Of a stretch of DNA of 64,000 nt, positions 1-64,000 are shown one piece after another. Source of the DNA: Natrinema amylolyticum (lineage in GTDB: Archaea; Halobacteriota; Halobacteria; Halobacteriales; Natrialbaceae); assembly GCF_020515625.1 (NCBI RefSeq), contig NZ_JAIWPJ010000005.1:1-64000 (forward strand). Reading direction: 5' to 3'. A program made the translations under genes and the position numbers. Every line of letters begins with the position of its first letter. The first letter of the stretch is position 1. The notes under the pieces are model-generated. The model was not told the DNA's origin. It did not search any database and saw only the letters and a program-made list of their open reading frames with translations.

Positions 1-56
1 TTCGATGACGCTGGTCGGATGACCAAGCGGGCGTCACCGAACTACCAAGGCTAACA

Positions 57-215
57 TCAGATCCCATCTGTACGGCGGACCGCAGGGGTGGAATCCTCAT
101 CTCTTGCGGATGTATTCGTACTCCCTCCGGGGTACATAACCCCTTTGGATCGGAACCATCCAGATTGACGGAGCGAGTTGAACGCCCCGTCGATCACGTC
201 TTCTTTCGCGTTCAT
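57..215 (-). CDS. Possible small protein of 52 aa (doubtful)
   Basis: An open frame on the minus strand would encode 52 residues starting MNAKEDVIDGAF. It could be extended upstream to an ATG at 311. A TATA-like TTATATG (about 233-239) lies roughly 21 nt before the 215 start, which would suit a leaderless transcript. I recognise no family. Codon use is only partly like the neighbours: the first third is GC3-rich, the rest is not. It may be a remnant or chance frame. Confidence 0.22.
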   Translation of the reverse strand: MNAKEDVIDGAFNSLRQSGWFRSKGVMYPGGSTNTSARDEDSTPAVRRTDGI

Positions 216-739
216 ATCCAACGACCCTCGTACATATAAGGGCATCGGATCACGTCCAGGCCGGAAATCGCATCCGGCGTGGACTTCCGCGTACTCTGAA
301 ATACGCGCCATATTATATAAGGGCGTCGTATCGTACCGCCAACGGTCGGCGGCAGTCGCGTTGAATCCAAATGCCCTCGAGAGAGACGGAAGCGGACCGA
401 CCGTTCTCGTCGCGAGGGTGGATATGATGCCTACCTCCGTGCCGGGTCGCGGCCGGAGGGAACGTGACGGAGTGCGCCACGTCGTTCGCATTACTGTCGA
501 AGGCCGGGTGAACAGATAAGGCCGTCGTCTCGGACGCACATTGCTCTCCGTTGGGCATTCACGAGGGAGACGGAGTCCCACGGGACCGAGGTGAGGCGAC
601 GAGAGCTGGCAGACTGCGGGTATTCGGCACAAACACGTCGATCGAGTCCGAATCACCGCGCGACGAGCCGGCCGCGTCCGATTACGACACCGACTCATGG
701 AGCGTGGTCTCTTTTGTCAGTAGCCGACGGACACGTGGT
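216..739. other. Intergenic stretch with two TATA-like copies, no supported gene
   Basis: No convincing gene is seen here. Two similar segments about 80 bp apart (around 226-250 and 305-335) each carry a TATATAAGGGC-like core, so the area may hold duplicated promoter-like sequence. Third-position GC bias is weak in all frames compared with the flanking genes. A short T-rich run near 709-716 lies about 27 nt before the 740 start and may be the promoter of the lipoprotein gene. Confidence 0.4.
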
Positions 740-2047
740 ATGGGCGAGCGACCAGCATGCGATGGGCGCGGGCGGAGTTCGGAAGCGAGTACGGACCCGA
801 CCGATCCGTTTGCGAACGGCGTCGATCGGCGGCGACTGTTGGAGTCGTCCGCGGCCGTGGGTGCGACGGTTTCCGTAGGGGGCTGTCTCTCGCAGGAAAG
901 TACCGAGCGCGCACCGACGATGTTCGTGTTCAACAACGGCGACCGAACGGTGAGCGTCATCGACGCCGAGACGGACGAACACCTCGAGAGCCCGTTCGTC
1001 GATACGACGGCGTCGTTTCCCGCCAATCAGTACGGAACGAGCGCCGACTCGGAGTACGACGTGCTCTGGCTCAACGTCAGCGGGGGCGTTCGCGCGCTCG
1101 ATCAGCACACGCTCGAGGAGATCGACAGCGTCGAGACGGGCTACGGGCCGAACTATCCGAACCTGACGCCGGACGAAGAGCACCTGCTGGTCGCGTCGGG
1201 CGGGACGACGACGCTCGATCCCGATCCGAACGAGCCCGAGACGCACGCGATCGTTCGGATCGATGCCGATCGTGAGAGCGACGAGTTCGGGGAGGTGACC
1301 GGCGAGATCGAGACCGAGTACACGGGACCCTGCGATGCGACGCTCGGGCCGGACGGCGAGTACGTCTTCGTGCCGGAAATCGCGAACGAGACGCTGGCCG
1401 TCGCGTCAGTCGATCCGTTCGAGGTCGTCGCGCGGATCGACGTCGGCGAGCCCGCCGGTGACGGGAAGGTCTTGCCGTTCATGGGAACGGCCTCGTTCGG
1501 GGGAGACACCCTGATCGTCGAGAATGGCGAGGGCGAGCTCGGATCCGATCCAGCAGTGCCACGCGAGGGGTCCGAGAGCATCTGGGACGTTTCGGATCCG
1601 ACGGAACCGGTCGAGCGCGATCGGATCACCCGCGACGACGGACTCCCGGCAGCGCCGATTACGAGCGAGATCGCTCCCGACGGGGAGACGGCGTACCTCT
1701 TCACCCCGGACGCCGAGAGCGTGACGGTGGTCGACTGCGAGGCCGGCGCGATCGAGGACGAACTCGACGTCGGCGGGCGGTCGATATCGGGCGCGTGGGG
1801 GCCGTTTCGCGAGAAGCTGTACGTTCCGGTACAGACGGCGAACCACGTTGCGGTCATCGACCACGCTCAGCAGGAGATCGCGACGACGATCGATGCGGGC
1901 GAATCACCGACGGGTGCGGTCGCCGGAACCGTCCGTCCGGACACGGACGCGAGCCAACGACTCCTCGGGTCGCTCTCGACGCTCGGCGTCGACGTCGGCG
2001 ACCAGGAGATGGCCTTCTGTCCGGACGGCAACTGTTACTGCGGCTGA
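740..2047 (+). CDS. YncE/YVTN-type beta-propeller lipoprotein
   Basis: The 435-aa product begins with an acidic leader, Arg-Arg-Arg near residues 30-32, a hydrophobic stretch and a lipobox Gly-Gly-Cys (Cys49), so it is probably Tat-exported and lipid-anchored outside the membrane. The rest has repeating units such as VSVIDAETDEHLES, VTVVDCEAGAIEDEL and VAVIDHAQQEIATTID, typical of YVTN beta-propellers. The extreme C-terminus carries three cysteines (CPDGNCYCG), unusual for the family. I chose ATG 740 over the longer frame from 551 because the extension is low quality and would bury the signal. The substrate or partner is unknown; surface binding or metal binding are possibilities. It converges with the next gene. 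Confidence 0.75.
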   Translation: MGERPACDGRGRSSEASTDPTDPFANGVDRRRLLESSAAVGATVSVGGCLSQESTERAPTMFVFNNGDRTVSVIDAETDEHLESPFVDTTASFPANQYGTSADSEYDVLWLNVSGGVRALDQHTLEEIDSVETGYGPNYPNLTPDEEHLLVASGGTTTLDPDPNEPETHAIVRIDADRESDEFGEVTGEIETEYTGPCDATLGPDGEYVFVPEIANETLAVASVDPFEVVARIDVGEPAGDGKVLPFMGTASFGGDTLIVENGEGELGSDPAVPREGSESIWDVSDPTEPVERDRITRDDGLPAAPITSEIAPDGETAYLFTPDAESVTVVDCEAGAIEDELDVGGRSISGAWGPFREKLYVPVQTANHVAVIDHAQQEIATTIDAGESPTGAVAGTVRPDTDASQRLLGSLSTLGVDVGDQEMAFCPDGNCYCG

Positions 2048-2071
2048 GTATCGACGGGAAGGAGTCGGGAC

Positions 2072-2701
2072 CTACCGTCGGTTCGGGTCGTTCTGATTTG
2101 AGGCGGTATCCCGTTCCAGCACTGCGGTGACCGCTCGAGCGCTCGCTCGCAGACACTCTCGGAGGACGGGAGCGCCGTCGAGAAGCCAGACGAGCATCGC
2201 AAGCCCGGCGAGTCCGACCTGTATCCAGAGGTACGTCGAGAGCTCACCGGCGAGGATGGTACTCGCGTAGCGACCGACCAGCATGAAAAACACGTCGAGG
2301 ACGTCGGGGCCGGGTGGCTGGCCCTCGACGGGTGAGACGGGCCAGAGCATGATCTCGATGAGGAGAGCGTCCTGTCGGAACACGGAATCCACGACATCGG
2401 CGACGGGATGCGACAGGTAGCCGACTCCGAACGCGAGGCCGGCCAGCGGTCGATCGGCCGCGCGTGCGATCGTTCCGACGAAGATTGCCAGCGGCACCGC
2501 GAAAAAGATCGAGTGGCCGATCCCGTAGCCGACGTCGAAGACGCCGTACGTCCACGCGAGGGGTTTGTCGATCAGGTCCGGGAGGACCGACGCGAAGACG
2601 ACGGCGAAGGCGTCGAGCCCACCGGGCGAATCGCGAAAGACGGTGTGACAGAGTAGCGAATACGAGAGATAGGCGACGATCGCGTGTTCCCACGGCCACA
2701 T
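2072..2701 (-). CDS. Membrane-bound metal-dependent hydrolase-like protein (YdjM/DUF457 type)
   Basis: The 209-aa product starts MWPWEHAIVAYL and has several hydrophobic segments. Conserved polar positions for this family are visible: His6, VLPDLIDKP, GIGHSIFF and YLSHPVADVV, which resemble the His/Asp pattern of YdjM-like inner-membrane hydrolases. The substrate is unknown. ATG 2701 is preferred over the frame that opens at 2983 because the upstream part overlaps the promoter of the divergent ABC gene. A TATA-like CATAACTATTC about 29 nt upstream supports a leaderless start. A second family member lies at 9103-10095. Confidence 0.7.
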   Translation of the reverse strand: MWPWEHAIVAYLSYSLLCHTVFRDSPGGLDAFAVVFASVLPDLIDKPLAWTYGVFDVGYGIGHSIFFAVPLAIFVGTIARAADRPLAGLAFGVGYLSHPVADVVDSVFRQDALLIEIMLWPVSPVEGQPPGPDVLDVFFMLVGRYASTILAGELSTYLWIQVGLAGLAMLVWLLDGAPVLRECLRASARAVTAVLERDTASNQNDPNRR

Positions 2702-2958
2702 ACGACGGTGGTGCAGCGGACGCAGAATAGTTATGCAGCGCTTGTCGGCGCTGAACGTGCGCCGGCAGGTCGTTCTCGAGAGCGAGATGGATGCGAGAAC
2801 GTCGCCGATGAAAGGCCGTCTCGGCGAAAATCGGATTACGGGCGGCGTATAGCGGGCGACCACCGAACGGAAACGGCCTCGTCCGAACCGTCGGATCGTC
2901 GCGGATCTCCGTCCAACGGGAGACGGGCCGGGCGACAACGTGACTTCCGACTCACACG

Positions 2959-2963
2959 TATTT
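2959..2963 (+). promoter_or_regulatory. TATA-like element of the drrA-like gene
   Basis: TATTT centred about 27 nt before GTG 2988 fits the usual haloarchaeal leaderless spacing and is the main reason for choosing this start over ATG 2940. Confidence 0.5.
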
Positions 2964-2987
2964 CCCTGTGGTCGCCCTAGCACGACC

Positions 2988-4076
2988 GTGACCGATTACG
3001 CTATCGAGGCCCGCGACGTGGCGGTGACGTACGCGGACGGGACCGAAGCGGTTCGCGGCGTCGAACTCCTCGTAGAGAGCGGAGAGTTCTTCGGCTTTCT
3101 CGGGCCCAACGGCGCGGGAAAGACGACGATGATCAAGACGCTGGTGACGCTGTTGCGGCCGACCGACGGTTCGGTGACGGTCAACGGGTTCGACGTCGTC
3201 GGGGACCCGAGAAGCGTTCGCGCGACGGTCGGATACATGGCCCAGGAGACGAGCATCGATCCGGAGCTGACGGCCCGCGAAAACCTCCGATTCGCCTGTG
3301 ACGCCTACGGGGTAGGGCGATCCCAGCGGGGCGACCGGATCGCCGAACTGCTCGAGCTCGTCGAGCTGACCGACGTCGCGGACAAGGTCGCCGACGACTT
3401 CTCCGGTGGGATGAAAAAGCGCCTCGACGCGGCAACCGCGCTGGTCCATCGGCCGCCGCTGGTCTTCCTGGACGAACCGACGACCGGACTCGACCCGGCG
3501 GCGCGAAACCGCCTCTGGGCGTACTTCCGGCGGATCAACGACGAGGGGACGACCGTCTTCCTGACGACTCAGTACCTCGAGGAGGCCGACCAGCTGTGCG
3601 ACCGGCTGTCGGTCATCCAGAACGGAGCCGTCGTCGCGGAGGGCACGCCCGACGCGCTGAAACGCCGCGTCGGCGGCGAGATCCTCGCGGTCGAACTGGC
3701 GGACGCCGATGAGAGTGACCGGGCCGTCTCGATCGCACGCAAGGAGGGACTGTTCGCGGACGGCGCGGTGATCGAGCCGAGCGAGTCGGGACTGACGGTG
3801 ACCGCGCGCGACGCGCGAACGCGCGGAACGGACTTGCTGGTCGCCCTTCGCGACGCCGACATCGACGTCGTGGGATTCGACGTTCGGGCACCGACGCTCG
3901 ACGACGTGTTCCTCGCGGTGACCGACGAACGGGACGGGGGCGCGTCGGGGACCGAAACCGAACCGGGACCGACCGACGACGCTCGGTCCGGAACGGTCAG
4001 TGACGGCGGGCGTGACTCGAGCGAGCGGTCGGCGAGCGGCACCGGCGATCGGACGGGGAGCGAGGCGGGCCGATGA
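2988..4076 (+). CDS. DrrA-like ABC exporter ATP-binding protein
   Basis: This 362-aa ATPase drives an ABC-2 type exporter. Walker [10 protein letters not shown] is at residues 39-47, the signature FSGGMKKRLD at 138-147 and Walker B LVFLDEP at 158-164. After Walker B comes TTQYLEEADQL, in which the H-loop histidine is replaced by Gln, a known trait of the daunorubicin-resistance (DrrA) branch. The last ~48 residues are a hydrophilic Asp/Gly/Ser-rich tail. The stop overlaps the permease start by 4 bp (ATGA), so the two are co-translated. The exported substrate cannot be predicted; drug or lipid export is a family-based guess. Confidence 0.9.
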   Translation: MTDYAIEARDVAVTYADGTEAVRGVELLVESGEFFGFLGPNGAGKTTMIKTLVTLLRPTDGSVTVNGFDVVGDPRSVRATVGYMAQETSIDPELTARENLRFACDAYGVGRSQRGDRIAELLELVELTDVADKVADDFSGGMKKRLDAATALVHRPPLVFLDEPTTGLDPAARNRLWAYFRRINDEGTTVFLTTQYLEEADQLCDRLSVIQNGAVVAEGTPDALKRRVGGEILAVELADADESDRAVSIARKEGLFADGAVIEPSESGLTVTARDARTRGTDLLVALRDADIDVVGFDVRAPTLDDVFLAVTDERDGGASGTETEPGPTDDARSGTVSDGGRDSSERSASGTGDRTGSEAGR

Positions 4077-4915
4077 GCGCGCCGAGCATCGACCGCCACG
4101 GCGGGAGCTTCGCGAGCGACGTGTGGGTCACGTTCGTCCGGTGGACGATCAAGTCGGTCCGGAACCCGTTCGTGCTGGTCGTCTCGCTCGTCCAGCCGAT
4201 CATCTTCCTCGTCCTGTTCACGCAGGTGTTCGGCGGCGTCGCGACGAGCGCCCTCGAGGGGATCAGCTACGAGACGTACCTCGTGCCGGCGATCGTGATT
4301 CAGGTCGCGCTGGTGGCGGCCGCAACGTCGGGGATCGGGCTGGTCAACGACATCGAGAACGGCATGTTCGAGAAGACGCTGGTGAGTCCGATGAACCGCA
4401 GCGCCGTCTTCTTGGGTAAGACGCTGGCCGAGGTCGTCCGCATCGTCGTTCAGGTCACGATTGTGCTCGTACTGGGCGTGCTGCTCGGTGCCGAGATTTC
4501 GACCGGGGTGGTTGGTGCGGTCGCGATCGTCGGCATTTGCGTCCTGTTTTCGATCTGGTTCACCGCGTTCTCGAACGTCCTCGCCGTGATGACCCGCGAC
4601 GAGGAGTCGACGATCATCGGGGCGAACCTGCTCCAGTTGCCCTTGCTGTTCGTTTCGAGCGCGTTCCTCCCATTGCCTGCGCTGCCGGAATGGATCCGGA
4701 CGGTCGCGACGTTCAACCCGATTACCTACGGCGTCGACGCCGCTCGTGCGGTAATGCTCGGCGAGGACACCATGACGGTCATCGAGATCGCGCGATTCGA
4801 CGGGATGTGGAACACCCTCGCTCCCGCGCTGGCCGTCCTGTCGGGGCTGGCCCTGATCTTCGGATCGGTGGCCGTCTACGCGATCGGCCGTGCGGCGAGC
4901 GCCGACGTGCAGTGA
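4073..4915 (+). CDS. ABC-2 type exporter permease (DrrB-like)
   Basis: The 280-aa protein has six predicted membrane segments and the ABC-2 permease pattern: an amphipathic N-terminus, VSLVQPIIFLVLFTQVF, the EKTLVSPMNRS coupling segment and the C-terminal FNPITYGVDAAR motif that is very typical of DrrB/NodJ-like permeases. It follows the ATPase with a 4-bp overlap and would form the transporter (ATPase dimer plus permease dimer) in the cytoplasmic membrane. The start ATG is fixed by the overlap. Confidence 0.9.
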   Translation: MSAPSIDRHGGSFASDVWVTFVRWTIKSVRNPFVLVVSLVQPIIFLVLFTQVFGGVATSALEGISYETYLVPAIVIQVALVAAATSGIGLVNDIENGMFEKTLVSPMNRSAVFLGKTLAEVVRIVVQVTIVLVLGVLLGAEISTGVVGAVAIVGICVLFSIWFTAFSNVLAVMTRDEESTIIGANLLQLPLLFVSSAFLPLPALPEWIRTVATFNPITYGVDAARAVMLGEDTMTVIEIARFDGMWNTLAPALAVLSGLALIFGSVAVYAIGRAASADVQ

Positions 4916-4984
4916 AGAGTCCGGCGATCGGACCGAACGTGGCGTAACCGACATGATTTAGCGACCGTGGTCGTAGGATAGCAC

Positions 4985-5206
4985 ATGGACCGATCGGGAT
5001 TCGTCAAACTCGCGGTCACCGCGTTCGGACTCGTGGTTTTGAGCTTCTTCGTGCGCGGTACCAGCCGCCTCGTACTCGGAGCGGAAACCGCCGAGTTGCT
5101 GCAGGCACCGCTCGCCGTCGTCGGCTTCGGACTCCTCTGCTATCTCTTCATCAGGGCGACGCTCGACGCCGTCGGGGTCTGGAGCGTCGAAGATCCCGAC
5201 GCGTGA
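4985..5206 (+). CDS. Small two-helix membrane protein, function unknown
   Basis: The 73-aa product has two hydrophobic segments (about residues 8-25 and 40-58) joined by a short polar loop, then an acidic tail ending in EDPDA. A TATA-like GATTTAGC about 28 nt upstream supports this ATG and a leaderless message. It lies just upstream of hisD in the same direction, but hisD has its own T-rich promoter-like element, so an operon is not certain. I do not recognise the family. Confidence 0.6.
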   Translation: MDRSGFVKLAVTAFGLVVLSFFVRGTSRLVLGAETAELLQAPLAVVGFGLLCYLFIRATLDAVGVWSVEDPDA

Positions 5207-5249
5207 GCGGAAGGAAACCGTTTTTCGCCCGCCGCTCGAACACTGACTC

Positions 5250-6548
5250 ATGACAATCGACGTGCAGACGGTCGCCGACCTCGGGCCGGACGACCGCGTC
5301 GCCTTCTTCGAGCGCGACGCCGGTATCGAGTCGGTCAGGGGAAACGTCCAGGAGATCGTCGAGCGGGTTCGAAAGGAGGGTGATGTCGCCGTCCGCGAGT
5401 TCACCAGCGAGTTCGACGACGTCGAGGTCGGCAACCTCGAGATCACCGACGACTGTGAGCGCGCGTACGACGAGATCGACGACGGGATTCGGAACGCGAT
5501 CGAGACGGCCGCGGCGAACGTCCGCGAGTTCCACGAGGCCCAACTCCCCGAGGACTGGCAGCAGGAGTTCGATACGGGTCGAGAGCTCGGCCGTCGGTTT
5601 CGACCGATAGAGCGCGTCGGCGTCTACGTCCCCGGCGGCTCGGCGGCCTACCCCTCGAGTGCGATCATGGGCGTCGTGCCCGCGGTCGTCGCCGGTGTCG
5701 ACCACGTGTCGGTGGTCACGCCGCCGGCGGACGACCTGAATCCGGTGACGCTGGCGGCGATCCACGCGGCGGGCGCGGACGCGGTCTACAGCGTCGGCGG
5801 CGCACAGGCGATCTCGGCGCTGGCCTACGGGACGGAGACGGTCACTAACGTCCAGAAGATCGTCGGCCCCGGCAACAAGTGGGTAACTGCGGCCAAAGCC
5901 GAGGTCCGGGGCGACGTCGAGATCGATTTCCTCGCGGGACCGAGCGAAGTGGTCGTGGTGGCCGACGAGAGCGCGGACCCCGACCTCGTTGCCGCGGAAC
6001 TCGTCGCGCAGGCGGAACACGATCCCAACGCCTCGGTGGTGGCCGTCACCGACGACGAAGACACCGCCGACGCGGTGGCCGCAGCCGTCGACGAGCAGGC
6101 CAACGCACGCGAGCGCGAAGACGTGATTCGAGATGCGCTCGGGAACGACGCGAGCGGCGTCCTCTGTGCTCGCTCGATGAGCGAGGCGATCCTCTTCACC
6201 GAGGAGTACGCCCCCGAACACCTCTCGATCATCGCCGAGGACGACGAATCGCTCCTCGAGCGCATCGACAGCGCCGGTAGCGTCTTCCTCGGTCCGAACA
6301 CCCCGGTCGCTGCGGGCGACTACGCCAGCGGGACTAACCACGTCCTCCCGACAAACGGTGGCGCGCGCGCGACCGGCGGGCTCGCCGTCGAGACGTTCCT
6401 CCGATCGACGACGGTCCAGCGGCTCTCCGGCCAGGGTCTCGCTGACTTGGGCAAGACGATCACTACGCTCGCGGAGGCCGAAGGGCTCGAGGCCCACGCC
6501 GAGAGCGTCCGACTCCGACTCGAGGACGACGCGAATCGGGACGAATAG
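5250..6548 (+). CDS. hisD: Histidinol dehydrogenase
   Basis: HisD catalyses the last two steps of histidine synthesis, oxidising L-histidinol via histidinal to histidine with NAD and zinc. The 432-aa length is normal. Family landmarks are clear: VGVYVPGGSAAYPS, the VYSVGGAQAISALAYGT segment, the zinc-ligand region VAQAEHDP, the catalytic Glu-His in EEYAPEHLSII, and GDYASGTNHVLPT. A final His in the C-terminal helix (EGLEAHAESVR) matches the third metal-ligand position. No other his genes are adjacent, consistent with scattered his genes in haloarchaea. TTTTTC about 27 nt before the ATG is a likely promoter. Confidence 0.96.
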   Translation: MTIDVQTVADLGPDDRVAFFERDAGIESVRGNVQEIVERVRKEGDVAVREFTSEFDDVEVGNLEITDDCERAYDEIDDGIRNAIETAAANVREFHEAQLPEDWQQEFDTGRELGRRFRPIERVGVYVPGGSAAYPSSAIMGVVPAVVAGVDHVSVVTPPADDLNPVTLAAIHAAGADAVYSVGGAQAISALAYGTETVTNVQKIVGPGNKWVTAAKAEVRGDVEIDFLAGPSEVVVVADESADPDLVAAELVAQAEHDPNASVVAVTDDEDTADAVAAAVDEQANAREREDVIRDALGNDASGVLCARSMSEAILFTEEYAPEHLSIIAEDDESLLERIDSAGSVFLGPNTPVAAGDYASGTNHVLPTNGGARATGGLAVETFLRSTTVQRLSGQGLADLGKTITTLAEAEGLEAHAESVRLRLEDDANRDE

Positions 6549-6632
6549 CCATCGGTAACGTGTCTAACGCGGTTTCAGTAAACGGAATCGCAGACTGGTT
6601 TTACGTAGCTGGAGGCCGGAGTAGTGACCGAG

Positions 6633-6842
6633 ATGGAACCGCGTGTCGATCCGATGGACGGGCGCGTCCTCGAGCGCAACTACGATTACGCACAGCGGAA
6701 CGTGCGGCTCCTCTCGATGTGGTACGACTGTGAGCTCGAGCGGATGCTCGAACTGCTGGCGAAACACGACATCGAGCTCTCTCGGAACGACGAGCGGCAG
6801 TTCGGAACGTGCTACCGGTCGCTCCGGCGTGCGAACTGCTAG
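6633..6842 (+). CDS. Small conserved haloarchaeal-type protein, function unknown
   Basis: The product is 69 aa from ATG 6633 (72 aa if GTG 6624 is used). It is charged and helical with no membrane segment; the C-terminus is rich in Arg and ends in Cys. TTTTAC at about 6599-6604 places a transcript start near 6628, so ATG 6633 is preferred. It sits between hisD and the IscA-like gene in the same direction. I do not recognise a domain. Confidence 0.55.
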   Translation: MEPRVDPMDGRVLERNYDYAQRNVRLLSMWYDCELERMLELLAKHDIELSRNDERQFGTCYRSLRRANC

Positions 6843-6943
6843 ACGGGTCGGTACTGCACGAGGCCGTACGTAACCGAATTCGGCTAGTTCGGTTGTGCGG
6901 GAATGGCGTCACAGTTAACATCGTTGCGCCGGAATGGAGTGGT

Positions 6944-7318
6944 ATGAGCACGGATAGTATGGATGGCGGGGAGGCGGAGACGCGCCCGAAGATCGAAGTG
7001 ACCGAAGAGGCGGCCGACCAGGCGCTCTCCCTCCTCGAGGGCGAGGATCTGGACGTGACGGAAGCCGGCCTTCGGCTGTTCGTCCAGCAGGGCGGTTGTG
7101 CCGGTCTCTCCTACGGAATGCGATTCGACGACGCGCCGGACGAGGACGACACGATCTACGAACACCACGATCTGCGCGTGTTCGTCGATCCGGCGAGCCT
7201 GAAGTACATCGAGGGCAGCGTCCTCGACTACGAGGACGGGTTGCAGGCCGAAGGCTTCCACGTGGACAATCCGAACGTCGTCAGCGAGTGCGGCTGTGGC
7301 GAGTCGTTCCGAACGTAA
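6944..7318 (+). CDS. HesB/IscA-type iron-sulfur cluster carrier
   Basis: A-type carriers hold and pass iron-sulfur clusters to target enzymes. The 124-aa product has the three conserved cysteines: Cys52 in QQGGCAGLSYG and Cys116/Cys118 in ECGCGES near the C-terminus. An acidic N-terminal leader of about 15 residues precedes the domain. ATG 6944 is supported by a TATA-like AGTTAAC about 28 nt upstream; an in-frame ATG at 6959 is a possible alternative. A T5 run shortly after the stop (about 7354) could terminate transcription. Other Fe-S helpers in the window are the NifU-like and BolA genes near 53.5 kb. Confidence 0.92.
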   Translation: MSTDSMDGGEAETRPKIEVTEEAADQALSLLEGEDLDVTEAGLRLFVQQGGCAGLSYGMRFDDAPDEDDTIYEHHDLRVFVDPASLKYIEGSVLDYEDGLQAEGFHVDNPNVVSECGCGESFRT

Positions 7319-7461
7319 TCGGGTTCGGCCACACCGCGTTTCGTACCGCTCCCCTTTTTCACGTTTTGACTCGCGACTGGCGACCGACAGTCGGTGGTCT
7401 GGTGACTCTCTCAAAGAAGGGACGATCACGAGCGGCAAGCCAGAACCGTCGCTCCGATCGG

Positions 7462-7662
7462 TTACTCCTCGAGTTCGAAGGCGACGGTGACTTCGGCCTG
7501 GTACTCCCGGTCGTCCGCACTAGCGACTTCCACGCCGAGTTCGTCGACCTCGATCCACTGGACGTTCTGAAGAGTCGCTTCTGCGCGGTCGATGGCGTCG
7601 TCGGCCGCGGCGTCGAAGCTTTCGGGACTGGTGCCGATGAGCGTTATCTTCTTGAAGACCAT
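7462..7662 (-). CDS. Dodecin (flavin-binding dodecamer)
   Basis: Dodecin stores riboflavin-type flavins in a hollow 12-mer in the cytoplasm. The 66-aa product (starts [12 protein letters not shown], contains [11 protein letters not shown] and ends TVAFELEE) matches the family in length and in its conserved Trp-containing strand. The start at 7662 is fixed by the family N-terminus; longer frames run into unrelated sequence. A TATA-like TTTTACG lies about 31 nt upstream. The gene converges with the IscA-like gene. Confidence 0.93.
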
Positions 7663-7748
7663 GGCGTCAGCGTCTACACCCCGTAGCGACGTAAAACACG
7701 GCGTCCGTTCAGGGAGGAATGAGACTATCGTTACCGATGCCGACCGAC

Positions 7749-8408
7749 TCAATCGTCCCGGGCTTCGAATCGGTCGCGAATCGCGCCCTGGACGTCGGAG
7801 AGATAGGCACCGCCCCACAGCGCGACGAGCAGGCCGCCGATCGAGTTGAAGACGAAGTCGAGCATCGTGTCGCCGAGGCCGTACTGGGTGAGGACGGCCC
7901 TGATACCCAGTGCCTGAGCAGAGAGGGCGATGGCGAACTCGAGGATCTCCCAGAGGACGCCGAAGGCGATGACGAACAGGAGGATGAACACGGCGACGAA
8001 CTTCCGCGGGAGGTGGACGCCCTCGGCGTGTTCGTCGAACGCGCGGACGGTGGCGTACCCGACGCCGGCGACCAGCGACGCCGACAGCGCGTGGGTCATG
8101 TGGTCCCACCACCAGACCTGACTGTAGAGCGTTCTGGTGGCTCCCGGAAGCCCGACGGTACCGAACGCGTGGAGGAAGACGGCGGTGGTAATCCACAGTG
8201 TGAGCCGCGGGTCCATCGGAATCTCGTAGTCGCGCTCGAGGATCGGGGGGAGTTGGGTCACGATCAGTGCGACCCCGGTGTTGATGACGATACCGCCGTT
8301 GCCGCGCTCGATACCGACGAACAGCATGCCGATCAGGCCGATCTCCATGAGATAGGTGAGCTGGCGCTGGCGATGCCGAGAGGGCAATCGGCTCGCGAGG
8401 TTACGCAT
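7749..8408 (-). CDS. Multi-pass membrane protein, possibly DUF2238-like
   Basis: The 219-aa product has about six hydrophobic segments. Polar residues within the membrane region include the cluster [13 protein letters not shown] and [11 protein letters not shown], with the pattern of DUF2238 (YjdF-like) proteins of unknown function. The start at 8408 overlaps the end of the upstream gene by 8 bp, so the two are co-transcribed and probably co-translated. Its C-terminal segment ([13 protein letters not shown]) resembles one in the partner protein (see findings). Biochemical role unknown. Confidence 0.7.
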
Positions 8409-9021
8409 CGTCCACCTCGGCGACCGACTGGACCTCCTCGGGGAGGCGCTGTTCGGGGCGGGCGAGCCGTCTAAAGTAGAGTTCGAAGACGACGCCGGCA
8501 CCGAGACCGGCGACGGCGGAGTAGACGAACTCCCACATCACCTCGTCGTGGTCGGACAGAAACGGGACACCCAGCAGCTGAGCGGCACTCCATCTGAGCA
8601 GCGCCCACAATCCCGCTGCGGCCATCGTCGCGACGACGACGAGGACGACGGCGAAGCTGGGAGTCATCCCGACTGACGTAAACGACTGCAGTTCGACGGC
8701 GAGAACGAGCGCGATGGCCGCGACCGAGAGGTAAGCCGCGAAGTGACCGGTCAGTCGGTCCGCACCGACGGCCATCCCGAGCACGGGCAGGGCCGCCAAG
8801 AGCAGGACCTCCCAGGGAAGCATCACGAACGCCGATCGAAAGGCGATCGGGGGGAGCAACGCCAGCGCCACGAGTACCGCGGCGAACGTCGCCCACAGGA
8901 ACCCGCTGCCGGTCAGGAGTTCGCTGACGCCGATGGCCGCGATCGCGGCGACCAGTACCCACGCGATCGCCGCGTTGGTCCGGCCGTCAGCGATCAGTTC
9001 CTCGAGTGAAGGCTGAGACAC
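8401..9021 (-). CDS. Multi-pass membrane protein, operon partner
   Basis: The 206-aa product has about six hydrophobic segments after an N-terminal helix MSQPSLEELIADG. Its last membrane segment (VMWEFVYSAVAGLGAG) resembles the same region of the downstream protein, suggesting that the two are distant relatives acting as a pair. The start is GTG 9021. No catalytic motif is recognised, so the function is unknown. A transporter or membrane sensor cannot be excluded. Confidence 0.65.
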   Translation of the reverse strand: MSQPSLEELIADGRTNAAIAWVLVAAIAAIGVSELLTGSGFLWATFAAVLVALALLPPIAFRSAFVMLPWEVLLLAALPVLGMAVGADRLTGHFAAYLSVAAIALVLAVELQSFTSVGMTPSFAVVLVVVATMAAAGLWALLRWSAAQLLGVPFLSDHDEVMWEFVYSAVAGLGAGVVFELYFRRLARPEQRLPEEVQSVAEVDDA

Positions 9022-9102
9022 AATGATCGGTATTGACTGTTCTCACAAAAGCGTATGTAGTCCGTTACTGAAAGAGGGGTGATCGGAGGGGGCCGGATAC
9101 TC

Positions 9103-10095
9103 TCACGCCGAGACCACGAGGAGTTGATAGACCGTCGCGTACGCCGCAAGCGCGACGGTCACGGTCGCCAGGGTTGTAAGCGCCACCTCGAGAACGCTAT
9201 CGGGAGACGGCGGCCCGGGATAGCCCGCGCGAGGCCGTCGCAGCGAAGAGGCCTCTCGAACGACGCCACAGAGAATGCCGACGCCGAGAATGGAGAAGAC
9301 GAAGTGATAGGACACCGCCAGCGTCGGCGGCGTCACTGCGAGCGCGGCGATGCCGTAGGCCGCACCGATCCCGGCTCGACGGTTGACAGTCGCAGGGATC
9401 GACCGGTCGGTGAGCCGGCAGACGACCGCGAGCGCGAGCCAGATCGTCGCGAGTTCGATCCCGAACGCGCCGAGCAGGTGGAGCGTCGGGTCGGAGTGGA
9501 GCACGAGACGCGACTCGAGGACGGGGGAGGGAAACGGGAAGAACCAATCGGGTGGCGATCCGGTGAGGAGGTCGCCCCACGGATGCGACCAGAGCCCCCA
9601 GAGTGCGGCGATAGCGACCGCCACCGGCGAGAGCGTCGACGCTCGAGCGGCGGCGCGGGCGACGAGGAGGCCGCTCGCCGCGAACAGGCTCATGACGAGC
9701 GCGGCGATCGGGCCGTCCCAGACGAACGCGATCGCGACGAGCGCCGCGAGGAGGCAGATCGCAGCGGCGCGGCCGAATCGCGCGCGATTCGAGCCGCTGC
9801 GGGCGGCGAGCGCCCCGAACGCCGGCGCGGCGAGCGCGCCGACGACCAGCGAGTGGGTGACCGATCGGTGGACGTCGCGACTCGCGTCCCAGAAGGCCGT
9901 CGGTGCCCCCATCGCCCCGTCTGCCGCCTGCCACTCGAGGAGGCCGACGAGCGCGTAGGCGACATCGATGTCCGGAATCGTCGCGAACGCGCCGGCGACG
10001 GCACCGACGAGGAGCGCTCGTCGGGCCTCCCAGCCTCGCCAGTCGGCGACGAACGCCGCGACGGCAAACGCGAGGAGCCCGTGACCGATAAACAC
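9103..10095 (-). CDS. Membrane-bound metal-dependent hydrolase (DUF457/YdjM family)
   Basis: The 330-aa, largely hydrophobic protein has the family's metal-ligand pattern: MFIGHGLLAF, ATIPDIDVAYA, DVHRSVTHSL and LWSHPWGDLL, the last two matching the conserved His-x3-His and HP-x-x-D elements. Members are integral membrane hydrolases of unsettled substrate, some related to LexA-regulated YdjM. The start is GTG 10095; a TTTAAG about 30 nt upstream supports a leaderless transcript. It is larger than its relative at 2072-2701 because of extra C-terminal membrane segments. Confidence 0.82.
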   Translation of the reverse strand: MFIGHGLLAFAVAAFVADWRGWEARRALLVGAVAGAFATIPDIDVAYALVGLLEWQAADGAMGAPTAFWDASRDVHRSVTHSLVVGALAAPAFGALAARSGSNRARFGRAAAICLLAALVAIAFVWDGPIAALVMSLFAASGLLVARAAARASTLSPVAVAIAALWGLWSHPWGDLLTGSPPDWFFPFPSPVLESRLVLHSDPTLHLLGAFGIELATIWLALAVVCRLTDRSIPATVNRRAGIGAAYGIAALAVTPPTLAVSYHFVFSILGVGILCGVVREASSLRRPRAGYPGPPSPDSVLEVALTTLATVTVALAAYATVYQLLVVSA

Positions 10096-10290
10096 GATAT
10101 ATCGGTTATGTGTTGAGTGGGCTTAAACGGCTCGCAGCAGTGACAACTGCTGTCAGTCGACGCAGATCGTCTCGTGGGGCAAGCTGGATCGGTCAGTGAC
10201 ATCGAACAGAGCGGGCTCGCTTCACTGCTCGGGACCTTGTAATTCGCCGGTGCCGGTAGGTCTTTGCGAGTGGCCGGCGAGCACACGCCC

Positions 10291-11502
10291 ATGGCTCAGG
10301 ACGCGTCGAACGAGGCGGCTCGAGCGCCATCCGTCGGCGAACTCACACCACCGGAACGGACCCTCATGGGGCCCGGACCGAGCGACGTGAATCCGCGCGT
10401 GCTCCGAGCGATGAGCACGCCGCTCGTCGGCCACCTCGATCCCTCCTTCATCGAGATCATGGACGAGGTCCAGGAACTGCTCCGGTACACGTTCCGGACG
10501 GACAATCAGTGGACCATTCCGGTCTCGGGGACCGGCTCCGCGGCGATGGAGGCCGCGATCGGCAACGTGGTCGAACCCGGCGACACGATGCTCGTCCCGA
10601 CGAACGGCTACTTCGGCGGCCGAATGGCTTCGATGGCACAGCGGGCGGGCGGGGAGGTCGTCGAGGTCGACGCGCCGTGGGGCGAACCGCTCGACCCCGA
10701 CGACGTTTCGGACGCACTGGCCGAACACGACCCCGACGTCTTCGGATTCGTCCACGCCGAGACGAGTACCGGCGTCCTCCAGCCAGACGTACCGGAACTA
10801 ACGGCGGCGGCCCACGACCACGACGCCCTCGTGATCGCCGACACCGTCACCTCGCTGGGCGGCGTCGAGTTGCGAGTCGACGAGTGGGACATCGACGTCG
10901 CCTACTCGGGCCCGCAGAAGTGTCTCTCCTGTCCGCCGGGGGCGAGCCCGCTCACCCTCTCGGACGGGGCCATGGAGAAGGTCCTCTCGCGCGAGGAAGA
11001 CCCTCGCTCGTGGTATCTCGACCTCTCGCTGCTCGAGGGCTACTGGGGCGAGGAACGGGCCTACCACCACACCGCACCGATCACGAACGTCTACGCGATC
11101 CGGGAAGCTCTGCGACTCGTCGCCGAGGAGGGCATCGAGGAACGCTGGGCTCGCCACGAGCGACTGGCCGGCGCGCTGAAAGCCGGCGTCGAGGCGATGG
11201 GCCTCGAGATGAACGCGCCCGACGAGTACTGGCTGCCGAGCCTGAACGCCGTCCGCGTGCCCGACGGCATCGACGACGGCGATGTCTGTGATGCGCTGAT
11301 CGACCAGTACGATCTCGAGATCGCCGGCGGGCTGGGCGATCTCGCCGGAGAGATCTTCCGGATCGGCTGCATGGGCCACTCCGCGCGCCCCGAAAACGTG
11401 ATCTACGTCGTGACGGCGCTCGGTGACGTCTTGGAGTCGATGGGCGCGGACGTCGATCCGGGCGCAGGCGTGACTGCGACGCGCAACGCGCTCGAAGAAT
11501 AG
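10291..11502 (+). CDS. Class V aminotransferase (alanine/serine-glyoxylate type)
   Basis: The 403-aa PLP enzyme resembles serine-pyruvate/alanine-glyoxylate aminotransferases. Landmarks are MGPGPSDVNPRVLRAM near residue 26, the cofactor-anchoring VSGTGSAAMEAA at 79-90, VHAETSTGVLQP at 154-165, the IADTVTSLGG aspartate region and the PLP lysine, probably Lys210 in YSGPQKCLSCPPG. The C-terminus has IFRIGCMGHSA, also typical. It likely moves amino groups between small amino acids and glyoxylate or pyruvate; the exact pair is inference. ATG 10291 is favoured over 10264 because the alignment-like start follows it. It converges with 11523-11846. Confidence 0.88.
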   Translation: MAQDASNEAARAPSVGELTPPERTLMGPGPSDVNPRVLRAMSTPLVGHLDPSFIEIMDEVQELLRYTFRTDNQWTIPVSGTGSAAMEAAIGNVVEPGDTMLVPTNGYFGGRMASMAQRAGGEVVEVDAPWGEPLDPDDVSDALAEHDPDVFGFVHAETSTGVLQPDVPELTAAAHDHDALVIADTVTSLGGVELRVDEWDIDVAYSGPQKCLSCPPGASPLTLSDGAMEKVLSREEDPRSWYLDLSLLEGYWGEERAYHHTAPITNVYAIREALRLVAEEGIEERWARHERLAGALKAGVEAMGLEMNAPDEYWLPSLNAVRVPDGIDDGDVCDALIDQYDLEIAGGLGDLAGEIFRIGCMGHSARPENVIYVVTALGDVLESMGADVDPGAGVTATRNALEE

Positions 11503-11522
11503 GACGGTAGTCGCTGCCGGTT

Positions 11523-11846
11523 TTATGCTGTTACTCGCGGTCCTGGTGGCGCTCGTTCGACCTGATAGTCCTCCCCGTCGACGACGATGATGGCCCACTC
11601 GTAGTTCGGATTCGTCCGCTCGAGTCGCGCCTCGAGATCGTCTGCGTCCTCGGGTTCGGCGACGAAACAGTGGAACTGTCCCGACGAAGCCGACGGGAGC
11701 TCTCCCGTCTCGAGGACGGTGTTTACGTGGACGACTTTCCATGCTCGTTCGGCGCGGAACTCGGGGCCGTTGCCTTCGACGGTGTAACCCAGCTCAGCGA
11801 AGATCGACCTGGCCTGCTCGACGAGTCGCATGTTAACAGGACCCAT
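11523..11846 (-). CDS. Conserved small haloarchaeal protein, function unknown
   Basis: The 107-aa acidic product has an alpha/beta look (RSIFAELGYTVEGNG, HVNTVLETG, FHCFVAEPEDADDLEARL, WAIIVVDGEDYQV) and resembles an uncharacterised halobacterial family. A TATA-like ACATTTATGG at about 11871-11880 lies 27-30 nt before ATG 11846, which supports the longer start (MGPVNMRLV) over ATG 11831. No function can be given. Confidence 0.7.
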   Translation of the reverse strand: MGPVNMRLVEQARSIFAELGYTVEGNGPEFRAERAWKVVHVNTVLETGELPSASSGQFHCFVAEPEDADDLEARLERTNPNYEWAIIVVDGEDYQVERAPPGPRVTA

Positions 11847-11870
11847 TCACTACCACCTATGTCGGCATCC

Positions 11871-11880
11871 ACCATAAATG
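11871..11880 (-). promoter_or_regulatory. TATA-like element
   Basis: An AT-rich ACATTTATGG on the minus strand lies about 27-30 nt upstream of 11846 and suggests a leaderless transcript. Confidence 0.45.
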
Positions 11881-12060
11881 TTAGTACGTGACAAGAAGGA
11901 CCGGCACGTCCCAGCGATTCGGAACTGCCCCGTGGTTTCGCTGTGTCTGTGTCGTACTGTGCGGAGAGTTCGGTCAGTAATAGTCGATTACCGGTAGTCT
12001 CGCCGGTCGACTGACTGAGAGGACGTTCGTCGAAGGAACTAGAATGGACTCCAGCGGCAA

Positions 12061-12300
12061 TTACTCGTGGGCGGCGTCCCACTCGGTCGGCTTGCGGAAG
12101 TTCCCACACTGGTTGCACTTGATTCGACCCATCGAGTCCATCGCGTTGTCGAAGCTCTCACAGTTCGCACAGAACCAGCCGTACCGGTGCTCCGCGTCGG
12201 GCGATTCGAAGGCGACGAGGAACGGACCCTTCGACCCTCTGTCGCCGTCGGTCTCCGAGACGTAGACGGTGTTACCGTCGTCGGTCGACCAGGTTTGCAT
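12061..12300 (-). CDS. Small zinc-ribbon protein (DUF5816-like)
   Basis: The 79-aa product carries two CxxC knuckles, WFCANCESF and IKCNQCGNF, after a beta-rich N-terminal half. It probably binds one structural zinc. This architecture fits the haloarchaeal DUF5816 family, whose role is unknown; nucleic-acid binding is only a guess. A TATA-like TCATTTACC lies about 30 nt before the ATG at 12300. Confidence 0.72.
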   Translation of the reverse strand: MQTWSTDDGNTVYVSETDGDRGSKGPFLVAFESPDAEHRYGWFCANCESFDNAMDSMGRIKCNQCGNFRKPTEWDAAHE

Positions 12301-12490
12301 GCCCGCCCGTACGCTCGCTCACGGTAAATGACTGTCTTTCCGGGTCGAATTCGCGACTGCGTGCAACTCATTGGGACCGCGGGACTCGGACGGGTCCGTT
12401 GAATGGTATAGGTCGCCACATGAGACAGGTTCGCAGCGTGGACTGTCCGTACTGAAAGGTTTACCCGCCCGGGAATCGTTCGAACGCCTA

Positions 12491-12901
12491 ATGTCGCTGG
12501 TCGTGGTTCCCGTTCGGTATCCGCTGTCGAAGCACTCGCAGCGGACGCTCGAACGGGCGATCGAGGTCGCTCGCGAGCGCGAGGCAGCGTTGACGATACT
12601 CCACGTCGATCTCTATCAGAACGGAAAGAAAGTGACGCGTATAGATCTGAAAAACGCCGTCGAGCGGGTCTTCGGACGGCTCGAGAACGCTCGGTACGTC
12701 GTCCGAACCGGCTTTCTCGTCGAAGAGAGCATTCTCGACGAAGTCGCCGCGGAGGGGGCCGACGCCGTCGTCATCGGGAGCAAACAGGCGAGTCGCCTGC
12801 GGCGGATCTTCCAGCGCTTTACGGACAATCCGGATATCGACCGCTATCTCCGGACCCATCTCGACTGTGAAGTCATTACGGTCGACGGCGCGCGCGCCTA
12901 A
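12491..12901 (+). CDS. Universal stress protein (UspA family)
   Basis: The 136-aa product starts MSLVVVPVRYPLSKHSQR and continues with the UspA alpha/beta fold: AIEVAREREAALTILHVDLY and the ADAVVIGSKQASRLRRIF segment. The usual ATP-binding G-x2-G-x9-G-S/T signature is only partly kept (GSKQASRLRRIF, no second glycine), so nucleotide binding is uncertain. GGTTTACCC about 30 nt upstream of ATG 12491 supports this start. It converges with another UspA gene. Confidence 0.82.
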   Translation: MSLVVVPVRYPLSKHSQRTLERAIEVAREREAALTILHVDLYQNGKKVTRIDLKNAVERVFGRLENARYVVRTGFLVEESILDEVAAEGADAVVIGSKQASRLRRIFQRFTDNPDIDRYLRTHLDCEVITVDGARA

Positions 12902-12933
12902 CTCCGTGCGGGAGGCCGGCCGCTACCGGCCGC

Positions 12934-13377
12934 TTACTCCTCATTGCCCGCGTTTCGAACGACGAACACCGGAATCGAGGCGTTGTCGACCACCCGCTCC
13001 GAAACGCTGCCCAGCGACGTCACCTTCTCTCGCGGGCTCTTCCCCCGCGTGCCGATCACGATCAGATCGATTCCTTCCGTCTCGGCGTAGTCGAGGATCG
13101 TCTTCGCGGGCGTCCCCTGGCGGACCTCACCGACGGTCTCGAGCCCCTCGGCCGCCGCTCGCTCCTCGACGGCGGCGACGGCGTCACGACCCTCGTCCTC
13201 GAGCGAACGCTCGAGATCGGTACTGGTTTCCTCGTCGGCGGCAGCGGTGACGCGGCTATCGACGACGTACAGCGAGTGGACCGTCGCGTCGTTGTCCGCG
13301 GCGATCGGCAGTCCGTGGGTGAGCGTCTCGGGAATCGTATCGCTTCCGTCCGTGGGAATGAGAATGTCGTCGTACAT
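12934..13377 (-). CDS. Universal stress protein (UspA family)
   Basis: The 147-aa product starts MYDDILIPTDGSD, the classical UspA N-terminus with the ATP-contacting Asp. The C-terminal signature IDLIVIGTRGKSPREK and SVSERVVDNASIPVFVVR is complete, so ATP binding is likely. ATG 13377 is chosen over 13413 because the family always begins at this segment and the CATAAAT element around 13411-13417 is better read as the TATA box (about 10-nt leader). Function: general stress resistance by analogy. Confidence 0.92.
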   Translation of the reverse strand: MYDDILIPTDGSDTIPETLTHGLPIAADNDATVHSLYVVDSRVTAAADEETSTDLERSLEDEGRDAVAAVEERAAAEGLETVGEVRQGTPAKTILDYAETEGIDLIVIGTRGKSPREKVTSLGSVSERVVDNASIPVFVVRNAGNEE

Positions 13378-13496
13378 CTGTCGGCTGACTGCGAATTGAA
13401 CCGGCGAGAGCATAAATCACCCCCACGGTATCGGCCGATAGAAAACGCTGACCGCGACATCCCGGTTTGTCCGGGGTGAGACCGACGCGGGTGCCG

Positions 13497-14498
13497 TCAC
13501 TGATCGGTCGGATCCGCGGGACTTTCACCCGCCGACCCTGGCGATCGGGGCGAGTCCGCGCGGGGTCGCTCGAAGCCGGAGTCGTCGACGGACACCCGCG
13601 CGGTACCGCTGCTCTCGTCGAAGACGTGGTGGCGACGCGGGTAGGCGAACTCCGCGTCGATGTCCGCGAAGCGCTCGCCGATGGCGTCCTGAACTGCCGA
13701 CCGGATGACGGTCTGCTTGTAGGGATGTTTCATCCAGAAGAACAGTTCGAGCGCGATCCCGTGATCGCCGTACTCGGCGATGTAACAGGAGGGGGCCGCG
13801 GCGTAGCGGGCGCTGCCGATCCGGATGTCGGGACCACCCGATATGACGTCGTCGACGCCCCTGGCGGCCCGCTCGGCGGCCTGGCGCGCCGTCTCGAGGT
13901 CGCTGTCGTAGGTGATATCGAACCCGACCGAGATCCGCGTCCGTTCGTCCTCCGCGGAGTAATTGATCACGTCGCGCGTGTGGATCTCGGAGTTCGGGAT
14001 GACGATGAAGGAGTTCTGGAGCGTGAAGATCTTGGTGTAGCGGATCGTGATGTCCTCGACGAACCCGCGGTGGCCGGCGTCGGTGACCTCGATCATGTCG
14101 CCGATCTCGTAGGGGCGATCCGCGAGGACGTAGAGGCCGTTGATCAGGCTCCCGACCAGCGGTGCGAGCACGATCGCGATCACGGCCGAGATGACGGTCA
14201 CCGAGAGGAGGATCTGCGTGTCGCCGACGCCGAGGATGCCGGCGGCGACGACGGCCGACCAGAGGAGAACGGTGAGTCTGACGCCGCGCAGGACGGTCCG
14301 CGTGACGCTCGGCCGTTCGATCCGGCGCGCGACCGTGCGGCCGGCGAGCCGGACGACGAGCTTCGAGAGGTACCAGCCGGCGACGAGGACGACGAGGGCC
14401 AGGGCGATCTCGACCGCCAGTTCGGGCGTCCTACCCGGAACGGCGCTCCGGATCGCCTCGACCGCTGAACGCTCGTCCATCTGGAGAACCTCGGGCAT
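13497..14498 (-). CDS. MscS-family mechanosensitive channel
   Basis: The 333-aa protein has an N-terminal extracellular/amphipathic segment, about three membrane helices and then the MscS beta domain ([38 protein letters not shown]), followed by the C-terminal alpha/beta vestibule ([18 protein letters not shown]) and a Pro/Asp/Ser-rich tail of about 35 residues. Such channels open under membrane tension to release solutes, relevant for hypo-osmotic shock in a halophile. It is divergent from the trmB-like gene. A smaller MscS homologue lies at 50959-51576. Confidence 0.92.
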
Positions 14499-14594
14499 AT
14501 CAAGACGCTCAGGCGCGTTGTGGTTAAGCGTTCTGACCGTCAGGTTCGGGGACCGGAGTCATCACAACCCGATTTCGAAAACGCGTGCTACTCA

Positions 14595-14606
14595 GAATAT
14601 AATAAA
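14595..14606 (+). promoter_or_regulatory. TATA box region of the trmB-like gene
   Basis: The run AATATAATAAA lies 32-43 nt before ATG 14638, in the 139-bp divergent gap between the MscS gene and the TrmB gene. It would give a short leader of about 8 nt. Confidence 0.5.
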
Positions 14607-14637
14607 TGATTTAGCGGGCGGGAGCGTAACGGTGGAT

Positions 14638-15705
14638 ATGGCACCAGACGAACTTCGCTCGACCGTCGAGCGCGTCGGGGATCGGTTCAACCTCGGCGAG
14701 TACGAGATCGACGCCTACCTCACCGTCTTAGAGCAGGGACAGCTCACGGCGAGCGAGATCGCTGACCGAACGGAGATCCCCCAGCCCCGCGTCTACGACA
14801 CCGTCCGTAGTCTCAGCGACCGCGGACTGGTCGAACTGCGGGAATCCCGCCCCATGAAGGTCGTCGCGATCGATCCCGGGGAGGCCTTCGACGACGTCCA
14901 GTCCTCCTTCGAGCAGATGATCTCGGAACTCGAGGCCCGGTACACTGCGCCGGCCCGCGATACCGAGGCCGTCTCCCTCGTGAAATCGCGATCGACGATC
15001 CTGCGCTACCTCGAGGAGGTCATCGACGCCGCAGAGTACGAACTCTCCCTGTCGCTGACGCCGGACCTGTTGACCCGGTTCGAGGCGGAGTTGCGCGCGG
15101 CCGTCGAGGCCGGCGTGAGCGTCGACCTGATCGTGACGCCGGCGAGCGAAGCGCCCGATCCGTCGGAGTTCGCGTACGGCGAGGTCGCGTCGACGGCTCG
15201 CGCTCGGCGGGGGATCACGACGCCGGTCATCGCCGTCGCCGACGGCAACTACTCGGTCTACGCGACGCAGGATGCGCTGCGGGACGATCAGGATCGGTAC
15301 GGCGTCATCTTCAACCGATCCGCGCTCGGCTTCCTCATTTCCGGGTTCTTCGGAACGGTTCTCTGGACGACCGCTGAACGAGTACTCGGCGAGGACGGTT
15401 CCGGCCGAACGTACCCCCGGAAGTACGCCTCGATTCGCCGGTGCGTCAAGGACCTCCTCGAGGAGGGCGGGGAGTTCTACGCGACCATCGACGGCCGCGA
15501 CGTCGAGGTCGGCGGCCAGCGGACCGTCCGCGGCCGCATCCGCGACATCTCGTTCGAAGTCAGCGAGGAAGTCGCCAGCCTCACGATCGAAACCGAGGAG
15601 GGTGAGGACGTCTCCGTCGGTGGCCGCGTCGCGGCCCTCGAGGACGTCGAGGCGCACGAGATCCACATCGGCCGAGACGAACCGCCGGCGATCGAAACGC
15701 CCTGA
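14638..15705 (+). CDS. TrmB-family sugar-responsive transcriptional regulator
   Basis: The 355-aa product has the TrmB layout: an N-terminal winged helix ([38 protein letters not shown], residues about 20-75), a short coiled coil, a central phospholipase-D-like segment ([18 protein letters not shown]) and a C-terminal beta domain that binds sugars in relatives (about 265-355). TrmB proteins sense sugars and repress or activate uptake and glycolytic/gluconeogenic genes. Its position directly before a CUT1 importer suggests that it controls that locus. The long upstream extension of the frame is rejected because the MscS gene occupies that DNA on the other strand. Confidence 0.88.
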
Positions 15706-16039
15706 GCGTCACAGGCCGAGCAAGGAAGCGATCGAGTACCGCTCCGTAGAGACGCCGTTCGTCGGACTGATTCGCACCGTCGGACCGAACTCGTTCGACA
15801 GATTTGCGCAGTAATGGACGGCACGTGGCCACGTAGTCCATCGGCCGGCACCTGCCGACCGACGGCCGGCAATAGGTGATTAGAGAGCCGTTCGCGATTC
15901 TCACTGACAGCGAATCGACGGCCGGTCTCGAGGCGTTCGACAATGGGTGATCATAACTGAAACGAGATCCGAACACTCCCAATTTATTACCATATTTATA
16001 GCTAACAATTAAGGTGGAGAACGTAGTCCGTTGCTGCGC
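15706..16039. promoter_or_regulatory. Regulatory gap before the sugar ABC operon
   Basis: This 334-bp gap holds no gene. Its last 70 bp turn AT-rich, with a TATA-like CATATTTATA at 15991-16000 about 40 nt before ATG 16040. The GC-rich first part has short repeats of GGCCGGC and CGACGGCCGG around 15830-15925. I could not recognise a defined TrmB operator; the promoter is nonetheless a likely target of the adjacent regulator. Confidence 0.5.
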
Positions 16040-17506
16040 ATGGGACGCGATGTCACCGGCCAGCGCGACCGCGCCCGTCTGAGACGACGGTCGTTCCTGA
16101 AGGCTGCATCGGCATCGACGGCGGGGGCGGTCGCCGTTACCGGCTGTCTCGGCCGGGGTCGCAGCCCGGACACCGTGGTGATGACCGCCGACTCGGGTGT
16201 CGCAGGGATCATACACAGCGACGGCGACGAACCCTCGGTCCAGCAGGCGCTCTGGGACGCCGGGCTCGACGAGGACATCCGCCTGGAGATCCAGACCGTC
16301 GTCAGCGACTCCGCATCGCGGATGCAAACGGCTCAGTCGGCGCTCGAGGCAGGACGCGCTCCGCCCGACATCCACATGATGGACAGCGGCTGGACGGTTC
16401 CGTTCGTCCTCCGGAACCAGACGGTCAACCTGACCGAGGAGCTCTCGGACGACGTCCTCGAGCGCGTCAACAGTAACTACCTCGATGCCATCCTCGAAAC
16501 GGCGCGTCATCCCCAGACCGGGGACCTCCACGCCCTGCCGTTCTTTCCGGACCTGGGGTTCACGCTGTACCGCGAGGACCTGATCGAAGACGCCGGCTAC
16601 GACACCGGCAACTGGCCGTCGGAGCCGCCGTCCTGGGAGGAGTTCTCGGCGGCGGTCCGCGATGCGCGCGATCAGGCGGGCCTGGACTACGGGTTCACGA
16701 CGCAGGCGGCCGCCTACGAGGGACTGTCCTGCTGTACGTTCAACGAAGTGATGACGTCCTGGGGCGGGGCCTACTTCGGCGGCGTAGATAACCTCTTCAC
16801 GGCGGGCGACCGGCCGATCACCGTCGACGAGGAGCGGTGCATCGACGCGATCCGAATGATGCGCTCGTTCATCGCGGGTGAGGAGGAAAACACCATGGAC
16901 GGCTACGCCCAGATCTGTCCGTCGGCGATCGTCCAGTGGACCGAACAGCAGTCGCTCAACCCCTTTGCGGCCGGCAACGCCGTCTCGAACCGCAACTGGT
17001 CGTACGCGATCGCGGAGACGGGTGGCGAAGACGCCTTCGGTGAGAACCTCGGGGTCACGACCCGGCCGTACGCGGTCTCCCAGCAGGAAGCCGAGTACGA
17101 CGGTACCGGCGGCACCGTCGCAGCGCTTGGCGGCTGGAACCTCGCCGTGAGCCCCTTCTCGGAACGACAGGAGCAAGCGCTGCAGGTCCTCGAGGCGTTC
17201 GCCACCGAGGAAGTGATGCTGACGGTCTTCGAACTCGGAGGCTATTTGCCGCCGAACCTCGATCTGGTCGCGGAGGCCAGTCCCGACGAGGTCGGCCCCG
17301 TCGCCCGCTACGGCGACGTGGTCCAGCAAGCCAGCGAGAACGCGATCCCGCGGCCGGCGACCGACCTCTGGCCGGAACAGTCCGCGCTGATCTATCAGTC
17401 GGTCAACGCCGCGTATCGCGGCGAACAGTCCCCCGAGGTGGCGATGAACGATCTCGCGCAAGAACTCGAGCAGAGCGAAGCGGAGGTGGAAACGAATGGC
17501 AACTGA
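16040..17506 (+). CDS. Sugar ABC importer substrate-binding lipoprotein (CUT1)
   Basis: The 488-aa product has a Tat signal (RRRSFLKAAS near residue 16), a lipobox ending at Cys36 (VTGCLG) and the extracellular solute-binding family 1 fold: LEIQTVVSDSASRMQ, FFPDLGFTLYREDL, a periplasmic-type hinge and the C-terminal ENAIPRPATDLWPEQSAL segment typical of maltose/trehalose-type binding proteins. It captures sugars outside the cell and docks on the two permeases. The C-terminus overlaps the first permease start by 11 bp. The substrate is unknown. Confidence 0.93.
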   Translation: MGRDVTGQRDRARLRRRSFLKAASASTAGAVAVTGCLGRGRSPDTVVMTADSGVAGIIHSDGDEPSVQQALWDAGLDEDIRLEIQTVVSDSASRMQTAQSALEAGRAPPDIHMMDSGWTVPFVLRNQTVNLTEELSDDVLERVNSNYLDAILETARHPQTGDLHALPFFPDLGFTLYREDLIEDAGYDTGNWPSEPPSWEEFSAAVRDARDQAGLDYGFTTQAAAYEGLSCCTFNEVMTSWGGAYFGGVDNLFTAGDRPITVDEERCIDAIRMMRSFIAGEEENTMDGYAQICPSAIVQWTEQQSLNPFAAGNAVSNRNWSYAIAETGGEDAFGENLGVTTRPYAVSQQEAEYDGTGGTVAALGGWNLAVSPFSERQEQALQVLEAFATEEVMLTVFELGGYLPPNLDLVAEASPDEVGPVARYGDVVQQASENAIPRPATDLWPEQSALIYQSVNAAYRGEQSPEVAMNDLAQELEQSEAEVETNGN

Positions 17507-18539
17507 TACCGATACGGACGGGTTGATCGGCGGTGAGTCCGGACGGGAACAAGACCGTGAACGGTCCGGAAACGCCGTCGTCAACTGGATGGAGGGGCTG
17601 AGCGAGGCGGCATACGCGTACCTGCTGTTGCTACCGGCGTTCGCGTTGCTGACGCTGATCGCGTTCTATCCGATGATACGGACGTTCGTCATGTCGCTTC
17701 GCGCCAATCAGACGCGGGGACTTGACCCCCTGGGCGGCTTCGTCGGCATCGAGAACTACGTCGACATCCTCACCGGGAACGCGCGACTGGCGCGACAGTT
17801 CCTCGACGTCGGACTGACGTCGTCGTTCCCCTTTATCGAACTCGGTACCCCGTTCTTCCAGCAGGCGCTGTTCGTCACGCTCGCCTTCGCGGTCATCAGC
17901 GTCGTCGTCGAGACGGTGATCGGGTTCGGCCAGGCCTACGTGCTCGACCAGGAGTTCACGGGGCGTCGCTGGGTCCGCGTGGCGATCATCCTCCCGTGGG
18001 CGGTGCCGATCGTCATTCAGGGCATGATCTTCTTCCTGCTGTTCCAGCCGACGGTCGGGTTCGGCTCCGACCTCATGCAGAGCATCGGCATCTTCAGCGG
18101 GACGCCACTGGCCAACAGCCGGGACGCGTTCATCATCATCCTCGTGGCCGACATCTGGAAGTCGTCCGCGTTCATGGCCCTGCTGATACTCGCGGGGCTC
18201 CAGAGCGTCGACCGGAGCCTGTACGACGTCGCGCGCGTGGCCGGGGCCTCGCCGTGGCAGCGGTTCAAACTGATCACGCTCCCGCTCGTGATGCCGGCGC
18301 TGCTGGTCGCGATGCTGTTCCGAACCATGGACGCGATGCGGGTCTTCGGGCTCATCGAGTCGACTGCCGGCTGTACGACCGTCCCCTCGCTGAGCTGTCT
18401 CGTCGTCGAAGCGATGTTCGGCGGGACCCGCATCTACGCGACGGCCGCCGCCGTGGCCTTCGCCACGGCGCTCGTGATCGGCCTGATCATCGGCGGCTAC
18501 GTGCTACTCTTCCGTGACACCGAAGGAGGGATGTATTAA
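17496..18539 (+). CDS. Sugar ABC importer permease 1 (MalF-like)
   Basis: The 347-aa protein has an N-terminal acidic leader, six or so membrane segments and the EAA coupling loop DVARVAGASPWQRFKL in the C-terminal half. An extra extracellular loop (about residues 85-115) between the first helices includes ARLARQFLDVGLTSS. It pairs with permease 2 to form the CUT1 channel. Its stop overlaps the next ATG by one base (TAATG), and its start lies inside the binding-protein gene, so translation is coupled through the operon. Confidence 0.93.
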   Translation: MATDTDTDGLIGGESGREQDRERSGNAVVNWMEGLSEAAYAYLLLLPAFALLTLIAFYPMIRTFVMSLRANQTRGLDPLGGFVGIENYVDILTGNARLARQFLDVGLTSSFPFIELGTPFFQQALFVTLAFAVISVVVETVIGFGQAYVLDQEFTGRRWVRVAIILPWAVPIVIQGMIFFLLFQPTVGFGSDLMQSIGIFSGTPLANSRDAFIIILVADIWKSSAFMALLILAGLQSVDRSLYDVARVAGASPWQRFKLITLPLVMPALLVAMLFRTMDAMRVFGLIESTAGCTTVPSLSCLVVEAMFGGTRIYATAAAVAFATALVIGLIIGGYVLLFRDTEGGMY

Positions 18540-19582
18540 TGTCCGATCCAAGGGATTCCACCGATCCGAACGACACCGGAGGCATCGACGACGCGGGCAG
18601 CGGACCGCCGCGAGACCCGACCCTCCGCCGACCCGACGGCGGCACGTCCGTCCTCGAGGACGACCGCGACGCCGAACTCGACCGCGGCCCGTTCCAGCGG
18701 TGGGTGGCGAACTCGATTTCCCACCCAGAGCGGGTATACCGGGCGATGTTCTACGTCGCAGCGATCTTCTTCCTCGTGACGACGCTGTTCCCGTTCTACT
18801 GGCTGCTCATGGTCGCGTTGACGCCGGAGGGACAGCTGCAGGATATCGTCTTCACTCCCAACGGGTTCAATCCGGGCGCGTTCGTCGAGGTATTCCAGGT
18901 CATCCCATTCCACGTCTACATGTTCAACAGCTTCGTGATCGCGCTGGCCTCGACGGTCGTCGTCCTCGTCATCGCCAGCCTCGCCGGCTACGCCTTCGGC
19001 CGCCTCGAGTTCCCCGGTCGAACGCCGCTCATGCTGCTGGTGTTGATCATTTCGTTCTTCCCGCCGGCCGCCTTCTTCATCCCGCTGAACGACCTCTTCA
19101 ACACTTCCTTCGCGTTCCTCAGACCGATCACCGGCGACGGCACGCTCTACAACACACCGTTCGCCCTCGTGACCCCGCTGTCGGCGATCTTCATGCCGCT
19201 CGCGATCTTCATTCTCACGACGTTCTACGGACAGATCCCGGACGGGCTGGAGGACGCGGCCCGCGTCGAGGGAACGACCCGGCTCGGCGCGCTGTTCCGG
19301 GTCATCATCCCGCTGTCGGCACCTGGCGTCGCGACGGCCGGCGTGTTGACCTTCATCGCCGTCTACAACGAGTTCTTCTTCTCGTTCCTGATGACGGACG
19401 GCCAGCCGGAGAACTGGGCCCCGATCCTCGACGGGATCCTCGCGTATCAGGGACAGTACGAGGTGCTGTACAACCTCATGGCCGCCGCGAGCATCCTCGG
19501 GGTGATCCCCGTCGCGATCCTCGTGGTCATCGCACAGGAAAAGATCGTCAGCGGACTCACCGCAGGAGCACTCAAGGAGTAA
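18539..19582 (+). CDS. Sugar ABC importer permease 2 (MalG-like)
   Basis: The 347-aa permease has an unusually long acidic N-terminal tail of about 70 residues (rich in Asp, Pro, Thr) before the first membrane helix. The core matches MalG-like permeases, with the EAA loop EDAARVEGTTRLGALFRV and a C-terminal membrane helix ending near AQEKIVSGLTAGALKE, where it contacts the ATPase. It starts on the stop of permease 1. The long tail seems to be an intracellular, halophile-type extension. Confidence 0.93.
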   Translation: MSDPRDSTDPNDTGGIDDAGSGPPRDPTLRRPDGGTSVLEDDRDAELDRGPFQRWVANSISHPERVYRAMFYVAAIFFLVTTLFPFYWLLMVALTPEGQLQDIVFTPNGFNPGAFVEVFQVIPFHVYMFNSFVIALASTVVVLVIASLAGYAFGRLEFPGRTPLMLLVLIISFFPPAAFFIPLNDLFNTSFAFLRPITGDGTLYNTPFALVTPLSAIFMPLAIFILTTFYGQIPDGLEDAARVEGTTRLGALFRVIIPLSAPGVATAGVLTFIAVYNEFFFSFLMTDGQPENWAPILDGILAYQGQYEVLYNLMAAASILGVIPVAILVVIAQEKIVSGLTAGALKE

Positions 19583-19586
19583 CACA

Positions 19587-20774
19587 ATGGCACGAGTACG
19601 ACTCGAGAACGTCACGAAACGGTACGGAGAGGAAACGGCGGTCGACGACATCAGCCTCGAGGTCGAGGACGGCGAGTTCGTCACCTTCGTCGGCCCCTCG
19701 GGCTGTGGGAAGTCGACCACGATGGAGACGGTCGCGGGACTGACCCAGCCGACCGAGGGCCGCGTCTACATCGGCGATGACGACGTCACTACCCTCGCTC
19801 CCAAGGATCGAGGCGTCGCGATGGTCTTCCAGAACATCGCGCTGTTCCCGCACATGGACGTCTACGAGAACATCTCCTTCGGACTGCGGCTCCGCAAGTA
19901 CGACGACGAGGAGGTCCGGCGCCGCGTCGAGCAGGCCGCCGACATCGTCCAGCTCGAGGGAATGTTAGATCGGATGCCCAAAGAGATGTCCGGCGGCCAG
20001 CAACAGCGGGTCGGCATCGCCCGCGCGATCGTTCGCAACCCGGACGTGTTCCTGATGGACGAGCCGCTGGCCAACTTGGACGCGAAGCTGCGGGTCCACA
20101 TGCGGACGGAACTCCAGCGACTCCACCGGGAACTGGACGCGACGGTCATCTACGTCACTCACGATCAGGCCGAAGCGATGACGATGTCGAACCGGATTGC
20201 CGTCCTGAACGACGGCAAACTCCAGCAGATCGCGCCGCCGCTGGTCTGCTACAACGAACCCACGAACCTGTTCGTCGCCGGCTTCATCGGCTCGCCGTCG
20301 ATGAACTTCGTCGAGGGCGAACTCGTCGAAGGCGGCCTCGAGACCACCAACTTCACCGTCGATCTCGATCCGTCCCGTCTTCCGGGCGTGACCGTCGGCG
20401 ATGACGTCACGCTCGGTATCAGGCCGGAAGACGTCCACCTGTCGGAGTACGCCGACTCGCTCGCTTCGTCGACCGACAGGATCGACGCCCGAACCGACGT
20501 CTTGGAACCGATGGGCGACGAGGTCTTCGTCTATCTCTTGCTCTCCGAGGCGACGGCGGGATCGATGGAGCAGGATCCCGCCACGTCGCCAAACCAGTTA
20601 CTGATGAGCGTCACGCCCGATACGGATATCGAGGCGGAGCAAGACGTCGACGTCGTGCTGGACCGATCGAAGATCCACCTCTTCGATACCGCGACCGGCG
20701 ACGCGCTGGTCCACGGTATCACCGACCTCCCGGAGCGAGAGCCCGGAACGACGCCGACGGAAGCGGACAGCTGA
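19587..20774 (+). CDS. Sugar ABC importer ATP-binding protein (MalK/UgpC-like)
   Basis: The 395-aa ATPase has Walker A VGPSGCGKST (about 34-43), the signature MSGGQQQRVGIARA, Walker B VFLMDEPLANLD and the H-loop YVTHDQAEAMTM. The C-terminal third is the MalK-type OB/TOBE regulatory domain (LGIRPEDVHL). It energises the importer encoded just upstream, 4 bp after the permease 2 stop. In relatives the TOBE domain contacts regulators or enzyme IIA; no such partner is seen here. Confidence 0.94.
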   Translation: MARVRLENVTKRYGEETAVDDISLEVEDGEFVTFVGPSGCGKSTTMETVAGLTQPTEGRVYIGDDDVTTLAPKDRGVAMVFQNIALFPHMDVYENISFGLRLRKYDDEEVRRRVEQAADIVQLEGMLDRMPKEMSGGQQQRVGIARAIVRNPDVFLMDEPLANLDAKLRVHMRTELQRLHRELDATVIYVTHDQAEAMTMSNRIAVLNDGKLQQIAPPLVCYNEPTNLFVAGFIGSPSMNFVEGELVEGGLETTNFTVDLDPSRLPGVTVGDDVTLGIRPEDVHLSEYADSLASSTDRIDARTDVLEPMGDEVFVYLLLSEATAGSMEQDPATSPNQLLMSVTPDTDIEAEQDVDVVLDRSKIHLFDTATGDALVHGITDLPEREPGTTPTEADS

Positions 20775-20950
20775 ATGTCCGACATGGTGGTGGGGCTGCT
20801 CGAGGGGGTGCTCGTCTCCGGTCCCCATCGACGAGTGCTCGCCGTTTGGCGACGGACGGAAGTCCCTCGAGCCAAAGAATTCGATATAGCGGTGGGCGGT
20901 GTATCGGACCGGAACGAGACGAACGCCGGCAGTGCCAGAATAACAGGGAA

Positions 20951-22018
20951 ATGACACGAGATCGATCAGAGATAGAAACCGGGATCGTTGGCCTCGGCAA
21001 CATCGGCCAGTACCACGCCGAACGGCTCGTCGACCTCGGCGTGAGCCTCGCCGGGGGAATGGACGTCGCGGCCGAGGCGCGGACGCGCTTTGCACGACGG
21101 TACGACGTGGACGTCTACGACGACCACCACGAACTGTACGACGCCGTCGACGCGGTCATCATCACGACACCGAACAAGTATCACGAGGGGTACGCGATCG
21201 ACGCGTTCGAGCGGGACCTCCACGTCCTGCTCGAGAAACCGCTCGGCCACTCGATCGAGAGCGCCGAGCGGATCGCCGACGCGGCGGCGTCGTCGGACGG
21301 CTACGCCATGGTGGGGTTCAACAACCGATTCGCGAACACGGTCCAGATCGTGAAAAACCGGATCGATCGGGGCGATCTCGGTGACGTGTCCCACGTCGAA
21401 GCGAACTACGTGCGGCGGCGCGGCATTCCGGGGCGGGGCTCGTGGTTTACCCGCCAACAGATCGCCGGTGGCGGCGCGCTGATCGACCTCGGCGTCCACG
21501 CCATCGATCTCGCCCTCTACCTGCTCGGCTATCCCGAGGTCGAGGAAGTGAGCGGCGTCGCCCGCAGCGAGTTCGGCTCCCGCGAGGAGTACGCCTACCT
21601 CGATATGTGGGCCGACGACGCGGGCCCCGAAGGGTTCGACGTCGACGACTCCGCCAGCGCGTTCATTCGCTGTGCGGGAAACCGAACCATTTCGCTCGAG
21701 GTTGCGTGGGCGACCAACCGGCCGGCGACCCACGAGTTCGTCGCCCGCGGGACCGAGTCGGCCGCCCGCTTCGATCTCCTCGACGGCGATCTCACGATCC
21801 ACTCGGCGAGCAAGGTCGGCCCGGACCACCTCGAGGACACGACCATCGAGACGCGCCAGAACGACACCCACTCCGACGAGCAACGGGAGTTCTTCGATCG
21901 GATCGCCAACGAGGGAGACCACGGTAACAGCGTCGAGGAGGCCCTCGCGGTGCAGCGGGTCATCCACGGTATCTACCGCTCGAGCGAGAACGGACGGACG
22001 TTCACCGTCGAGGAGTAG
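20951..22018 (+). CDS. Gfo/Idh/MocA-family sugar oxidoreductase
   Basis: The 355-aa product begins with a Rossmann fold, IVGLGNIGQYHAERL, followed by the family's catalytic-site motif EKPLGHS and the C-terminal GGALIDLGVHAIDLALYLLG, where Asp and His are expected active-site residues. Such enzymes oxidise sugars, inositols or sugar acids with NAD(P). It lies 176 bp after the ABC ATPase in the same direction, suggesting that it acts on the imported compound. ATG 20951 is chosen because the Rossmann strand begins shortly after it; the longer frame from 20846 adds unrelated residues. Confidence 0.9.
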   Translation: MTRDRSEIETGIVGLGNIGQYHAERLVDLGVSLAGGMDVAAEARTRFARRYDVDVYDDHHELYDAVDAVIITTPNKYHEGYAIDAFERDLHVLLEKPLGHSIESAERIADAAASSDGYAMVGFNNRFANTVQIVKNRIDRGDLGDVSHVEANYVRRRGIPGRGSWFTRQQIAGGGALIDLGVHAIDLALYLLGYPEVEEVSGVARSEFGSREEYAYLDMWADDAGPEGFDVDDSASAFIRCAGNRTISLEVAWATNRPATHEFVARGTESAARFDLLDGDLTIHSASKVGPDHLEDTTIETRQNDTHSDEQREFFDRIANEGDHGNSVEEALAVQRVIHGIYRSSENGRTFTVEE

Positions 22019-22155
22019 CGGGTCGTTCGTCGCGGACCGGAATCGACGCCGCTCGGCGGATCGCCGAGTCGAGACGCCGCCGGACGGTACTGGCACTGTC
22101 CGACGGGGCAATTTCGTGCACGACGTTTACGGCGGGGAGTCACCAACGCCCGAAT

Positions 22156-22401
22156 ATGGAAACGCCTCCCGAACTGAGAGACGCGGCCGGTGGTGAAGAC
22201 GAAATCACGATCAGTAACCGCGAATACGAGGACGAGAGCGTCATCGCCGTGGACTTCGGCCCGACCGGGGAGAAGCCGTCGGTCGACGTCGTCGGCGAGA
22301 CGGCGATCGTCACCGTCGGCGAGAACCAGTTCGAGTTCGACGTTCCGGCCGGCGCGAGCGACGTCACCGTCAACGACGGTATTCTGACGATCAGGGGCTG
22401 A
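22156..22401 (+). CDS. Small Hsp20-like beta-sandwich protein
   Basis: The 81-aa acidic product (METPPELRDAAGG, then VIAVDFGPTGEKPSVDVVG and FEFDVPAGASDVTVNDGILTI cut short at RG) resembles a stripped-down alpha-crystallin fold: the final VNDGILTIRG matches the NGVLTI strand of Hsp20 proteins. It lacks the N- and C-terminal arms that give chaperone oligomers. It probably belongs to a haloarchaeal family of unknown role. It sits between the oxidoreductase and the isomerase. Confidence 0.65.
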   Translation: METPPELRDAAGGEDEITISNREYEDESVIAVDFGPTGEKPSVDVVGETAIVTVGENQFEFDVPAGASDVTVNDGILTIRG

Positions 22402-22472
22402 CGAGTCCTCGAGTCGCCGACCGGAGCCGCCGAGGCCGTCGACCGATCGGACCGACTGCCTGCCAACCCCCG

Positions 22473-22480
22473 TTTTATTT
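22473..22480 (+). promoter_or_regulatory. TATA-like element of the isomerase gene
   Basis: TTTTATTT centred about 27 nt before ATG 22504 indicates a leaderless transcript of its own for the isomerase gene, so it need not depend on the operon upstream. Confidence 0.55.
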
Positions 22481-22503
22481 TCTCGGGGATAGTCGGTCGT
22501 CCT

Positions 22504-23472
22504 ATGGATATCGGTGTACACACGCCACCGTTGGCGGACGAACCGCTCGAGAGCGCGCTTCCCTACCTCGACGGCCTCGGCGTCGGGGCGATCGAGCCGG
22601 GCGTCGGTGGCCATCCGGGACAGGACCACCTCACTCGGTCGGAGTACCTCGACGACGAGACCGAACAGGCCGAACTCCGCGACTTGCTCGAGGAGTACGA
22701 CATGCGGATCAGCGCGCTCGCGACGCACAACAACCCGCTCCATCCCGACGAGGAGCGGGCCGAGGAGGCCGACACCGAACTCCGCGAGGCGATCCGACTG
22801 GCCGCCCAACTCGAGGTCGGGACCGTGACCTGTTTCTCCGGGCTCCCGGCCGGCGGACCGAACGACGAGGTTCCCAACTGGATCACCGCGCCGTGGCCGC
22901 CGGAACACGCCGACGCGCTCGAGTATCAGTGGGAGCGAGCCGTCGAATACTGGGGCGAGATCGCTGACGTCGCCGCCGATCACGGGGTCGACATCGCGAT
23001 CGAGATGCACCCCAACATGCTGATCTACGAACCCCACGGAATGGCGCGGCTGCGCGAGGAGACCGGCGAGCGGATCGGCGCGAACTTCGACCCCTCACAC
23101 CTCTACTGGCAGGGGATCACGATCACCGACGCGATCCGCTATCTGGGCGAGCGCGAGGCGATCCATCACGTCCACGCCAAGGACACCAAGATCTACGACG
23201 CACAGGCCCGCGAGAAGGGAGTGCTGGACACGACGGCCTACGACGACGAGCCGAATCGGTCCTGGCTCTTCCGTTCGGTGGGGTACGGCCACGACGAAAC
23301 CCACTGGAAGGACATCGTCTCGACGCTCCGGATGGTCGACTACGACGGGGCCCTGAGCATCGAACACGAGGACTCCCTGACCAGTTCGCGGGAAGGCCTC
23401 GAGAAGGCGATCGATCTCCTCGAGCGAGCGATTTTCGAGACGCAGCCCGGAGAAGCCTACTGGGCGGAATAG
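22504..23472 (+). CDS. Sugar phosphate isomerase/epimerase (xylose-isomerase fold)
   Basis: The 322-aa TIM-barrel enzyme belongs to the AP-endonuclease-2/xylose-isomerase-like group. Likely metal ligands are visible: Glu in VDIAIEMHPNML, Asp/His in GANFDPSHLYWQG, His in HHVHAKDTKIYD and Glu in ALSIEHEDSL. Relatives include inosose dehydratases (IolE) and hydroxypyruvate isomerases. Together with the Gfo/Idh/MocA enzyme upstream it suggests breakdown of a sugar or cyclitol by oxidation followed by isomerisation or dehydration. The specific reaction is inference. Confidence 0.87.
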   Translation: MDIGVHTPPLADEPLESALPYLDGLGVGAIEPGVGGHPGQDHLTRSEYLDDETEQAELRDLLEEYDMRISALATHNNPLHPDEERAEEADTELREAIRLAAQLEVGTVTCFSGLPAGGPNDEVPNWITAPWPPEHADALEYQWERAVEYWGEIADVAADHGVDIAIEMHPNMLIYEPHGMARLREETGERIGANFDPSHLYWQGITITDAIRYLGEREAIHHVHAKDTKIYDAQAREKGVLDTTAYDDEPNRSWLFRSVGYGHDETHWKDIVSTLRMVDYDGALSIEHEDSLTSSREGLEKAIDLLERAIFETQPGEAYWAE

Positions 23473-23486
23473 GCCGCTCCCGACGC

Positions 23487-23795
23487 CTACTCCTCGATCG
23501 GACTGTTGACCGAGTCGCGAGACGAGGAGTCGCGGATGTCGACGTCGCTACCCGGGCGGACAACGATGTCGTATCCCTCGTACTCGAGTCGGACCACTAC
23601 GTCGCTCGCGGTGCCGGCGGTCGTGTGGAACAGTTCGTCGAGCGCCTCCGGATTGACGACCGTGAATAGCGGGTCGTAGGCGGGGGGCTCGACCTCGGTG
23701 ACGTCGACGCCCTCGTGTGCGGCGATCGCCTCGATGATGGCTTGGGTTGGCGGTACCTCACCATCGGGCGTCGACGTTTCGTCCCGGGAGGACAT
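23487..23795 (-). CDS. HalOD1 output-domain protein
   Basis: The 102-aa product has the HalOD1 pattern: TQAIIEAIAAHEGVDVTEV, PPAYDPLFTVVNPEALDELF and VVRLEYEGYDIVV. This domain is found alone or at the end of haloarchaeal signalling proteins and is thought to be an output module; its action is not known. It is a stand-alone copy here. A TTATCC element about 27 nt upstream is a possible promoter. Confidence 0.8.
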   Translation of the reverse strand: MSSRDETSTPDGEVPPTQAIIEAIAAHEGVDVTEVEPPAYDPLFTVVNPEALDELFHTTAGTASDVVVRLEYEGYDIVVRPGSDVDIRDSSSRDSVNSPIEE

Positions 23796-23925
23796 GCTAG
23801 CGCCTAAGATATTCCAGCGGATAAGGGTAATGGCAAATATAATTGATCGATGTCTATCAGTAATATCTGCTTCGACCGTCGATTACCGAATCGGCAACCG
23901 TTCCTGGAGGATAGTCGGACGCTCG

Positions 23926-25335
23926 TTACTCCGGGGCCTCGCCGCGAGCCCGCTCGAAGAGTTCGATGGCCCGCTCCCGCCGATCGGCGTGGTCGACGAT
24001 CGGTGCCGGATAATCGGGGGCGATCCGCTCGCACTCGGCCGGCTCGAGGTCGTGCCAGCCGTGGATCTCATCGGCGGTCGAGTCCGCGAGCTCGGGGACG
24101 TGCTCACGGATATACTCGGCGTCCGGATCGTACTCGCGGCCCTGTTTCATCGGGTTGAACACCCGGAAGTACGGCTGGGCGTCGGTGCCGGTCGAGCCCG
24201 CCCACTGCCAGCCGCCGACATCGTTCGCGGTGTCGTGATCCGCCAGCATCTCCCGGAACCAGTCGTAGCCCGCCCACCAGTCGGTCAGGAGGTCCTTCGT
24301 CAGGAAGGAGGCGACGAGCATTCGCACGCGGTTGTGCATCCACCCCTCCGTGCTGAGCTGTCGCATCCCCGCGTCGACGATCGGATACCCCGTCTCTCCG
24401 GCCTTCCAGGCCTCGAGCGCGTCGGGATCGTCGCGCCACTCGATCTCGCGTTCGTACCCGTTGAAGTTCTCGGTGACGGTCTCCGGGTTGAACGCGAGGA
24501 CGTGGGCGTAGAATTCCCGCCAGGCGAGCTGGCGCTGGAACTCGCGGACGCTCTCGCGGTCGCCGTCGCTCTCGGCCCGGTCGGCGGCGCGCTCGGTCGC
24601 GGCGTACAGTTCCCGCGGTCCGATCGTTCCCCACTTGAGGTGCGGCGAGAGCCGCGAGGTCCCGTGCTCGGCCGGGAAGTCGCGCCGGTCGGCGTAGTCG
24701 TAGATCGGCCCCGCACGGAAGTCGGCGACCCGTTCTCGGGCCGCCGCCGTCGTCACCGTCGGCGGCGTCGCCTCGGGCTCGTCGAATCCGAGATCGGCGA
24801 GCGACGGGATCGGCTCGCCGGAAACGTCCGCGAGGTCGCTCGCCTCGGGTTCGTCGGCCGGCGCTCGCTTGTCGCGGTCGCGCCACTTCTTCCAGAAGTA
24901 GGAAAAGACCGAGTAGTGGTCGCCCTGATTCGGCGTTATCGATCCGGGTTCGTGGTGGATCGCGTCGTGGACCGACTCGGCTGCGACCCCCTCGTCCTCG
25001 AGCGCCGCCCGGACCGCCCGATCGCGTTCCCGTGCGAGTCCGCTGTAGTCCTCGTTCCAGACGACCGTCGCGGCGTCGTACTCGGCCGCGACCCGCGGCA
25101 CGGCCGCGCTCGCCTCGCCACGGACCACGAGCAGGTCGCTCCCGTGGTCGCGGTACTGCGACCGGAGGCCGTCGAGGGCCTCGAGCAGACACGCGACCCG
25201 GACCGGTGAGGCGTGCGCGAGGACGGTCGGGTCGAGTACGAACAGCGGGACGACTGGATCGTCGGACGACGCGGCGCGTGCGAGCCCGCGATTGTCGGCG
25301 GGACGGAGATCCCGACGGTGCCAGTGAACGATCAC
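23926..25335 (-). CDS. phr: Deoxyribodipyrimidine photolyase (class I CPD photolyase)
   Basis: The 469-aa flavoprotein uses blue light to split cyclobutane pyrimidine dimers in DNA. The N-terminal antenna domain begins MIVHWHRRDLRPADNRGL, and the FAD-binding half carries LSPHLKWGTIGPRELY, LAWREFYAHVLAFNP, MHNRVRMLVASFLTK and GWQWAGSTGTDAQPYFR, all hallmarks of class I photolyases (the Trp-containing FAD/electron-transfer region is intact). Length is normal. Haloarchaea in sunlit brines depend on this repair. The gene is divergent from cetZ. Confidence 0.95.
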   Translation of the reverse strand: MIVHWHRRDLRPADNRGLARAASSDDPVVPLFVLDPTVLAHASPVRVACLLEALDGLRSQYRDHGSDLLVVRGEASAAVPRVAAEYDAATVVWNEDYSGLARERDRAVRAALEDEGVAAESVHDAIHHEPGSITPNQGDHYSVFSYFWKKWRDRDKRAPADEPEASDLADVSGEPIPSLADLGFDEPEATPPTVTTAAARERVADFRAGPIYDYADRRDFPAEHGTSRLSPHLKWGTIGPRELYAATERAADRAESDGDRESVREFQRQLAWREFYAHVLAFNPETVTENFNGYEREIEWRDDPDALEAWKAGETGYPIVDAGMRQLSTEGWMHNRVRMLVASFLTKDLLTDWWAGYDWFREMLADHDTANDVGGWQWAGSTGTDAQPYFRVFNPMKQGREYDPDAEYIREHVPELADSTADEIHGWHDLEPAECERIAPDYPAPIVDHADRRERAIELFERARGEAPE

Positions 25336-25650
25336 ACCGGATCTGACGGCCGGAGCACCGAAAGCGTGGGGATGTCGGCGATCCGCGAGCGATGAACCGC
25401 CCGGAGCGCGATCGGAGAGCCGGATCGACGATGGAAGCGACCGACGCGAGGAGTGCTAGCTATCGATGAAAGTCTGTATTAGCTGATAGTAATGAGTTCA
25501 TGAGCGTATTTTCTTCGTCTATATGTCGAGCATAACAATACCCGTTTCCGCGGACTCACGGGACGTGGAACCCGTTCCCCTCCCGGCCGATCCGGCCGGT
25601 CCACGACGGCCGGTCGCGATCGCGCCGGGGAACGGCCACGACAGACAGCT
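25336..25650. promoter_or_regulatory. Divergent control region between phr and cetZ
   Basis: This 315-bp gap holds no gene. It is AT-richer between about 25460 and 25545, with CGTATTTTCTTC and CTATATGTCG as candidate TATA-like elements for cetZ, implying a leader of about 90 nt. No clear operator is seen. The last 100 bp before cetZ are GC-rich with several GGCCGG repeats. Confidence 0.4.
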
Positions 25651-26814
25651 ATGAAACTCGCACTCATCGGCTTCGGTCAGGCGGGCGGGAAGGTCGTCGA
25701 CGAGTTCCTCGCCTTCGACGACGCGATCGACGGCGGCTTCGTCGAATCGGCAATCGCGGTCAACTCGGCGACGACGGACCTCAAGGGCCTCGAGCGCGTC
25801 TCCGAGGAGAATCGCGTCCTCATCGGGCAGGCGCGCGTGAAGGGCCACGGCGTCGGCGCGGACAACGAACTCGGCGCGGAAATCGCCGAGGCGAACATCG
25901 ACGAACTCCAAGGCGCGATCGATCGGATCCCGATCCACGAGATCGATGCGTTCCTCGTCGTCGCGGGGATGGGCGGCGGCACGGGAAGCGGCGGCGCGCC
26001 CGTCCTCGCGAAACACCTCCAGCGGATCTACACCCAGCCCGTCTACGGGCTGGGTATCCTCCCCGGAACGGACGAAGGCGGCATCTACACGCTCAACGCG
26101 GCCCGCTCGTTCCGGACGTTCGTCGACGAGGTCGACAACCTGCTGGTCTTCGACAACGACGCCTGGCGCAGCGCCGGCGAGTCCGTCGAGGGCGGCTACG
26201 ACCGCATCAACCGCGAGATCGTCGAGCGGTTCGGCCTCCTCTTCGCCGCCGGCGAGGTCCGAGAGGGCGATCACGTCGCCGAGAGCGTCGTCGACTCGAG
26301 CGAGATCATCAACACGCTCTCGTCCAGCGGCGTCTCCACGATCGGCTACGCCAGCGAGACGGTCGAAACGGGCGGCGGCCTGCTGTCCTCGCTGACCGGC
26401 AGCGACGACGCCTTCGACGACGGAGCGGCGACGAACCGGCTGACCAGCCTCGTTCGCAAGGCCACGCTCGGCCGGCTCACCCTTCCCTGCGACGTCGGCA
26501 GCGCCGACCGCGGCCTCGTCGTCGCGAGCGGCCCGCCGAGCTACCTCAATCGCAAGGGCGTCGAACGCGGCCGCCAGTGGCTCGAGGACGAGACCGGGAG
26601 CATGGAGATCCGCGGCGGCGATTACCCGATCACGGATCGGGACGAGGTCGGCACCATCGTCCTGCTGTCGGGCGTGACCGACGTGCCCCGGATCGACCAG
26701 CTCCAGCAGGTCGCGATCGAGGCCCAGGAGACGACCGAAGACGTCCGAGCGACCGCCGAGGCGGACTTCGCCTCGCTGATGGACACCGGCGGCGAACTCG
26801 ACGCGCTATTTTAA
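25651..26814 (+). CDS. cetZ: CetZ tubulin-superfamily cytoskeletal protein
   Basis: CetZ proteins are archaeal tubulin/FtsZ relatives that polymerise under the membrane and control cell shape and motility. The 387-aa product begins MKLALIGFGQAGGKVVDEF and has the GTP-binding T4 loop GMGGGTGSGGAP at residues 106-117. The C-terminal domain (about 230-387) lacks the FtsZ C-terminal membrane-tether peptide and instead ends in an acidic helix (LMDTGGELDALF). This favours CetZ over FtsZ1/FtsZ2. Which paralogue it is cannot be settled here. Confidence 0.93.
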   Translation: MKLALIGFGQAGGKVVDEFLAFDDAIDGGFVESAIAVNSATTDLKGLERVSEENRVLIGQARVKGHGVGADNELGAEIAEANIDELQGAIDRIPIHEIDAFLVVAGMGGGTGSGGAPVLAKHLQRIYTQPVYGLGILPGTDEGGIYTLNAARSFRTFVDEVDNLLVFDNDAWRSAGESVEGGYDRINREIVERFGLLFAAGEVREGDHVAESVVDSSEIINTLSSSGVSTIGYASETVETGGGLLSSLTGSDDAFDDGAATNRLTSLVRKATLGRLTLPCDVGSADRGLVVASGPPSYLNRKGVERGRQWLEDETGSMEIRGGDYPITDRDEVGTIVLLSGVTDVPRIDQLQQVAIEAQETTEDVRATAEADFASLMDTGGELDALF

Positions 26815-26924
26815 ACGCCGCTGCGGCTCGATCGATTTTCTCGCCGGAGGGACGGAGCGACTCCCTCGAGAACCGTGTGAGGTCGTCGCCGGCGGTCTCG
26901 TTCCACTCGCAGAGTCGTCGCCTC

Positions 26925-27004
26925 TAGGAGCCACTGAAACGATTTACACACTGATCGAAATGTCATCGTTCGATCAGATGTGCGATGACTTTCAGTGGCT
27001 CCTA
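26925..27004. repeat. 80-bp near-palindrome flanked by TA, MITE-like or bidirectional terminator
   Basis: Perfect 15-bp terminal inverted repeats (26925-26939 and 26990-27004, starting TAGGAGCCACTGAAA) bracket an interior that also folds back: CTGATCGAA pairs with TTCGATCAG around a 9-nt loop. The whole unit makes one long hairpin with few mismatches. It lies between the convergent cetZ and TRAP genes. TA at each end would fit TA target duplication. It encodes nothing. Confidence 0.8.
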
Positions 27005-27009
27005 TCGCG

Positions 27010-29766
27010 TCACGTCCGCTCCACCGTCGGCTGATTGATCTCGCCCGGAGCTGTCGCCTCCTGACGGTTCTTCGCCGCGAGTCCGACGAACAGGACGAAC
27101 CCGATGCCGCGAAGCGCGAGATCGAGCAGGAGCGCGTCGACCGAGACGGTCACGCCGACGAGTCCGAGGAGGTCGAAGACCGACGTCGACAGCAGTCCCG
27201 GTGCCATGAGCAGCAGCGAACTGAGCGCGAAGCCGGCTCGCTCGAGCCGATTGGCACCGGTATACAGCGTTCCGATGACGGTCGCCCCGAGGGCGATCAC
27301 GCCGAGGAAGACGCCGGCGACGGGGATCAGGATTTCCGGAACCGAGTACGAGAGTTCCGCGAGGTCGGAGAAGCCGACGACGCGGTACTGCTCGCGGATC
27401 GGCAACTCGGTGGCGTTCTCCTTCTCACGAAGCAGCACGATCCCGGGGACGAGAACGAACGCGAAGGGGACGATCGCCTTGTTCAGCGACAGCGAGAACG
27501 CCTTCACGCCCGTCTCGAAGGGGTCCGACTTGGCGACCCCGCTCGCGGCGTAGGCGGCGACGGCGACCGGGGGCGTGATATCGGCGATAACGCCGAAGTA
27601 GAGGATGAACAGGTGGGCGGCGAGCAGCGGGATGCCGAACTCCACGAGCGGCGTTGCGAGCATCGAGATGAGGATGATGTAGGTGACCGTCGTCGGCATC
27701 CCCATCCCGAGGATGATGCTGGCCACGGCGGTCACGAGCAGCATGATCACGAGCGAGCCGCCCGACAGCGCGAGCAGCAGCGACGTGAGGTTCGGACCGA
27801 GCCCGGAGACGCTGATGACGCCCGGGATGATGCCGGCGGCCGCGACGGCGATCACGACCGGAACGGCCGTCCGCGCGCCCTCGTCCATCGACTTGACGAC
27901 GAACGTTCCGAGACGGAACGGCTGGCTATCGCCCAGATCGCGACCGGTCCGATTGCCGATGGAGTCGGCGGTGGTCTTGACCGTCGGGTTGAGATCGAGC
28001 AGCGGCGCGTCGAGATTCGGACGAGACAGCAACGTTAGTGCACCGGCCAGCATCGCGTACCATTCGATCCGAGAGACGACGAGATCGATCGCTTCCCCAG
28101 TGGGTAGTAGTCCGGCCCCGCCGGCTCCGGTGACGAGTCCGGTGACCGGGACGCCGGCGTAAACGTAGCTGGCCAGTTCGACGCCGACGATCGCCGCGAA
28201 GACGCCGAGGAGCCGCCCGCGCGTCTCCTCGCTGTAGGCCGAGACGAGCGCGATCAACGCCACGAGCGCGACGAGGGTGAACCACGCCGATCGCGAGACG
28301 GACAGCCGCTCGATGATGAGGTAGTACAGCAGCAATCCGATCGGGACGAGGTAGAACCATCCGCGTTTGAGGTGCGACAAAAGCGGGACGGTGTCGGCGT
28401 CCTCGACGCCGCCGATTCCCTCCTCGACCGCCTTGAGGTGGACCATCACCCAGACGCCGAAGAAGAAGACGATCGCCGGAATCGTCGCGAGAATGATGAT
28501 GTCCGCGAACGGCGTCGCCGTGTACTGGACCATGAGGAACGCCGCGGCCCCCATCACCGGCGGGAGGATCTGTCCGCCGGAGGACGCCGAGGACTCGACC
28601 GCGCCGGAGAACTCCGGCGAGTACCCCGAGCGCTTCATCAGCGGGATCGTGAACGCGCCGGTGGTGACCGTATTGGCGATCGACGATCCCGAGATCGTCC
28701 CCATAAAGCCGCTCGCGAGAATGCTCGCCTTCGCCGGGCCGCCCTTGCGGTTCCCCGTGGCCGCGTACGCGAGGTCGATGAACCACTGGCCCGCACCGCT
28801 CATCTCCAGGAACGAGCCGAAGAGGATGAAGATGTAAATGAAGCTCACCGATACCGTCACCGGGATACCGAAGACCCCGTTTTCGGTGTTATACCAGAGG
28901 TTCTGTACGATGTCCGGCCAGGTCAACTCGGGGATCGCGAGCAGGCCGATAAAGGGCGTCCCGCCGCTGATGAGGTAGCCCCAGCGCGCGTAGACGATGA
29001 AGGTCGCGACGATGATCATGAGCGGGAGCCCGAGCGTTCGACGGGTCGCCTCGAGCACCAACAGGACGCCGATCGCGCCGAGCGCCATCGCGTAGGAGTA
29101 CTCGCTGACGAACGGAATGCCGCCGAGGAGGGGCTGGAGGAACGCGTACACTTCGGTGATCGGCCGCCCGGACTGAAGGCCGAACACCCGCATGTTCTGG
29201 ATCTCGGAGAACTCCGTCATGAAGTAGAGCGCCGACAATATCGACGCACCGATACACAGGACGTCGAACGGCGTCACGCGCTCCCGGTCGGGATCGAGGA
29301 ACGCCCACCGGGACGCGGCTCGAGCGCGCTCAAGAAGGTTCGTGAGGGGGTTTCGTTCCCCGAGCCTGCTGGACGCGGCGGGAACGATCCGACCCAGGTT
29401 TCGCGCGACGATTCCGTCGCCCATACTCGCCGGGAACAACAGGAACGTGAGCACGAGCGCGAACGAGACGTGGATCGCGTTCGCCTGCAGGAGCTGTAGC
29501 GAGACGTCCCAGTTGTCGACGATCGGCAGCCAAATCGTGAACGAGAAGCTGCGTGCGGCCAGGAAGAGCTGGAAGACCGAAAACAGGATACCGATCGCCG
29601 CGACGGCCACCGCGGCAGCGCCCTGTAGCGACCGCCGGCGCTCGATTTCCTGGATTAGCTCCTCGGCCTCCTCGTGTGAGACCTCTTCGGTCGGTTCGTC
29701 GTCCGTCCCGTTGCGGTCGGCGTTCGGTCCGTCGGTACCGTCGTCCGATGGATCGTTCGTGTTCAT
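27010..29766 (-). CDS. TRAP transporter fused permease (4TM-12TM, TAXI type)
   Basis: The 918-aa membrane protein is the fused small and large permease of a TAXI-type TRAP importer, which is driven by ion gradients rather than ATP. An acidic N-terminus leads into about 18 membrane segments; conserved stretches include FAYAATGNRKGGPAK-like AKASILASGFMGTISGSSIA, PLMKRSGYSPEFSGAVE, SASSGGQILPPVMGAAAF and PTTVTYIILISML. Its start overlaps the DUF1850 gene stop by 4 bp. It works with the binding protein at 30357-31319. The solute is unknown; glutamate or other acids are known for relatives. Confidence 0.93.
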   Translation of the reverse strand: MNTNDPSDDGTDGPNADRNGTDDEPTEEVSHEEAEELIQEIERRRSLQGAAAVAVAAIGILFSVFQLFLAARSFSFTIWLPIVDNWDVSLQLLQANAIHVSFALVLTFLLFPASMGDGIVARNLGRIVPAASSRLGERNPLTNLLERARAASRWAFLDPDRERVTPFDVLCIGASILSALYFMTEFSEIQNMRVFGLQSGRPITEVYAFLQPLLGGIPFVSEYSYAMALGAIGVLLVLEATRRTLGLPLMIIVATFIVYARWGYLISGGTPFIGLLAIPELTWPDIVQNLWYNTENGVFGIPVTVSVSFIYIFILFGSFLEMSGAGQWFIDLAYAATGNRKGGPAKASILASGFMGTISGSSIANTVTTGAFTIPLMKRSGYSPEFSGAVESSASSGGQILPPVMGAAAFLMVQYTATPFADIIILATIPAIVFFFGVWVMVHLKAVEEGIGGVEDADTVPLLSHLKRGWFYLVPIGLLLYYLIIERLSVSRSAWFTLVALVALIALVSAYSEETRGRLLGVFAAIVGVELASYVYAGVPVTGLVTGAGGAGLLPTGEAIDLVVSRIEWYAMLAGALTLLSRPNLDAPLLDLNPTVKTTADSIGNRTGRDLGDSQPFRLGTFVVKSMDEGARTAVPVVIAVAAAGIIPGVISVSGLGPNLTSLLLALSGGSLVIMLLVTAVASIILGMGMPTTVTYIILISMLATPLVEFGIPLLAAHLFILYFGVIADITPPVAVAAYAASGVAKSDPFETGVKAFSLSLNKAIVPFAFVLVPGIVLLREKENATELPIREQYRVVGFSDLAELSYSVPEILIPVAGVFLGVIALGATVIGTLYTGANRLERAGFALSSLLLMAPGLLSTSVFDLLGLVGVTVSVDALLLDLALRGIGFVLFVGLAAKNRQEATAPGEINQPTVERT

Positions 29767-30260
29767 GAAATAATCTCAAGTAGTGATCGTCGTTCGACGC
29801 GAATGTGAACGTCGCTGGCGTTCGTCGCTTCGACCAGATCGTACCGTCGATCGTCGACGATCAGCGTGTGACCGGCGACCCGTCCGGGTGAGACGGAGAG
29901 GCTCCGAAGTTCCGCGATCGGCTCGGGGGGCTCGTAGACGAGCGTCCCGTTCACGTTCGTGACGTCGACTCGCGAGGGCAGTCCCCAGCCGTAGGACTCG
30001 AACTCCATTCGAGTGTTCACCAGCGTTCGATCGTCTACGCGGTACTCGTCGTACACGCGAGATTTCTCCACGCTATGCGTGTACTCGAGGGCCACGGTAC
30101 TCCCGTCGTCGACCGGTGTAGTGAGGTACCGATCACCGGTCTCGACGTCCTCGACGACGAGTACCGGCTCGATCGGGACCGTCGCGGCGACGGCGACGAG
30201 AATCAGTACCGCCGCTACGAGGAGTGCGGCGAGGACGTTCGGACGGGGAACACGGCCCAT
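29763..30260 (-). CDS. DUF1850 protein of the TRAP-TAXI operon
   Basis: The 165-aa product has an N-terminal membrane anchor (VLAALLVAAVLILVAVAAT) and an outside beta-rich domain with the DUF1850 features TVALEYTHSVEKSRVYDEYRV-like and MEFESYGWGLPS. DUF1850 genes commonly sit between the TAXI binding protein and the fused permease; the role is unknown, probably assembly or substrate delivery at the membrane surface. It lies 96 bp after the binding-protein stop and overlaps the permease start by 4 bp. Confidence 0.85.
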   Translation of the reverse strand: MGRVPRPNVLAALLVAAVLILVAVAATVPIEPVLVVEDVETGDRYLTTPVDDGSTVALEYTHSVEKSRVYDEYRVDDRTLVNTRMEFESYGWGLPSRVDVTNVNGTLVYEPPEPIAELRSLSVSPGRVAGHTLIVDDRRYDLVEATNASDVHIRVERRSLLEIIS

Positions 30261-30356
30261 TCTCTCGTGAAACTCGGTGACAGTCGATCGATTACAGGGG
30301 AGCGCAGACGGCCACGAGGGCAGTGCGGCCGAACCGGCGCTGTCTCGTCGGCCGGG

Positions 30357-31319
30357 TTAGGCGTCGAAGTACGCCGCCGCACCCTCGTGGAGTTCGATGG
30401 ACATCCCGTCCTGTGCGCTGTCGACCGAGATGAAGTCGGTCTTGATCGTGAGTTCATCGACGTTGTCGAAGATGGCCGCGGTGACCGTCTCGACGGTATC
30501 GGCCGGCACGTCGGCGTGCGTCGCGATCATCGCTTGCACCGCGACGGTCTCGACGTCCTCGTCGACGCCGCTGTAGGTTCCACCGGGAATGGTGTCGTCG
30601 GCGAACCAGGTGGCGTCCTCCTTGACGGCCTCGCGGTCGTCGCCCGCGATCGGAACGATTTCGATGTCGTTCGTGTTGGCGAGGTCCTCGATCGCACCGA
30701 CCGGCCAGCCGCCGACGACGAAGGCCGCGTCGATGTCGCCGTTGGCGAGCTGTTCGGACGCCTGCGAGAAGCCGGCGTTCTGCTCGTCGAACTCGGAGAT
30801 TCCGACCGACTCCAGAATCTGGAGGGCGTTGACCTGCGTCCCGGATCCGAGGTCGCCGGTGTTGATCGTCGCACCGCTGAGGTCCTCGAGCGACGAGATG
30901 TCGTTTTCGGCGAGCGTGACGAGCGTGATCGTCTCCGGGTACAGCGTCGCGACGCCCTGCAGGGTATCGATCTGGTTGTCCTGGAAGGCGTCGATACCGG
31001 TGCCGTTCTTCGCGAAGGACGCGATGTCGTTCTGGATCAGCGCGAAGTCGGCCGAGCCGTCCGCGAGGCTGCCGACGTTCTCGACGCTCGCGCCCGTCGA
31101 CTGGACGTTCAGCGAGAAGTCGGTGTTCTCCTCGACGACGGTCTTGAACTCGTTCGAGAGCGGATAGTACGTCCCACCGGTACCGCCCGCGTGCCAAGTG
31201 AGGCGATTGCCGTCACCGTTGCCGTTCCCCCCATCGCCACCGATACAGCCAGCGAGTGCGGCAACACCGGCGGCACCGGTCAGTTCGATAAATCGACGTC
31301 GGTTCGTGTCGGATGGCAT
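30357..31319 (-). CDS. TRAP transporter TAXI-family solute-binding protein
   Basis: The 320-aa lipoprotein has a Tat signal (NRRRFIELTG), a lipobox with Cys after ALAG and a Gly/Asn/Asp linker. The mature part has the TAXI motif region GGTGGTYYPLSNEFKT, DGSADFALIQNDIA and LGSGTQVNALQILES. It captures the solute outside the cell and delivers it to the fused permease downstream. ATG 31319 is chosen because the longer frame from 31421 runs through the TATA-like palindrome. It is the first gene of the operon. Confidence 0.93.
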   Translation of the reverse strand: MPSDTNRRRFIELTGAAGVAALAGCIGGDGGNGNGDGNRLTWHAGGTGGTYYPLSNEFKTVVEENTDFSLNVQSTGASVENVGSLADGSADFALIQNDIASFAKNGTGIDAFQDNQIDTLQGVATLYPETITLVTLAENDISSLEDLSGATINTGDLGSGTQVNALQILESVGISEFDEQNAGFSQASEQLANGDIDAAFVVGGWPVGAIEDLANTNDIEIVPIAGDDREAVKEDATWFADDTIPGGTYSGVDEDVETVAVQAMIATHADVPADTVETVTAAIFDNVDELTIKTDFISVDSAQDGMSIELHEGAAAYFDA

Positions 31320-31342
31320 CTCTACGTATTTTTCACCACATC

Positions 31343-31354
31343 GGTATATATACC
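31343..31354 (-). promoter_or_regulatory. Palindromic TATA box of the TRAP operon
   Basis: GGTATATATACC is a 12-bp perfect palindrome 24-35 nt upstream of the TAXI start, the right distance for a leaderless transcript. Being symmetrical, it could also be an operator that overlaps the TATA box. Confidence 0.6.
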
Positions 31355-31810
31355 TAATTATTTTAGAGATGAATGCCAACTTCGTATCATTATGCCGTTT
31401 TATGTACATCGTCGTTATCATGTTCCTATGGGCGTAGCAGCTAGAAAATGCTTTTAACCATTCTAAAATTTATATGTTATCGTATCTATATATGATTGGA
31501 ATATTATAGGAATAGCAGAACGGAAGGCAATCGGGCCGTCAGTGAGGATACTGTTCGCGCCTTCGAGACCGAGAGTCGGTTCATTGGTACCGTCCCGACT
31601 TTCAGACGGCGTCTCTGTGAGATTCATCGATCCGCGTCGTATCGGGGTACCCGTCCGTCTGACCCGTTTTCCCAGTGGAACGGCCGAACCGACGACTGAC
31701 TGCGCGTCCGAGGCTATAGGGACCGATTACCACGAATCGGAGCTATCCTTTCCCGTGTCAGTCAGTATAGTAAGACAATAACGAATTGTTATATTCCCGA
31801 CTGACCGGGC
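31355..31810. other. AT-rich intergenic stretch without a supported gene
   Basis: From about 31440 to 31510 the DNA is much richer in A/T than the rest of the window (runs such as AAAATTTATATG and TCTATATATG). I see no gene there; a 67-aa frame at 31496-31699 has neither family resemblance nor GC3 bias. A TTATATTCC just before 31811 may be the promoter of the small zinc-ribbon gene. Old insertion or a promoter cluster are possible. Confidence 0.45.
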
Positions 31811-31999
31811 ATGAGGGGTCAGGAGAACGGTACCACGACGCGATCGACGATGCGGAAAGCGCTCGAGCGGGTCTTGCTCCGGAGCAACGACGGAACGGTC
31901 ATCGAGGAGTGTCGCCGGTGTGGCACGACGCTCGAGTCGACGCTCGCGAACTGTCCGTCCTGTGGCTGTAGCGATATCGTCGAGTATCGGATCCAGTGA
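31811..31999 (+). CDS. Small zinc-ribbon protein
   Basis: The 62-aa product has a basic N-terminal half and a C-terminal zinc ribbon with CRRCG and CPSCGCSD. Such short zinc proteins are common in haloarchaea and mostly uncharacterised. A TTATAT element about 20 nt upstream is slightly closer than usual for a leaderless start. An internal ATG (residue 14) is a possible alternative start. Confidence 0.62.
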   Translation: MRGQENGTTTRSTMRKALERVLLRSNDGTVIEECRRCGTTLESTLANCPSCGCSDIVEYRIQ

Positions 32000-32066
32000 T
32001 CGGGTCAGTGGCGTCGATCGATGCGGAAGCCGGCGTCATCGGTCAGGCGGAAGCCGGCGAGTATCG

Positions 32067-32768
32067 CTACGCGATCGGGAGTGCGGTCGTCTCGATCCCG
32101 TCTCGTCGTCCGTTGAGCACCGCAAATCGCTCGTCGCGGCGCACCTCGAGCCAGGAGAGGAGCCGTTCGGCCCACTCGAGTTTGCGCGCTTTCAGCGGGT
32201 CGACGGCGGGGTCGTCGAAGTCCCAGCCGACGAACGTGAGCCGGGCGGCCCCGAGGTGATCCGCCAGAAACGCCGCTCGGTCGCCGTCCGTGAACCCGCC
32301 GAAATTTCGGACCGCTCCCCGAGGTGCGGCCTGCGTCGTCGGCAGGACGTACTCGTGGTCGCAGTCCGGAACGACCGCCCGGATCGCGTCGAGATTGTCG
32401 CCGTGGCCGTGCACCGCGACCGGAACGCCCCGTTCGGTGAGTCGCTCGACGGTCGCCGGGTTCTTATCGAGATCGGTCACCATGCAGTCGGCGGTGACGC
32501 CATGGCTCGCGAGCGTGTCGACGGCCGTGGACGCGGCGACGACGACGTCGGCCTCGCGAGCCCGCTCTATGTCCCGGTCGGTCTCGAGGGACGGCCCGGC
32601 ACCCGCGACGGCGACGGTCGTGTCGGGACCGATCGGCAGCTCGTCGGGGTCGAACGACGCCTCGAGAAGGGAGTCGAGGCAGTCACGCCCTCGTTCGTCG
32701 CCGACGCGCTCGTAGCCGAAGTCCCGGAGAATCGCCTCGTAGACCGGCTCCCACTCGTCGAACTCCAT
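32067..32768 (-). CDS. mptE: 6-hydroxymethyl-7,8-dihydropterin pyrophosphokinase (MptE, DUF115)
   Basis: The archaeal MptE enzyme pyrophosphorylates 6-hydroxymethyldihydropterin with ATP, the step done by FolK in bacteria. The 233-aa product shows the DUF115 motifs VAVAGAGPSLETDRD, VVAASTAVDTLASHG, CMVTDLDKNP, VHGHGDNLDAIR and the late FGGFTDGDRAAFLADHLGA. It lies beside the folP homologue in the same direction, consistent with shared pterin/folate synthesis. The start is fixed by MEFDEWEPVYEAIL. Confidence 0.9.
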   Translation of the reverse strand: MEFDEWEPVYEAILRDFGYERVGDERGRDCLDSLLEASFDPDELPIGPDTTVAVAGAGPSLETDRDIERAREADVVVAASTAVDTLASHGVTADCMVTDLDKNPATVERLTERGVPVAVHGHGDNLDAIRAVVPDCDHEYVLPTTQAAPRGAVRNFGGFTDGDRAAFLADHLGAARLTFVGWDFDDPAVDPLKARKLEWAERLLSWLEVRRDERFAVLNGRRDGIETTALPIA

Positions 32769-32806
32769 GGTCAGTACCCGTACTCGTCGCTCTATCCGTT
32801 TGTGTG

Positions 32807-32920
32807 TTCGGTGTCAGAGAATCGGCTGTATTCGCGTGTCCGGTGTCGGAAACTCGGCTGCGTTCGCGTTCGGTGTCACAGAACCAACCCCGCTCGTGTT
32901 CAGTATCGGAGAACGCTCGG
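32807..32920. repeat. Four degenerate tandem repeats, 30-32 bp unit
   Basis: Copies begin at 32807, 32839, 32869 and 32899, each with a core like TTCGGTGTCGGAGAA followed by CTCGGCTG-like and TTCGCG-like segments; the last copy is cut short. They lie just upstream of the mptE start on the opposite orientation. Confidence 0.6.
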
Positions 32921-33050
32921 TCGGCACCGACGTCAGTTCGAGTCGTCGAGACGTCGGGGAAACCGGCGTCGAATCCGCCCGGAAGAGCGCCGTGAGCCCG
33001 CGAGTAGACCCAGTCGAGACTGGGCGACGTAAGAGCACAATAATTCCGTG

Positions 33051-33135
33051 TTATGGGCCGGGGGTCGCCTCCAAAGTACCCCTACCCGGGAGGCTGCCCG
33101 GCGTCCAATCCCCCCTTTCGAAGCATACGGCATAA
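33051..33135 (-). ncRNA. Candidate structured RNA or complex 3' hairpin after folP
   Basis: On the minus strand, 8 nt after the folP stop, TTATG (33135-33131) can pair with CATAA (33055-33051). Inside, GCCGGG pairs with CCCGGC and, after an asymmetric bulge, GCCTCC pairs with GGAGGC around a 16-nt loop. The layout resembles a folded RNA more than a simple U-run terminator. No tRNA T-loop is present and I recognise no Rfam-type family. Confidence 0.35.
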
Positions 33136-33143
33136 GCTTTCTC

Positions 33144-34337
33144 TTAACGCAGCAGCTTTGACAGCTTCTGGCCGAGGCCGCCGAGGCTGCCACTTTTTCC
33201 GTCGAGACGATCTGAAACATCGGAAACGGCCGTCGTCGATCCCATGAGGAGGAGACGACCGTCGGACGCGCGTTGGACGACCGCGCCGTGGTCGGCTGCG
33301 ATCGACGTCAACCGCTCGCTCGCGTCGGCGTCGAGCCCCTCGACCTCGAGGAGTTGCGCCTGCCAGTCGTCGGCGAACGCGGGATCGATATCATGCTCCC
33401 TGAGCTGGGTGCGGAACTCGCGGGTCGAGTTCACGTCCAGTCGCGAGATCGTGACCCCGTCAACGGTGGCGCTCGCACGCTCCGTGAAGGCCTTCCCGAT
33501 CAGGGCCGCGTCCCGCGTTTCGGCCACGTCGTGGGTCCGGATCACGTGTGCGCCGCGCTCGACGGCCATCGAGGTCGCCGCCAGACTGACCGGCAGCCGT
33601 TCGTCGGTCTCGCGACCCGCGATCTCGCCGAGGAAGTTCTTGCGATTGATCGAGACCAGCATCGGCCGGTCGAGCGCGCGGAACTCGCGGAGCCGGCGGA
33701 ACGTTTCGCGGTCGTCCTCGAGCGTCTGGGCCTCGCTCCACCCGCCGAACGCGGGGTCGACGATCGTCTTGTCGGTCAATCCGTTCTGTTTCAGTGCTTC
33801 GTACACTCGGTCGACGTAGTCGGCGTTCGCCGCCCACTCCGGGGACTTCCGCGCCGCCCAGTCGGTCTCCTCGACGGCACCCGGTCGTTTCAGATCCGGT
33901 GGGCTCGCCATCTTCGCGACGGCGACGTCGTGGTCCTCGCAGACGGTCGGCATCTCGGAGTCGGCGAAGCCGCAGATGTCGTTGACCATGTCGAACCCCT
34001 GGGAGAGCGCCTCGTCGGCGACCTCGGCGTACCGGGTCTCGATCGAGAAGATCGCATCCCCGGTGACGCTCTCGATCGTTTCGAGCGCGACGTGGAGTCG
34101 CTCGAGCTCTTCGTCGGCCGAGAGCACGTCGAAGCGCTTGTTCGCCGACTCGAGGCCGATGTCGACGATGTCGGTACCCTCGCCGATCAGGTCCTCGTCG
34201 ACGTAGCGGGCCGCTTCGCCGGGGTCGTTGAAGACGCTCGGGTCGTACGGAGACTCTTCGCTGACGTTCAACACGCCCATGATTCGGGGCGGATACTCGT
34301 CACCGATCCCCAGGCCGGCGGCGTCGACGCTGTTCAT
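33144..34337 (-). CDS. folP: Dihydropteroate synthase homologue with C-terminal extension
   Basis: The TIM-barrel core (residues about 1-285) starts with RIMGVLNVSEESPYD (19-33), the DHPS hallmark, and includes DMVNDICGFAD, IVDPAFGG and IRTHDVAETRDA. Canonical DHPS joins pterin pyrophosphate to p-aminobenzoate. Here the usual Ser-Thr-Arg-Pro segment is replaced by DIGLESANKRF (59-69), and about 110 extra residues follow the barrel, so the exact acceptor may differ. It is next to mptE and downstream of orc1/cdc6, all on the minus strand. Start ATG 34337 is set by the short haloarchaeal N-terminus. Confidence 0.82.
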   Translation of the reverse strand: MNSVDAAGLGIGDEYPPRIMGVLNVSEESPYDPSVFNDPGEAARYVDEDLIGEGTDIVDIGLESANKRFDVLSADEELERLHVALETIESVTGDAIFSIETRYAEVADEALSQGFDMVNDICGFADSEMPTVCEDHDVAVAKMASPPDLKRPGAVEETDWAARKSPEWAANADYVDRVYEALKQNGLTDKTIVDPAFGGWSEAQTLEDDRETFRRLREFRALDRPMLVSINRKNFLGEIAGRETDERLPVSLAATSMAVERGAHVIRTHDVAETRDAALIGKAFTERASATVDGVTISRLDVNSTREFRTQLREHDIDPAFADDWQAQLLEVEGLDADASERLTSIAADHGAVVQRASDGRLLLMGSTTAVSDVSDRLDGKSGSLGGLGQKLSKLLR

Positions 34338-34414
34338 ACCCGGTCTGCGGAAGCGAGACAAAAAGGCACCGCGGTTCCGGCGAACCGTGGCGAACCGCGA
34401 GGGCCGAGAGCCGC

Positions 34415-35644
34415 CTAGTCCTCGTCCTCGAGGACGGCCAGCCGCGAGTCCCGGAGGAGTACCTTCTTGACGATCGAGGGGTTCTCGAGGAGGCGGTGTT
34501 TCGCGTGCGCGCCGCGGCCGCGGCCGCGACCCTCGCGCTCGGACTGGATCACGTTGAGGAAGTTCTGTTCCTGAAGGATCTCCTGGACCCGGCGTTCCGA
34601 GAGGACGTCGAAGTCGAGCCGACGGGCGACCTCCTTGTACTGGTTGTAGATGATCTTCGTGGGGAACTCCTTCTCCGAACTGTTCTCGGTCAGCAGCGTC
34701 AGCGAGTAGAGGATCGCCTTGGCCTGCTGGGGCGAGCCCTCGATCAACTCGTTGAAGCGGTCGGCCTCGGTCTTCTCCTTGGCGTCCCGGACGTGGTCGG
34801 CGGTGACGCGCGTGTCGTTTCGCTTCTTCGCGATCCGACCCGCGTTCCGGAGGATGTCGATCGCCTTGCGCGCGTCGCCGTGTTCCTGGGCGGCGAGCGC
34901 AGCCGTGAGGGGGATCACGTCGTCGGAGAGCACCCCGTCGTGGAAGGCGTCGCGCCGTTTCTCGAGGATCTCGACGAGCTGGTTGGCGTCGTACGGCGAG
35001 AAGACGAGTTCGTCCCGCGAGAGACTCGACTTGACGCGTTCGGAGAGGTGATCGGGGAAATCGATCTTGTTCGAGATACCGATGATGCCGATGCTCGAGT
35101 CCGAAATCCGTCGGTTTTCGCCGGCCCGAGAGAGTTTCCGGAGAACCTCGTCGTCCTCGAGCATGTCGATCTCGTCTAAGATGACGATGGTCACGTCGGT
35201 ACAGTGATCGATGGCCTGCCAGAGGCGCTTGTAGTAGTCGCCGGTACCCAGTCCGCGGTCGGGGATGGTGACCCCGCTCGCGTCGGGCTCGTTGACGATC
35301 TGGGCGATCGTCTTGACGATGGAGGCCTCCGTGTTCTGTTCGCCGCAGTCGATGAAGGCGTACTTGACCGTGATATCGTCGTGCTCGGCCTCGGTGATCA
35401 CGCGCTGGGTGACCGACCGCGAGATGAGTGATTTGCCGGTGCCGGTCTTGCCGAAGATGAACAGGTGGTTCGGCTCGCTCCCGAAGATCGCCGGATTCAG
35501 GGCGTCCGCAACCCGTTGCATCTGCTCGTCGCGACCGACGATCCGATCCGGACCGGGCAGGTGCGTGATCTCGAGCAGGCGCTCGTCGGCGAAGACCGGA
35601 TCGTCGTACCGAAAGAGCGGGTCTCGATCGTCGTTGGCGGACAT
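34415..35644 (-). CDS. orc1: Orc1/Cdc6 replication initiator
   Basis: The 409-aa AAA+ protein binds origin recognition boxes and starts DNA replication. Walker A FGKTGTGKS is near residues 64-72 and Walker B IVILDEID at 153-160; sensor segments (GIIGISNKIDF) and HGDARKAIDILRNAG follow, then the C-terminal winged helix (about 300-409, TKIIYNQYKEVARR, SERRVQEIL). ATG 35644 gives the family's MSANDDRDPLF start; the long upstream frame runs through the origin repeats. A CTTTATTTC about 30 nt upstream is the likely promoter. The neighbouring origin is its probable target. Confidence 0.95.
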   Translation of the reverse strand: MSANDDRDPLFRYDDPVFADERLLEITHLPGPDRIVGRDEQMQRVADALNPAIFGSEPNHLFIFGKTGTGKSLISRSVTQRVITEAEHDDITVKYAFIDCGEQNTEASIVKTIAQIVNEPDASGVTIPDRGLGTGDYYKRLWQAIDHCTDVTIVILDEIDMLEDDEVLRKLSRAGENRRISDSSIGIIGISNKIDFPDHLSERVKSSLSRDELVFSPYDANQLVEILEKRRDAFHDGVLSDDVIPLTAALAAQEHGDARKAIDILRNAGRIAKKRNDTRVTADHVRDAKEKTEADRFNELIEGSPQQAKAILYSLTLLTENSSEKEFPTKIIYNQYKEVARRLDFDVLSERRVQEILQEQNFLNVIQSEREGRGRGRGAHAKHRLLENPSIVKKVLLRDSRLAVLEDED

Positions 35645-35670
35645 TGCGATATCCGGCTCCTTCCGGCTGG

Positions 35671-35679
35671 ATTGAAATA
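35671..35679 (-). promoter_or_regulatory. TATA-like element of orc1
   Basis: TTTATTTCA-type sequence on the minus strand centred about 31 nt before ATG 35644, giving a nearly leaderless transcript that starts inside the origin region. Confidence 0.5.
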
Positions 35680-35881
35680 AAGGTATGGAGATCGATCGCG
35701 TATGTAAATAGGTGGTGTGAGCGCTCGATGCGAGGGATAACGGCAGTATAATCGGAGGAGTGGTACAGGGCCACCCTCGCGTGTCTAACTGTAGGCGGGA
35801 CCGCACCCGGGACGGACACCCCCATCGCGGATGTAAGTTCGGACGGTTGGGTCGGTATGAGAGCCACTCGATTCGGTTTCG

Positions 35882-35911
35882 GGAATCGGATTCCGTCCGA
35901 GAGAGACGGAC
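35882..35911. repeat. Two short inverted repeats inside the origin
   Basis: GGAATCGGATTCC (35882-35894) and GTCCG-AGAGAGA-CGGAC (35895-35911) are adjacent perfect inverted repeats between the fourth ORB and the left arm. They may be structural or protein sites. Confidence 0.5.
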
Positions 35912-35980
35912 GAAATAGCTGACATTCTCGAAAAAGAAACCTTTCAGGCCGTGAGAAGGCAATCCATTGCTTCCGCACGG

Positions 35981-36011
35981 GGGACACACCCCCCTCGCGT
36001 TTGTAACGGCA
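35981..36011 (-). repeat. Origin recognition box, left arm of 31-bp inverted repeat
   Basis: Exactly the reverse complement of 36127-36157, with the G-rich GAGGGGGGTGTGT end pointing toward orc1. The perfect match over 31 bp shows strong conservation. Confidence 0.85.
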
Positions 36012-36073
36012 ATAGCGTGGTGGCGTGAGCAGTTATTTTCGAAATATCCGGATCGATGCCCGCATTTCGGATC

Positions 36074-36104
36074 GAATTTACATCCGCGGTGGAGGTGTGT
36101 TTCC
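36074..36104 (+). repeat. Origin recognition box, inner copy
   Basis: Contains TTACATCCGCGGTGGAGG followed by TGTGTTTCC, matching the ORB consensus at most positions; same orientation as the right arm. Confidence 0.7.
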
Positions 36105-36126
36105 GAACAGGGACCCCACACGAAAC

Positions 36127-36157
36127 TGCCGTTACAAACGCGAGGGGGGTGTGTCCC
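36127..36157 (+). repeat. Origin recognition box, right arm of 31-bp inverted repeat
   Basis: Perfect partner of 35981-36011. The G-rich half points away from orc1, so the two arms face outward around a 115-bp centre. Confidence 0.85.
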
Positions 36158-36568
36158 TCTCTCACTGAATAGGTTGTCGGACTCTCCTGCAGAAAACCCC
36201 AACAAGCGTGTTCGAGACGGCGTCTTTCCCTCGAAGAACTCTAGAAACTAGCTACTAGTACTAGTGTAGGTGATAGAGAAGTAAGAGAAAGAGAGAAAGG
36301 CAGAGAACCAGAGAGAGGCAGCAAGGAGGAGAACAAAGCAGCGATCCGTTCCGTTCGGCGATCCATCCCGCTCAGCAATCCGTTCCGCTCGGCGCGGTCG
36401 ATCGAGCGAGGCGACGAACGCGCTCCTTTTTGCGTTCCCGCTCGCTATTCCGGATATGAACGCGATCACTGACACATCGTTTCCGCCGACCGTGATCTCT
36501 CTCGGTCGCTCCGGAACCGAACCGAGACGGAAACTCCCTCGCCTCGAGTCCACGACACCGACGGACCA
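36158..36568. other. Gap between origin and trmJ: palindrome, purine tract, 17-bp repeats
   Basis: No gene is supported. The region contains a 12-bp palindrome ACTAGTACTAGT (36254-36265), a strongly purine-rich tract from about 36270 to 36342 on the plus strand, and three tandem 17-bp repeats (36341-36391). A possible trmJ promoter lies in the last 60 bp but no clear TATA box is seen. Confidence 0.55.
36341..36391 (+). repeat. Three tandem 17-bp iteron-like repeats
   Basis: Units start at 36341, 36358 and 36375 with the pattern GC(G/A)ATCC(G/A)TCCCG(C/T)TC-like; they differ at only two to four positions each. They lie about 185 bp beyond the right origin box. Confidence 0.6.
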
Positions 36569-37330
36569 ATGAGCGACGAATCGTCCGCTCCCGATCGGTC
36601 CGCGGATCGAACGTCGCCGGCCGTCGCCGTCGTCGACGCCCAGTCGCCGGGCAACGTCGGTACGATCGCTCGCGCGATGAAGAACTTCGGCTTCGAGGAC
36701 CTCCTGCTCGTCGACCCGCCCGAACTCGACCCCGACGGCGAGGCGTACGGCTTCGCGGGGCACGCTCGAGAGGACGTCCTTCCGAACGCCGAGGAGATTA
36801 CGTTCGATCACCTCGCGGAGAACTACCACACGATCGGCTGTACGGCGGTGACCAACGAGGACGACCGCAGCCATATGCGGTTTCCCTACTCGACCCCCGC
36901 CGAGCTGGCCGATCGACTGCCGACCGTCGAGGCACCGACCGCTTTCGTCTTCGGCCGCGAGCGCGTCGGCCTGACGAACGAGGAACTCGCACGGATCGAC
37001 GAGATCTGCTCGATCCCCGCGAACGCCGAGTATCCCGTGCTCAATCTCGGACAGGCCGCCACGATCACCCTCTACGAACTCCGCTCGCTCGCCCTTGAGG
37101 AGACGCAGTTACCTGATCTCGAGCGCGTTCGCGCCCCCGAGCCGACGATCGATCGGCTCTACGACCAGTGGGCGGCGCTGCTCGAGGAGATCAACCATCC
37201 CGAGGAGAAGCGCGACAAGACGATGCGGATGCTGCGACGGGTGTACGGCCGGGCCGACCTGACCGAACGCGAGGCGAACACGCTGCTGGGACTCCTCCGG
37301 CGGGCGACCGAACGACCCGCCGAGGACTGA
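36569..37330 (+). CDS. trmJ: tRNA/rRNA ribose 2'-O-methyltransferase, TrmJ-like (SPOUT)
   Basis: The 253-aa enzyme has the TrmJ/SpoU motifs: VVDAQSPGNVGTIARAMKNF (motif 1), AFVFGRERVGLTNEEL (motif 2) and IPANAEYPVLNLGQAATI (motif 3), forming the knotted SAM site. TrmJ methylates the 2'-OH of residue 32 in the tRNA anticodon loop. A C-terminal helical part (about 170-253) is also typical. An N-terminal acidic leader of about 15 residues precedes the domain. It is transcribed away from the origin. Confidence 0.92.
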   Translation: MSDESSAPDRSADRTSPAVAVVDAQSPGNVGTIARAMKNFGFEDLLLVDPPELDPDGEAYGFAGHAREDVLPNAEEITFDHLAENYHTIGCTAVTNEDDRSHMRFPYSTPAELADRLPTVEAPTAFVFGRERVGLTNEELARIDEICSIPANAEYPVLNLGQAATITLYELRSLALEETQLPDLERVRAPEPTIDRLYDQWAALLEEINHPEEKRDKTMRMLRRVYGRADLTEREANTLLGLLRRATERPAED

Positions 37331-37417
37331 TGCTCGAGCGGAAGGTGTCAAATCTATCACCACAGCCGCTCTCGACGGCCATTACAGTAATACGGCCCCA
37401 GTGAACACGACTACTGG

Positions 37418-38464
37418 ATGACCGAATTTCGCCGACGGAGCGCGTTGCAGTTGCTGGGCGGTGGCATGGCGTTTCTGGCCGGGTGTTCGGAGACCGCCGA
37501 CGGAAACGGGAACGGGACCGACGACACCGGCGAGAGCGGATCGAACGGCGAGACCGCCTCGATCGAGGGCGACCTCCCGCCGTACGCCTCGATGCTCCCG
37601 ACGAACGATCGCTCGGCGTACTTCTACGGCGCGATCGACGTCGAGACGATGAGTACCTTGCTCGAGGACGAGGGCGCCGAAGCCGGAGCGGAACCGACGG
37701 ACCCGCTCGTCGGCAACCCCGTCGTTGTCGCCCTCCTCTGTTCGTTCGGACTCCGGCAACTCGGTTCCTCGGCCGGACGCCGTGCGTACACCGACAACAA
37801 CGAGACGGCCGACGGCGAGGAACAGTTCGTCTACGCCGACGGCGTCTACGCCCTCGTCGGCTCGTACGATCGCGACGGCCTCGCGACGGCTCTCGAGGCG
37901 GCGGGCTACACCGCCGAGAGCGAGGCGGAGGCGTACGCCGTCTACACCGACGACGAGAGCGACGAGGTCGTCGGCGTCTCGGACGACGTCTACGCGTACT
38001 CGTATCCGAACGAGGGCGAGTCCGCGTTCGATCCGGTCGACGCGGTCGAGCGAACGGTCGCGACGGCGGCCGGCGATCGAACGCCGAAACACGAGGCCGA
38101 CGACGGCTTCGATCGCTTGCTTCGGGCCGGCGAGAACCGCGGCATTACGAGCTGTCTGTACACCGACGCCGACGAGTTCGACGCGGACTCCCTCTCGAGC
38201 GATCGGGCGACCGACGAGGATGGCCTGCAGTTCGCGTTCGACGCCTTCGAGGGGGCGAACGGCGTCCACCAGCAACTCGCGGTGGCCGACATCGACGCGG
38301 CCGCGACCGCGAGCGCCGTCGTCACCTACGACAGCGAGGACCGGGTCGACGAGGCCCGCCTCGAGTCGTCGCTGGGAACGGAAGCGGAGACGGTCGATTT
38401 CGTCACAATCGGCTCGAGAGTCGAAATCGACGCCGAGTACAGCGGGGAGTTCGCCCGCGAATAG
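37418..38464 (+). CDS. Tat-exported lipoprotein, function unknown
   Basis: The 348-aa product begins MTEFRRRSALQLLGGG and has a lipobox ending in Cys (FLAGC) followed by an Asn/Gly/Asp linker, so it should be anchored outside the cell. The mature domain is very acidic and alpha/beta in look (YFYGAIDVETMSTLLEDEG, GVYALVGSYDRDGLATALEAAGY, HQQLAVADIDAAATA); it resembles uncharacterised haloarchaeal surface lipoproteins. No catalytic motif is seen. Confidence 0.7.
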   Translation: MTEFRRRSALQLLGGGMAFLAGCSETADGNGNGTDDTGESGSNGETASIEGDLPPYASMLPTNDRSAYFYGAIDVETMSTLLEDEGAEAGAEPTDPLVGNPVVVALLCSFGLRQLGSSAGRRAYTDNNETADGEEQFVYADGVYALVGSYDRDGLATALEAAGYTAESEAEAYAVYTDDESDEVVGVSDDVYAYSYPNEGESAFDPVDAVERTVATAAGDRTPKHEADDGFDRLLRAGENRGITSCLYTDADEFDADSLSSDRATDEDGLQFAFDAFEGANGVHQQLAVADIDAAATASAVVTYDSEDRVDEARLESSLGTEAETVDFVTIGSRVEIDAEYSGEFARE

Positions 38465-38575
38465 CTCCGAAATTACCGACTGAGTCTGGCCCGACTCGGT
38501 TTCCACAAATTCGGGGGTTTCCGGTTCAGCCGTTCCCTCGTCCCTCGAGTCCGACTGAACTCCGTTTCTCGAGCG

Positions 38576-39229
38576 TTACCGGGTTTCAGCGACCGACGGC
38601 TCGCGCTCTTCTGCGGACCGGTCCGATTGCGGTTCGTACCGTCCGAACTCGGTGACGGTGCCGACCCAGCCGCAGTCGCTACAGCCGAACAGCCCCTGCC
38701 CGTCGATCAGCGACCCGCCGCAGTCGGGACACGTATCCGTCGTCGCCGACTCGAGGTCCTCGTCCGCCTCGGCGACCGATCCGAGCGGCGTCGGCAGTTC
38801 GCCGGTCCGGAGCGTCGCGATCGCCTCGTCGGTGGTGTAGGTGTCCTCGGTCGCCTCGTCGGAGTGGGGGAAGACGCCGACCAGTTCGTCGTCGGCGTAG
38901 AGCTCGAGACACAGCAGCGGCGTTACGAGCAACTCTCGCGTCTCGCCGGTCACCTGCGACGTCGTCGAACGCTCCCGGAACGGCGGGCGGACCGTCACGC
39001 CTCGCTCGTCGGCCCACTCCGCGAACCGCTCGTAGTTCTCGAGGACTTCCTGGTGGGGGCTCTCCGCGGACAGCGAGACCTCCTTGGGCCAGCTCCGGAG
39101 CAACAGGTCGTCGATCGCGCCCTCGGACTCGCAGGCCTGCAGCGTCTCGATCTGTGCGTCGACCGGCTCGAGCAGCAGCGGTGCACGCACGTGACAGACC
39201 GCCGTTATCTCTGATGTCTTGTCAGTCAT
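38576..39229 (-). CDS. Conserved haloarchaeal protein with C-terminal zinc ribbon
   Basis: The 217-aa product has an N-terminal alpha/beta half (CHVRAPLLLEPVDAQIETL, EVLENYERFAEWADERGV) and a C-terminal zinc ribbon with CPDCGGSL and CSDCGWVG. The pattern fits a haloarchaeal family related to halobacterial HTH/zinc proteins of unknown role. AT-rich DNA upstream (39255-39320) is its likely promoter region. Function not assigned. Confidence 0.65.
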   Translation of the reverse strand: MTDKTSEITAVCHVRAPLLLEPVDAQIETLQACESEGAIDDLLLRSWPKEVSLSAESPHQEVLENYERFAEWADERGVTVRPPFRERSTTSQVTGETRELLVTPLLCLELYADDELVGVFPHSDEATEDTYTTDEAIATLRTGELPTPLGSVAEADEDLESATTDTCPDCGGSLIDGQGLFGCSDCGWVGTVTEFGRYEPQSDRSAEEREPSVAETR

Positions 39230-39333
39230 GTGTTCTCGTTGGCAACTTCTCCAACGGACCTACTAATAAAGGTTTCTGGGTGGAAATTAATGTCAGCTAG
39301 GGGAATATTAGGGAGTACTAGGCAAGCGAGAGC

Positions 39334-39351
39334 CGGTCCGCCTGCGGACCG
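39334..39351. other. 8-bp perfect hairpin downstream of gatE
   Basis: CGGTCCGC-CT-GCGGACCG forms an 8-bp stem in the gap between gatE and the zinc-ribbon gene. A second palindrome GAAACCGGTTTC lies near 39420-39431. Either may end the gatE transcript, though archaeal termination usually depends on T-runs. Confidence 0.4.
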
Positions 39352-39488
39352 AGTACAGCGACCGACTGAATATGGCGACCGACCCGAACGAGACCGCGAT
39401 CAGCGGTTCCGAAACCGGCCGGGAAACCGGTTTCAGTCGGTCGGGGAGCCGATTTCGGTCGCTCGAGGCTTCGGGATCGACGAGGGGA

Positions 39489-41357
39489 TTACGCCCGTTT
39501 CTGGATCTCTTCGCGCAGGAGTTCGCTCACGAGGTCGCCGTCCGCCTTCCCGCGGAGCGCGCCCATGCACTCGCCCATGAGTCCCGAGAAGGCCTGCATT
39601 CCCTCTTCTTCGACCTGTCCTTCGTTTCGTTCGACGACCTCGGCGATCGCCTCCCGGACCTCGTCCTCGTCGGCGCCGCCGAGCCCGGCGTCTTCGGCCG
39701 CCTCCTCGGCCGTCCGATCCGGCTCCTCGGCCAGCGCCGTGAGCAGGTCCGGAACGCCCTCGTTGGGGAGATCGCCCGCCTCGACCATGCGGAGGACGCC
39801 CTCGAGGTGGCCCCGAGTCAGGGTCTCCACGGGCACGTCGTCGCGCCGGAGTTCGGTCAGCGTCGACTCGAGCGTGGTCGCGGCCAGCGTCGGATCGATG
39901 CCCTCGGCGACGACGTCCTCGAACAGCGGCATGTACTCGCCGTAGGCGACCTGTTCGGCCAGCCCCTCGCCGAGGCCGTACTCCACCTGATAGCGATCGA
40001 CTTTCTCGGTGAGCAGTTCGGGCTCGGGCACTTCGCTCGGGTCCGGCTCGACCGGCGGTACGTCCGTCTCGGGGTACATCCGCGCCGCGCCGGGCAGCGG
40101 TCGCAGGTACCGGGTCGTCCCGTCGTCGTTCGCGCCGCGGGTCTCCTCGGGGACGCCCTCGAGTGCGGTTTCCGCGCGCTCGGCGGCGGCCTCGATGGCC
40201 GACTCCGCGACTTCGGTATCGGCAGCGACGATCGCGACGGCGTCGTCGGGGCCGGCACCAACCGCATCGCGCAGGGCCGCGACCTCGTCCTCCGTGACGC
40301 CGTACGCAGGCAGTTCGTCGGTGTGGAAGATGCCGCCCGCGCCGTGGCGCTTCGCGTGGTCCGAGAACTCGGTCCCCAGGCGGCGGTCGGGCGCGATCTC
40401 GCGACCGACGATACCGTCGAAGCCGTAGAGCGGGACCGCGGTGACGGACCCGCCCGAATTTAGTGCCCCCGAAATAACGCCGCTATCGGTGTCCTCGAAG
40501 ACGTCGGTCACGTCCCGAACCTCGCCCACGGAGGCCTCGCGGTCCCGCAACTCGTCGGCGATCTCGACGAGTTCGGCCTGTCGAGCGACCTCGTTGCGGA
40601 CGATGTCGTCGATGTCGTCGAGGCTCTGGACGCCCTTGATCTCGACGCGCGCGCCCTCCTCGATCGAGACGTTGACGTCCTGGCGGATCGTCCCTAGTCC
40701 CCGCTTGACCTTCCCCGTCGAGCGCAGCAACATCCCGATCCGTTCGGCCGCCTCGAGCGCCTGCTCGGGGCTCGAGATGTCCGGGCTCGTCCCGATCTCG
40801 ACCAGCGGAATCCCCAATCGGTCGAGGCTGTAGCGCACCCCGTCGTCGGTCTCTTCGACGCGCTGGGCGCTCTCCTCCTCGAGCAGCATGTCCTCGATCC
40901 CGACGGTCCCCTCGCTGGTCTCGATCGCGCCGTCGGTGGCGATCAGCGACGAGCGCTGGAAGCCCGTCGTGTTCGAGCCGTCGACGACGATCTTGCGCAT
41001 GACGTGGGCCTGATCGACCGGCTTCATGTCCATGAGCTGGGCGACCTCGAGGGTCGTCTCGAGGGCCTCCTCGTCGAGTTCGTGCGGGGGTTCATCGTCC
41101 TCCTCGACGAGACAGGTCGTGTCGTAGGCGAGGTACTCGAACTCGCGTTCGACCTTGCTCTCCTCGACGGCAGCATCGTCGAGTTCGCCCAGTTCGCTCC
41201 GGGTGGGATGGAGGTAGCGCGTGAAGCCGCGCGTCGACTCCTCGGGCTCGCGAAGCTCGGTCGGACACTGGCAGAACAGCTTCGTCGCCGTATCGAGTTG
41301 CTGGTGAATCTCCAGCCCGGCGACGAGTCCGAGAGACTCGTAATCGTAGTCGGTCAT
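39489..41357 (-). CDS. gatE: Glu-tRNA(Gln) amidotransferase subunit E
   Basis: GatE is the archaea-specific subunit that recognises tRNA(Gln) and, with GatD, turns Glu-tRNA(Gln) into Gln-tRNA(Gln). The 622-aa product starts with LGLVAGLEIHQQLDTATK, includes the GatB/E cradle (SPDISSPEQALEAAERIG, GLGTIRQDVNVSIEEGAR), an inserted AspRS-like domain in the middle and the C-terminal YqeY-like helical tail (GVPDLLTALAEEP). Length fits the family. gatD is not in the window, as often in haloarchaea. Confidence 0.95.
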   Translation of the reverse strand: MTDYDYESLGLVAGLEIHQQLDTATKLFCQCPTELREPEESTRGFTRYLHPTRSELGELDDAAVEESKVEREFEYLAYDTTCLVEEDDEPPHELDEEALETTLEVAQLMDMKPVDQAHVMRKIVVDGSNTTGFQRSSLIATDGAIETSEGTVGIEDMLLEEESAQRVEETDDGVRYSLDRLGIPLVEIGTSPDISSPEQALEAAERIGMLLRSTGKVKRGLGTIRQDVNVSIEEGARVEIKGVQSLDDIDDIVRNEVARQAELVEIADELRDREASVGEVRDVTDVFEDTDSGVISGALNSGGSVTAVPLYGFDGIVGREIAPDRRLGTEFSDHAKRHGAGGIFHTDELPAYGVTEDEVAALRDAVGAGPDDAVAIVAADTEVAESAIEAAAERAETALEGVPEETRGANDDGTTRYLRPLPGAARMYPETDVPPVEPDPSEVPEPELLTEKVDRYQVEYGLGEGLAEQVAYGEYMPLFEDVVAEGIDPTLAATTLESTLTELRRDDVPVETLTRGHLEGVLRMVEAGDLPNEGVPDLLTALAEEPDRTAEEAAEDAGLGGADEDEVREAIAEVVERNEGQVEEEGMQAFSGLMGECMGALRGKADGDLVSELLREEIQKRA

Positions 41358-41426
41358 TGGCGGCCACTCGGTGGCGGAGGGGTAAAAAACCGTCCAGTCC
41401 GGCTCGCCGCGCGCCGGTCAGCCCCC

Positions 41427-42755
41427 TCAGTCGTCGGCCTCGTCGGCCGACGAGGCCGATCGCGACCCCTTCGCGGCCGCCTTGGCAACCGCCTCGAGAA
41501 CCGTCTCCGGCGTCGCCGCGAGCGCTCGCTCTCGGATCCGTCGGTCGCCGGTTCGCAGCGCCGTCTCCGCGTCGGTCTCTTCGCCGCCGGCCGCTCCCGC
41601 CGTGACGAGCACGAGCGGCGTCGAGCCGTCGAGGCGTAATCGGTCGAGGATCTCCCCGTCAGAGCCGTCGATCGCCGCACGGACCGCCACGTCAGCGTCG
41701 CCCACCAGTCGCTCCGCCTCGGCGCGATCGTCGGCCGAGAGGGGCGTGAACGGTTCGAGCGTGAGCGCATCGATCCCCAGCGAACGGGCCGTCTCCGCCG
41801 CCGCGTCGCCCCTCGAGACGGGCCCGAGCGTGACCTCGATACCCGCGGCCGTGAGTCGGGCGATGACGCCAGCGGCGGCCGTTCCCGTTCCCAGCACGTG
41901 TACCCGATCCGGGAGCGGCACTGATTCGGCGTCGTTCGCGAACGCGGTCACCGTTTCCGTCCCCGTCACCGGGTTCGGCGTGACCACCGCGTTCGCGTCG
42001 AACGACGCCGCGAGCGCGTCGCCGGTCAGCACCGCCGAGGGCGGCCCGTCCCGGCTGACCGCTCCGTCGGCGAGCATCACGAGCCGATCGCAGTACCGCG
42101 CCGCCAGGTCCAGATCGTGGATCGCCGCGATCACGGTCCGACCCCCGTTGACCAGTTCGCGGACCAGCTCGAGCGTCTCGACCTGATGGTTGACGTCCAG
42201 ACTCGCCGTCGGCTCGTCGAGCAGCATGACCGGCGTCTCCTGGGCGATCGCCCGCGCGAGCACGACCCGCTGACGCTGGCCGCCGCTGACCTCGTCGATC
42301 GGTCGGTCGGCGAGATCTGCCGTTCGCGTCCGCTCGAGGGCGCGTTCGACCGCGTCGCGGTCCTCGGGCGTCGGCGAGGAGAACCGCGAGCGGTGCGGAT
42401 GACGCCCCATCTCGACGACGTCGCGAACCGGGAAGGAAAACGAGAGCGTCGTGTCCTGCGGGACGACGGAGACGAGCCGACTCGAGTCCCGCGAGGAGAG
42501 GTCGTGGACGTCGACGCCGTCGATCGAGACGGTTCCGGAATCGGGCTCGAGCGCGCCGCTGATGAGGCGAAGCAGCGTCGTCTTTCCGGCCCCGTTCGGA
42601 CCGACGAAGCCGACGAACTCGCCCGGCTCGATCGTGAGAGAGACGTCCTCGAGCACCGAGAGGTCGCCGAAGGAGAGCGAGCAGTTCGCGACCGAGACCG
42701 TTGCCGGCTCGGGATCGGCCCCGTCGACCTCGGATCTGCGGTCTGAGGTGGTCAC
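41427..42755 (-). CDS. btuD: Cobalamin/heme ABC importer ATPase with extra C-terminal domain
   Basis: The first ~260 residues form a BtuD/FecE-type ATPase: Walker [10 protein letters not shown] (52-60), signature VSGGQRQRV (156-164), Walker B VMLLDEP (176-182) and the H-loop AAIHDLDLA. From about residue 281 to 442 there is a second domain starting [17 protein letters not shown], with a Rossmann-like glycine pattern, absent from bacterial BtuD. The GTG start overlaps the permease stop by 4 bp (GTGA). It should power uptake of a corrinoid or related metal chelate, with the permease and binding protein upstream. Confidence 0.9.
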
Positions 42756-43849
42756 AGCGAGTGCACCTCCCGGCGGGTGAGCAGGAACAGGAAGAACGGT
42801 GCGCCGAGCGCGGCCGTGATGATACCCACTGGAACGACGGCCGGCCCGGTTCGGGCGAGCGTGTCGGTCGCGACGAGGAACGACGCGCCGGCGAGCGCGC
42901 TGGTCGGCAACAGGATCCGGTGGTCCGGGCCGACGATCAGCCGCATGATGTGCGGGACGACGAGGCCGACGAAGCCGATGACGCCAGCGACCGCGACGCC
43001 GGCCGCGGTGACGACGCTCGCGAGCGCGAGTAAGAGCAGTTTGGTCCGCTCGACCTCGATCCCGAGGTGGTGGGCGTCTTCCTCGCCGAGCAGGAGGACG
43101 TTCAGCTCCTGCCGGAACGCACAGAGGACGAGGACGCCGACCAGCGTGACCGGCAGGGCGAACCGCACGTCGCTCCACTGGCTGTTGTTGAGATGGCCCA
43201 TCATCCAGAAGACGGCCTCCCTGAGCGAGTCGCCGCTGTGGACGAGCATGTAGGAGATCATCGCGCCGAGGAAGGCCTGAACCGCGACGCCCGCGAGCAA
43301 CAGCGTCGCGACCGGCGTCCGGCCGCCGTCGGTCGCGATCGCGTAGACGAGAAACGCCGTCCCGAGCGCGCCGACGAACGCCGAGAGGTGGAGGCCGCCG
43401 AACGGGATCAGGGCCGGAAACGCGATCGCGGCGACCGCTCCCGCGGCGGCACCCGACGACACGCCGATGATCGACGGATCCGCCAAGGGGTTTCGAAAGA
43501 ACCCCTGCATCACGGTCCCCGCCGCAGCGAGTGCGAGCCCGACCGTCGCCGCGAGCGCGATTCGGGGCAACCGAATGTCCGCGACGATGATCTGGCGGGT
43601 CTCGGGCACGTCAAAGGAAAAAATCGCGGCGTACTCGAGCCCGGGAACCGGAACCGAGACGCCGAGGACGGGAACCGAGGCGCTGCCGACCGTCACGCCG
43701 ACGGGGACGACGATCTCGTTCAACATCGCCATCCCGACCGTGAGGGGGTCGATCCTGACCGGGCCGAGTGCGGCGCTGGCGAGGGTGACGGCGACGAGCA
43801 GGACGACCAGTCCGGCCGACCACGCCGCCGTTCGGGCCGGTCGATACAT
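42752..43849 (-). CDS. btuC: BtuC-like ABC importer permease (FecCD family)
   Basis: The 365-aa FecCD-family permease has about ten membrane segments and the family motifs [48 protein letters not shown] and [14 protein letters not shown] with the downstream [13 protein letters not shown]. It forms the channel for the BtuD ATPase that overlaps its stop. A loop of about 35 residues between the first two helices is longer than in bacteria. ATG 43849 is set by the promoter palindrome 24 nt upstream. Confidence 0.92.
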
Positions 43850-43872
43850 ACGACAACCAAACTTGCAGTGGG

Positions 43873-43882
43873 CAAATATTTG
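43873..43882. promoter_or_regulatory. Palindromic TATA element shared by btuC and btuF
   Basis: CAAATATTTG is a perfect 10-bp palindrome in the 58-bp gap. Its centre is about 28 nt from the btuC ATG and about 30 nt from the btuF ATG, so one element can serve as TATA box in both directions for leaderless transcripts. Confidence 0.65.
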
Positions 43883-43907
43883 TTGAAGTAGGGTGGAGGA
43901 TGGTGCG

Positions 43908-44978
43908 ATGCGACGATACCTCCCCGTCCTCTTGGCCGTACTGATCGCCGTTTCGGCGTTCGCACCCGCTGCAGCCGGACAGTCGAACGGCGAGACCGAA
44001 TCGACCGTCGAGTGCGAGTTCCCGCTCGAGGCGACCGACGCCACGGGCGAGACGATCACGCTCGAGGAGCAACCCGAGTCGGTCGTCGCGCTTCAGCCGA
44101 GCGACGCCCAGACGGTGTTCGAAATCGGTGCCGAGGATCGCCTCGTGGGAATGCCGGACAACCCGGCGACGAGCGGCCTCGAACTCGGGAATCGAACGGC
44201 CGTCACCGATACGTACCAGCTCGTCCCCGAACGGGTCGTCGATCTCGACCCCGACCTCGTCCTGGCCGCCAACGCGACGGACGAGGGGAACGTCGAGCAA
44301 CTCCGCGACGCCGGTCTCACCGTCTATCACTTCGCGAACGCCGAATCGCTCGACGACGTCCGTGAGAACGTCCGAACGACCGGCGAACTCACCGGCGAGT
44401 GCGACGGTGCCGAGGAGACCGTCGACTGGATGGACGAGCAACTCGAGATCGTCGAAACGGCGCTCGAGGATGAAGATCGTCCGCTGGCGTACTACGCGAT
44501 GGGCGACGGCTACACCGCCGGAACGGGGACGTTCATCCACGAAGCGATGACGACGGCGGGTCTCGAAAACGTGGCGGAACGCGCCGGGATCGAGGGCTAC
44601 GGCACGATCAATCCCGAAACGGTCGTCGACGAGAACCCCGACTGGATCGTCTATCCCGACGACAGGGAGGAGCCGCCGATTCACGAGTCGGTTCGGGCGA
44701 CGACGGCGTACCAGGACGACAACGTCCTCGCCGTTAACGCGAACCAGATGAGTCAGCCCGCGCCGCAGATCGTCACCGCGATCGTGGACATCGTCGAGAC
44801 GGTCCACCCCGAGGCCTACGAGCAGGCGAGCGACGAACTCGAGGCGGCAAACGAGAGCAGCGACGGGAGCGACGAGGGTGACGACACGAGCGGTGAGAGC
44901 GCCATTCCCGGCTTCGGCGTCCCCGCCGCGCTGGTCGCGTTGCTGGCCGTTGTCGGAGCCGCCGTTCGGCGACGATAA
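43908..44978 (+). CDS. btuF: Cobalamin-type ABC binding protein with PGF-CTERM anchor
   Basis: The 356-aa product has an ordinary Sec signal ([20 protein letters not shown]) rather than a lipobox. The BtuF/FhuD fold follows: [35 protein letters not shown] and the C-terminal lobe [12 protein letters not shown]. The end carries a Ser/Asp/Glu-rich spacer, then the sorting signal [18 protein letters not shown] with an Arg-rich tail, i.e. PGF-CTERM, normally processed by an archaeosortase and lipid-linked. It captures the corrinoid for BtuCD. It is divergent from btuC. Confidence 0.92.
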
Positions 44979-45053
44979 CCCGCTATCTTCGTCTCCGTCC
45001 CGTTCCGACCGTTTCCGCTGCCGTCGTCCGCCGACGTATCGTTTTGAAAAGGG

Positions 45054-45059
45054 TTTACT
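45054..45059 (+). promoter_or_regulatory. TATA-like element of srp19-gar1
   Basis: TTTACT centred about 27 nt before the srp19 ATG supports a leaderless srp19-gar1 message. Confidence 0.5.
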
Positions 45060-45082
45060 CGCCGGACCTCCCAGGAAAGCGC

Positions 45083-45364
45083 ATGGTCGAGAACGTCATC
45101 TGGCCCGCCTATCTCGATGCGGCCCTCTCGCGGGCCGAGGGACGGCGCGTGTCCGAGGACCTGGCAGTCGAGGAGCCGACGGTCGACGAGATCGCGAAGG
45201 CCGTCCAGCAGATCGGGTACGACGCCACGATCGAGCGGGACAAAGCCTACTCTCGAGAGCACTGGGCCGATCGGGGGCGGGTCGTCGTTCGCGGGGCCGA
45301 CGACTCGACGAAGAACGACCTCGTCCAGGCCGTCGCGGCGTACGTCGTCGCGATGCGTGAGTAA
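45083..45364 (+). CDS. srp19: Signal recognition particle 19-kDa protein
   Basis: SRP19 binds SRP RNA and helps to load SRP54 for membrane targeting. The 93-aa product has the signature start [19 protein letters not shown], the second motif [20 protein letters not shown] and the C-terminal [20 protein letters not shown] 45083 is fixed by the family N-terminus. It ends one base before the gar1 ATG, so the two form an operon. Confidence 0.95.
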
Positions 45365-45365
45365 C

Positions 45366-45626
45366 ATGCATCGGGTTGGCACAGTCGTCCGTACCGCACA
45401 GGGGCTCGCGATCCTGCGGGCGGACGAGGTCGACGGCGGCGGGAGCGACACCGATATCGACGGCCATCGTGACGACATCGGGACGATGGTCATCGACGAC
45501 GACCTCGAGACGGTCGGCCGCGTCGTCGACGTCTTCGGGCCCGTCTCGCGGCCCTATCTGGCGGTGACGCCCGACGACGGCGTCCACCTGCCGTCGCTGG
45601 TCGGATCGACGCTGTACGCGCGGTAG
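45366..45626 (+). CDS. gar1: H/ACA RNP protein Gar1
   Basis: Gar1 is part of the H/ACA guide-RNA particle that makes pseudouridine in rRNA; it helps substrate turnover by Cbf5. The 86-aa product has the beta-barrel core: RVGTVVRTAQGLAILRAD, IGTMVIDDDLETVGRVVDVFG and VSRPYLAVTP. It starts one base after the srp19 stop, a pairing conserved in haloarchaea. A T6 run at 45666-45671, 40 nt after the stop, is a likely terminator. Confidence 0.92.
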   Translation: MHRVGTVVRTAQGLAILRADEVDGGGSDTDIDGHRDDIGTMVIDDDLETVGRVVDVFGPVSRPYLAVTPDDGVHLPSLVGSTLYAR

Positions 45627-45665
45627 AGTTACGGTCCGGCCGTGTTCCGTTTGAGACTCGTCCGC

Positions 45666-45671
45666 TTTTTT
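45666..45671 (+). terminator. T6 run after gar1
   Basis: Six consecutive T residues 40 nt beyond the gar1 stop match the U-rich signal of archaeal termination. The same run may double as a promoter element for the next gene. Confidence 0.4.
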
Positions 45672-45702
45672 CGGCGACCGCGAAGTGGAAAAGCCAATAG
45701 GA

Positions 45703-45720
45703 GCGGGGTGCAAACCCCGC
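45703..45720 (+). promoter_or_regulatory. GNRA hairpin ending 3 nt before a start codon
   Basis: GCGGGGT-GCAA-ACCCCGC makes a 7-bp GC-rich stem capped by a GCAA tetraloop, immediately before ATG 45724. If the leader begins upstream it would hide the ribosome-binding area. Confidence 0.6.
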
Positions 45721-45723
45721 GCC

Positions 45724-46830
45724 ATGAACGACCGAACCCGGATCCTCGCCGCTGTCGGCGCGACGGTCCTCCTGTTTCTCGGCGTCCAGCTCGGCGCGCT
45801 GGCGCTGGTCGACCCGTTCACCGAATCGGGTCGGCAGGCCGTCGAGAACCCCGAGGATCCGACTAATAGCATCCTCTACGTCGGCGTCATGCTCGTCGCG
45901 ACGGGACTCATGCTCGCCGCATTCAAGTACGACCTCGACCGCCTCATCAGGCTCCTGCTCATCGGCGTCAGCGTGATGATCTCGTGGTACGTCTTCGCCG
46001 AACTCGTCCCCTCGATCGTCGGGCCGTTCGTCTCCGAGGGAGTCGCGAGCGGCCTCGCGATCGCCGCCTCGCTGGCCGTCGGCGGCGCGCTGCTGTGGTA
46101 TCCCGAGTGGTACGTCATCGACGGCGCGGGCGTCGTGATGGGTGCCGGTGCCGCCGCCCTGTTCGGGATCAGCTTCGGCCTTCTCCCCGCGCTGCTGTTG
46201 CTCTCGGTGCTCGCGATCTACGACGCCATCAGCGTCTACGGCACCGAACACATGCTCGACCTCGCCGAGGGCGTGATGGATCTCAAGATTCCCGTCGTCC
46301 TCGTCGTCCCGATGACCCTCTCCTACTCCTACCGCGCGGCCGGTAGCACCGACGACGTCCTCGAGGACGGCGGCACCGAGGCCGAGTCCAGCGAGACTGG
46401 CGGCGATACTCCCGGAGCCACCTCCGGCAACACCACCGCTGGCGACACCGCCGGCGAGATGACCGGCAGCGATGCAGCCGAAACCGACGATACCGCCACG
46501 GCCGAAGACGACGGACCGGCCGAGAACGGGGCGCTCGACCGCGACGCGCTGTTCATCGGGCTCGGAGACGCCGTCATTCCGACGGTCCTCGTCGCCAGCG
46601 CGGCCGCCTTCCTCGACGTCGGTACCATCGACGTTCCACTGATCGCGCTGAATCTGCCGGCGCTCGGCGCGGCGCTCGGAACGATCGCCGGCCTGCTCGC
46701 GCTCATGTACATGGTCCTCGAGGGGCGGGCCCACGCCGGACTGCCGCTGCTCAACGGCGGCGCGATCGGCGGCTACCTGCTCGGCGCGCTCGCGAGCGGG
46801 CTCTCGATCGCCGCCGCGATCGGCCTCTGA
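45724..46830 (+). CDS. Presenilin/signal-peptide-peptidase-like membrane aspartyl protease
   Basis: The 368-aa protein has about nine membrane segments with the two catalytic aspartates of the family: Tyr-Asp at 166-167 (LAIYDAISV) and Gly-Leu-Gly-Asp at 279-282 (FIGLGDAVIP). Between them lies a hydrophilic, Thr/Gly/Asp/Glu-rich loop of about 70 residues. The third family motif Pro-Ala-Leu appears changed to Leu-Pro-Leu-Leu (about 340-343). It should cut membrane proteins within the bilayer; the substrate is unknown. It follows srp19-gar1 with its own hairpin leader. Confidence 0.87.
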   Translation: MNDRTRILAAVGATVLLFLGVQLGALALVDPFTESGRQAVENPEDPTNSILYVGVMLVATGLMLAAFKYDLDRLIRLLLIGVSVMISWYVFAELVPSIVGPFVSEGVASGLAIAASLAVGGALLWYPEWYVIDGAGVVMGAGAAALFGISFGLLPALLLLSVLAIYDAISVYGTEHMLDLAEGVMDLKIPVVLVVPMTLSYSYRAAGSTDDVLEDGGTEAESSETGGDTPGATSGNTTAGDTAGEMTGSDAAETDDTATAEDDGPAENGALDRDALFIGLGDAVIPTVLVASAAAFLDVGTIDVPLIALNLPALGAALGTIAGLLALMYMVLEGRAHAGLPLLNGGAIGGYLLGALASGLSIAAAIGL

Positions 46831-46842
46831 ACGCGATCTCGG

Positions 46843-47547
46843 TCACTCCTCCCCGCCGTCCGCACCGTTCTCGACGAGATCGACCTCGAGATCGTCGTAG
46901 TGCTCGAGACCGCGGACCAGCGTGTCGATTCGCCCCTGCTCTGACCCGCCGGGAAAAACGTCGTCGGCGGGGTAGACGGCGGCCACGACGATATGATCGT
47001 CCTCGTGGTTGCGCTGAACGATGTCGAGGACGACGTCAACCTCGTACTCGCCCTGCAGCATCGCCGTGCCGGCGTACGACTGGACCGAAAAGCGTTCGCC
47101 CAGCGCCTCGAGCGCGCGGCCGCCGACGGCTCGATCGATCTCGAGTTCCTCGTAGTGGCCCTGAAGGCGGCCGGCGATCTCGCGGTTCGAGAGGTCGCTG
47201 ACCGGGTTGAAGTCCTCGTCACCGACGCGGACCTGTGGCGTCGTGAGCACGCCGAACGCGCCGGATCGAACCGGCTCCTCGCCGAATCGATCGGCCGGCA
47301 GATCGATCGCTCGAGCGTACGTGCTGACGTAGCTCGTCGCCTCGACGGCCTCGCCGCCGACGCGTTCCTCGTCGAGCCGTTTTCTCGTGCCTTCGTACTC
47401 GTAGCCGACCTCCGCCGTCGCGTCCTCGCCGACGCGCGCCGGTGCCGCGGAAAACGTCGTCGCGTCGTCGACGACGTCACTGAGGCAGCCGGCCGCCGTT
47501 CCGAGACCGCCGACCGCGAGCGCGCCGATGAACTGCCGTCGATCCAT
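46843..47547 (-). CDS. Haloarchaeal Tat lipoprotein (DUF6517-like)
   Basis: The 234-aa product starts MDRRQFIGALAVGG and has a lipobox with Cys after TAAG. The mature region includes TTFSAAPARVGEDAT, EATSYVSTYARAIDL and LTTPQVRVGDEDFNPV, a composition shared by a haloarchaeal lipoprotein family (DUF6517-like) of unknown function. The start at 47547 is preferred because it puts the twin Arg at the N-terminus. It converges with the presenilin-like gene. Confidence 0.72.
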   Translation of the reverse strand: MDRRQFIGALAVGGLGTAAGCLSDVVDDATTFSAAPARVGEDATAEVGYEYEGTRKRLDEERVGGEAVEATSYVSTYARAIDLPADRFGEEPVRSGAFGVLTTPQVRVGDEDFNPVSDLSNREIAGRLQGHYEELEIDRAVGGRALEALGERFSVQSYAGTAMLQGEYEVDVVLDIVQRNHEDDHIVVAAVYPADDVFPGGSEQGRIDTLVRGLEHYDDLEVDLVENGADGGEE

Positions 47548-47634
47548 ATCACTCACTCCGACCAGCGTCGAAGAAATAAGCGCCGCGGTGGTCTTCACGT
47601 CCTGATGACCGCTCGAGTCGGCGACACGTCTCCC

Positions 47635-48780
47635 TCACGGACCGATCATCGGGACGCCACGAACCTCGAATCTGGCACCGCCGTTAGACCCGGTCGTCGC
47701 CGAAACGGACCAGCCGTGTGCGTCGGCGACCGTCCGAACGATCGCGAGGCCGAAGCCGGATCCGCCGTCGCCCGAGTACCCCGACTCGAACGCCCGTTCG
47801 CGCCGGTCGGCCGGAATCCCCGGTCCATCGTCTTCGATATAGAACCCGTCGAACGCGGTCGTCTCGCCCGGCCAGTCCGCGACCGCTTCCTCGAGGCCGT
47901 TCCCTCCCGCCGGATCGAGAGCGCTCTCGGTCCCGGTGTCCCTCTCGAGTGCCCCGATCTCGACGTGCGGGTCGTCGCCCGCGTGGTCCACGGCGTTTCG
48001 GAACAGGTTCTCGAAGAGATGGCTCACGAGCGAGGCGTTCGCGCGGATCGCGACGTCGTCGCGGACCGAGAAAGTCGCCGCCCCCGTTCGGACGTTCGCC
48101 CACGCGGTTTCGACCGCCGTCGCGAGCGGAATCAGTTCGGTCTCCTCGACCTCGTCGGTGGTGACGAGCACTAACGCGTCGTCGATGATCGACTCCATGC
48201 GCTCGAGCGACGAGCGCAACGGACTGGGATCGTCGCCGTCGGCTTCGAGGCCGACGTCGTCGTCCGACTCGAGCATCTCCGCGTGCGCCAGAGCGACCGA
48301 TAACGGATTGCGCAGGTCGTGCGAGAGCAGTTTCGCGAACGATTCCATCCGTTCGGCCTGATCCCTGTTCCGCTGCTCGAGCAGCCGTCGCTCGGTGATA
48401 TCGACGTGCATGACGAGCACGTACGCGTCGCCGTCGTGCTCGTACGGCGTCGCCTGCATCATATACCAGCCGTCCTCGCCCGGCGCGTGGCAAGGGTACT
48501 CGAGGGAGAACTCCGCTCGTTCGCCGGTCGCGACTGCCCGAATGCCCCGCGCCGTCGCCGTCGCATCGGGATCGTCGCTGGCTTCGCAGACCGCGAGATA
48601 GTTACTGCCGATCCCGCCCGCGTCCTCGGCCAGACCCTGTTCAGCGCCGAACGAATCCCATGTCTGGTTCGTGTAGACGATTTCACCCTCGTCGTCGAGA
48701 ATAGCGACGCGTGCCGGGAGAGCATCGAACCCGGTCGCGACGAACGAGCCAGCTGTCATGACGTTCTCCATGAGCGCCAC
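47635..48780 (-). CDS. PAS-domain sensor histidine kinase
   Basis: The 381-aa cytoplasmic kinase has an N-terminal PAS domain (about 20-135, ILDDEGEIVYTNQTWDSFG), a dimerisation helix with phospho-acceptor His154 (LLSHDLRNPLS) and the ATPase: N box HLFENLFRNAVDHAGDD, G1 EDDGPGIP and G2 GSGFGLAIV. No membrane segment is seen, so it senses an internal cue or a partner. No response regulator is adjacent, typical for haloarchaeal orphan kinases. A 12-bp palindrome lies upstream. Confidence 0.92.
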   Translation of the reverse strand: MALMENVMTAGSFVATGFDALPARVAILDDEGEIVYTNQTWDSFGAEQGLAEDAGGIGSNYLAVCEASDDPDATATARGIRAVATGERAEFSLEYPCHAPGEDGWYMMQATPYEHDGDAYVLVMHVDITERRLLEQRNRDQAERMESFAKLLSHDLRNPLSVALAHAEMLESDDDVGLEADGDDPSPLRSSLERMESIIDDALVLVTTDEVEETELIPLATAVETAWANVRTGAATFSVRDDVAIRANASLVSHLFENLFRNAVDHAGDDPHVEIGALERDTGTESALDPAGGNGLEEAVADWPGETTAFDGFYIEDDGPGIPADRRERAFESGYSGDGGSGFGLAIVRTVADAHGWSVSATTGSNGGARFEVRGVPMIGP

Positions 48781-48833
48781 CTACTTGAGACATGTTGCTA
48801 ACGGGACTGTCTCACGCAGAACACTGGTCAGTC

Positions 48834-48845
48834 GACAGTACTGTC
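48834..48845. promoter_or_regulatory. 12-bp palindrome upstream of the histidine kinase
   Basis: GACAGTACTGTC is a perfect palindrome 54-65 nt upstream of the kinase start, in the 121-bp gap to cysS. It could be an operator. Confidence 0.4.
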
Positions 48846-48901
48846 AACCGGATCATCAATCGAACACGACAGGGACGGGCCCCTCTGCGGAGGCCGAGCC
48901 G

Positions 48902-50425
48902 TCACTCGCCGGAGGGCAGCCGATACGTCGAGCCGTCGTCCGTGTCCTGGACTTCGATTCCCAGCGCCTCGAGTTCGTCGCGCAGTTCGTCGGCGCGCTC
49001 GTAGTTGCCGGCCTCGCGCTCTCGCTCGCGGACGTCGAGCACGAGGTCGACGACGTCGCCCGCGAGTTCCGCGGAACCGGTCGTCTCGCCGGTAAAGGAG
49101 AGCCCGAGAATTTCGCCCAATTCCTCCAGCGTCTCGACGGCCCGCCGAAGCCCGCGGTAGTCGTAGCCGTCGGTCTCGGTGTCCCGCCCGCTATCGTCGG
49201 TCGCGTCCTCGAGATGGCGGTTGATCGCCGTGGCGACCGACAGCAGCGCGGACTGTGCCTCCCGCGTGTTGAAATCGTCGTTCATCGCGGTCGTAAACGC
49301 CTCGCGTGCGCCGTCGACCTCGTCACGCAAGGACTCGTCCGTGACCTTCGAACTCGCCGCCGGGGAGTCGAGCGCCTCGACGGCCGCCTCGTAGCCCCGC
49401 TCGAGTTGCTCCCACCGCTCTTCGGCTTCGGCGATCGTTTCGTCCGAATAGAGCTGCTGGCTGTTGTAGGAGCCAGCGGTCAGGAACGTCCGCATGATAT
49501 TCGCCCCCCAACGGTCGATCGCTTCCGCGACCGTGACGAAGTTGCCCAGGCTCGAGGACATCTTCTCCTCGTCCATCTGGAACAGTTCGCAGTGGAGCCA
49601 GTAGTTCGCGAACTGCTGGTCCGTCGCGGCTTCCGACTGTGCGATCTCGTTTTCGTGATGGGGGAAGACCAGATCGCGACCACCGACGTGGATATCTAAG
49701 GTCTCGTCAAGGTGGGTCATGCTCATCGCCGAGCACTCGATGTGCCAACCGGGGCGACCCTCGCCCCACGGCGAGTCCCAGATCAGCCCTTTCGGCGGAT
49801 CGCTGCCGTGGTCGACGCCCTCGTGGCGGTGCTCTTCGACCGCCTCGGGGTCGACGCCACCGGCCTTCCAGAGCGCGAAGTCCGCGGGATTGCGCTTCTC
49901 GGTTCGCTCGTCAGGGTCTCCCTGAGACTCGATCTCGTCGAGTTCCTGATTCGAGAGCTTGCCGTACTCGTCGAACCCGCTCACGTCGAAGTAGACCGAG
50001 CCGTTGGACTCGTAGGCGTAGCCCTTCTCGATCAGGGTCTCGACGAGGTCGATGATCTCGGGGACGTGTTCGGAGACGCGGGGGTAGACCTCGGCCCGCA
50101 GGAGGTTCAGCGAGCGCATGTCGTCGATCGTCCGCTGGATGTAGGTCTCGGCGACGTCAGCCTCGCTCTCGCCGATATCGTCCTCGCCGACGCGGGCGAC
50201 GATCTTCTCGTTGACGTCGGTGAAGTTCTCGACGTGACGCACGTCGTAGCCGAGGTGCTCGAGCCAACGGTGCATGACGTCGACGTGGACCCACGAGCGC
50301 GCGTGGCCCAGGTGTGGCGGGTCCGAGACCGTCAGGCCACAGTAGTAGAGGAGAACGTTCTCGGGATCCCGTGGCTCGAACGGCTCTTTCTCGCCCGTCA
50401 ACGTGTTCGTCACGTGCAGGGTCAT
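48902..50425 (-). CDS. cysS: Cysteinyl-tRNA synthetase
   Basis: CysRS charges tRNA(Cys). The 507-aa class I enzyme has the HIGH-like PPHLGH at 36-41, zinc-ligand region DSPWGEGRPGWHIECSAMS, VGGRDLVFPHHENEIAQ and the KMSKS-like EEKMSSSLGN. The C-terminal helical domain (about 390-507) has DFNTREAQSALL. ATG 50425 is chosen because the family N-terminus (TLHVTNTLTGEKEPF) begins there. Confidence 0.96.
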   Translation of the reverse strand: MTLHVTNTLTGEKEPFEPRDPENVLLYYCGLTVSDPPHLGHARSWVHVDVMHRWLEHLGYDVRHVENFTDVNEKIVARVGEDDIGESEADVAETYIQRTIDDMRSLNLLRAEVYPRVSEHVPEIIDLVETLIEKGYAYESNGSVYFDVSGFDEYGKLSNQELDEIESQGDPDERTEKRNPADFALWKAGGVDPEAVEEHRHEGVDHGSDPPKGLIWDSPWGEGRPGWHIECSAMSMTHLDETLDIHVGGRDLVFPHHENEIAQSEAATDQQFANYWLHCELFQMDEEKMSSSLGNFVTVAEAIDRWGANIMRTFLTAGSYNSQQLYSDETIAEAEERWEQLERGYEAAVEALDSPAASSKVTDESLRDEVDGAREAFTTAMNDDFNTREAQSALLSVATAINRHLEDATDDSGRDTETDGYDYRGLRRAVETLEELGEILGLSFTGETTGSAELAGDVVDLVLDVREREREAGNYERADELRDELEALGIEVQDTDDGSTYRLPSGE

Positions 50426-50580
50426 TACCCTCACTTCCCCCGGACGACAGTTAAACGGTGTGATGCCGCCCGAACGCGGCGCTTCCCCTTTCACGACGCG
50501 CCGCGTGACGAACCCGACGAGACGTTTGGACGCATTCGTCAGAATCCATTTTTCAGTATCGGACGAAGCCGTGAGCGAGA

Positions 50581-50904
50581 ATGATTCGAAACGACGTCCC
50601 CGTCTCCGCAGCTGTCTGCACTGACGCCGGCACGACCCCCGCCGAGATTCGGTGGGAATCGAGGCAGCGTCGCCATCGACTCGTCGCACACCTCGAGTCC
50701 CGACCCGACGGCGCGACCGTCGACGAACTCGTCGACGCGCTCGCGAGCGACGACGGAGAGTCCCTCGAACCCACCCGGCTTCGAATTCGGCTCGTCCACG
50801 TCGATATCCCCCGACTTGAGGACGCGGGGGCGATCGGTCACGATCCGGAACGCGGGTCCGTTCGGCTCGTCGGCGAGCCCGATTGGTATCGAACGGAGAC
50901 GTGA
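50581..50904 (+). CDS. Small winged-helix protein (DUF7344-like)
   Basis: The 107-aa product has a winged-helix pattern: RRHRLVAHLESRPDGATVDELVDAL-type helices, then RLRIRLVHVDIPRLEDAGAIG and a wing VRLVGEPDW. The sequence HVDIPRLEDAGAI resembles the haloarchaeal DUF7344 HTH group. It probably binds DNA as a small regulator; targets unknown. It converges with the MscS-like gene. Confidence 0.72.
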   Translation: MIRNDVPVSAAVCTDAGTTPAEIRWESRQRRHRLVAHLESRPDGATVDELVDALASDDGESLEPTRLRIRLVHVDIPRLEDAGAIGHDPERGSVRLVGEPDWYRTET

Positions 50905-50958
50905 ATCGCCGCGGTTTCCCCGGGATCGATCGAGAGTAGGGCGGTTACGTCTCACTCG

Positions 50959-51576
50959 CTATTCCGCGCGAGGAGTGGCCTGCGCGTCGCCCACGCTAGT
51001 CGGCTGCTTCGTCCACTTCTTCTCGACGTCGCGATTGGCGAGCACGACCAGCGTTTCGTCGTCGGCTCGAATTCGCGTCTTGCGGAGGTCGATCCGCGTG
51101 ACCGTCCCCGTGACCGACGCCGTCTCGACGGTATCGCCGACCTCGAAGTCCGGATCACGGAGCAGGTAGACGCCTGCCACCGTATCGGCGATCATCTCCT
51201 TGAGCGCGAACGCGACGCCCAACCCGACGAACCCGCCGGCGGTCCCCAGACTGGCCGCCACGTCGCCCAGCCCGACGATTTTCAGAAACGCCAGCACAGC
51301 GCCGAACCAGAGGAACAGGCCGACGATCGTCACGGAGAGGTCCACGATGAGCGTCTGGTCGGCGGGGTGCATCCGCTCGAGGACGGACCGCGTGAGCAAG
51401 AGCGCGAGTTTGATCACGAAGTAGGCGAGCACCAGGAAGAGTGCCCCGGAGATGACCTTCGGAATCGCGGTGACCGCGTCGTCGATCAATTCGGAGAGGA
51501 TCGTTCTGGGGATCGGTTCGGCCGTCGACTCCGCGGCCGCCTGTATCAACATACACGACAGTTCGGTATGAGACAC
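50959..51576 (-). CDS. Compact MscS-family protein
   Basis: The 205-aa product has three membrane segments and the MscS beta domain (GTAGGFVGLGVAFALKEMI, DPDFEVGDTVETASVTGTV, TLVVLANRDVEKKW), but lacks most of the C-terminal alpha/beta vestibule present in the other homologue at 13497-14498. ATG 51552 (MLIQAAAES) is an alternative start. It probably forms a small tension-gated or modulating channel. Confidence 0.82.
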   Translation of the reverse strand: MSHTELSCMLIQAAAESTAEPIPRTILSELIDDAVTAIPKVISGALFLVLAYFVIKLALLLTRSVLERMHPADQTLIVDLSVTIVGLFLWFGAVLAFLKIVGLGDVAASLGTAGGFVGLGVAFALKEMIADTVAGVYLLRDPDFEVGDTVETASVTGTVTRIDLRKTRIRADDETLVVLANRDVEKKWTKQPTSVGDAQATPRAE

Positions 51577-51666
51577 AAGTCAGTTCCGCCGGTCCGAAGC
51601 CGCCTCCGTATCGACCGTCCGCGAGCCGCCTCCGCAACGACCGTCCGCGAAATCGGCCGCTCGCCG

Positions 51667-52287
51667 TCACTCGAGGGCCTCGAGATCGCCGAACCGCTCG
51701 CGATTCATCGTCGTGACGACGAACCGACGCACCGTATCGATCAGTTCCGTCTCCGTCCCGTACGTTTCGATCCGGAGGTCCCAGCGACGTCGCGCCGACC
51801 GGATCATCTCGCTGGTCACGTTCGCCTCGTGAACGAAGACGATCCTCTCGCCGTGCGTCTCGGCGACGTTCTCGAGGATACTCCCCGCTTCCTCCCCCAC
51901 GCCGAAGTTGTGTCCGAGGAAGGGGAGGACGAAGACGGTCGCGTTCGCCCGTCGCGCGTACTCGATGCTCTGGGTCACTGCATCGATCTCGTCGGTGTCG
52001 ATGTCGACATCGACCGCGAGGAAGGCGTTTACCCCCGGGTCGGTCCGAAGCGTCCCCTGCACCCGCCGGAGCAGGGCCGCCGCCTCGTCGATCGCGTCCT
52101 CGTTCTGGAAGAGTTTCCTGAACGGGCCGGGCAGGTCCTCGACCGAAATCTCCTCGAGTTCCTCGTCGCTCAACACGTAGTTCAGGTTGAACGACTTGTA
52201 CGGCCCCATCAGATAGAGGAGGAACCGATCGTACGCCACGTCACCGAGTCGATTCGCGACGACCTCTCTCGTAATTTTCCGGGCCAC
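51667..52287 (-). CDS. Conserved haloarchaeal protein, DUF7509-like
   Basis: The 206-aa acidic product begins MARKITREVVANRLGDVAYD and shows alpha/beta repeats (VNAFLAVDVDIDTDEIDAV, RRANATVFVLPFLGHNFG, GERIVFVHEANVTSEMI). This resembles a haloarchaeal nucleoside-2-deoxyribosyltransferase-like or TIR-like sensor fold of unknown role (DUF7509 by look). It shares a short divergent promoter region with the winged-helix gene at 52387. Confidence 0.65.
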   Translation of the reverse strand: MARKITREVVANRLGDVAYDRFLLYLMGPYKSFNLNYVLSDEELEEISVEDLPGPFRKLFQNEDAIDEAAALLRRVQGTLRTDPGVNAFLAVDVDIDTDEIDAVTQSIEYARRANATVFVLPFLGHNFGVGEEAGSILENVAETHGERIVFVHEANVTSEMIRSARRRWDLRIETYGTETELIDTVRRFVVTTMNRERFGDLEALE

Positions 52288-52310
52288 GTTCGGAACGATC
52301 CGAGCCGCAG

Positions 52311-52318
52311 TATATAAA
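52311..52318 (+). promoter_or_regulatory. TATA box for the ArsR-like gene
   Basis: TATATAAA gives a transcript start near 52342, leaving a leader of about 45 nt before ATG 52387. This excludes the in-frame ATG 52336 as a start. Confidence 0.55.
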
Positions 52319-52386
52319 AGACTGTGTTTTCAGCAATGGCTGGCTTGACAAGGACTAAGAGTCGAGCGCGAGTACTCCTCGGTACG

Positions 52387-52797
52387 ATGGGGACGAAACG
52401 CACGCGGATCACCGACGACGCCCCGGAGGATCCGGCCGACCTCCTCCCGGAGCGAAGCGTACTCTCGCTCGAGGAGTACCTCGAGATGCAGGCCGCGGTC
52501 GGGAACCGGACTCGGTTCGAGATCCTCTACCGGCTCGCTCACACGGACGAACTGACCCCCACGGAACTCGATTCGGTCCTGGACGTCGACGACAGCACGC
52601 TCCACTACCATCTCGGGAAGCTCCGGGACGTGGGACTCGTCGAGAAACGCGTGCGGACCGACCGCGACAGCGAGGGGCTCTACGCGTACTACCGGGCGAC
52701 GATGCTCGGCGACGTCCTCCTCGAGCACGGCGTCGAAGAACTCATCCGACGCGAACGGGAGTTCAGCGAGGCGTACGATAGCGACGCGCGTAACTGA
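52387..52797 (+). CDS. ArsR-type winged-helix regulator
   Basis: The 136-aa product has an acidic N-terminus, then an ArsR-like winged helix (VGNRTRFEILYRLAHTDE, PTELDSVLDVDDSTLHYHL, KLRDVGLVEKR and a wing with SEGLYAYYRAT). The LHYHLGKLRDVGL recognition helix is classic. It probably regulates as a dimer. No metal-binding cysteines are seen, so metal sensing is unlikely. Target genes are not evident. Confidence 0.85.
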   Translation: MGTKRTRITDDAPEDPADLLPERSVLSLEEYLEMQAAVGNRTRFEILYRLAHTDELTPTELDSVLDVDDSTLHYHLGKLRDVGLVEKRVRTDRDSEGLYAYYRATMLGDVLLEHGVEELIRREREFSEAYDSDARN

Positions 52798-52847
52798 GCG
52801 TCCGAAAACGGGTCCGAACGAGCGATCGGCGGGTCTATTCTCGGTCG

Positions 52848-53351
52848 TTACTCGGACCAAACGGTCGCTCGCTCGAGCGCGTCTTCGATCGCTCGGAGGG
52901 CATTCGCTCCCTCGAGGCGGTCGACGACGATTACCAGCGTTCCGTCGGCGACGCCGGCCGCTTCGGGTGCAATATCATCGACGGAGAGTCGCGCGAGCGC
53001 GTCGGCGAGCGCGGACGTGTCGACGTCACCGGTCGCGACGAGAGCGGTCCGGTCGCCACCGTCGGGACCGAAAGCCGCGCCATCGACCGTGACGAGCGCG
53101 TCGCCGTCCGGTTCTCCCGCCTCGAGCCGCCCGATCCCGCTCTCCATCCGCACGCGGACGTCCCGCGACTCGGTTTCGTGCGACGGCAACTCGTCGGCGT
53201 ACCGGCGCAGCGCCGTCGCGATCGCGTCGGTCTCGCCGTCGACCGCGAGCGACCGGGCGGCGGCGGTGTAGTTGACGACGCCGGCTCGCAGGGCGGTCCG
53301 GAGGAACGGACGGCGGTCGACCGCTCGGCGCGTCTCGGCTGCCAGTGACAT
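52848..53351 (-). CDS. Conserved haloarchaeal protein (DUF7523-like)
   Basis: The 167-aa product has MSLAAETRRAVDRRPFLRTAL, a winged-helix-like helix pattern, and a C-terminal half with two ACT-like beta-alpha units (RTALVATGDVDTSALADAL, GTLVIVVDRLEGANALRAI). The pattern fits a haloarchaeal family of putative ligand-binding regulators. Function unknown. The start ATG 53351 avoids the long chance extension. It is divergent from the NifU-like gene. Confidence 0.68.
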   Translation of the reverse strand: MSLAAETRRAVDRRPFLRTALRAGVVNYTAAARSLAVDGETDAIATALRRYADELPSHETESRDVRVRMESGIGRLEAGEPDGDALVTVDGAAFGPDGGDRTALVATGDVDTSALADALARLSVDDIAPEAAGVADGTLVIVVDRLEGANALRAIEDALERATVWSE

Positions 53352-53457
53352 ATCGGGGACGGGGTCTCGAGTCAGCATAAAGTCGCCGCCATCGGGTCGG
53401 ACGGCTCGCAGCCGCTCGGTCCATGCCGTTTCCGACACGTGGGACCCTTTGCCCGAC

Positions 53458-53466
53458 AGTATATAT
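53458..53466 (+). promoter_or_regulatory. TATA box of the NifU-like gene
   Basis: GTATATATC-type element about 27 nt before ATG 53490, consistent with a leaderless transcript. Confidence 0.6.
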
Positions 53467-53489
53467 CGCTCCAGTCCCTCGTCTCTCCC

Positions 53490-53816
53490 ATGAGCGAGTC
53501 CGACACGGAGCAGTCCCCCGAGGACGCGGTCCGCGAAGCGGTATCGCTGTTCCTCCGACGGAACTTCCCCCAGATCGAGATGCACGGCGGCGACTCCTCG
53601 ATCACCGACGTCGATCTGGACGAACGCCGCGTTTCGATCAATCTCAGCGGCGCGTGCAGCGGCTGCGGGGTCAGCCCGATGACGACCCAGGCGATCCAGC
53701 GGCGGCTCCCCGACGAGATCGACGCGATCGATCACGTCTCCGTGAGCACCGGCCTCGATGGGCTAGCCGACGATGGGTCCTCGGGCCGGGACGTCCCGCC
53801 GGATACGCCGTTCTGA
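53490..53816 (+). CDS. NifU C-terminal domain iron-sulfur scaffold
   Basis: The 108-aa product is a stand-alone NifU-like (Nfu) domain: NFPQIEMHGGDSSITDVDL, then the cluster-binding CxxC (Cys56-SG-Cys59) in LSGACSGCGVSPMTTQ. Two monomers hold one 4Fe-4S cluster between their CxxC motifs and pass it to clients. The final ~35 residues are an acidic tail. BolA follows 69 bp downstream. Confidence 0.92.
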   Translation: MSESDTEQSPEDAVREAVSLFLRRNFPQIEMHGGDSSITDVDLDERRVSINLSGACSGCGVSPMTTQAIQRRLPDEIDAIDHVSVSTGLDGLADDGSSGRDVPPDTPF

Positions 53817-53885
53817 ATCGCCCGGATCACCGTCTCACTGGCCGCGACCGCGGTACTTTTGGCTCGAGCGGTTCAGTTGTCCAGT

Positions 53886-54146
53886 ATGAACCCGACCGCA
53901 GTCGAGGAACTCATCGAATCGAATCTCGAGGACGCCGAGGCGACGGTCACTCACGCGCGCGACGAACACGACGAGGACCACCTCGCCGCGACGGTCGTCT
54001 CGCCGGTCTTCGACGGCTTGTCGCTCGTCCAGCAACATCAGGAAGTGTACGACGCGCTCGGCGATCACATGACGACCGACATCCACGCTCTCGAACTCTC
54101 GACGTACACGCCCGAGGAGTACGAGGACCTCGAGGCCGACCAGTAG
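53886..54146 (+). CDS. BolA-family protein
   Basis: The 86-aa product has the BolA layout: an N-terminal helix NPTAVEELIESNLEDAEATV, a beta hairpin (DHLAATVVSPVFDGLSLVQQHQ, abbreviated) and the C-terminal HALELSTYTPEEY. The HALELSTYTP segment is diagnostic for the BolA/YrbA group. BolA partners monothiol glutaredoxins or Fe-S proteins and affects iron regulation. Its position after the NifU-like gene fits Fe-S handling. Confidence 0.9.
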   Translation: MNPTAVEELIESNLEDAEATVTHARDEHDEDHLAATVVSPVFDGLSLVQQHQEVYDALGDHMTTDIHALELSTYTPEEYEDLEADQ

Positions 54147-54296
54147 GGACGGTACGTCTTCGCTACGCTCTCAGTGCCGTGCCGTCGGAGCGGGCACGAG
54201 TCCGTTCTCGTCCGACCTACCACCGATGACGAGCAGCGCTTCGATTCTGGCGCCCGATAGCGGAGCGAGAACCGATCAGGAGCGCCGCTTTCACGC

Positions 54297-54313
54297 CGTG
54301 AATCGAATTCACG
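54297..54313. promoter_or_regulatory. Perfect inverted repeat upstream of a UspA gene
   Basis: CGTGAAT-CGA-ATTCACG is a 7-bp perfect inverted repeat located about 60 nt upstream of the TATA box at 54371. It is a candidate activator or repressor site for the stress gene. Confidence 0.5.
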
Positions 54314-54370
54314 ACGCGAAATTCCGTTGGAATGTGAAAAGTCGAAAGGGATTGAACGGTTTTCTGGACA

Positions 54371-54380
54371 ATTATATATC
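54371..54380 (+). promoter_or_regulatory. TATA box of the UspA gene
   Basis: ATTATATATC centred about 28 nt before ATG 54404 indicates a strong leaderless promoter. Confidence 0.65.
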
Positions 54381-54403
54381 GATCCCGCCCGTGTTACGTA
54401 CTA

Positions 54404-54907
54404 ATGGCATCGTCATCTCTGGGAACGACGGAACCGACAGTCCTCGAGGATCGCGGGTCGGCAAGCGGAACGGCGAGCGACCCCGGGTCGTTCGACCGCA
54501 TCCTCGTCGCGGTCGACGGCGATACCGACGACGGCGTCGGCGCGGCGGCCGTCTCGCTGGCCGCCCGTCACGACGCTCGAGTCGACGCGCTGTCGGTCGT
54601 TCGGATGACCGCGTCCGTCGACCACTGGGACGTACGGGTCGAGCGACGGGAAGCGAGTGCCGAAGCGGCGCTAGATGCAGTCGGTGACGTCGCCGACGAA
54701 ACCGACGTGTCGGTCGCGAAGCAACTCCGCTACGGCGATCCGGCCGAGGAGATAGCCCTGTACGCGAGTCACAACGACGTCGACCTCATCGTCGTCGGCG
54801 AACCGACCCGATCCGGCCTCCGACGGTACCTGTCGCCGACGAGCGTCACCGAGCAGGTCCACCGATCGGCGTCGGTGCCGGTGCTCACGGTTCCCACTGC
54901 CGACTAA
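54404..54907 (+). CDS. Universal stress protein (UspA family)
   Basis: The 167-aa product has an N-terminal tail of about 30 residues, then the UspA fold: FDRILVAVDGDTDDG, VSLAARHDARVDALSVVRM, HNDVDLIVVGEPTRSGLRR and the ATP-site end SVTEQVHRSASVPVLTV. The ATP-binding Gly is partly changed (GEPTRSGLRRYLSPTS), still compatible with nucleotide binding. The TATA box and inverted repeat upstream suggest regulated expression. Confidence 0.9.
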   Translation: MASSSLGTTEPTVLEDRGSASGTASDPGSFDRILVAVDGDTDDGVGAAAVSLAARHDARVDALSVVRMTASVDHWDVRVERREASAEAALDAVGDVADETDVSVAKQLRYGDPAEEIALYASHNDVDLIVVGEPTRSGLRRYLSPTSVTEQVHRSASVPVLTVPTAD

Positions 54908-55055
54908 TTGGCACCGTCTCCCGTCGCCGACTGACTCGCCCGATCCTCATCCGCGACTGATTCACATTGGTCCACACCGCAGACTCGTTCGCGCTCGAGA
55001 CGCCGTCCCCGTCGGTGATTCCGATCGCTGCGCCGTGGGGCCGCTCGGAACCGTA

Positions 55056-55064
55056 AGTTTATCC
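55056..55064 (+). promoter_or_regulatory. TATA-like element of the PH-domain operon
   Basis: AGTTTATCC centred about 28 nt before ATG 55088 fits a leaderless transcript for the two PH-domain genes. Confidence 0.5.
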
Positions 55065-55087
55065 CTCAGTCTTGACATGATACGGAC

Positions 55088-55549
55088 ATGGAGTCGCTTC
55101 ATCCCCGCATTCGACTGCTCTGGATCGCCCGCGGCGCGCTCGCGGCGGTCGTCCTCGCCGTCGCCCTCGCCGCCCTCGACCAGTGGCTGGTCGCCGTACC
55201 GCCGGTCGCGATCGGCATCGTCGTCGCGCTCGCGCTCGTCCTCGGAATCGTCTATGCCATCCGCCTCTATCAGGTCTGGCAGTTCGAACTGCAGGACGAC
55301 GCGCTCTACCTCGAGCGAGGCGTCGTCACCTTCGTCGAGACCGCCGTCCCGTTCGTCCGGGTTCAGCACGTCGACACCCAGTTCGGCCCCGTCGAGCGGG
55401 TACTCGGACTCTCGAGCGTCGTCGTCTACACGGCCGGGTCTCGGAACGCCGACGTTCGGATCCCGGGACTGACGCCGGATCGGGCCCGGAGCCTACAGGA
55501 CACGCTCCGCGAACTGGCCGTCGAGAGCGAGGCGGAGGACGCCGTCTGA
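55088..55549 (+). CDS. PH-domain membrane protein (YdbS-like)
   Basis: The 153-aa protein has two membrane helices (about 13-30 and 38-60) followed by one bacterial-type PH domain (YdbS-like, PF03703 type): LYLERGVVTFVETAVPFVR, VQHVDTQFGPVERVLGLSS and TPDRARSLQDTL. It forms an operon with the larger homologue, one base apart. Pairs of this kind are membrane proteins of unknown function in bacteria and archaea; some affect antimicrobial peptide resistance or membrane homeostasis. Confidence 0.87.
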   Translation: MESLHPRIRLLWIARGALAAVVLAVALAALDQWLVAVPPVAIGIVVALALVLGIVYAIRLYQVWQFELQDDALYLERGVVTFVETAVPFVRVQHVDTQFGPVERVLGLSSVVVYTAGSRNADVRIPGLTPDRARSLQDTLRELAVESEAEDAV

Positions 55550-55550
55550 G

Positions 55551-57272
55551 ATGAATCGCCTCCACCCGCTCAGCGCCGTCTCCTTGGCCATCCAGCGCGG
55601 GATCACCGGCCTCTCGATGCCGTTTTTCGCCGTCATGATTCTCTCGAGCGTCTTCGACTTCGTCGACGTCGGCTGGACGTTCGTGCTGGCGCCGATCGGA
55701 CTCGTCGTCGGCGTCGGCTACGGCATCGCGTACTACTATCGGTTCTCCTACGAGGTCACCTCGGACACGTTCGACGTCACGTCGGGCGTGCTCTCCCGGC
55801 GCTCTCGCGAGATCCCCTACGGTCGCATCCAGAACGTCGACGTCGCGCGGGGCGTCCTCCAGCGAGCGCTCGGACTCGCCGTCGTCTCGATCGAGACCGC
55901 CGGCGGTGGCGAGACCGAGGCGACGCTGCGGTTCGTCAGCGAGGACGAAGCGAACCGGTTGCAGCGCGATATCCGCCGCCGGACCGCCGAGGTGAAACGG
56001 CGCCGCCGGGAGCGAGAGGCGACCGGCGGGGAGTCGGAAGCCACCCAGAGCGCCGCTGACGCGGATATCGACGATCCTACCGCCGGCACCGCAGACGGAT
56101 CGCCTGCTCCGACAGCGGACTCGCCTCGAGCCGGGAGCGCGACGGCGGATTCCCAACCGAATTCCGAACCCGGGTCGTCGCCGTCCGCGGACCGAACGCC
56201 CGCGGAGCCAGCGCCCGAGCGATCCCGCCGGCAGCAGTTGTTCGCTCTCGAGCCCCGGGAGCTACTGCTGTACTCGCTCTCCTCGTTCCGGCCCGCGGCC
56301 GGTGCCGGGCTGCTGTTCCTCTTTTTCATCGCGAGCGATGCGATCGTCGAGTACCTGCTCGCCGTCGCACAGCCCCTCGGCGGGCCGGCGGACCTCGAGA
56401 GCGGCTCCGTCGGGAGCTACGGCATCCTGACGCTGGTTTCGCTCGTCAACGGGATCGTCGTCACGTACGTCCTCAACGTCGGCTACACGTTCGTCGCGTA
56501 CTACGACTTCCGACTGGGACGGGCCGACGAGGACTTCGTCTACGAACGGGGACTGTTCCAGCGCTACAGCGGCTCGATCCCCGCCGACAAGATTCAGGCG
56601 GTGACGATCACCGACAATCCGATCCAGCGACTGCTCGGCTACGCCGGTCTCTGGGTCGAGACCGCCGGCTACGGCCCCGACAGTAGCGGCGGCAGCCAGT
56701 CAGCCGTGCCCCTCGCCGCCGCATCTCGCATCCGCCAATTCGCCGAGAACCTCACCGGCGCCGACCCGTCGCGATTCCGAAGCCCGCCGACGCTGGCGCG
56801 TCGACGGTATCTCGTCCGGTACGCCCTGATCGCGGCCGTCATCGTCGCCGCCGCGTTCGGGCTCGCGCAGGTCTCGAGTCTCGAGCGCTGGTATCTCGCG
56901 GCGGTCGCCTTCGCCGCGGTGCCGCCCGCGGCACACCTGCGGTATGCCCACCTGGGCTACGTCGTGGGCGAGGACCACCTCGTGATCCGGACCGGATTCT
57001 GGAAGCGCCGGACGACCGTGATTCCGTACTATCGCATCCAGACCGTCTCGACGCGGCGATCGATCTTTCAGCGCCGGCTCGGACTCGCGTCGCTGACCGT
57101 CGACACCGCCAGCTCCCGGACGTTCGCCTGGGATACGCCGACGATCTACGATATCGACCTCGCGGACGCGCGTGCCGTCAACGAAACCAGTCGGGAGAAT
57201 CTGCAGGTGGCACTGCGCGAACGCGCTCGGGGCGACGGCGCGCTATCGGTGGATTTCACTGATCGGCCGTGA
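55551..57272 (+). CDS. Multi-PH-domain membrane protein (YdbT-like)
   Basis: The 573-aa protein has three PH domains each after a membrane-helix pair: the first about 70-150 (RIQNVDVARGVLQRALGLA), the second about 320-400 (IQAVTITDNPIQRLLGYAG), the third about 475-560 (YRIQTVSTRRSIFQRRLGLA). Between the first and second is a long low-complexity, Asp/Ala/Pro/Ser-rich linker (about 160-225). The repeat motif RIQxV-RSIFQRxLGLA recurs in each. It likely acts with the small partner as a membrane complex of unknown function. Confidence 0.88.
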   Translation: MNRLHPLSAVSLAIQRGITGLSMPFFAVMILSSVFDFVDVGWTFVLAPIGLVVGVGYGIAYYYRFSYEVTSDTFDVTSGVLSRRSREIPYGRIQNVDVARGVLQRALGLAVVSIETAGGGETEATLRFVSEDEANRLQRDIRRRTAEVKRRRREREATGGESEATQSAADADIDDPTAGTADGSPAPTADSPRAGSATADSQPNSEPGSSPSADRTPAEPAPERSRRQQLFALEPRELLLYSLSSFRPAAGAGLLFLFFIASDAIVEYLLAVAQPLGGPADLESGSVGSYGILTLVSLVNGIVVTYVLNVGYTFVAYYDFRLGRADEDFVYERGLFQRYSGSIPADKIQAVTITDNPIQRLLGYAGLWVETAGYGPDSSGGSQSAVPLAAASRIRQFAENLTGADPSRFRSPPTLARRRYLVRYALIAAVIVAAAFGLAQVSSLERWYLAAVAFAAVPPAAHLRYAHLGYVVGEDHLVIRTGFWKRRTTVIPYYRIQTVSTRRSIFQRRLGLASLTVDTASSRTFAWDTPTIYDIDLADARAVNETSRENLQVALRERARGDGALSVDFTDRP

Positions 57273-57373
57273 ACCACCGAGACGACAGCGAGATCGATTC
57301 GGCGCTCGGCGACCTCCCTGCCATCACGGCCGAGACCACGACGTTTTTGCCCCGACCGTCCCACCCGCTCCGT

Positions 57374-57430
57374 ATGGGTTCAGACGGCATCGACCGACCG
57401 ACCGAGGACCGTCACCGGGGACGGCCATGA
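57374..57430 (+). CDS. Possible upstream ORF of 18 aa coupled to the DUF4013 gene
   Basis: ATG 57374 opens an 18-codon frame (starts MGSDGIDRPTEDRHRG) whose stop TGA overlaps the DUF4013 ATG as ATGA. A T-run (TTTTTGCC near 57341-57347) about 29 nt upstream would give a leaderless message beginning at this ATG. The frame could control the downstream gene by coupling. It may also be chance. Confidence 0.35.
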   Translation: MGSDGIDRPTEDRHRGRP

Positions 57431-58131
57431 TCAGCGATGCGCTCCGGTATCCGGTCAGTGACGCACTCGGACGGGCGGCGCTGCTCAGGTGCGGTGTCAG
57501 CGTCGTCGCGATCGCGGTCGGGTCGCGGTACGCTGGGGCGTTCGCGCCGTCGATAGTCGCGCTCGTCCCCGCGCTCGTCGCGCTCCTCGCTCTCGTCGTC
57601 CTCTTCGGAACGACGGCGTCCCTCCTCGGATCCGACGAGGAACGACCGCAGCCGTCCGTGCGAGCGGTCGTCCGTCCCGGTCTCGAGGCGCTCGCGCTGT
57701 CGATCGTGTTACTCGTTCCACCGATCGCCCTGCTGGCGCGGTCACTGATCGAGACGCCGGCGGCGCTCGCGCTCGAGAACGGCGCGGGACTGTTCTCGCT
57801 CGTCTCGTCGACCGCGGCAGTGTTCTTCTTTATCGCGTGTACGTACGTGTATCCGGCCGCAGTAGCCGCGAGCGTCTCGACCGGACGGCTGCGCGCGGCC
57901 GTCGAGGCCGAGACGTTACTGCCCGTGTTGATCGATCCGACGTACTTCCTGCGGTGGGCCGTCGGGTTTTCGTTCGTCGTTCTCGCGGTCTGGTTCACCG
58001 TTACGGCCGTCCGTCGCGGTGACGTACTGGGGCTGATCGCTGCGGTGACCGCCGCCTACGTTCTCGTCGCGGGCACCCGCGCCGTCAGCGTGGGCTACGC
58101 TCGAGCATCGGGCGGCGAACCGAAATCGTAG
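57427..58131 (+). CDS. DUF4013 membrane protein
   Basis: The 234-aa product has about six membrane segments: VSVVAIAVGSRYAGAFA, ALVVLFGTTASLLG, ALALSIVLLVPPIALLA, FFFIACTYVYPAAVAAS, LRWAVGFSFVVLAVW and a last helix. An intracellular segment RLRAAVEAETLLPVLIDPTYF is common to DUF4013 proteins, which have no assigned function. It may be transcribed from the T-run upstream together with the short frame at 57374. Confidence 0.78.
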   Translation: MISDALRYPVSDALGRAALLRCGVSVVAIAVGSRYAGAFAPSIVALVPALVALLALVVLFGTTASLLGSDEERPQPSVRAVVRPGLEALALSIVLLVPPIALLARSLIETPAALALENGAGLFSLVSSTAAVFFFIACTYVYPAAVAASVSTGRLRAAVEAETLLPVLIDPTYFLRWAVGFSFVVLAVWFTVTAVRRGDVLGLIAAVTAAYVLVAGTRAVSVGYARASGGEPKS

Positions 58132-58218
58132 CCGCGTCCGGAGGCCCGAAATCCGTGCCGTATTGAGAAAATCAACCGCTGTGACCCGTCTCGAGAATCG
58201 TCGGACCGTCCTCGCCGA

Positions 58219-59391
58219 TCAGATGTTCGGCGCTCGAGGCTCGGTGCTCTCGACGCGGCGGTTGTGGAGTGCCTCGTCGGTTTCCGCATCGAAGACGTGG
58301 ATCGCGTCCTCGGGAATATGCGCGACCACGCGTTCGCCGGCTTCGATCCGGCTCATCCCGTCGATCGTCACGATGGCCGTCTCGCTCTCGTCCTCGCCGA
58401 AGTCGAGGTAGACGATGTTCTCGTCGCCGGTCGGTTCGACGACGCTGACCGTCGCGGGGACGGTGTGGCCGTCCGCTCGCCGGGCCTCACCCTCGCTGCG
58501 CTTGATACCGATATCCTCCGGACGTACGCCGAGGACGAGTTCGCTTCGATCCCCGATCGCCGTCGAGATGTCGTCCGAGACGGTGTACTCGAGGTTCTCG
58601 CCGACGAGGACGGCCCCGTCGCCGTCCGCGTCGCGGCGCGTCACGTCGAAGAAGTTCATCGCCGGTTCGCCGACGAAGTCCGCGACGAACGCGTTCGCGG
58701 GTTCGTGATAGCACTCGAGCGGCGTGCCGACCTGCTGCAGTTCGCCGTCGTTGAGGATGGCGATCCGGTCGCCCATCGTCATCGCTTCCGTCTGATCGTG
58801 CGTGACGTAGACCGTCGTCGTCGCGAGTTGCTCCTGGAGTTGCTGGAGCTCGGTCCGCATCTGCGCGCGGAGCTTGGCGTCGAGGTTCGAGAGGGGTTCG
58901 TCCATCAGGAAGACGTCCGGCTCCCGAACGATCGCTCGACCGAGCGCGACCCGCTGTTGCTGGCCGCCCGAGAGCTCTTCGGGTTTCCGGTCCAGCAGTA
59001 CCTCGATCCCCATCATCTCGGCGGTCTCTTCGACTCGCGTGGCGATCTCGTCGTCCGAGAGGTCGGTGGACTCCTCGAGTCCGAACGCCATGTTCTCTCG
59101 AACGGTCATGTGCGGGTACAGGGCGTAGGACTGGAACACCATCGCGATGTTCCGTTCTTTCGCCGGCAGGTCGTTGATCACCCGGTCGTCGAGGCGGATC
59201 TCGCCGTCCGTGATCGTCTCGAGGCCCGCGATCATCCGCAGCGTCGTCGACTTGCCACAGCCCGAGGGGCCGACGAGAACGAGGAACTCCCCGTCCTCGA
59301 TGTCGATCGATACATCGTTGACGGCAACGATCTCGTTGCCGTCGTCTTCCGTGAATACTTTTCGTACGTCGTCGAGTTGGGTTTCTGCCAT
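58219..59391 (-). CDS. Second sugar ABC importer ATP-binding protein (UgpC/MalK-like)
   Basis: The 390-aa ATPase has Walker A VGPSGCGKST, signature LSGGQQQRVALGRA, Walker B VFLMDEPLSNLD and H-loop YVTHDQTEAMTM, plus a C-terminal TOBE domain (LVLGVRPEDIGI). It is the last gene of a CUT1 operon read on the minus strand: binding protein, two permeases, ATPase. It is closely similar in layout to the ATPase at 19587-20774 but serves a different set of permeases. Confidence 0.94.
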   Translation of the reverse strand: MAETQLDDVRKVFTEDDGNEIVAVNDVSIDIEDGEFLVLVGPSGCGKSTTLRMIAGLETITDGEIRLDDRVINDLPAKERNIAMVFQSYALYPHMTVRENMAFGLEESTDLSDDEIATRVEETAEMMGIEVLLDRKPEELSGGQQQRVALGRAIVREPDVFLMDEPLSNLDAKLRAQMRTELQQLQEQLATTTVYVTHDQTEAMTMGDRIAILNDGELQQVGTPLECYHEPANAFVADFVGEPAMNFFDVTRRDADGDGAVLVGENLEYTVSDDISTAIGDRSELVLGVRPEDIGIKRSEGEARRADGHTVPATVSVVEPTGDENIVYLDFGEDESETAIVTIDGMSRIEAGERVVAHIPEDAIHVFDAETDEALHNRRVESTEPRAPNI

Positions 59392-59431
59392 CGTCAGAGC
59401 CTCCGGTTTCGTACCAGTAGTCGTCGGTCGG

Positions 59432-60361
59432 TCATGTCTGTACCCCCTCCGCGAACTTGTCGGCGAACAGTACGTAGACGAGCAGCGTCGGCAGTGCCGT
59501 GATGAACGCGCCCGCCATTCGGAGCGGGTAGTCCGTTCCCTCGAGCGACTGGCCGAGCCCGGACAGGATGAGGGTCGCGGACGCGGCCGGATCGTTGACG
59601 CTCCCGATGATCGTCAGCGAGAACAGGAACTCGTTCCAGATCTGCGTGAACTGGAAGATGAACACGACGGCGAACATCGGTATCGACAGCGGCAGGACGA
59701 TCCGTCGGTAGACCCGCCAGACCGACGCGCCGTCGAGCCTCGCGGCCTCGATCATCTCGTCGGACATCGTCTTGTACTGCGACCGGAACAGCAGCGTCAC
59801 GATCGGGATCCCGTACGCCGTGTGCGTGATGATCAGTTCGAGGATCGTCGCGTAGTGTGGCTCGAGCAGCGGGAGGCCCCACAGGAACGAGAGCCGCGCG
59901 CCCAGTTGCATGTACTGGCTCCAGAACTGGAAGAGCGGGACGATCACCGCCTGATACGGGACGAAGATGCCCGCGATGAACAGCGCAAGCACGGCGATCT
60001 GACCGCGCCAGTTGACGAGCGTCAGCCCGTAGGCGGCCATGCTGCCGAAGATCGCACACAGGATCGTCGACGGGATGGTGAACAGCATGCTGTTGACCAT
60101 CCCGGGCGCGAGGTAATCGAACGCCACCTGCCACTTCTCGAACGTAATCCCGCTCGCAGAGAACGGCGGAAGGAACGGGAAGGTCTCTTGGAGTGCGGTC
60201 GACGTTTTGATCGATGTTACCAGTCCGGACTCGATCGGGATCAGGTAGAACCCGATGAGACCGATCAGCGTCGCGTACAGCCCTATCTGGCCGATCGAAA
60301 TCTCGCTGGTCTCGTGTTCCGTCGGCGTCGCCTGCTCGGTGGTAACTGATTGTTCGCTCAT
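59432..60361 (-). CDS. Second sugar ABC importer permease (MalG-like)
   Basis: The 309-aa permease has six membrane segments and the EAA coupling loop IEAARLDGASVWRVYRRIVLP at about residue 200 (given in part). An acidic N-terminal tail precedes the first helix. It overlaps the stop of the partner permease by 4 bp, showing translational coupling. It completes the CUT1 channel with the gene at 60358-61368. Confidence 0.93.
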   Translation of the reverse strand: MSEQSVTTEQATPTEHETSEISIGQIGLYATLIGLIGFYLIPIESGLVTSIKTSTALQETFPFLPPFSASGITFEKWQVAFDYLAPGMVNSMLFTIPSTILCAIFGSMAAYGLTLVNWRGQIAVLALFIAGIFVPYQAVIVPLFQFWSQYMQLGARLSFLWGLPLLEPHYATILELIITHTAYGIPIVTLLFRSQYKTMSDEMIEAARLDGASVWRVYRRIVLPLSIPMFAVVFIFQFTQIWNEFLFSLTIIGSVNDPAASATLILSGLGQSLEGTDYPLRMAGAFITALPTLLVYVLFADKFAEGVQT

Positions 60362-61368
60362 AGGTTCCCCCGCTTATACTGATTGTACAGGTACGGTGCG
60401 ATGACCGCCAGCGACAGCGCGAACAGCATGAGCGCGATCGACGATCCGTACGCCCACTCGGATCGGCCGAACGACTCGCGGACCATCTTGGTGGCCAGGA
60501 TATCGGCCCCGCGGCGGGGTCGGTAGCCGTCGAAGGTCGCGTACAGGAAGTCGAAGGCCTTCAGCGCGAACAGCACTAACACGACAGATGCGCTAACCGT
60601 CGCCGGCCGTAACTGCGGAACGATTACGCGCCAATACATCCGAAGCGTGCTCGCTCCGTCGACTCGTGCGGCCTCGTACTGGTCGTTCGGGATCGACCGG
60701 AGCGCGGCGAGGTAGATGATCATCGTGTACCCGCTGAACTGCCAGACGAGCGCGAAGATCACCGATCCCAACACGAGACGGGGACTCCCCAGCCAGTTGT
60801 AGGGTCCGAGACCGAAGAGCCCGATGAATTGGTTGACGATACCGTTTTGAACGTTGTACATCCACCGCCAGAACTGGGCCGTGACGATGAACGAGAGGGC
60901 GAACGGCAACAGATAGATCGTCCGAAACGACCTGCTGAACCGGATCTCGCGATCGAGCAGGAGTGCTAGCAGCAGGCCGACGATCAGACACACGACCGTG
61001 AATCCCACGAGCAGGACGAGCGTGTTCCGCGTCGCCGCCCACATCCCCGGATCGTCCAGCATCGCCCAGTAGTTTTGCAGACTGAGGTTGCTGTAGTCCG
61101 GGTCTCCGAATCCCGAGTACTCCGTCAGCGAGAGCAGGAGGTTCCAGCCGATCGCGGCGTAGACGAAAAAGCCCATCAACAGGAACGGCGGCAGCCAGAA
61201 CGGCGACGATTGAACGATGTCGCTGTCGAGCCAGCGACGGAGCGTCGAGCGCTTCTCGGTGGTCCCCCCGTCCGTCCTGACGCGTCGCTCGCAACCCGCT
61301 CGTTCGCTTTCCCGGCTCTCGCTTCGATTACGCCGGACGCTACGCAGTAGTTCTAAAAAACGTTTCAT
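60358..61368 (-). CDS. Second sugar ABC importer permease (MalF-like)
   Basis: The 336-aa permease has an Arg/Glu-rich N-terminal tail (about 1-50) and six membrane segments, with the EAA loop YEAARVDGASTLRMYWRVIVP in the C-terminal half (in part). It lies 14 bp after the binding-protein stop. The opposite frame shows long shadow ORFs that I disregard. Confidence 0.93.
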   Translation of the reverse strand: MKRFLELLRSVRRNRSESRESERAGCERRVRTDGGTTEKRSTLRRWLDSDIVQSSPFWLPPFLLMGFFVYAAIGWNLLLSLTEYSGFGDPDYSNLSLQNYWAMLDDPGMWAATRNTLVLLVGFTVVCLIVGLLLALLLDREIRFSRSFRTIYLLPFALSFIVTAQFWRWMYNVQNGIVNQFIGLFGLGPYNWLGSPRLVLGSVIFALVWQFSGYTMIIYLAALRSIPNDQYEAARVDGASTLRMYWRVIVPQLRPATVSASVVLVLFALKAFDFLYATFDGYRPRRGADILATKMVRESFGRSEWAYGSSIALMLFALSLAVIAPYLYNQYKRGNL

Positions 61369-61382
61369 AGTCTTGGAACGGG

Positions 61383-62648
61383 TTAGACGGCGTCCATGAA
61401 GCCGCTCGTCGCGCCGTCGACGTCGTAGGGGTCCGCGAAGTTGTTGTTAAGGACGTCCTCGAGGTCGGACTGCGTGCTCGTGTCCACGGCGAGGCCGTGT
61501 GCGAGCGTCGGCGGCTTCTCCGAGGCGTTGTCGAAGTCGTCGATCGTGTCCGTGAGGTAAGCGTTGAACTCGTCGGTGGACACGTCCGTCAGCGTCGGGA
61601 TCGATCCCTTGTACTGGTTGAACGCGACCTGCGCCGTCTCGGACCCGACGAACTGCAACCAGGTCGCGGTATCCTCGGGCGTCGGATTGTCGTTCGGGTA
61701 GATGAACGAGTCGATGTGGAGGGTGTAGTAGTCCTCCGTTCCGGGGTACTGGATCGCGTCCCATTCTCCGCCGTATTCGAGTTCCTCTGCGATGTACGCG
61801 CCGGCGGCCCAGTTCCCCTGGTGGATGAACGCGGCGTCGCCGCTCATGATGTCTTGGTTGACCTCGGTGAAGTCGACGGAAGCCGCGTCGGAGTTGATGT
61901 AGCCGAGGAGCCCCTCGAGTTTCTCGAAGGTATCGCGGACGGCGGCTTCGTCGCCGTCGCCGTTGATGAAGTTCATGTAGGCCTCGTAGCCGTGCTCGCC
62001 GAGCATCGTCTGGGCCCACGTCTGGAGGATGCACCACGGCGCGAGCGAGAACGCGAACGGCGTCGCGTCGGTCTGCGACTCCACGGCGTCCAGCGCATCG
62101 ATCAACGCGTCAGCGCTGTCGATCGACTCCGGATCGACGCCGGCGTCCTCGAGGACCCCGACGTTGTAGAAGAGGTCGTTCAGGCGGTGGGAGCCGAGCG
62201 GGACCGCCGAGAAGCCGTCGTTGTGCTGGCAGAGTTCGACCGCTTCCTCGACGTGGGCGTCCTTCAGGCCGGCCTCGTCCCAGACCTCCGACTCGATGTC
62301 GCCGACGGCGTCCCCGTACTGCTCCAAGTTCGCACCCGGCCAGCCGGCGAACGAACTCGGCGGATCGCCGCCCTGAAGTCGGTTGGCGACCGTCTGATCG
62401 AGATTCTCGTTTCCGCCGCCACCGATCGGATTCTCATTGAAGTCGACGTCCGAATGCTCGTCCTCGAACGCCGAAAAGAGCGCGTCGGCGGCTTCGGCGC
62501 CGTCGCCGCCGGTCCATCCGTGCAGGACCTCGAGCGTGGCGTCGCCACCGCCCCCCGTACAGCCCGCGAGGCCGACGATTCCAGCCGTTCCTGCCATCCC
62601 CGCACCCTTGAGCACCGTTCTGCGTGGTAGAGTATCACCGTCAGACAC
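61383..62648 (-). CDS. Second sugar ABC importer substrate-binding lipoprotein
   Basis: The 421-aa product has a Tat signal (PRRTVLKGAG) and a lipobox ending in Cys after GLAG, then a Gly linker. The mature part has LEVLHGWTGGDGAEAADAL, FAGWPGANLEQYGDAVG, PLGSHRLNDLFYN and HQGNWAAGAYIAEELEY, matching extracellular family 1 binding proteins of the glucose/mannose-type group. Glucose is a reasonable but unproven substrate. Start is GTG 62648. It begins the operon. Confidence 0.93.
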   Translation of the reverse strand: MSDGDTLPRRTVLKGAGMAGTAGIVGLAGCTGGGGDATLEVLHGWTGGDGAEAADALFSAFEDEHSDVDFNENPIGGGGNENLDQTVANRLQGGDPPSSFAGWPGANLEQYGDAVGDIESEVWDEAGLKDAHVEEAVELCQHNDGFSAVPLGSHRLNDLFYNVGVLEDAGVDPESIDSADALIDALDAVESQTDATPFAFSLAPWCILQTWAQTMLGEHGYEAYMNFINGDGDEAAVRDTFEKLEGLLGYINSDAASVDFTEVNQDIMSGDAAFIHQGNWAAGAYIAEELEYGGEWDAIQYPGTEDYYTLHIDSFIYPNDNPTPEDTATWLQFVGSETAQVAFNQYKGSIPTLTDVSTDEFNAYLTDTIDDFDNASEKPPTLAHGLAVDTSTQSDLEDVLNNNFADPYDVDGATSGFMDAV

Positions 62649-62859
62649 TGTGAATCACACACGATGGATTGGCTGGGGTGCACTTAATAGTTTTCAAAAT
62701 TAATTATGTTCCGAGTGAAATGCTTGAATTGTTGAATATCGGTCGCGTAGCCCCGTGAGACGCAATCGAGACACGAGCCGAAAACGGTCTCGTAGTGGCT
62801 CCCTGGGTCCCGAAATCAGACCGGTGGATTTTACGCACCTGCCCATCAACCCTCCGCAC
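62649..62859. promoter_or_regulatory. Divergent promoter region, sugar ABC operon and fumC
   Basis: An A/T-rich block (62688-62710, TTTTCAAAATTAATTATG) probably holds the ABC operon promoter. For fumC, GATTTTACG centred near 62831, about 28 nt before ATG 62860, fits a leaderless start. No palindromic operator is clear. Confidence 0.5.
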
Positions 62860-64000
62860 ATGAGTGAGGACTACAGAGTCGAACGCGACAGTCTCGGCGA
62901 GATGCAGGTACCATCGGACGCCTACTGGGGCGCACAGACTCAGCGTGCGATCCAGAACTTCCCCATCTCCGGGATCACGTTCAGCCGCCGGTTCGTCCGC
63001 GGGCTCGGTGTCGTCAAGAAGGCCGCCGCACAGGCCAACCGCGATCTCGGTCTGGTCGACGACGACGTCGCCGAGGCGATCATCGAGGCCGCCGACGAGG
63101 TCATCGCCGGCGAACACGACGACCAGTTCCCGGTCGACATCTTCCAGACCGGCTCCGGAACGTCGTCGAACATGAACGCCAACGAGGTCATCGCCAACCG
63201 CGCCGCCGAGCTCATGGGCAGCGAGATCGGCGACCGCGTCGTCCACCCCAACGACCACGTCAACTACGGCCAGTCGAGCAACGACGTCATCCCGACCGCG
63301 ATGCACGTCGCCTCCCTCGAGGCCGTCGAGAAGGACGTCATTCCGGCGCTCGACACCCTCCGCGAGGCGCTCGAGGAGAAAGAGGAGGAGTTCGACGACG
63401 TCGTCAAGACCGGCCGCACGCACCTGCAGGACGCGACCCCGGTCACGCTGGGTCAGGAGTTCAGCGGCTACCGCACGCAGGTCGAGAAGGGACTCGCTCG
63501 CGTCGATCAGGTTCGCGACCACCTCGGCGAACTCGCGCTCGGCGGCACCGCGACGGGGACCGGCCTGAACACCCACGAGGAGTTCCCCGGCCGCGCCGCG
63601 GAGTACATCACGAAGGAGACCGGCGTCCAGTTCCGCGAGGCCGACAACCACTTCGAGGCCCAGGCCGCCCACGACGCGATGTCCGAGGCCCATGGCGCGC
63701 TTCGCACGGTAGCGGGCTCGCTGAACAAGATCGCCAACGACCTGCGCCTGCTCGCCTCGGGCCCGCGGAACGGACTCGGTGAGATCGAACAGCCCGAGAA
63801 CCAGCCCGGCTCCTCGATCATGCCGGGCAAGATCAACCCGGTCGTCGCCGAGGCCGTCAACCAGGTCCACAAGCAGGTCGTCGGCAACGACGCCGCGGTG
63901 TCGGCCGGCGCGGCCGAGGGCCAGATCGATCTCAACCTCTACAAGCCCGTGCTGGCCCACAACTTCCTCGAGTCGGCCGAACTCATCTCGAACGCGAGTC
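62860..64000 (+). CDS. fumC: Fumarate hydratase class II, incomplete at window end
   Basis: FumC interconverts fumarate and malate in the citric acid cycle. The visible 380 residues begin MSEDYRVERDSLGEMQVPS and show the class II hallmarks: QTGSGTSSNMNANEV, HVNYGQSSNDVIPTA, TGRTHLQDATPVTLG and the family signature GSSIMPGKINPVVAEA, which has the catalytic flexible loop. About 85-90 C-terminal residues lie beyond the window. Argininosuccinate lyase and adenylosuccinate lyase relatives are excluded by the KINP loop context and the fumarase N-terminus. Confidence 0.96.
   Translation, partial: MSEDYRVERDSLGEMQVPSDAYWGAQTQRAIQNFPISGITFSRRFVRGLGVVKKAAAQANRDLGLVDDDVAEAIIEAADEVIAGEHDDQFPVDIFQTGSGTSSNMNANEVIANRAAELMGSEIGDRVVHPNDHVNYGQSSNDVIPTAMHVASLEAVEKDVIPALDTLREALEEKEEEFDDVVKTGRTHLQDATPVTLGQEFSGYRTQVEKGLARVDQVRDHLGELALGGTATGTGLNTHEEFPGRAAEYITKETGVQFREADNHFEAQAAHDAMSEAHGALRTVAGSLNKIANDLRLLASGPRNGLGEIEQPENQPGSSIMPGKINPVVAEAVNQVHKQVVGNDAAVSAGAAEGQIDLNLYKPVLAHNFLESAELISNAS

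Follow-up and report, generated by a model that had tools for sequence, protein, structure and literature searches.

This analysis provided evidence that the intergenic region upstream of an orc1/cdc6 gene is quite probably a secondary Orc/Cdc6-dependent replication origin of the Natrinema genome that is accompanied by its own initiator gene. The window, that is, the whole stretch of 64,000 nucleotides analysed, comprises positions 1–64000 of the 178-kb contig C5 of a 4.7-Mb genome. Counted in favor of this reading were the Orc domains of the gene product, four genome-unique ORBs above background, the conservation of their layout, their co-occurrence with the gene on plasmids, the behavior of the vector pFJ5, and a half-box (B0) in the orc promoter. 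In the chromosome, the origin is probably weak or conditional. Many orc genes and several origins are present in haloarchaea; a general question is which of them are in use and how the cells control their initiator levels. In a congener, Natrinema sp. J7, for which origin-based vectors exist, the locus has already been predicted and tested to a limited extent; it is of a known kind, the Orc-type origin. It is a clean test case, as a fixed four-box spacing is kept family-wide although the origin seems weak, and it adds a candidate feedback site at the initiator promoter. What is informative about the locus is the fixed geometry of the four boxes together with the half-box at the promoter, rather than the perfection of a 31-bp inverted repeat.

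The initiator protein matched TIGR02928 (E 6.9e-124), Cdc6_lid and Cdc6_C; among structures, it scored 227 bits against Aeropyrum 2v1u and 212 bits against Sulfolobus 2qby_A, and its nearest named relatives are from Natrinema species, at 97–100% identity. The immediate gene neighbors are of the folP, trmJ and gatE types. The gap of 924 bp between orc and trmJ holds all the boxes, on the upstream side of orc (Table 1). The initial annotation, made from the letters of the window, had placed the boxes on both flanks of orc1/cdc6, which is incorrect; its view of an Orc/Cdc6-type origin beside its initiator gene is well supported by the Orc domains, by the conserved ORB architecture, and by the replication of the orthologous fragment from strain J7 as a plasmid. 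No RNA families or tRNAs were found within the window. A probable lipoprotein with an LAGC motif near the N-terminus, without a Pfam or NCBIfam match, is encoded at 37418–38464 (plus strand), and the interval between B5 and trmJ contains a purine-rich tract with three copies of a 17-bp-period repeat of the CAGCGATCCGTTCCGTTCGGCG type (36270–36394).

Table 1. Features of the putative origin region and the genes that bound it (positions in the window).
Feature	Position	Strand	Details
orc1/cdc6 initiator gene, 409 aa	34415–35644	minus	AAA+ ATPase, Cdc6 lid, C-terminal winged helix
TATA-like element TTTATT	35676–35681	minus	at −37 relative to the orc start codon; position shared by nearly all Natrialbaceae
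B0, half-ORB TTTACATACGCGA without G-string	35696–35708	minus	−64 to −52 relative to the orc start
B1, degenerate ORB	35767–35791	minus	7.5 bits
B2, outer full ORB toward orc	35815–35839	minus	33.6 bits; in 49/50 Natrialbaceae
Small inverted repeat GGAATC/GATTCC	35882–35894		6-bp arms
Small inverted repeat CGTCCG/CGGACG	35894–35912		6-bp arms
B3, ORB core in the left 31-bp arm (35981–36011)	35985–36009	minus	38 bits; exact repeat
ORB-free gap between inverted B3 and B4	36010–36074		65 bp; candidate opening zone
Element inside the gap	36015–36027	plus	consensus of relatives CCCACCCCACC
B4, full ORB between both 31-bp arms	36075–36099	plus	30.6 bits
G-rich arm GTGTGGGG just inside B5	36114–36121	minus	G-run of at least 4 in 38/50 relatives
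B5, ORB core in the right 31-bp arm (36127–36157)	36129–36153	plus	38 bits; exact repeat
Least stable stretch of the intergenic DNA, outside B5	36233–36332		nearest-neighbor stability; alternative unwinding site
Divergent TrmJ-type RNA methyltransferase gene	36569–37330	plus	TIGR00050, E 4.6e-52; bounds the origin region

ORBs were searched by a position matrix trained on relatives and scored across the 178-kb contig. B2, B3, B4 and B5 scored 31–38 bits, compared with 7.5 bits for the best unrelated site on the contig, and have the consensus TTACAnnCGCGAnGGnGGTGT in common, for which no match at ≤1 mismatch was found elsewhere in the 4.7-Mb genome (the reversed control likewise gave none). With B2 and B3 on one strand and B4 and B5 on the other, at least two ORBs stand in opposed orientation, and all four are G-string ORBs in the intergenic region adjoining orc/cdc6. 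The G-strings do face outward, as proposed in the initial annotation. Its count of five ORB-like boxes holds for these four; the fifth, B1, scored far lower, yet it is kept as TTAGAA(G/A)CGCGAG in 14 close relatives and is therefore probably real but degenerate. The count overlooked a sixth element, the half-ORB B0.

The layout of the boxes was compared in 50 Natrialbaceae loci. The same order and polarity recurred in these loci, with B5 and B4 pointing one way and B3 and B2 the opposite way; the apparent absence of B5 in N. thermotolerans A29 was merely a C-run one base shorter. The start spacing was 52–56 bp for B5–B4 (mostly 54, as in the window) and 81–91 bp for B4–B3 (mostly 87–91; about 90 in the window), and the length of the B3–B4 gap was near-constant. 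The B3–B2 distance was variable, from 77 to 602 bp (170 bp in the window). What stays invariant across these loci is how the boxes are spaced and which way they point, not the 31-bp perfection.

Concerning the orc promoter, B0 corresponds to the first half of an ORB and lies upstream of the TATA-like element. It was present at −63 to −69 in 50/50 Natrialbaceae; most plasmid relatives have it at about −57 to −70, and TTTACATNCGCGA occurs a single time in the whole genome. On sequence grounds, B0 is likely to be a site of Orc autoregulation. A precedent for initiator autoregulation is the dnaA promoter, which contains DnaA boxes (cited in PMC3936714), and Orc1-2 of Saccharolobus is an Orc-family protein that regulates transcription (PMC9738581). 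No earlier report of this promoter half-box was found in the literature searched, the coverage of which was partial. We tentatively propose, as a possibility rather than an expectation, that the origin and its initiator form a self-limiting unit, in which free Orc would repress orc via B0 once the full boxes are filled. If this is true, one protein would read two grades of box, one for the start of replication and one for self-control, similar to the DnaA boxes of the dnaA promoter. In several relatives (L205, L207 and L065–L068 of Halorussus), a C-string (CCACCCCC) comes after the promoter half-ORB, at the place of the G-string in a full ORB.

In the tree, the window Orc fell in a clade separate from a second, 596-aa Orc1 encoded on contig C3 (100/99). 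The members of this clade are chromosomal and plasmid proteins of Natrialbaceae, Halorussus, Haladaptatus, Haloferax larsenii, Haloprofundus, Halomarina and Halogranum. The same ORB, in the same layout, adjoins the same Orc clade on several plasmids and in other families, and on a 417-kb Natronosalvus plasmid the only Orc homologue found belongs to this clade. The 417-kb plasmid of Natronosalvus amylolyticus also carries a fifth full ORB downstream of orc (L202:7494–7518), an arrangement like that of ORB titration in H. hispanica oriC2. Within Natrialbaceae, the origin–initiator unit is patchy: the clade was absent from 13 good-quality genomes (G005, G006, G009, G010, G011, G015, G027, G034, G037, G038, G053, G056 and G057), in which the best Orc matches were ≤49%. 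The window Orc is therefore dispensable, and this was counted against the origin reading.

A published experiment bears on the locus. Predicted origins of Natrinema sp. J7 were cloned, including oriC9 (ARS-5) in the vector pFJ5 (PMC5350488). Since both published ARS-5 primers are perfectly matched in the N. gari locus, at the published distance of 2.3 kb, the window locus is the orthologue of J7 oriC9/pFJ5; in the N. gari copy, the ARS-5 amplicon spans the trmJ start, the origin and orc. In that study, pFJ5 replicated and was recovered as an intact plasmid, with a yield of <10 cfu/µg versus about 2000 cfu/µg for three other J7 origins (PMC5350488). The published result suggests weak activity of the orthologue, and the low yield was counted against the origin reading; it can mean that the origin is weak or that the plasmid is incompatible with the chromosomal copy, as has been demonstrated for H. 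hispanica oriC2.

The very low transformation by pFJ5 might also fit a dormant or silenced origin, whose ORB cluster would by now serve mainly to titrate Orc and to control transcription of orc; haloarchaea are known to contain dormant origins and to use ORB titration, and the conserved B0 points in the same direction. We consider dormancy unlikely, since the strict spacing of the inner ORBs is not needed for transcriptional control, the same ORB–Orc unit includes the sole Orc homologue found on the 417-kb plasmid, and pFJ5 was recovered intact. A secondary origin that is probably weak or conditional is the preferred reading.

The 31-bp inverted pair described in the initial annotation is exact, extends to 39 nt at 92% identity, and is the longest exact inverted repeat (arms <500 bp apart) in both the window and the 178-kb contig; in ten shuffles of the sequence, the longest inverted repeat was 12–14 bp, and a 25-bp pattern derived from the 31-bp repeat had 2 matches in the window versus 0 expected. 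The length and perfection of the pair had been taken to suggest a special Orc1 geometry, an idea that the relatives do not bear out. The exact run common to B5 and B3 varied from 7 to 31 bp across the 50 Natrialbaceae, of which the window is the maximum and several Natrinema reach 27–30 bp. Because the identity of the arms within genomes (27.6/31) was barely above that between genomes (27.1/31), the perfect pair mostly represents two well-conserved sites near their optimum, with the third box B4 between them. Selection on the pair itself rather than on two ORBs, for instance with arms homogenized by gene conversion or required for a cruciform, would agree with its rank as the longest exact inverted repeat of the contig and with the slight within-genome excess of identity in Natrinema (p 0.035 by permutation, without correction for phylogeny). 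It is nevertheless very improbable, as each arm consists of the family ORB consensus plus conserved flanks, the excess is small and reached only p 0.13 in all 50 loci (likewise not corrected for phylogeny), and exact runs of just 7–10 bp are tolerated in other species. The two extra inverted repeats that the initial annotation placed next to the pair do exist, with short arms (Table 1), but show no conservation among 14 close relatives.

The interval between the 31-bp arms had also been described as an AT-richer core. This interval of 115 bp contains B4, and the ORB-free gap, between B3 and B4, is 65 bp long. By nearest-neighbor stability, the B3–B4 gap is among the least stable ~2–4% of window positions. 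It is not the least stable DNA, which was counted against the origin reading; the least stable segment of the intergenic region lies outside B5 and has a likewise high family-average A+T, of 51–54%. A second G-rich arm is degenerate in the window and has a run of at least 4 in 44/50 relatives. The cumulative GC skew of contig C5 peaks at 36.0 kb. A GC-skew maximum at an origin is the opposite of the usual bacterial pattern. Among three relatives, with 400 kb inspected, a turn of the skew was seen within 30 kb in two Natrinema, and was not seen at 60–100 kb or in another genus. GC skew was not relied on as origin evidence, since the turn is local only and fails to reproduce at a larger scale, and its local character was counted against the origin reading.

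The canonical oriC1 of the genome lies elsewhere, at L193 (G000:C3:185000–194000), 4453–5391. The 596-aa Orc1 on C3 scored 365 bits against Sulfolobus Orc1-1 (2qby_A) and has its own inverted ORB pair, TCCACTCGAAACGAAGGGGTGGGGG (25 nt, 96%); such a separate, longer Orc1 was present in 20/20 genomes inspected in addition to the present one. Although the inverted ORBs, with G-strings facing outward and G-rich repeats on their inner side, recall Haloarcula hispanica oriC1, and the locus was first filed as the universal haloarchaeal oriC1 (Orc1-1/cdc6A) from its inverted G-string ORBs, this identity is practically ruled out by the separate Orc1 with its higher score (365 vs 212 bits) and different ORB pair, by the position of the window Orc in another clade, and by folP/trmJ/gatE-type neighbors that differ from the published oriC1 context (gbp, sec, polA). 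As further observations, the forward primer of J7 ARS-2 maps beside the canonical oriC1 of the genome, and no transformants were obtained with pFJ2, the J7 vector carrying ARS-2 (PMC5350488). The genome contains at least 10 further orc genes (L194–L199), and several of the further orc loci have their own distinct adjoining families of ORB-like repeats, e.g., CACACCGTGTTTCCGGTGAA, ACCCCAGGTGTCGAGTGAAATC and ACCCCGGAGTGCCGCTGTATGG.

For a secondary origin paired with its own initiator, we infer the following mechanism. The 409-aa Orc would bind each ORB as a polar monomer, with its winged helix on TTACAnnCGCGA and its AAA+/ISM on the outward-facing G-string. The inverted inner boxes B3 and B4 would flank the 65-bp gap, where DNA opening and MCM loading may take place, and the complex would be extended by B5, 54 bp beyond B4, and by B2, 170 bp beyond B3. 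At the orc promoter, Orc may also occupy the half-box B0 and possibly B1 and thereby limit its own synthesis, and use of the origin in the chromosome would be weak or conditional.

Compared with known systems, the locus fits the origins described by Wu et al. 2012, namely G-string inverted ORBs beside orc, and the adjacency of the same ORB to the same Orc clade agrees with the link between ORB type and Orc family stated there (PMC3528665). For J7 oriC9, Ori-Finder 2 counted one ORB, whereas four full boxes, one degenerate box and one half box were recognized here; the consulted text of the J7 paper contains no description of the box layout or of a promoter half-box (PMC5350488). Haloarcula hispanica oriC1 differs in its Orc family and ORB sequence, and, relative to it, the window has an extra ORB (B4) inside the pair and one degenerate G-rich arm (PMC3936714). 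Sulfolobus oriC1 (ORB2-DUE-ORB3) differs in its box sequence and in its Orc1-1, which is not orthologous to the window Orc, but it is alike in that the opening zone sits between inverted polar Orc boxes and a further box lies outside (PMC12141716).
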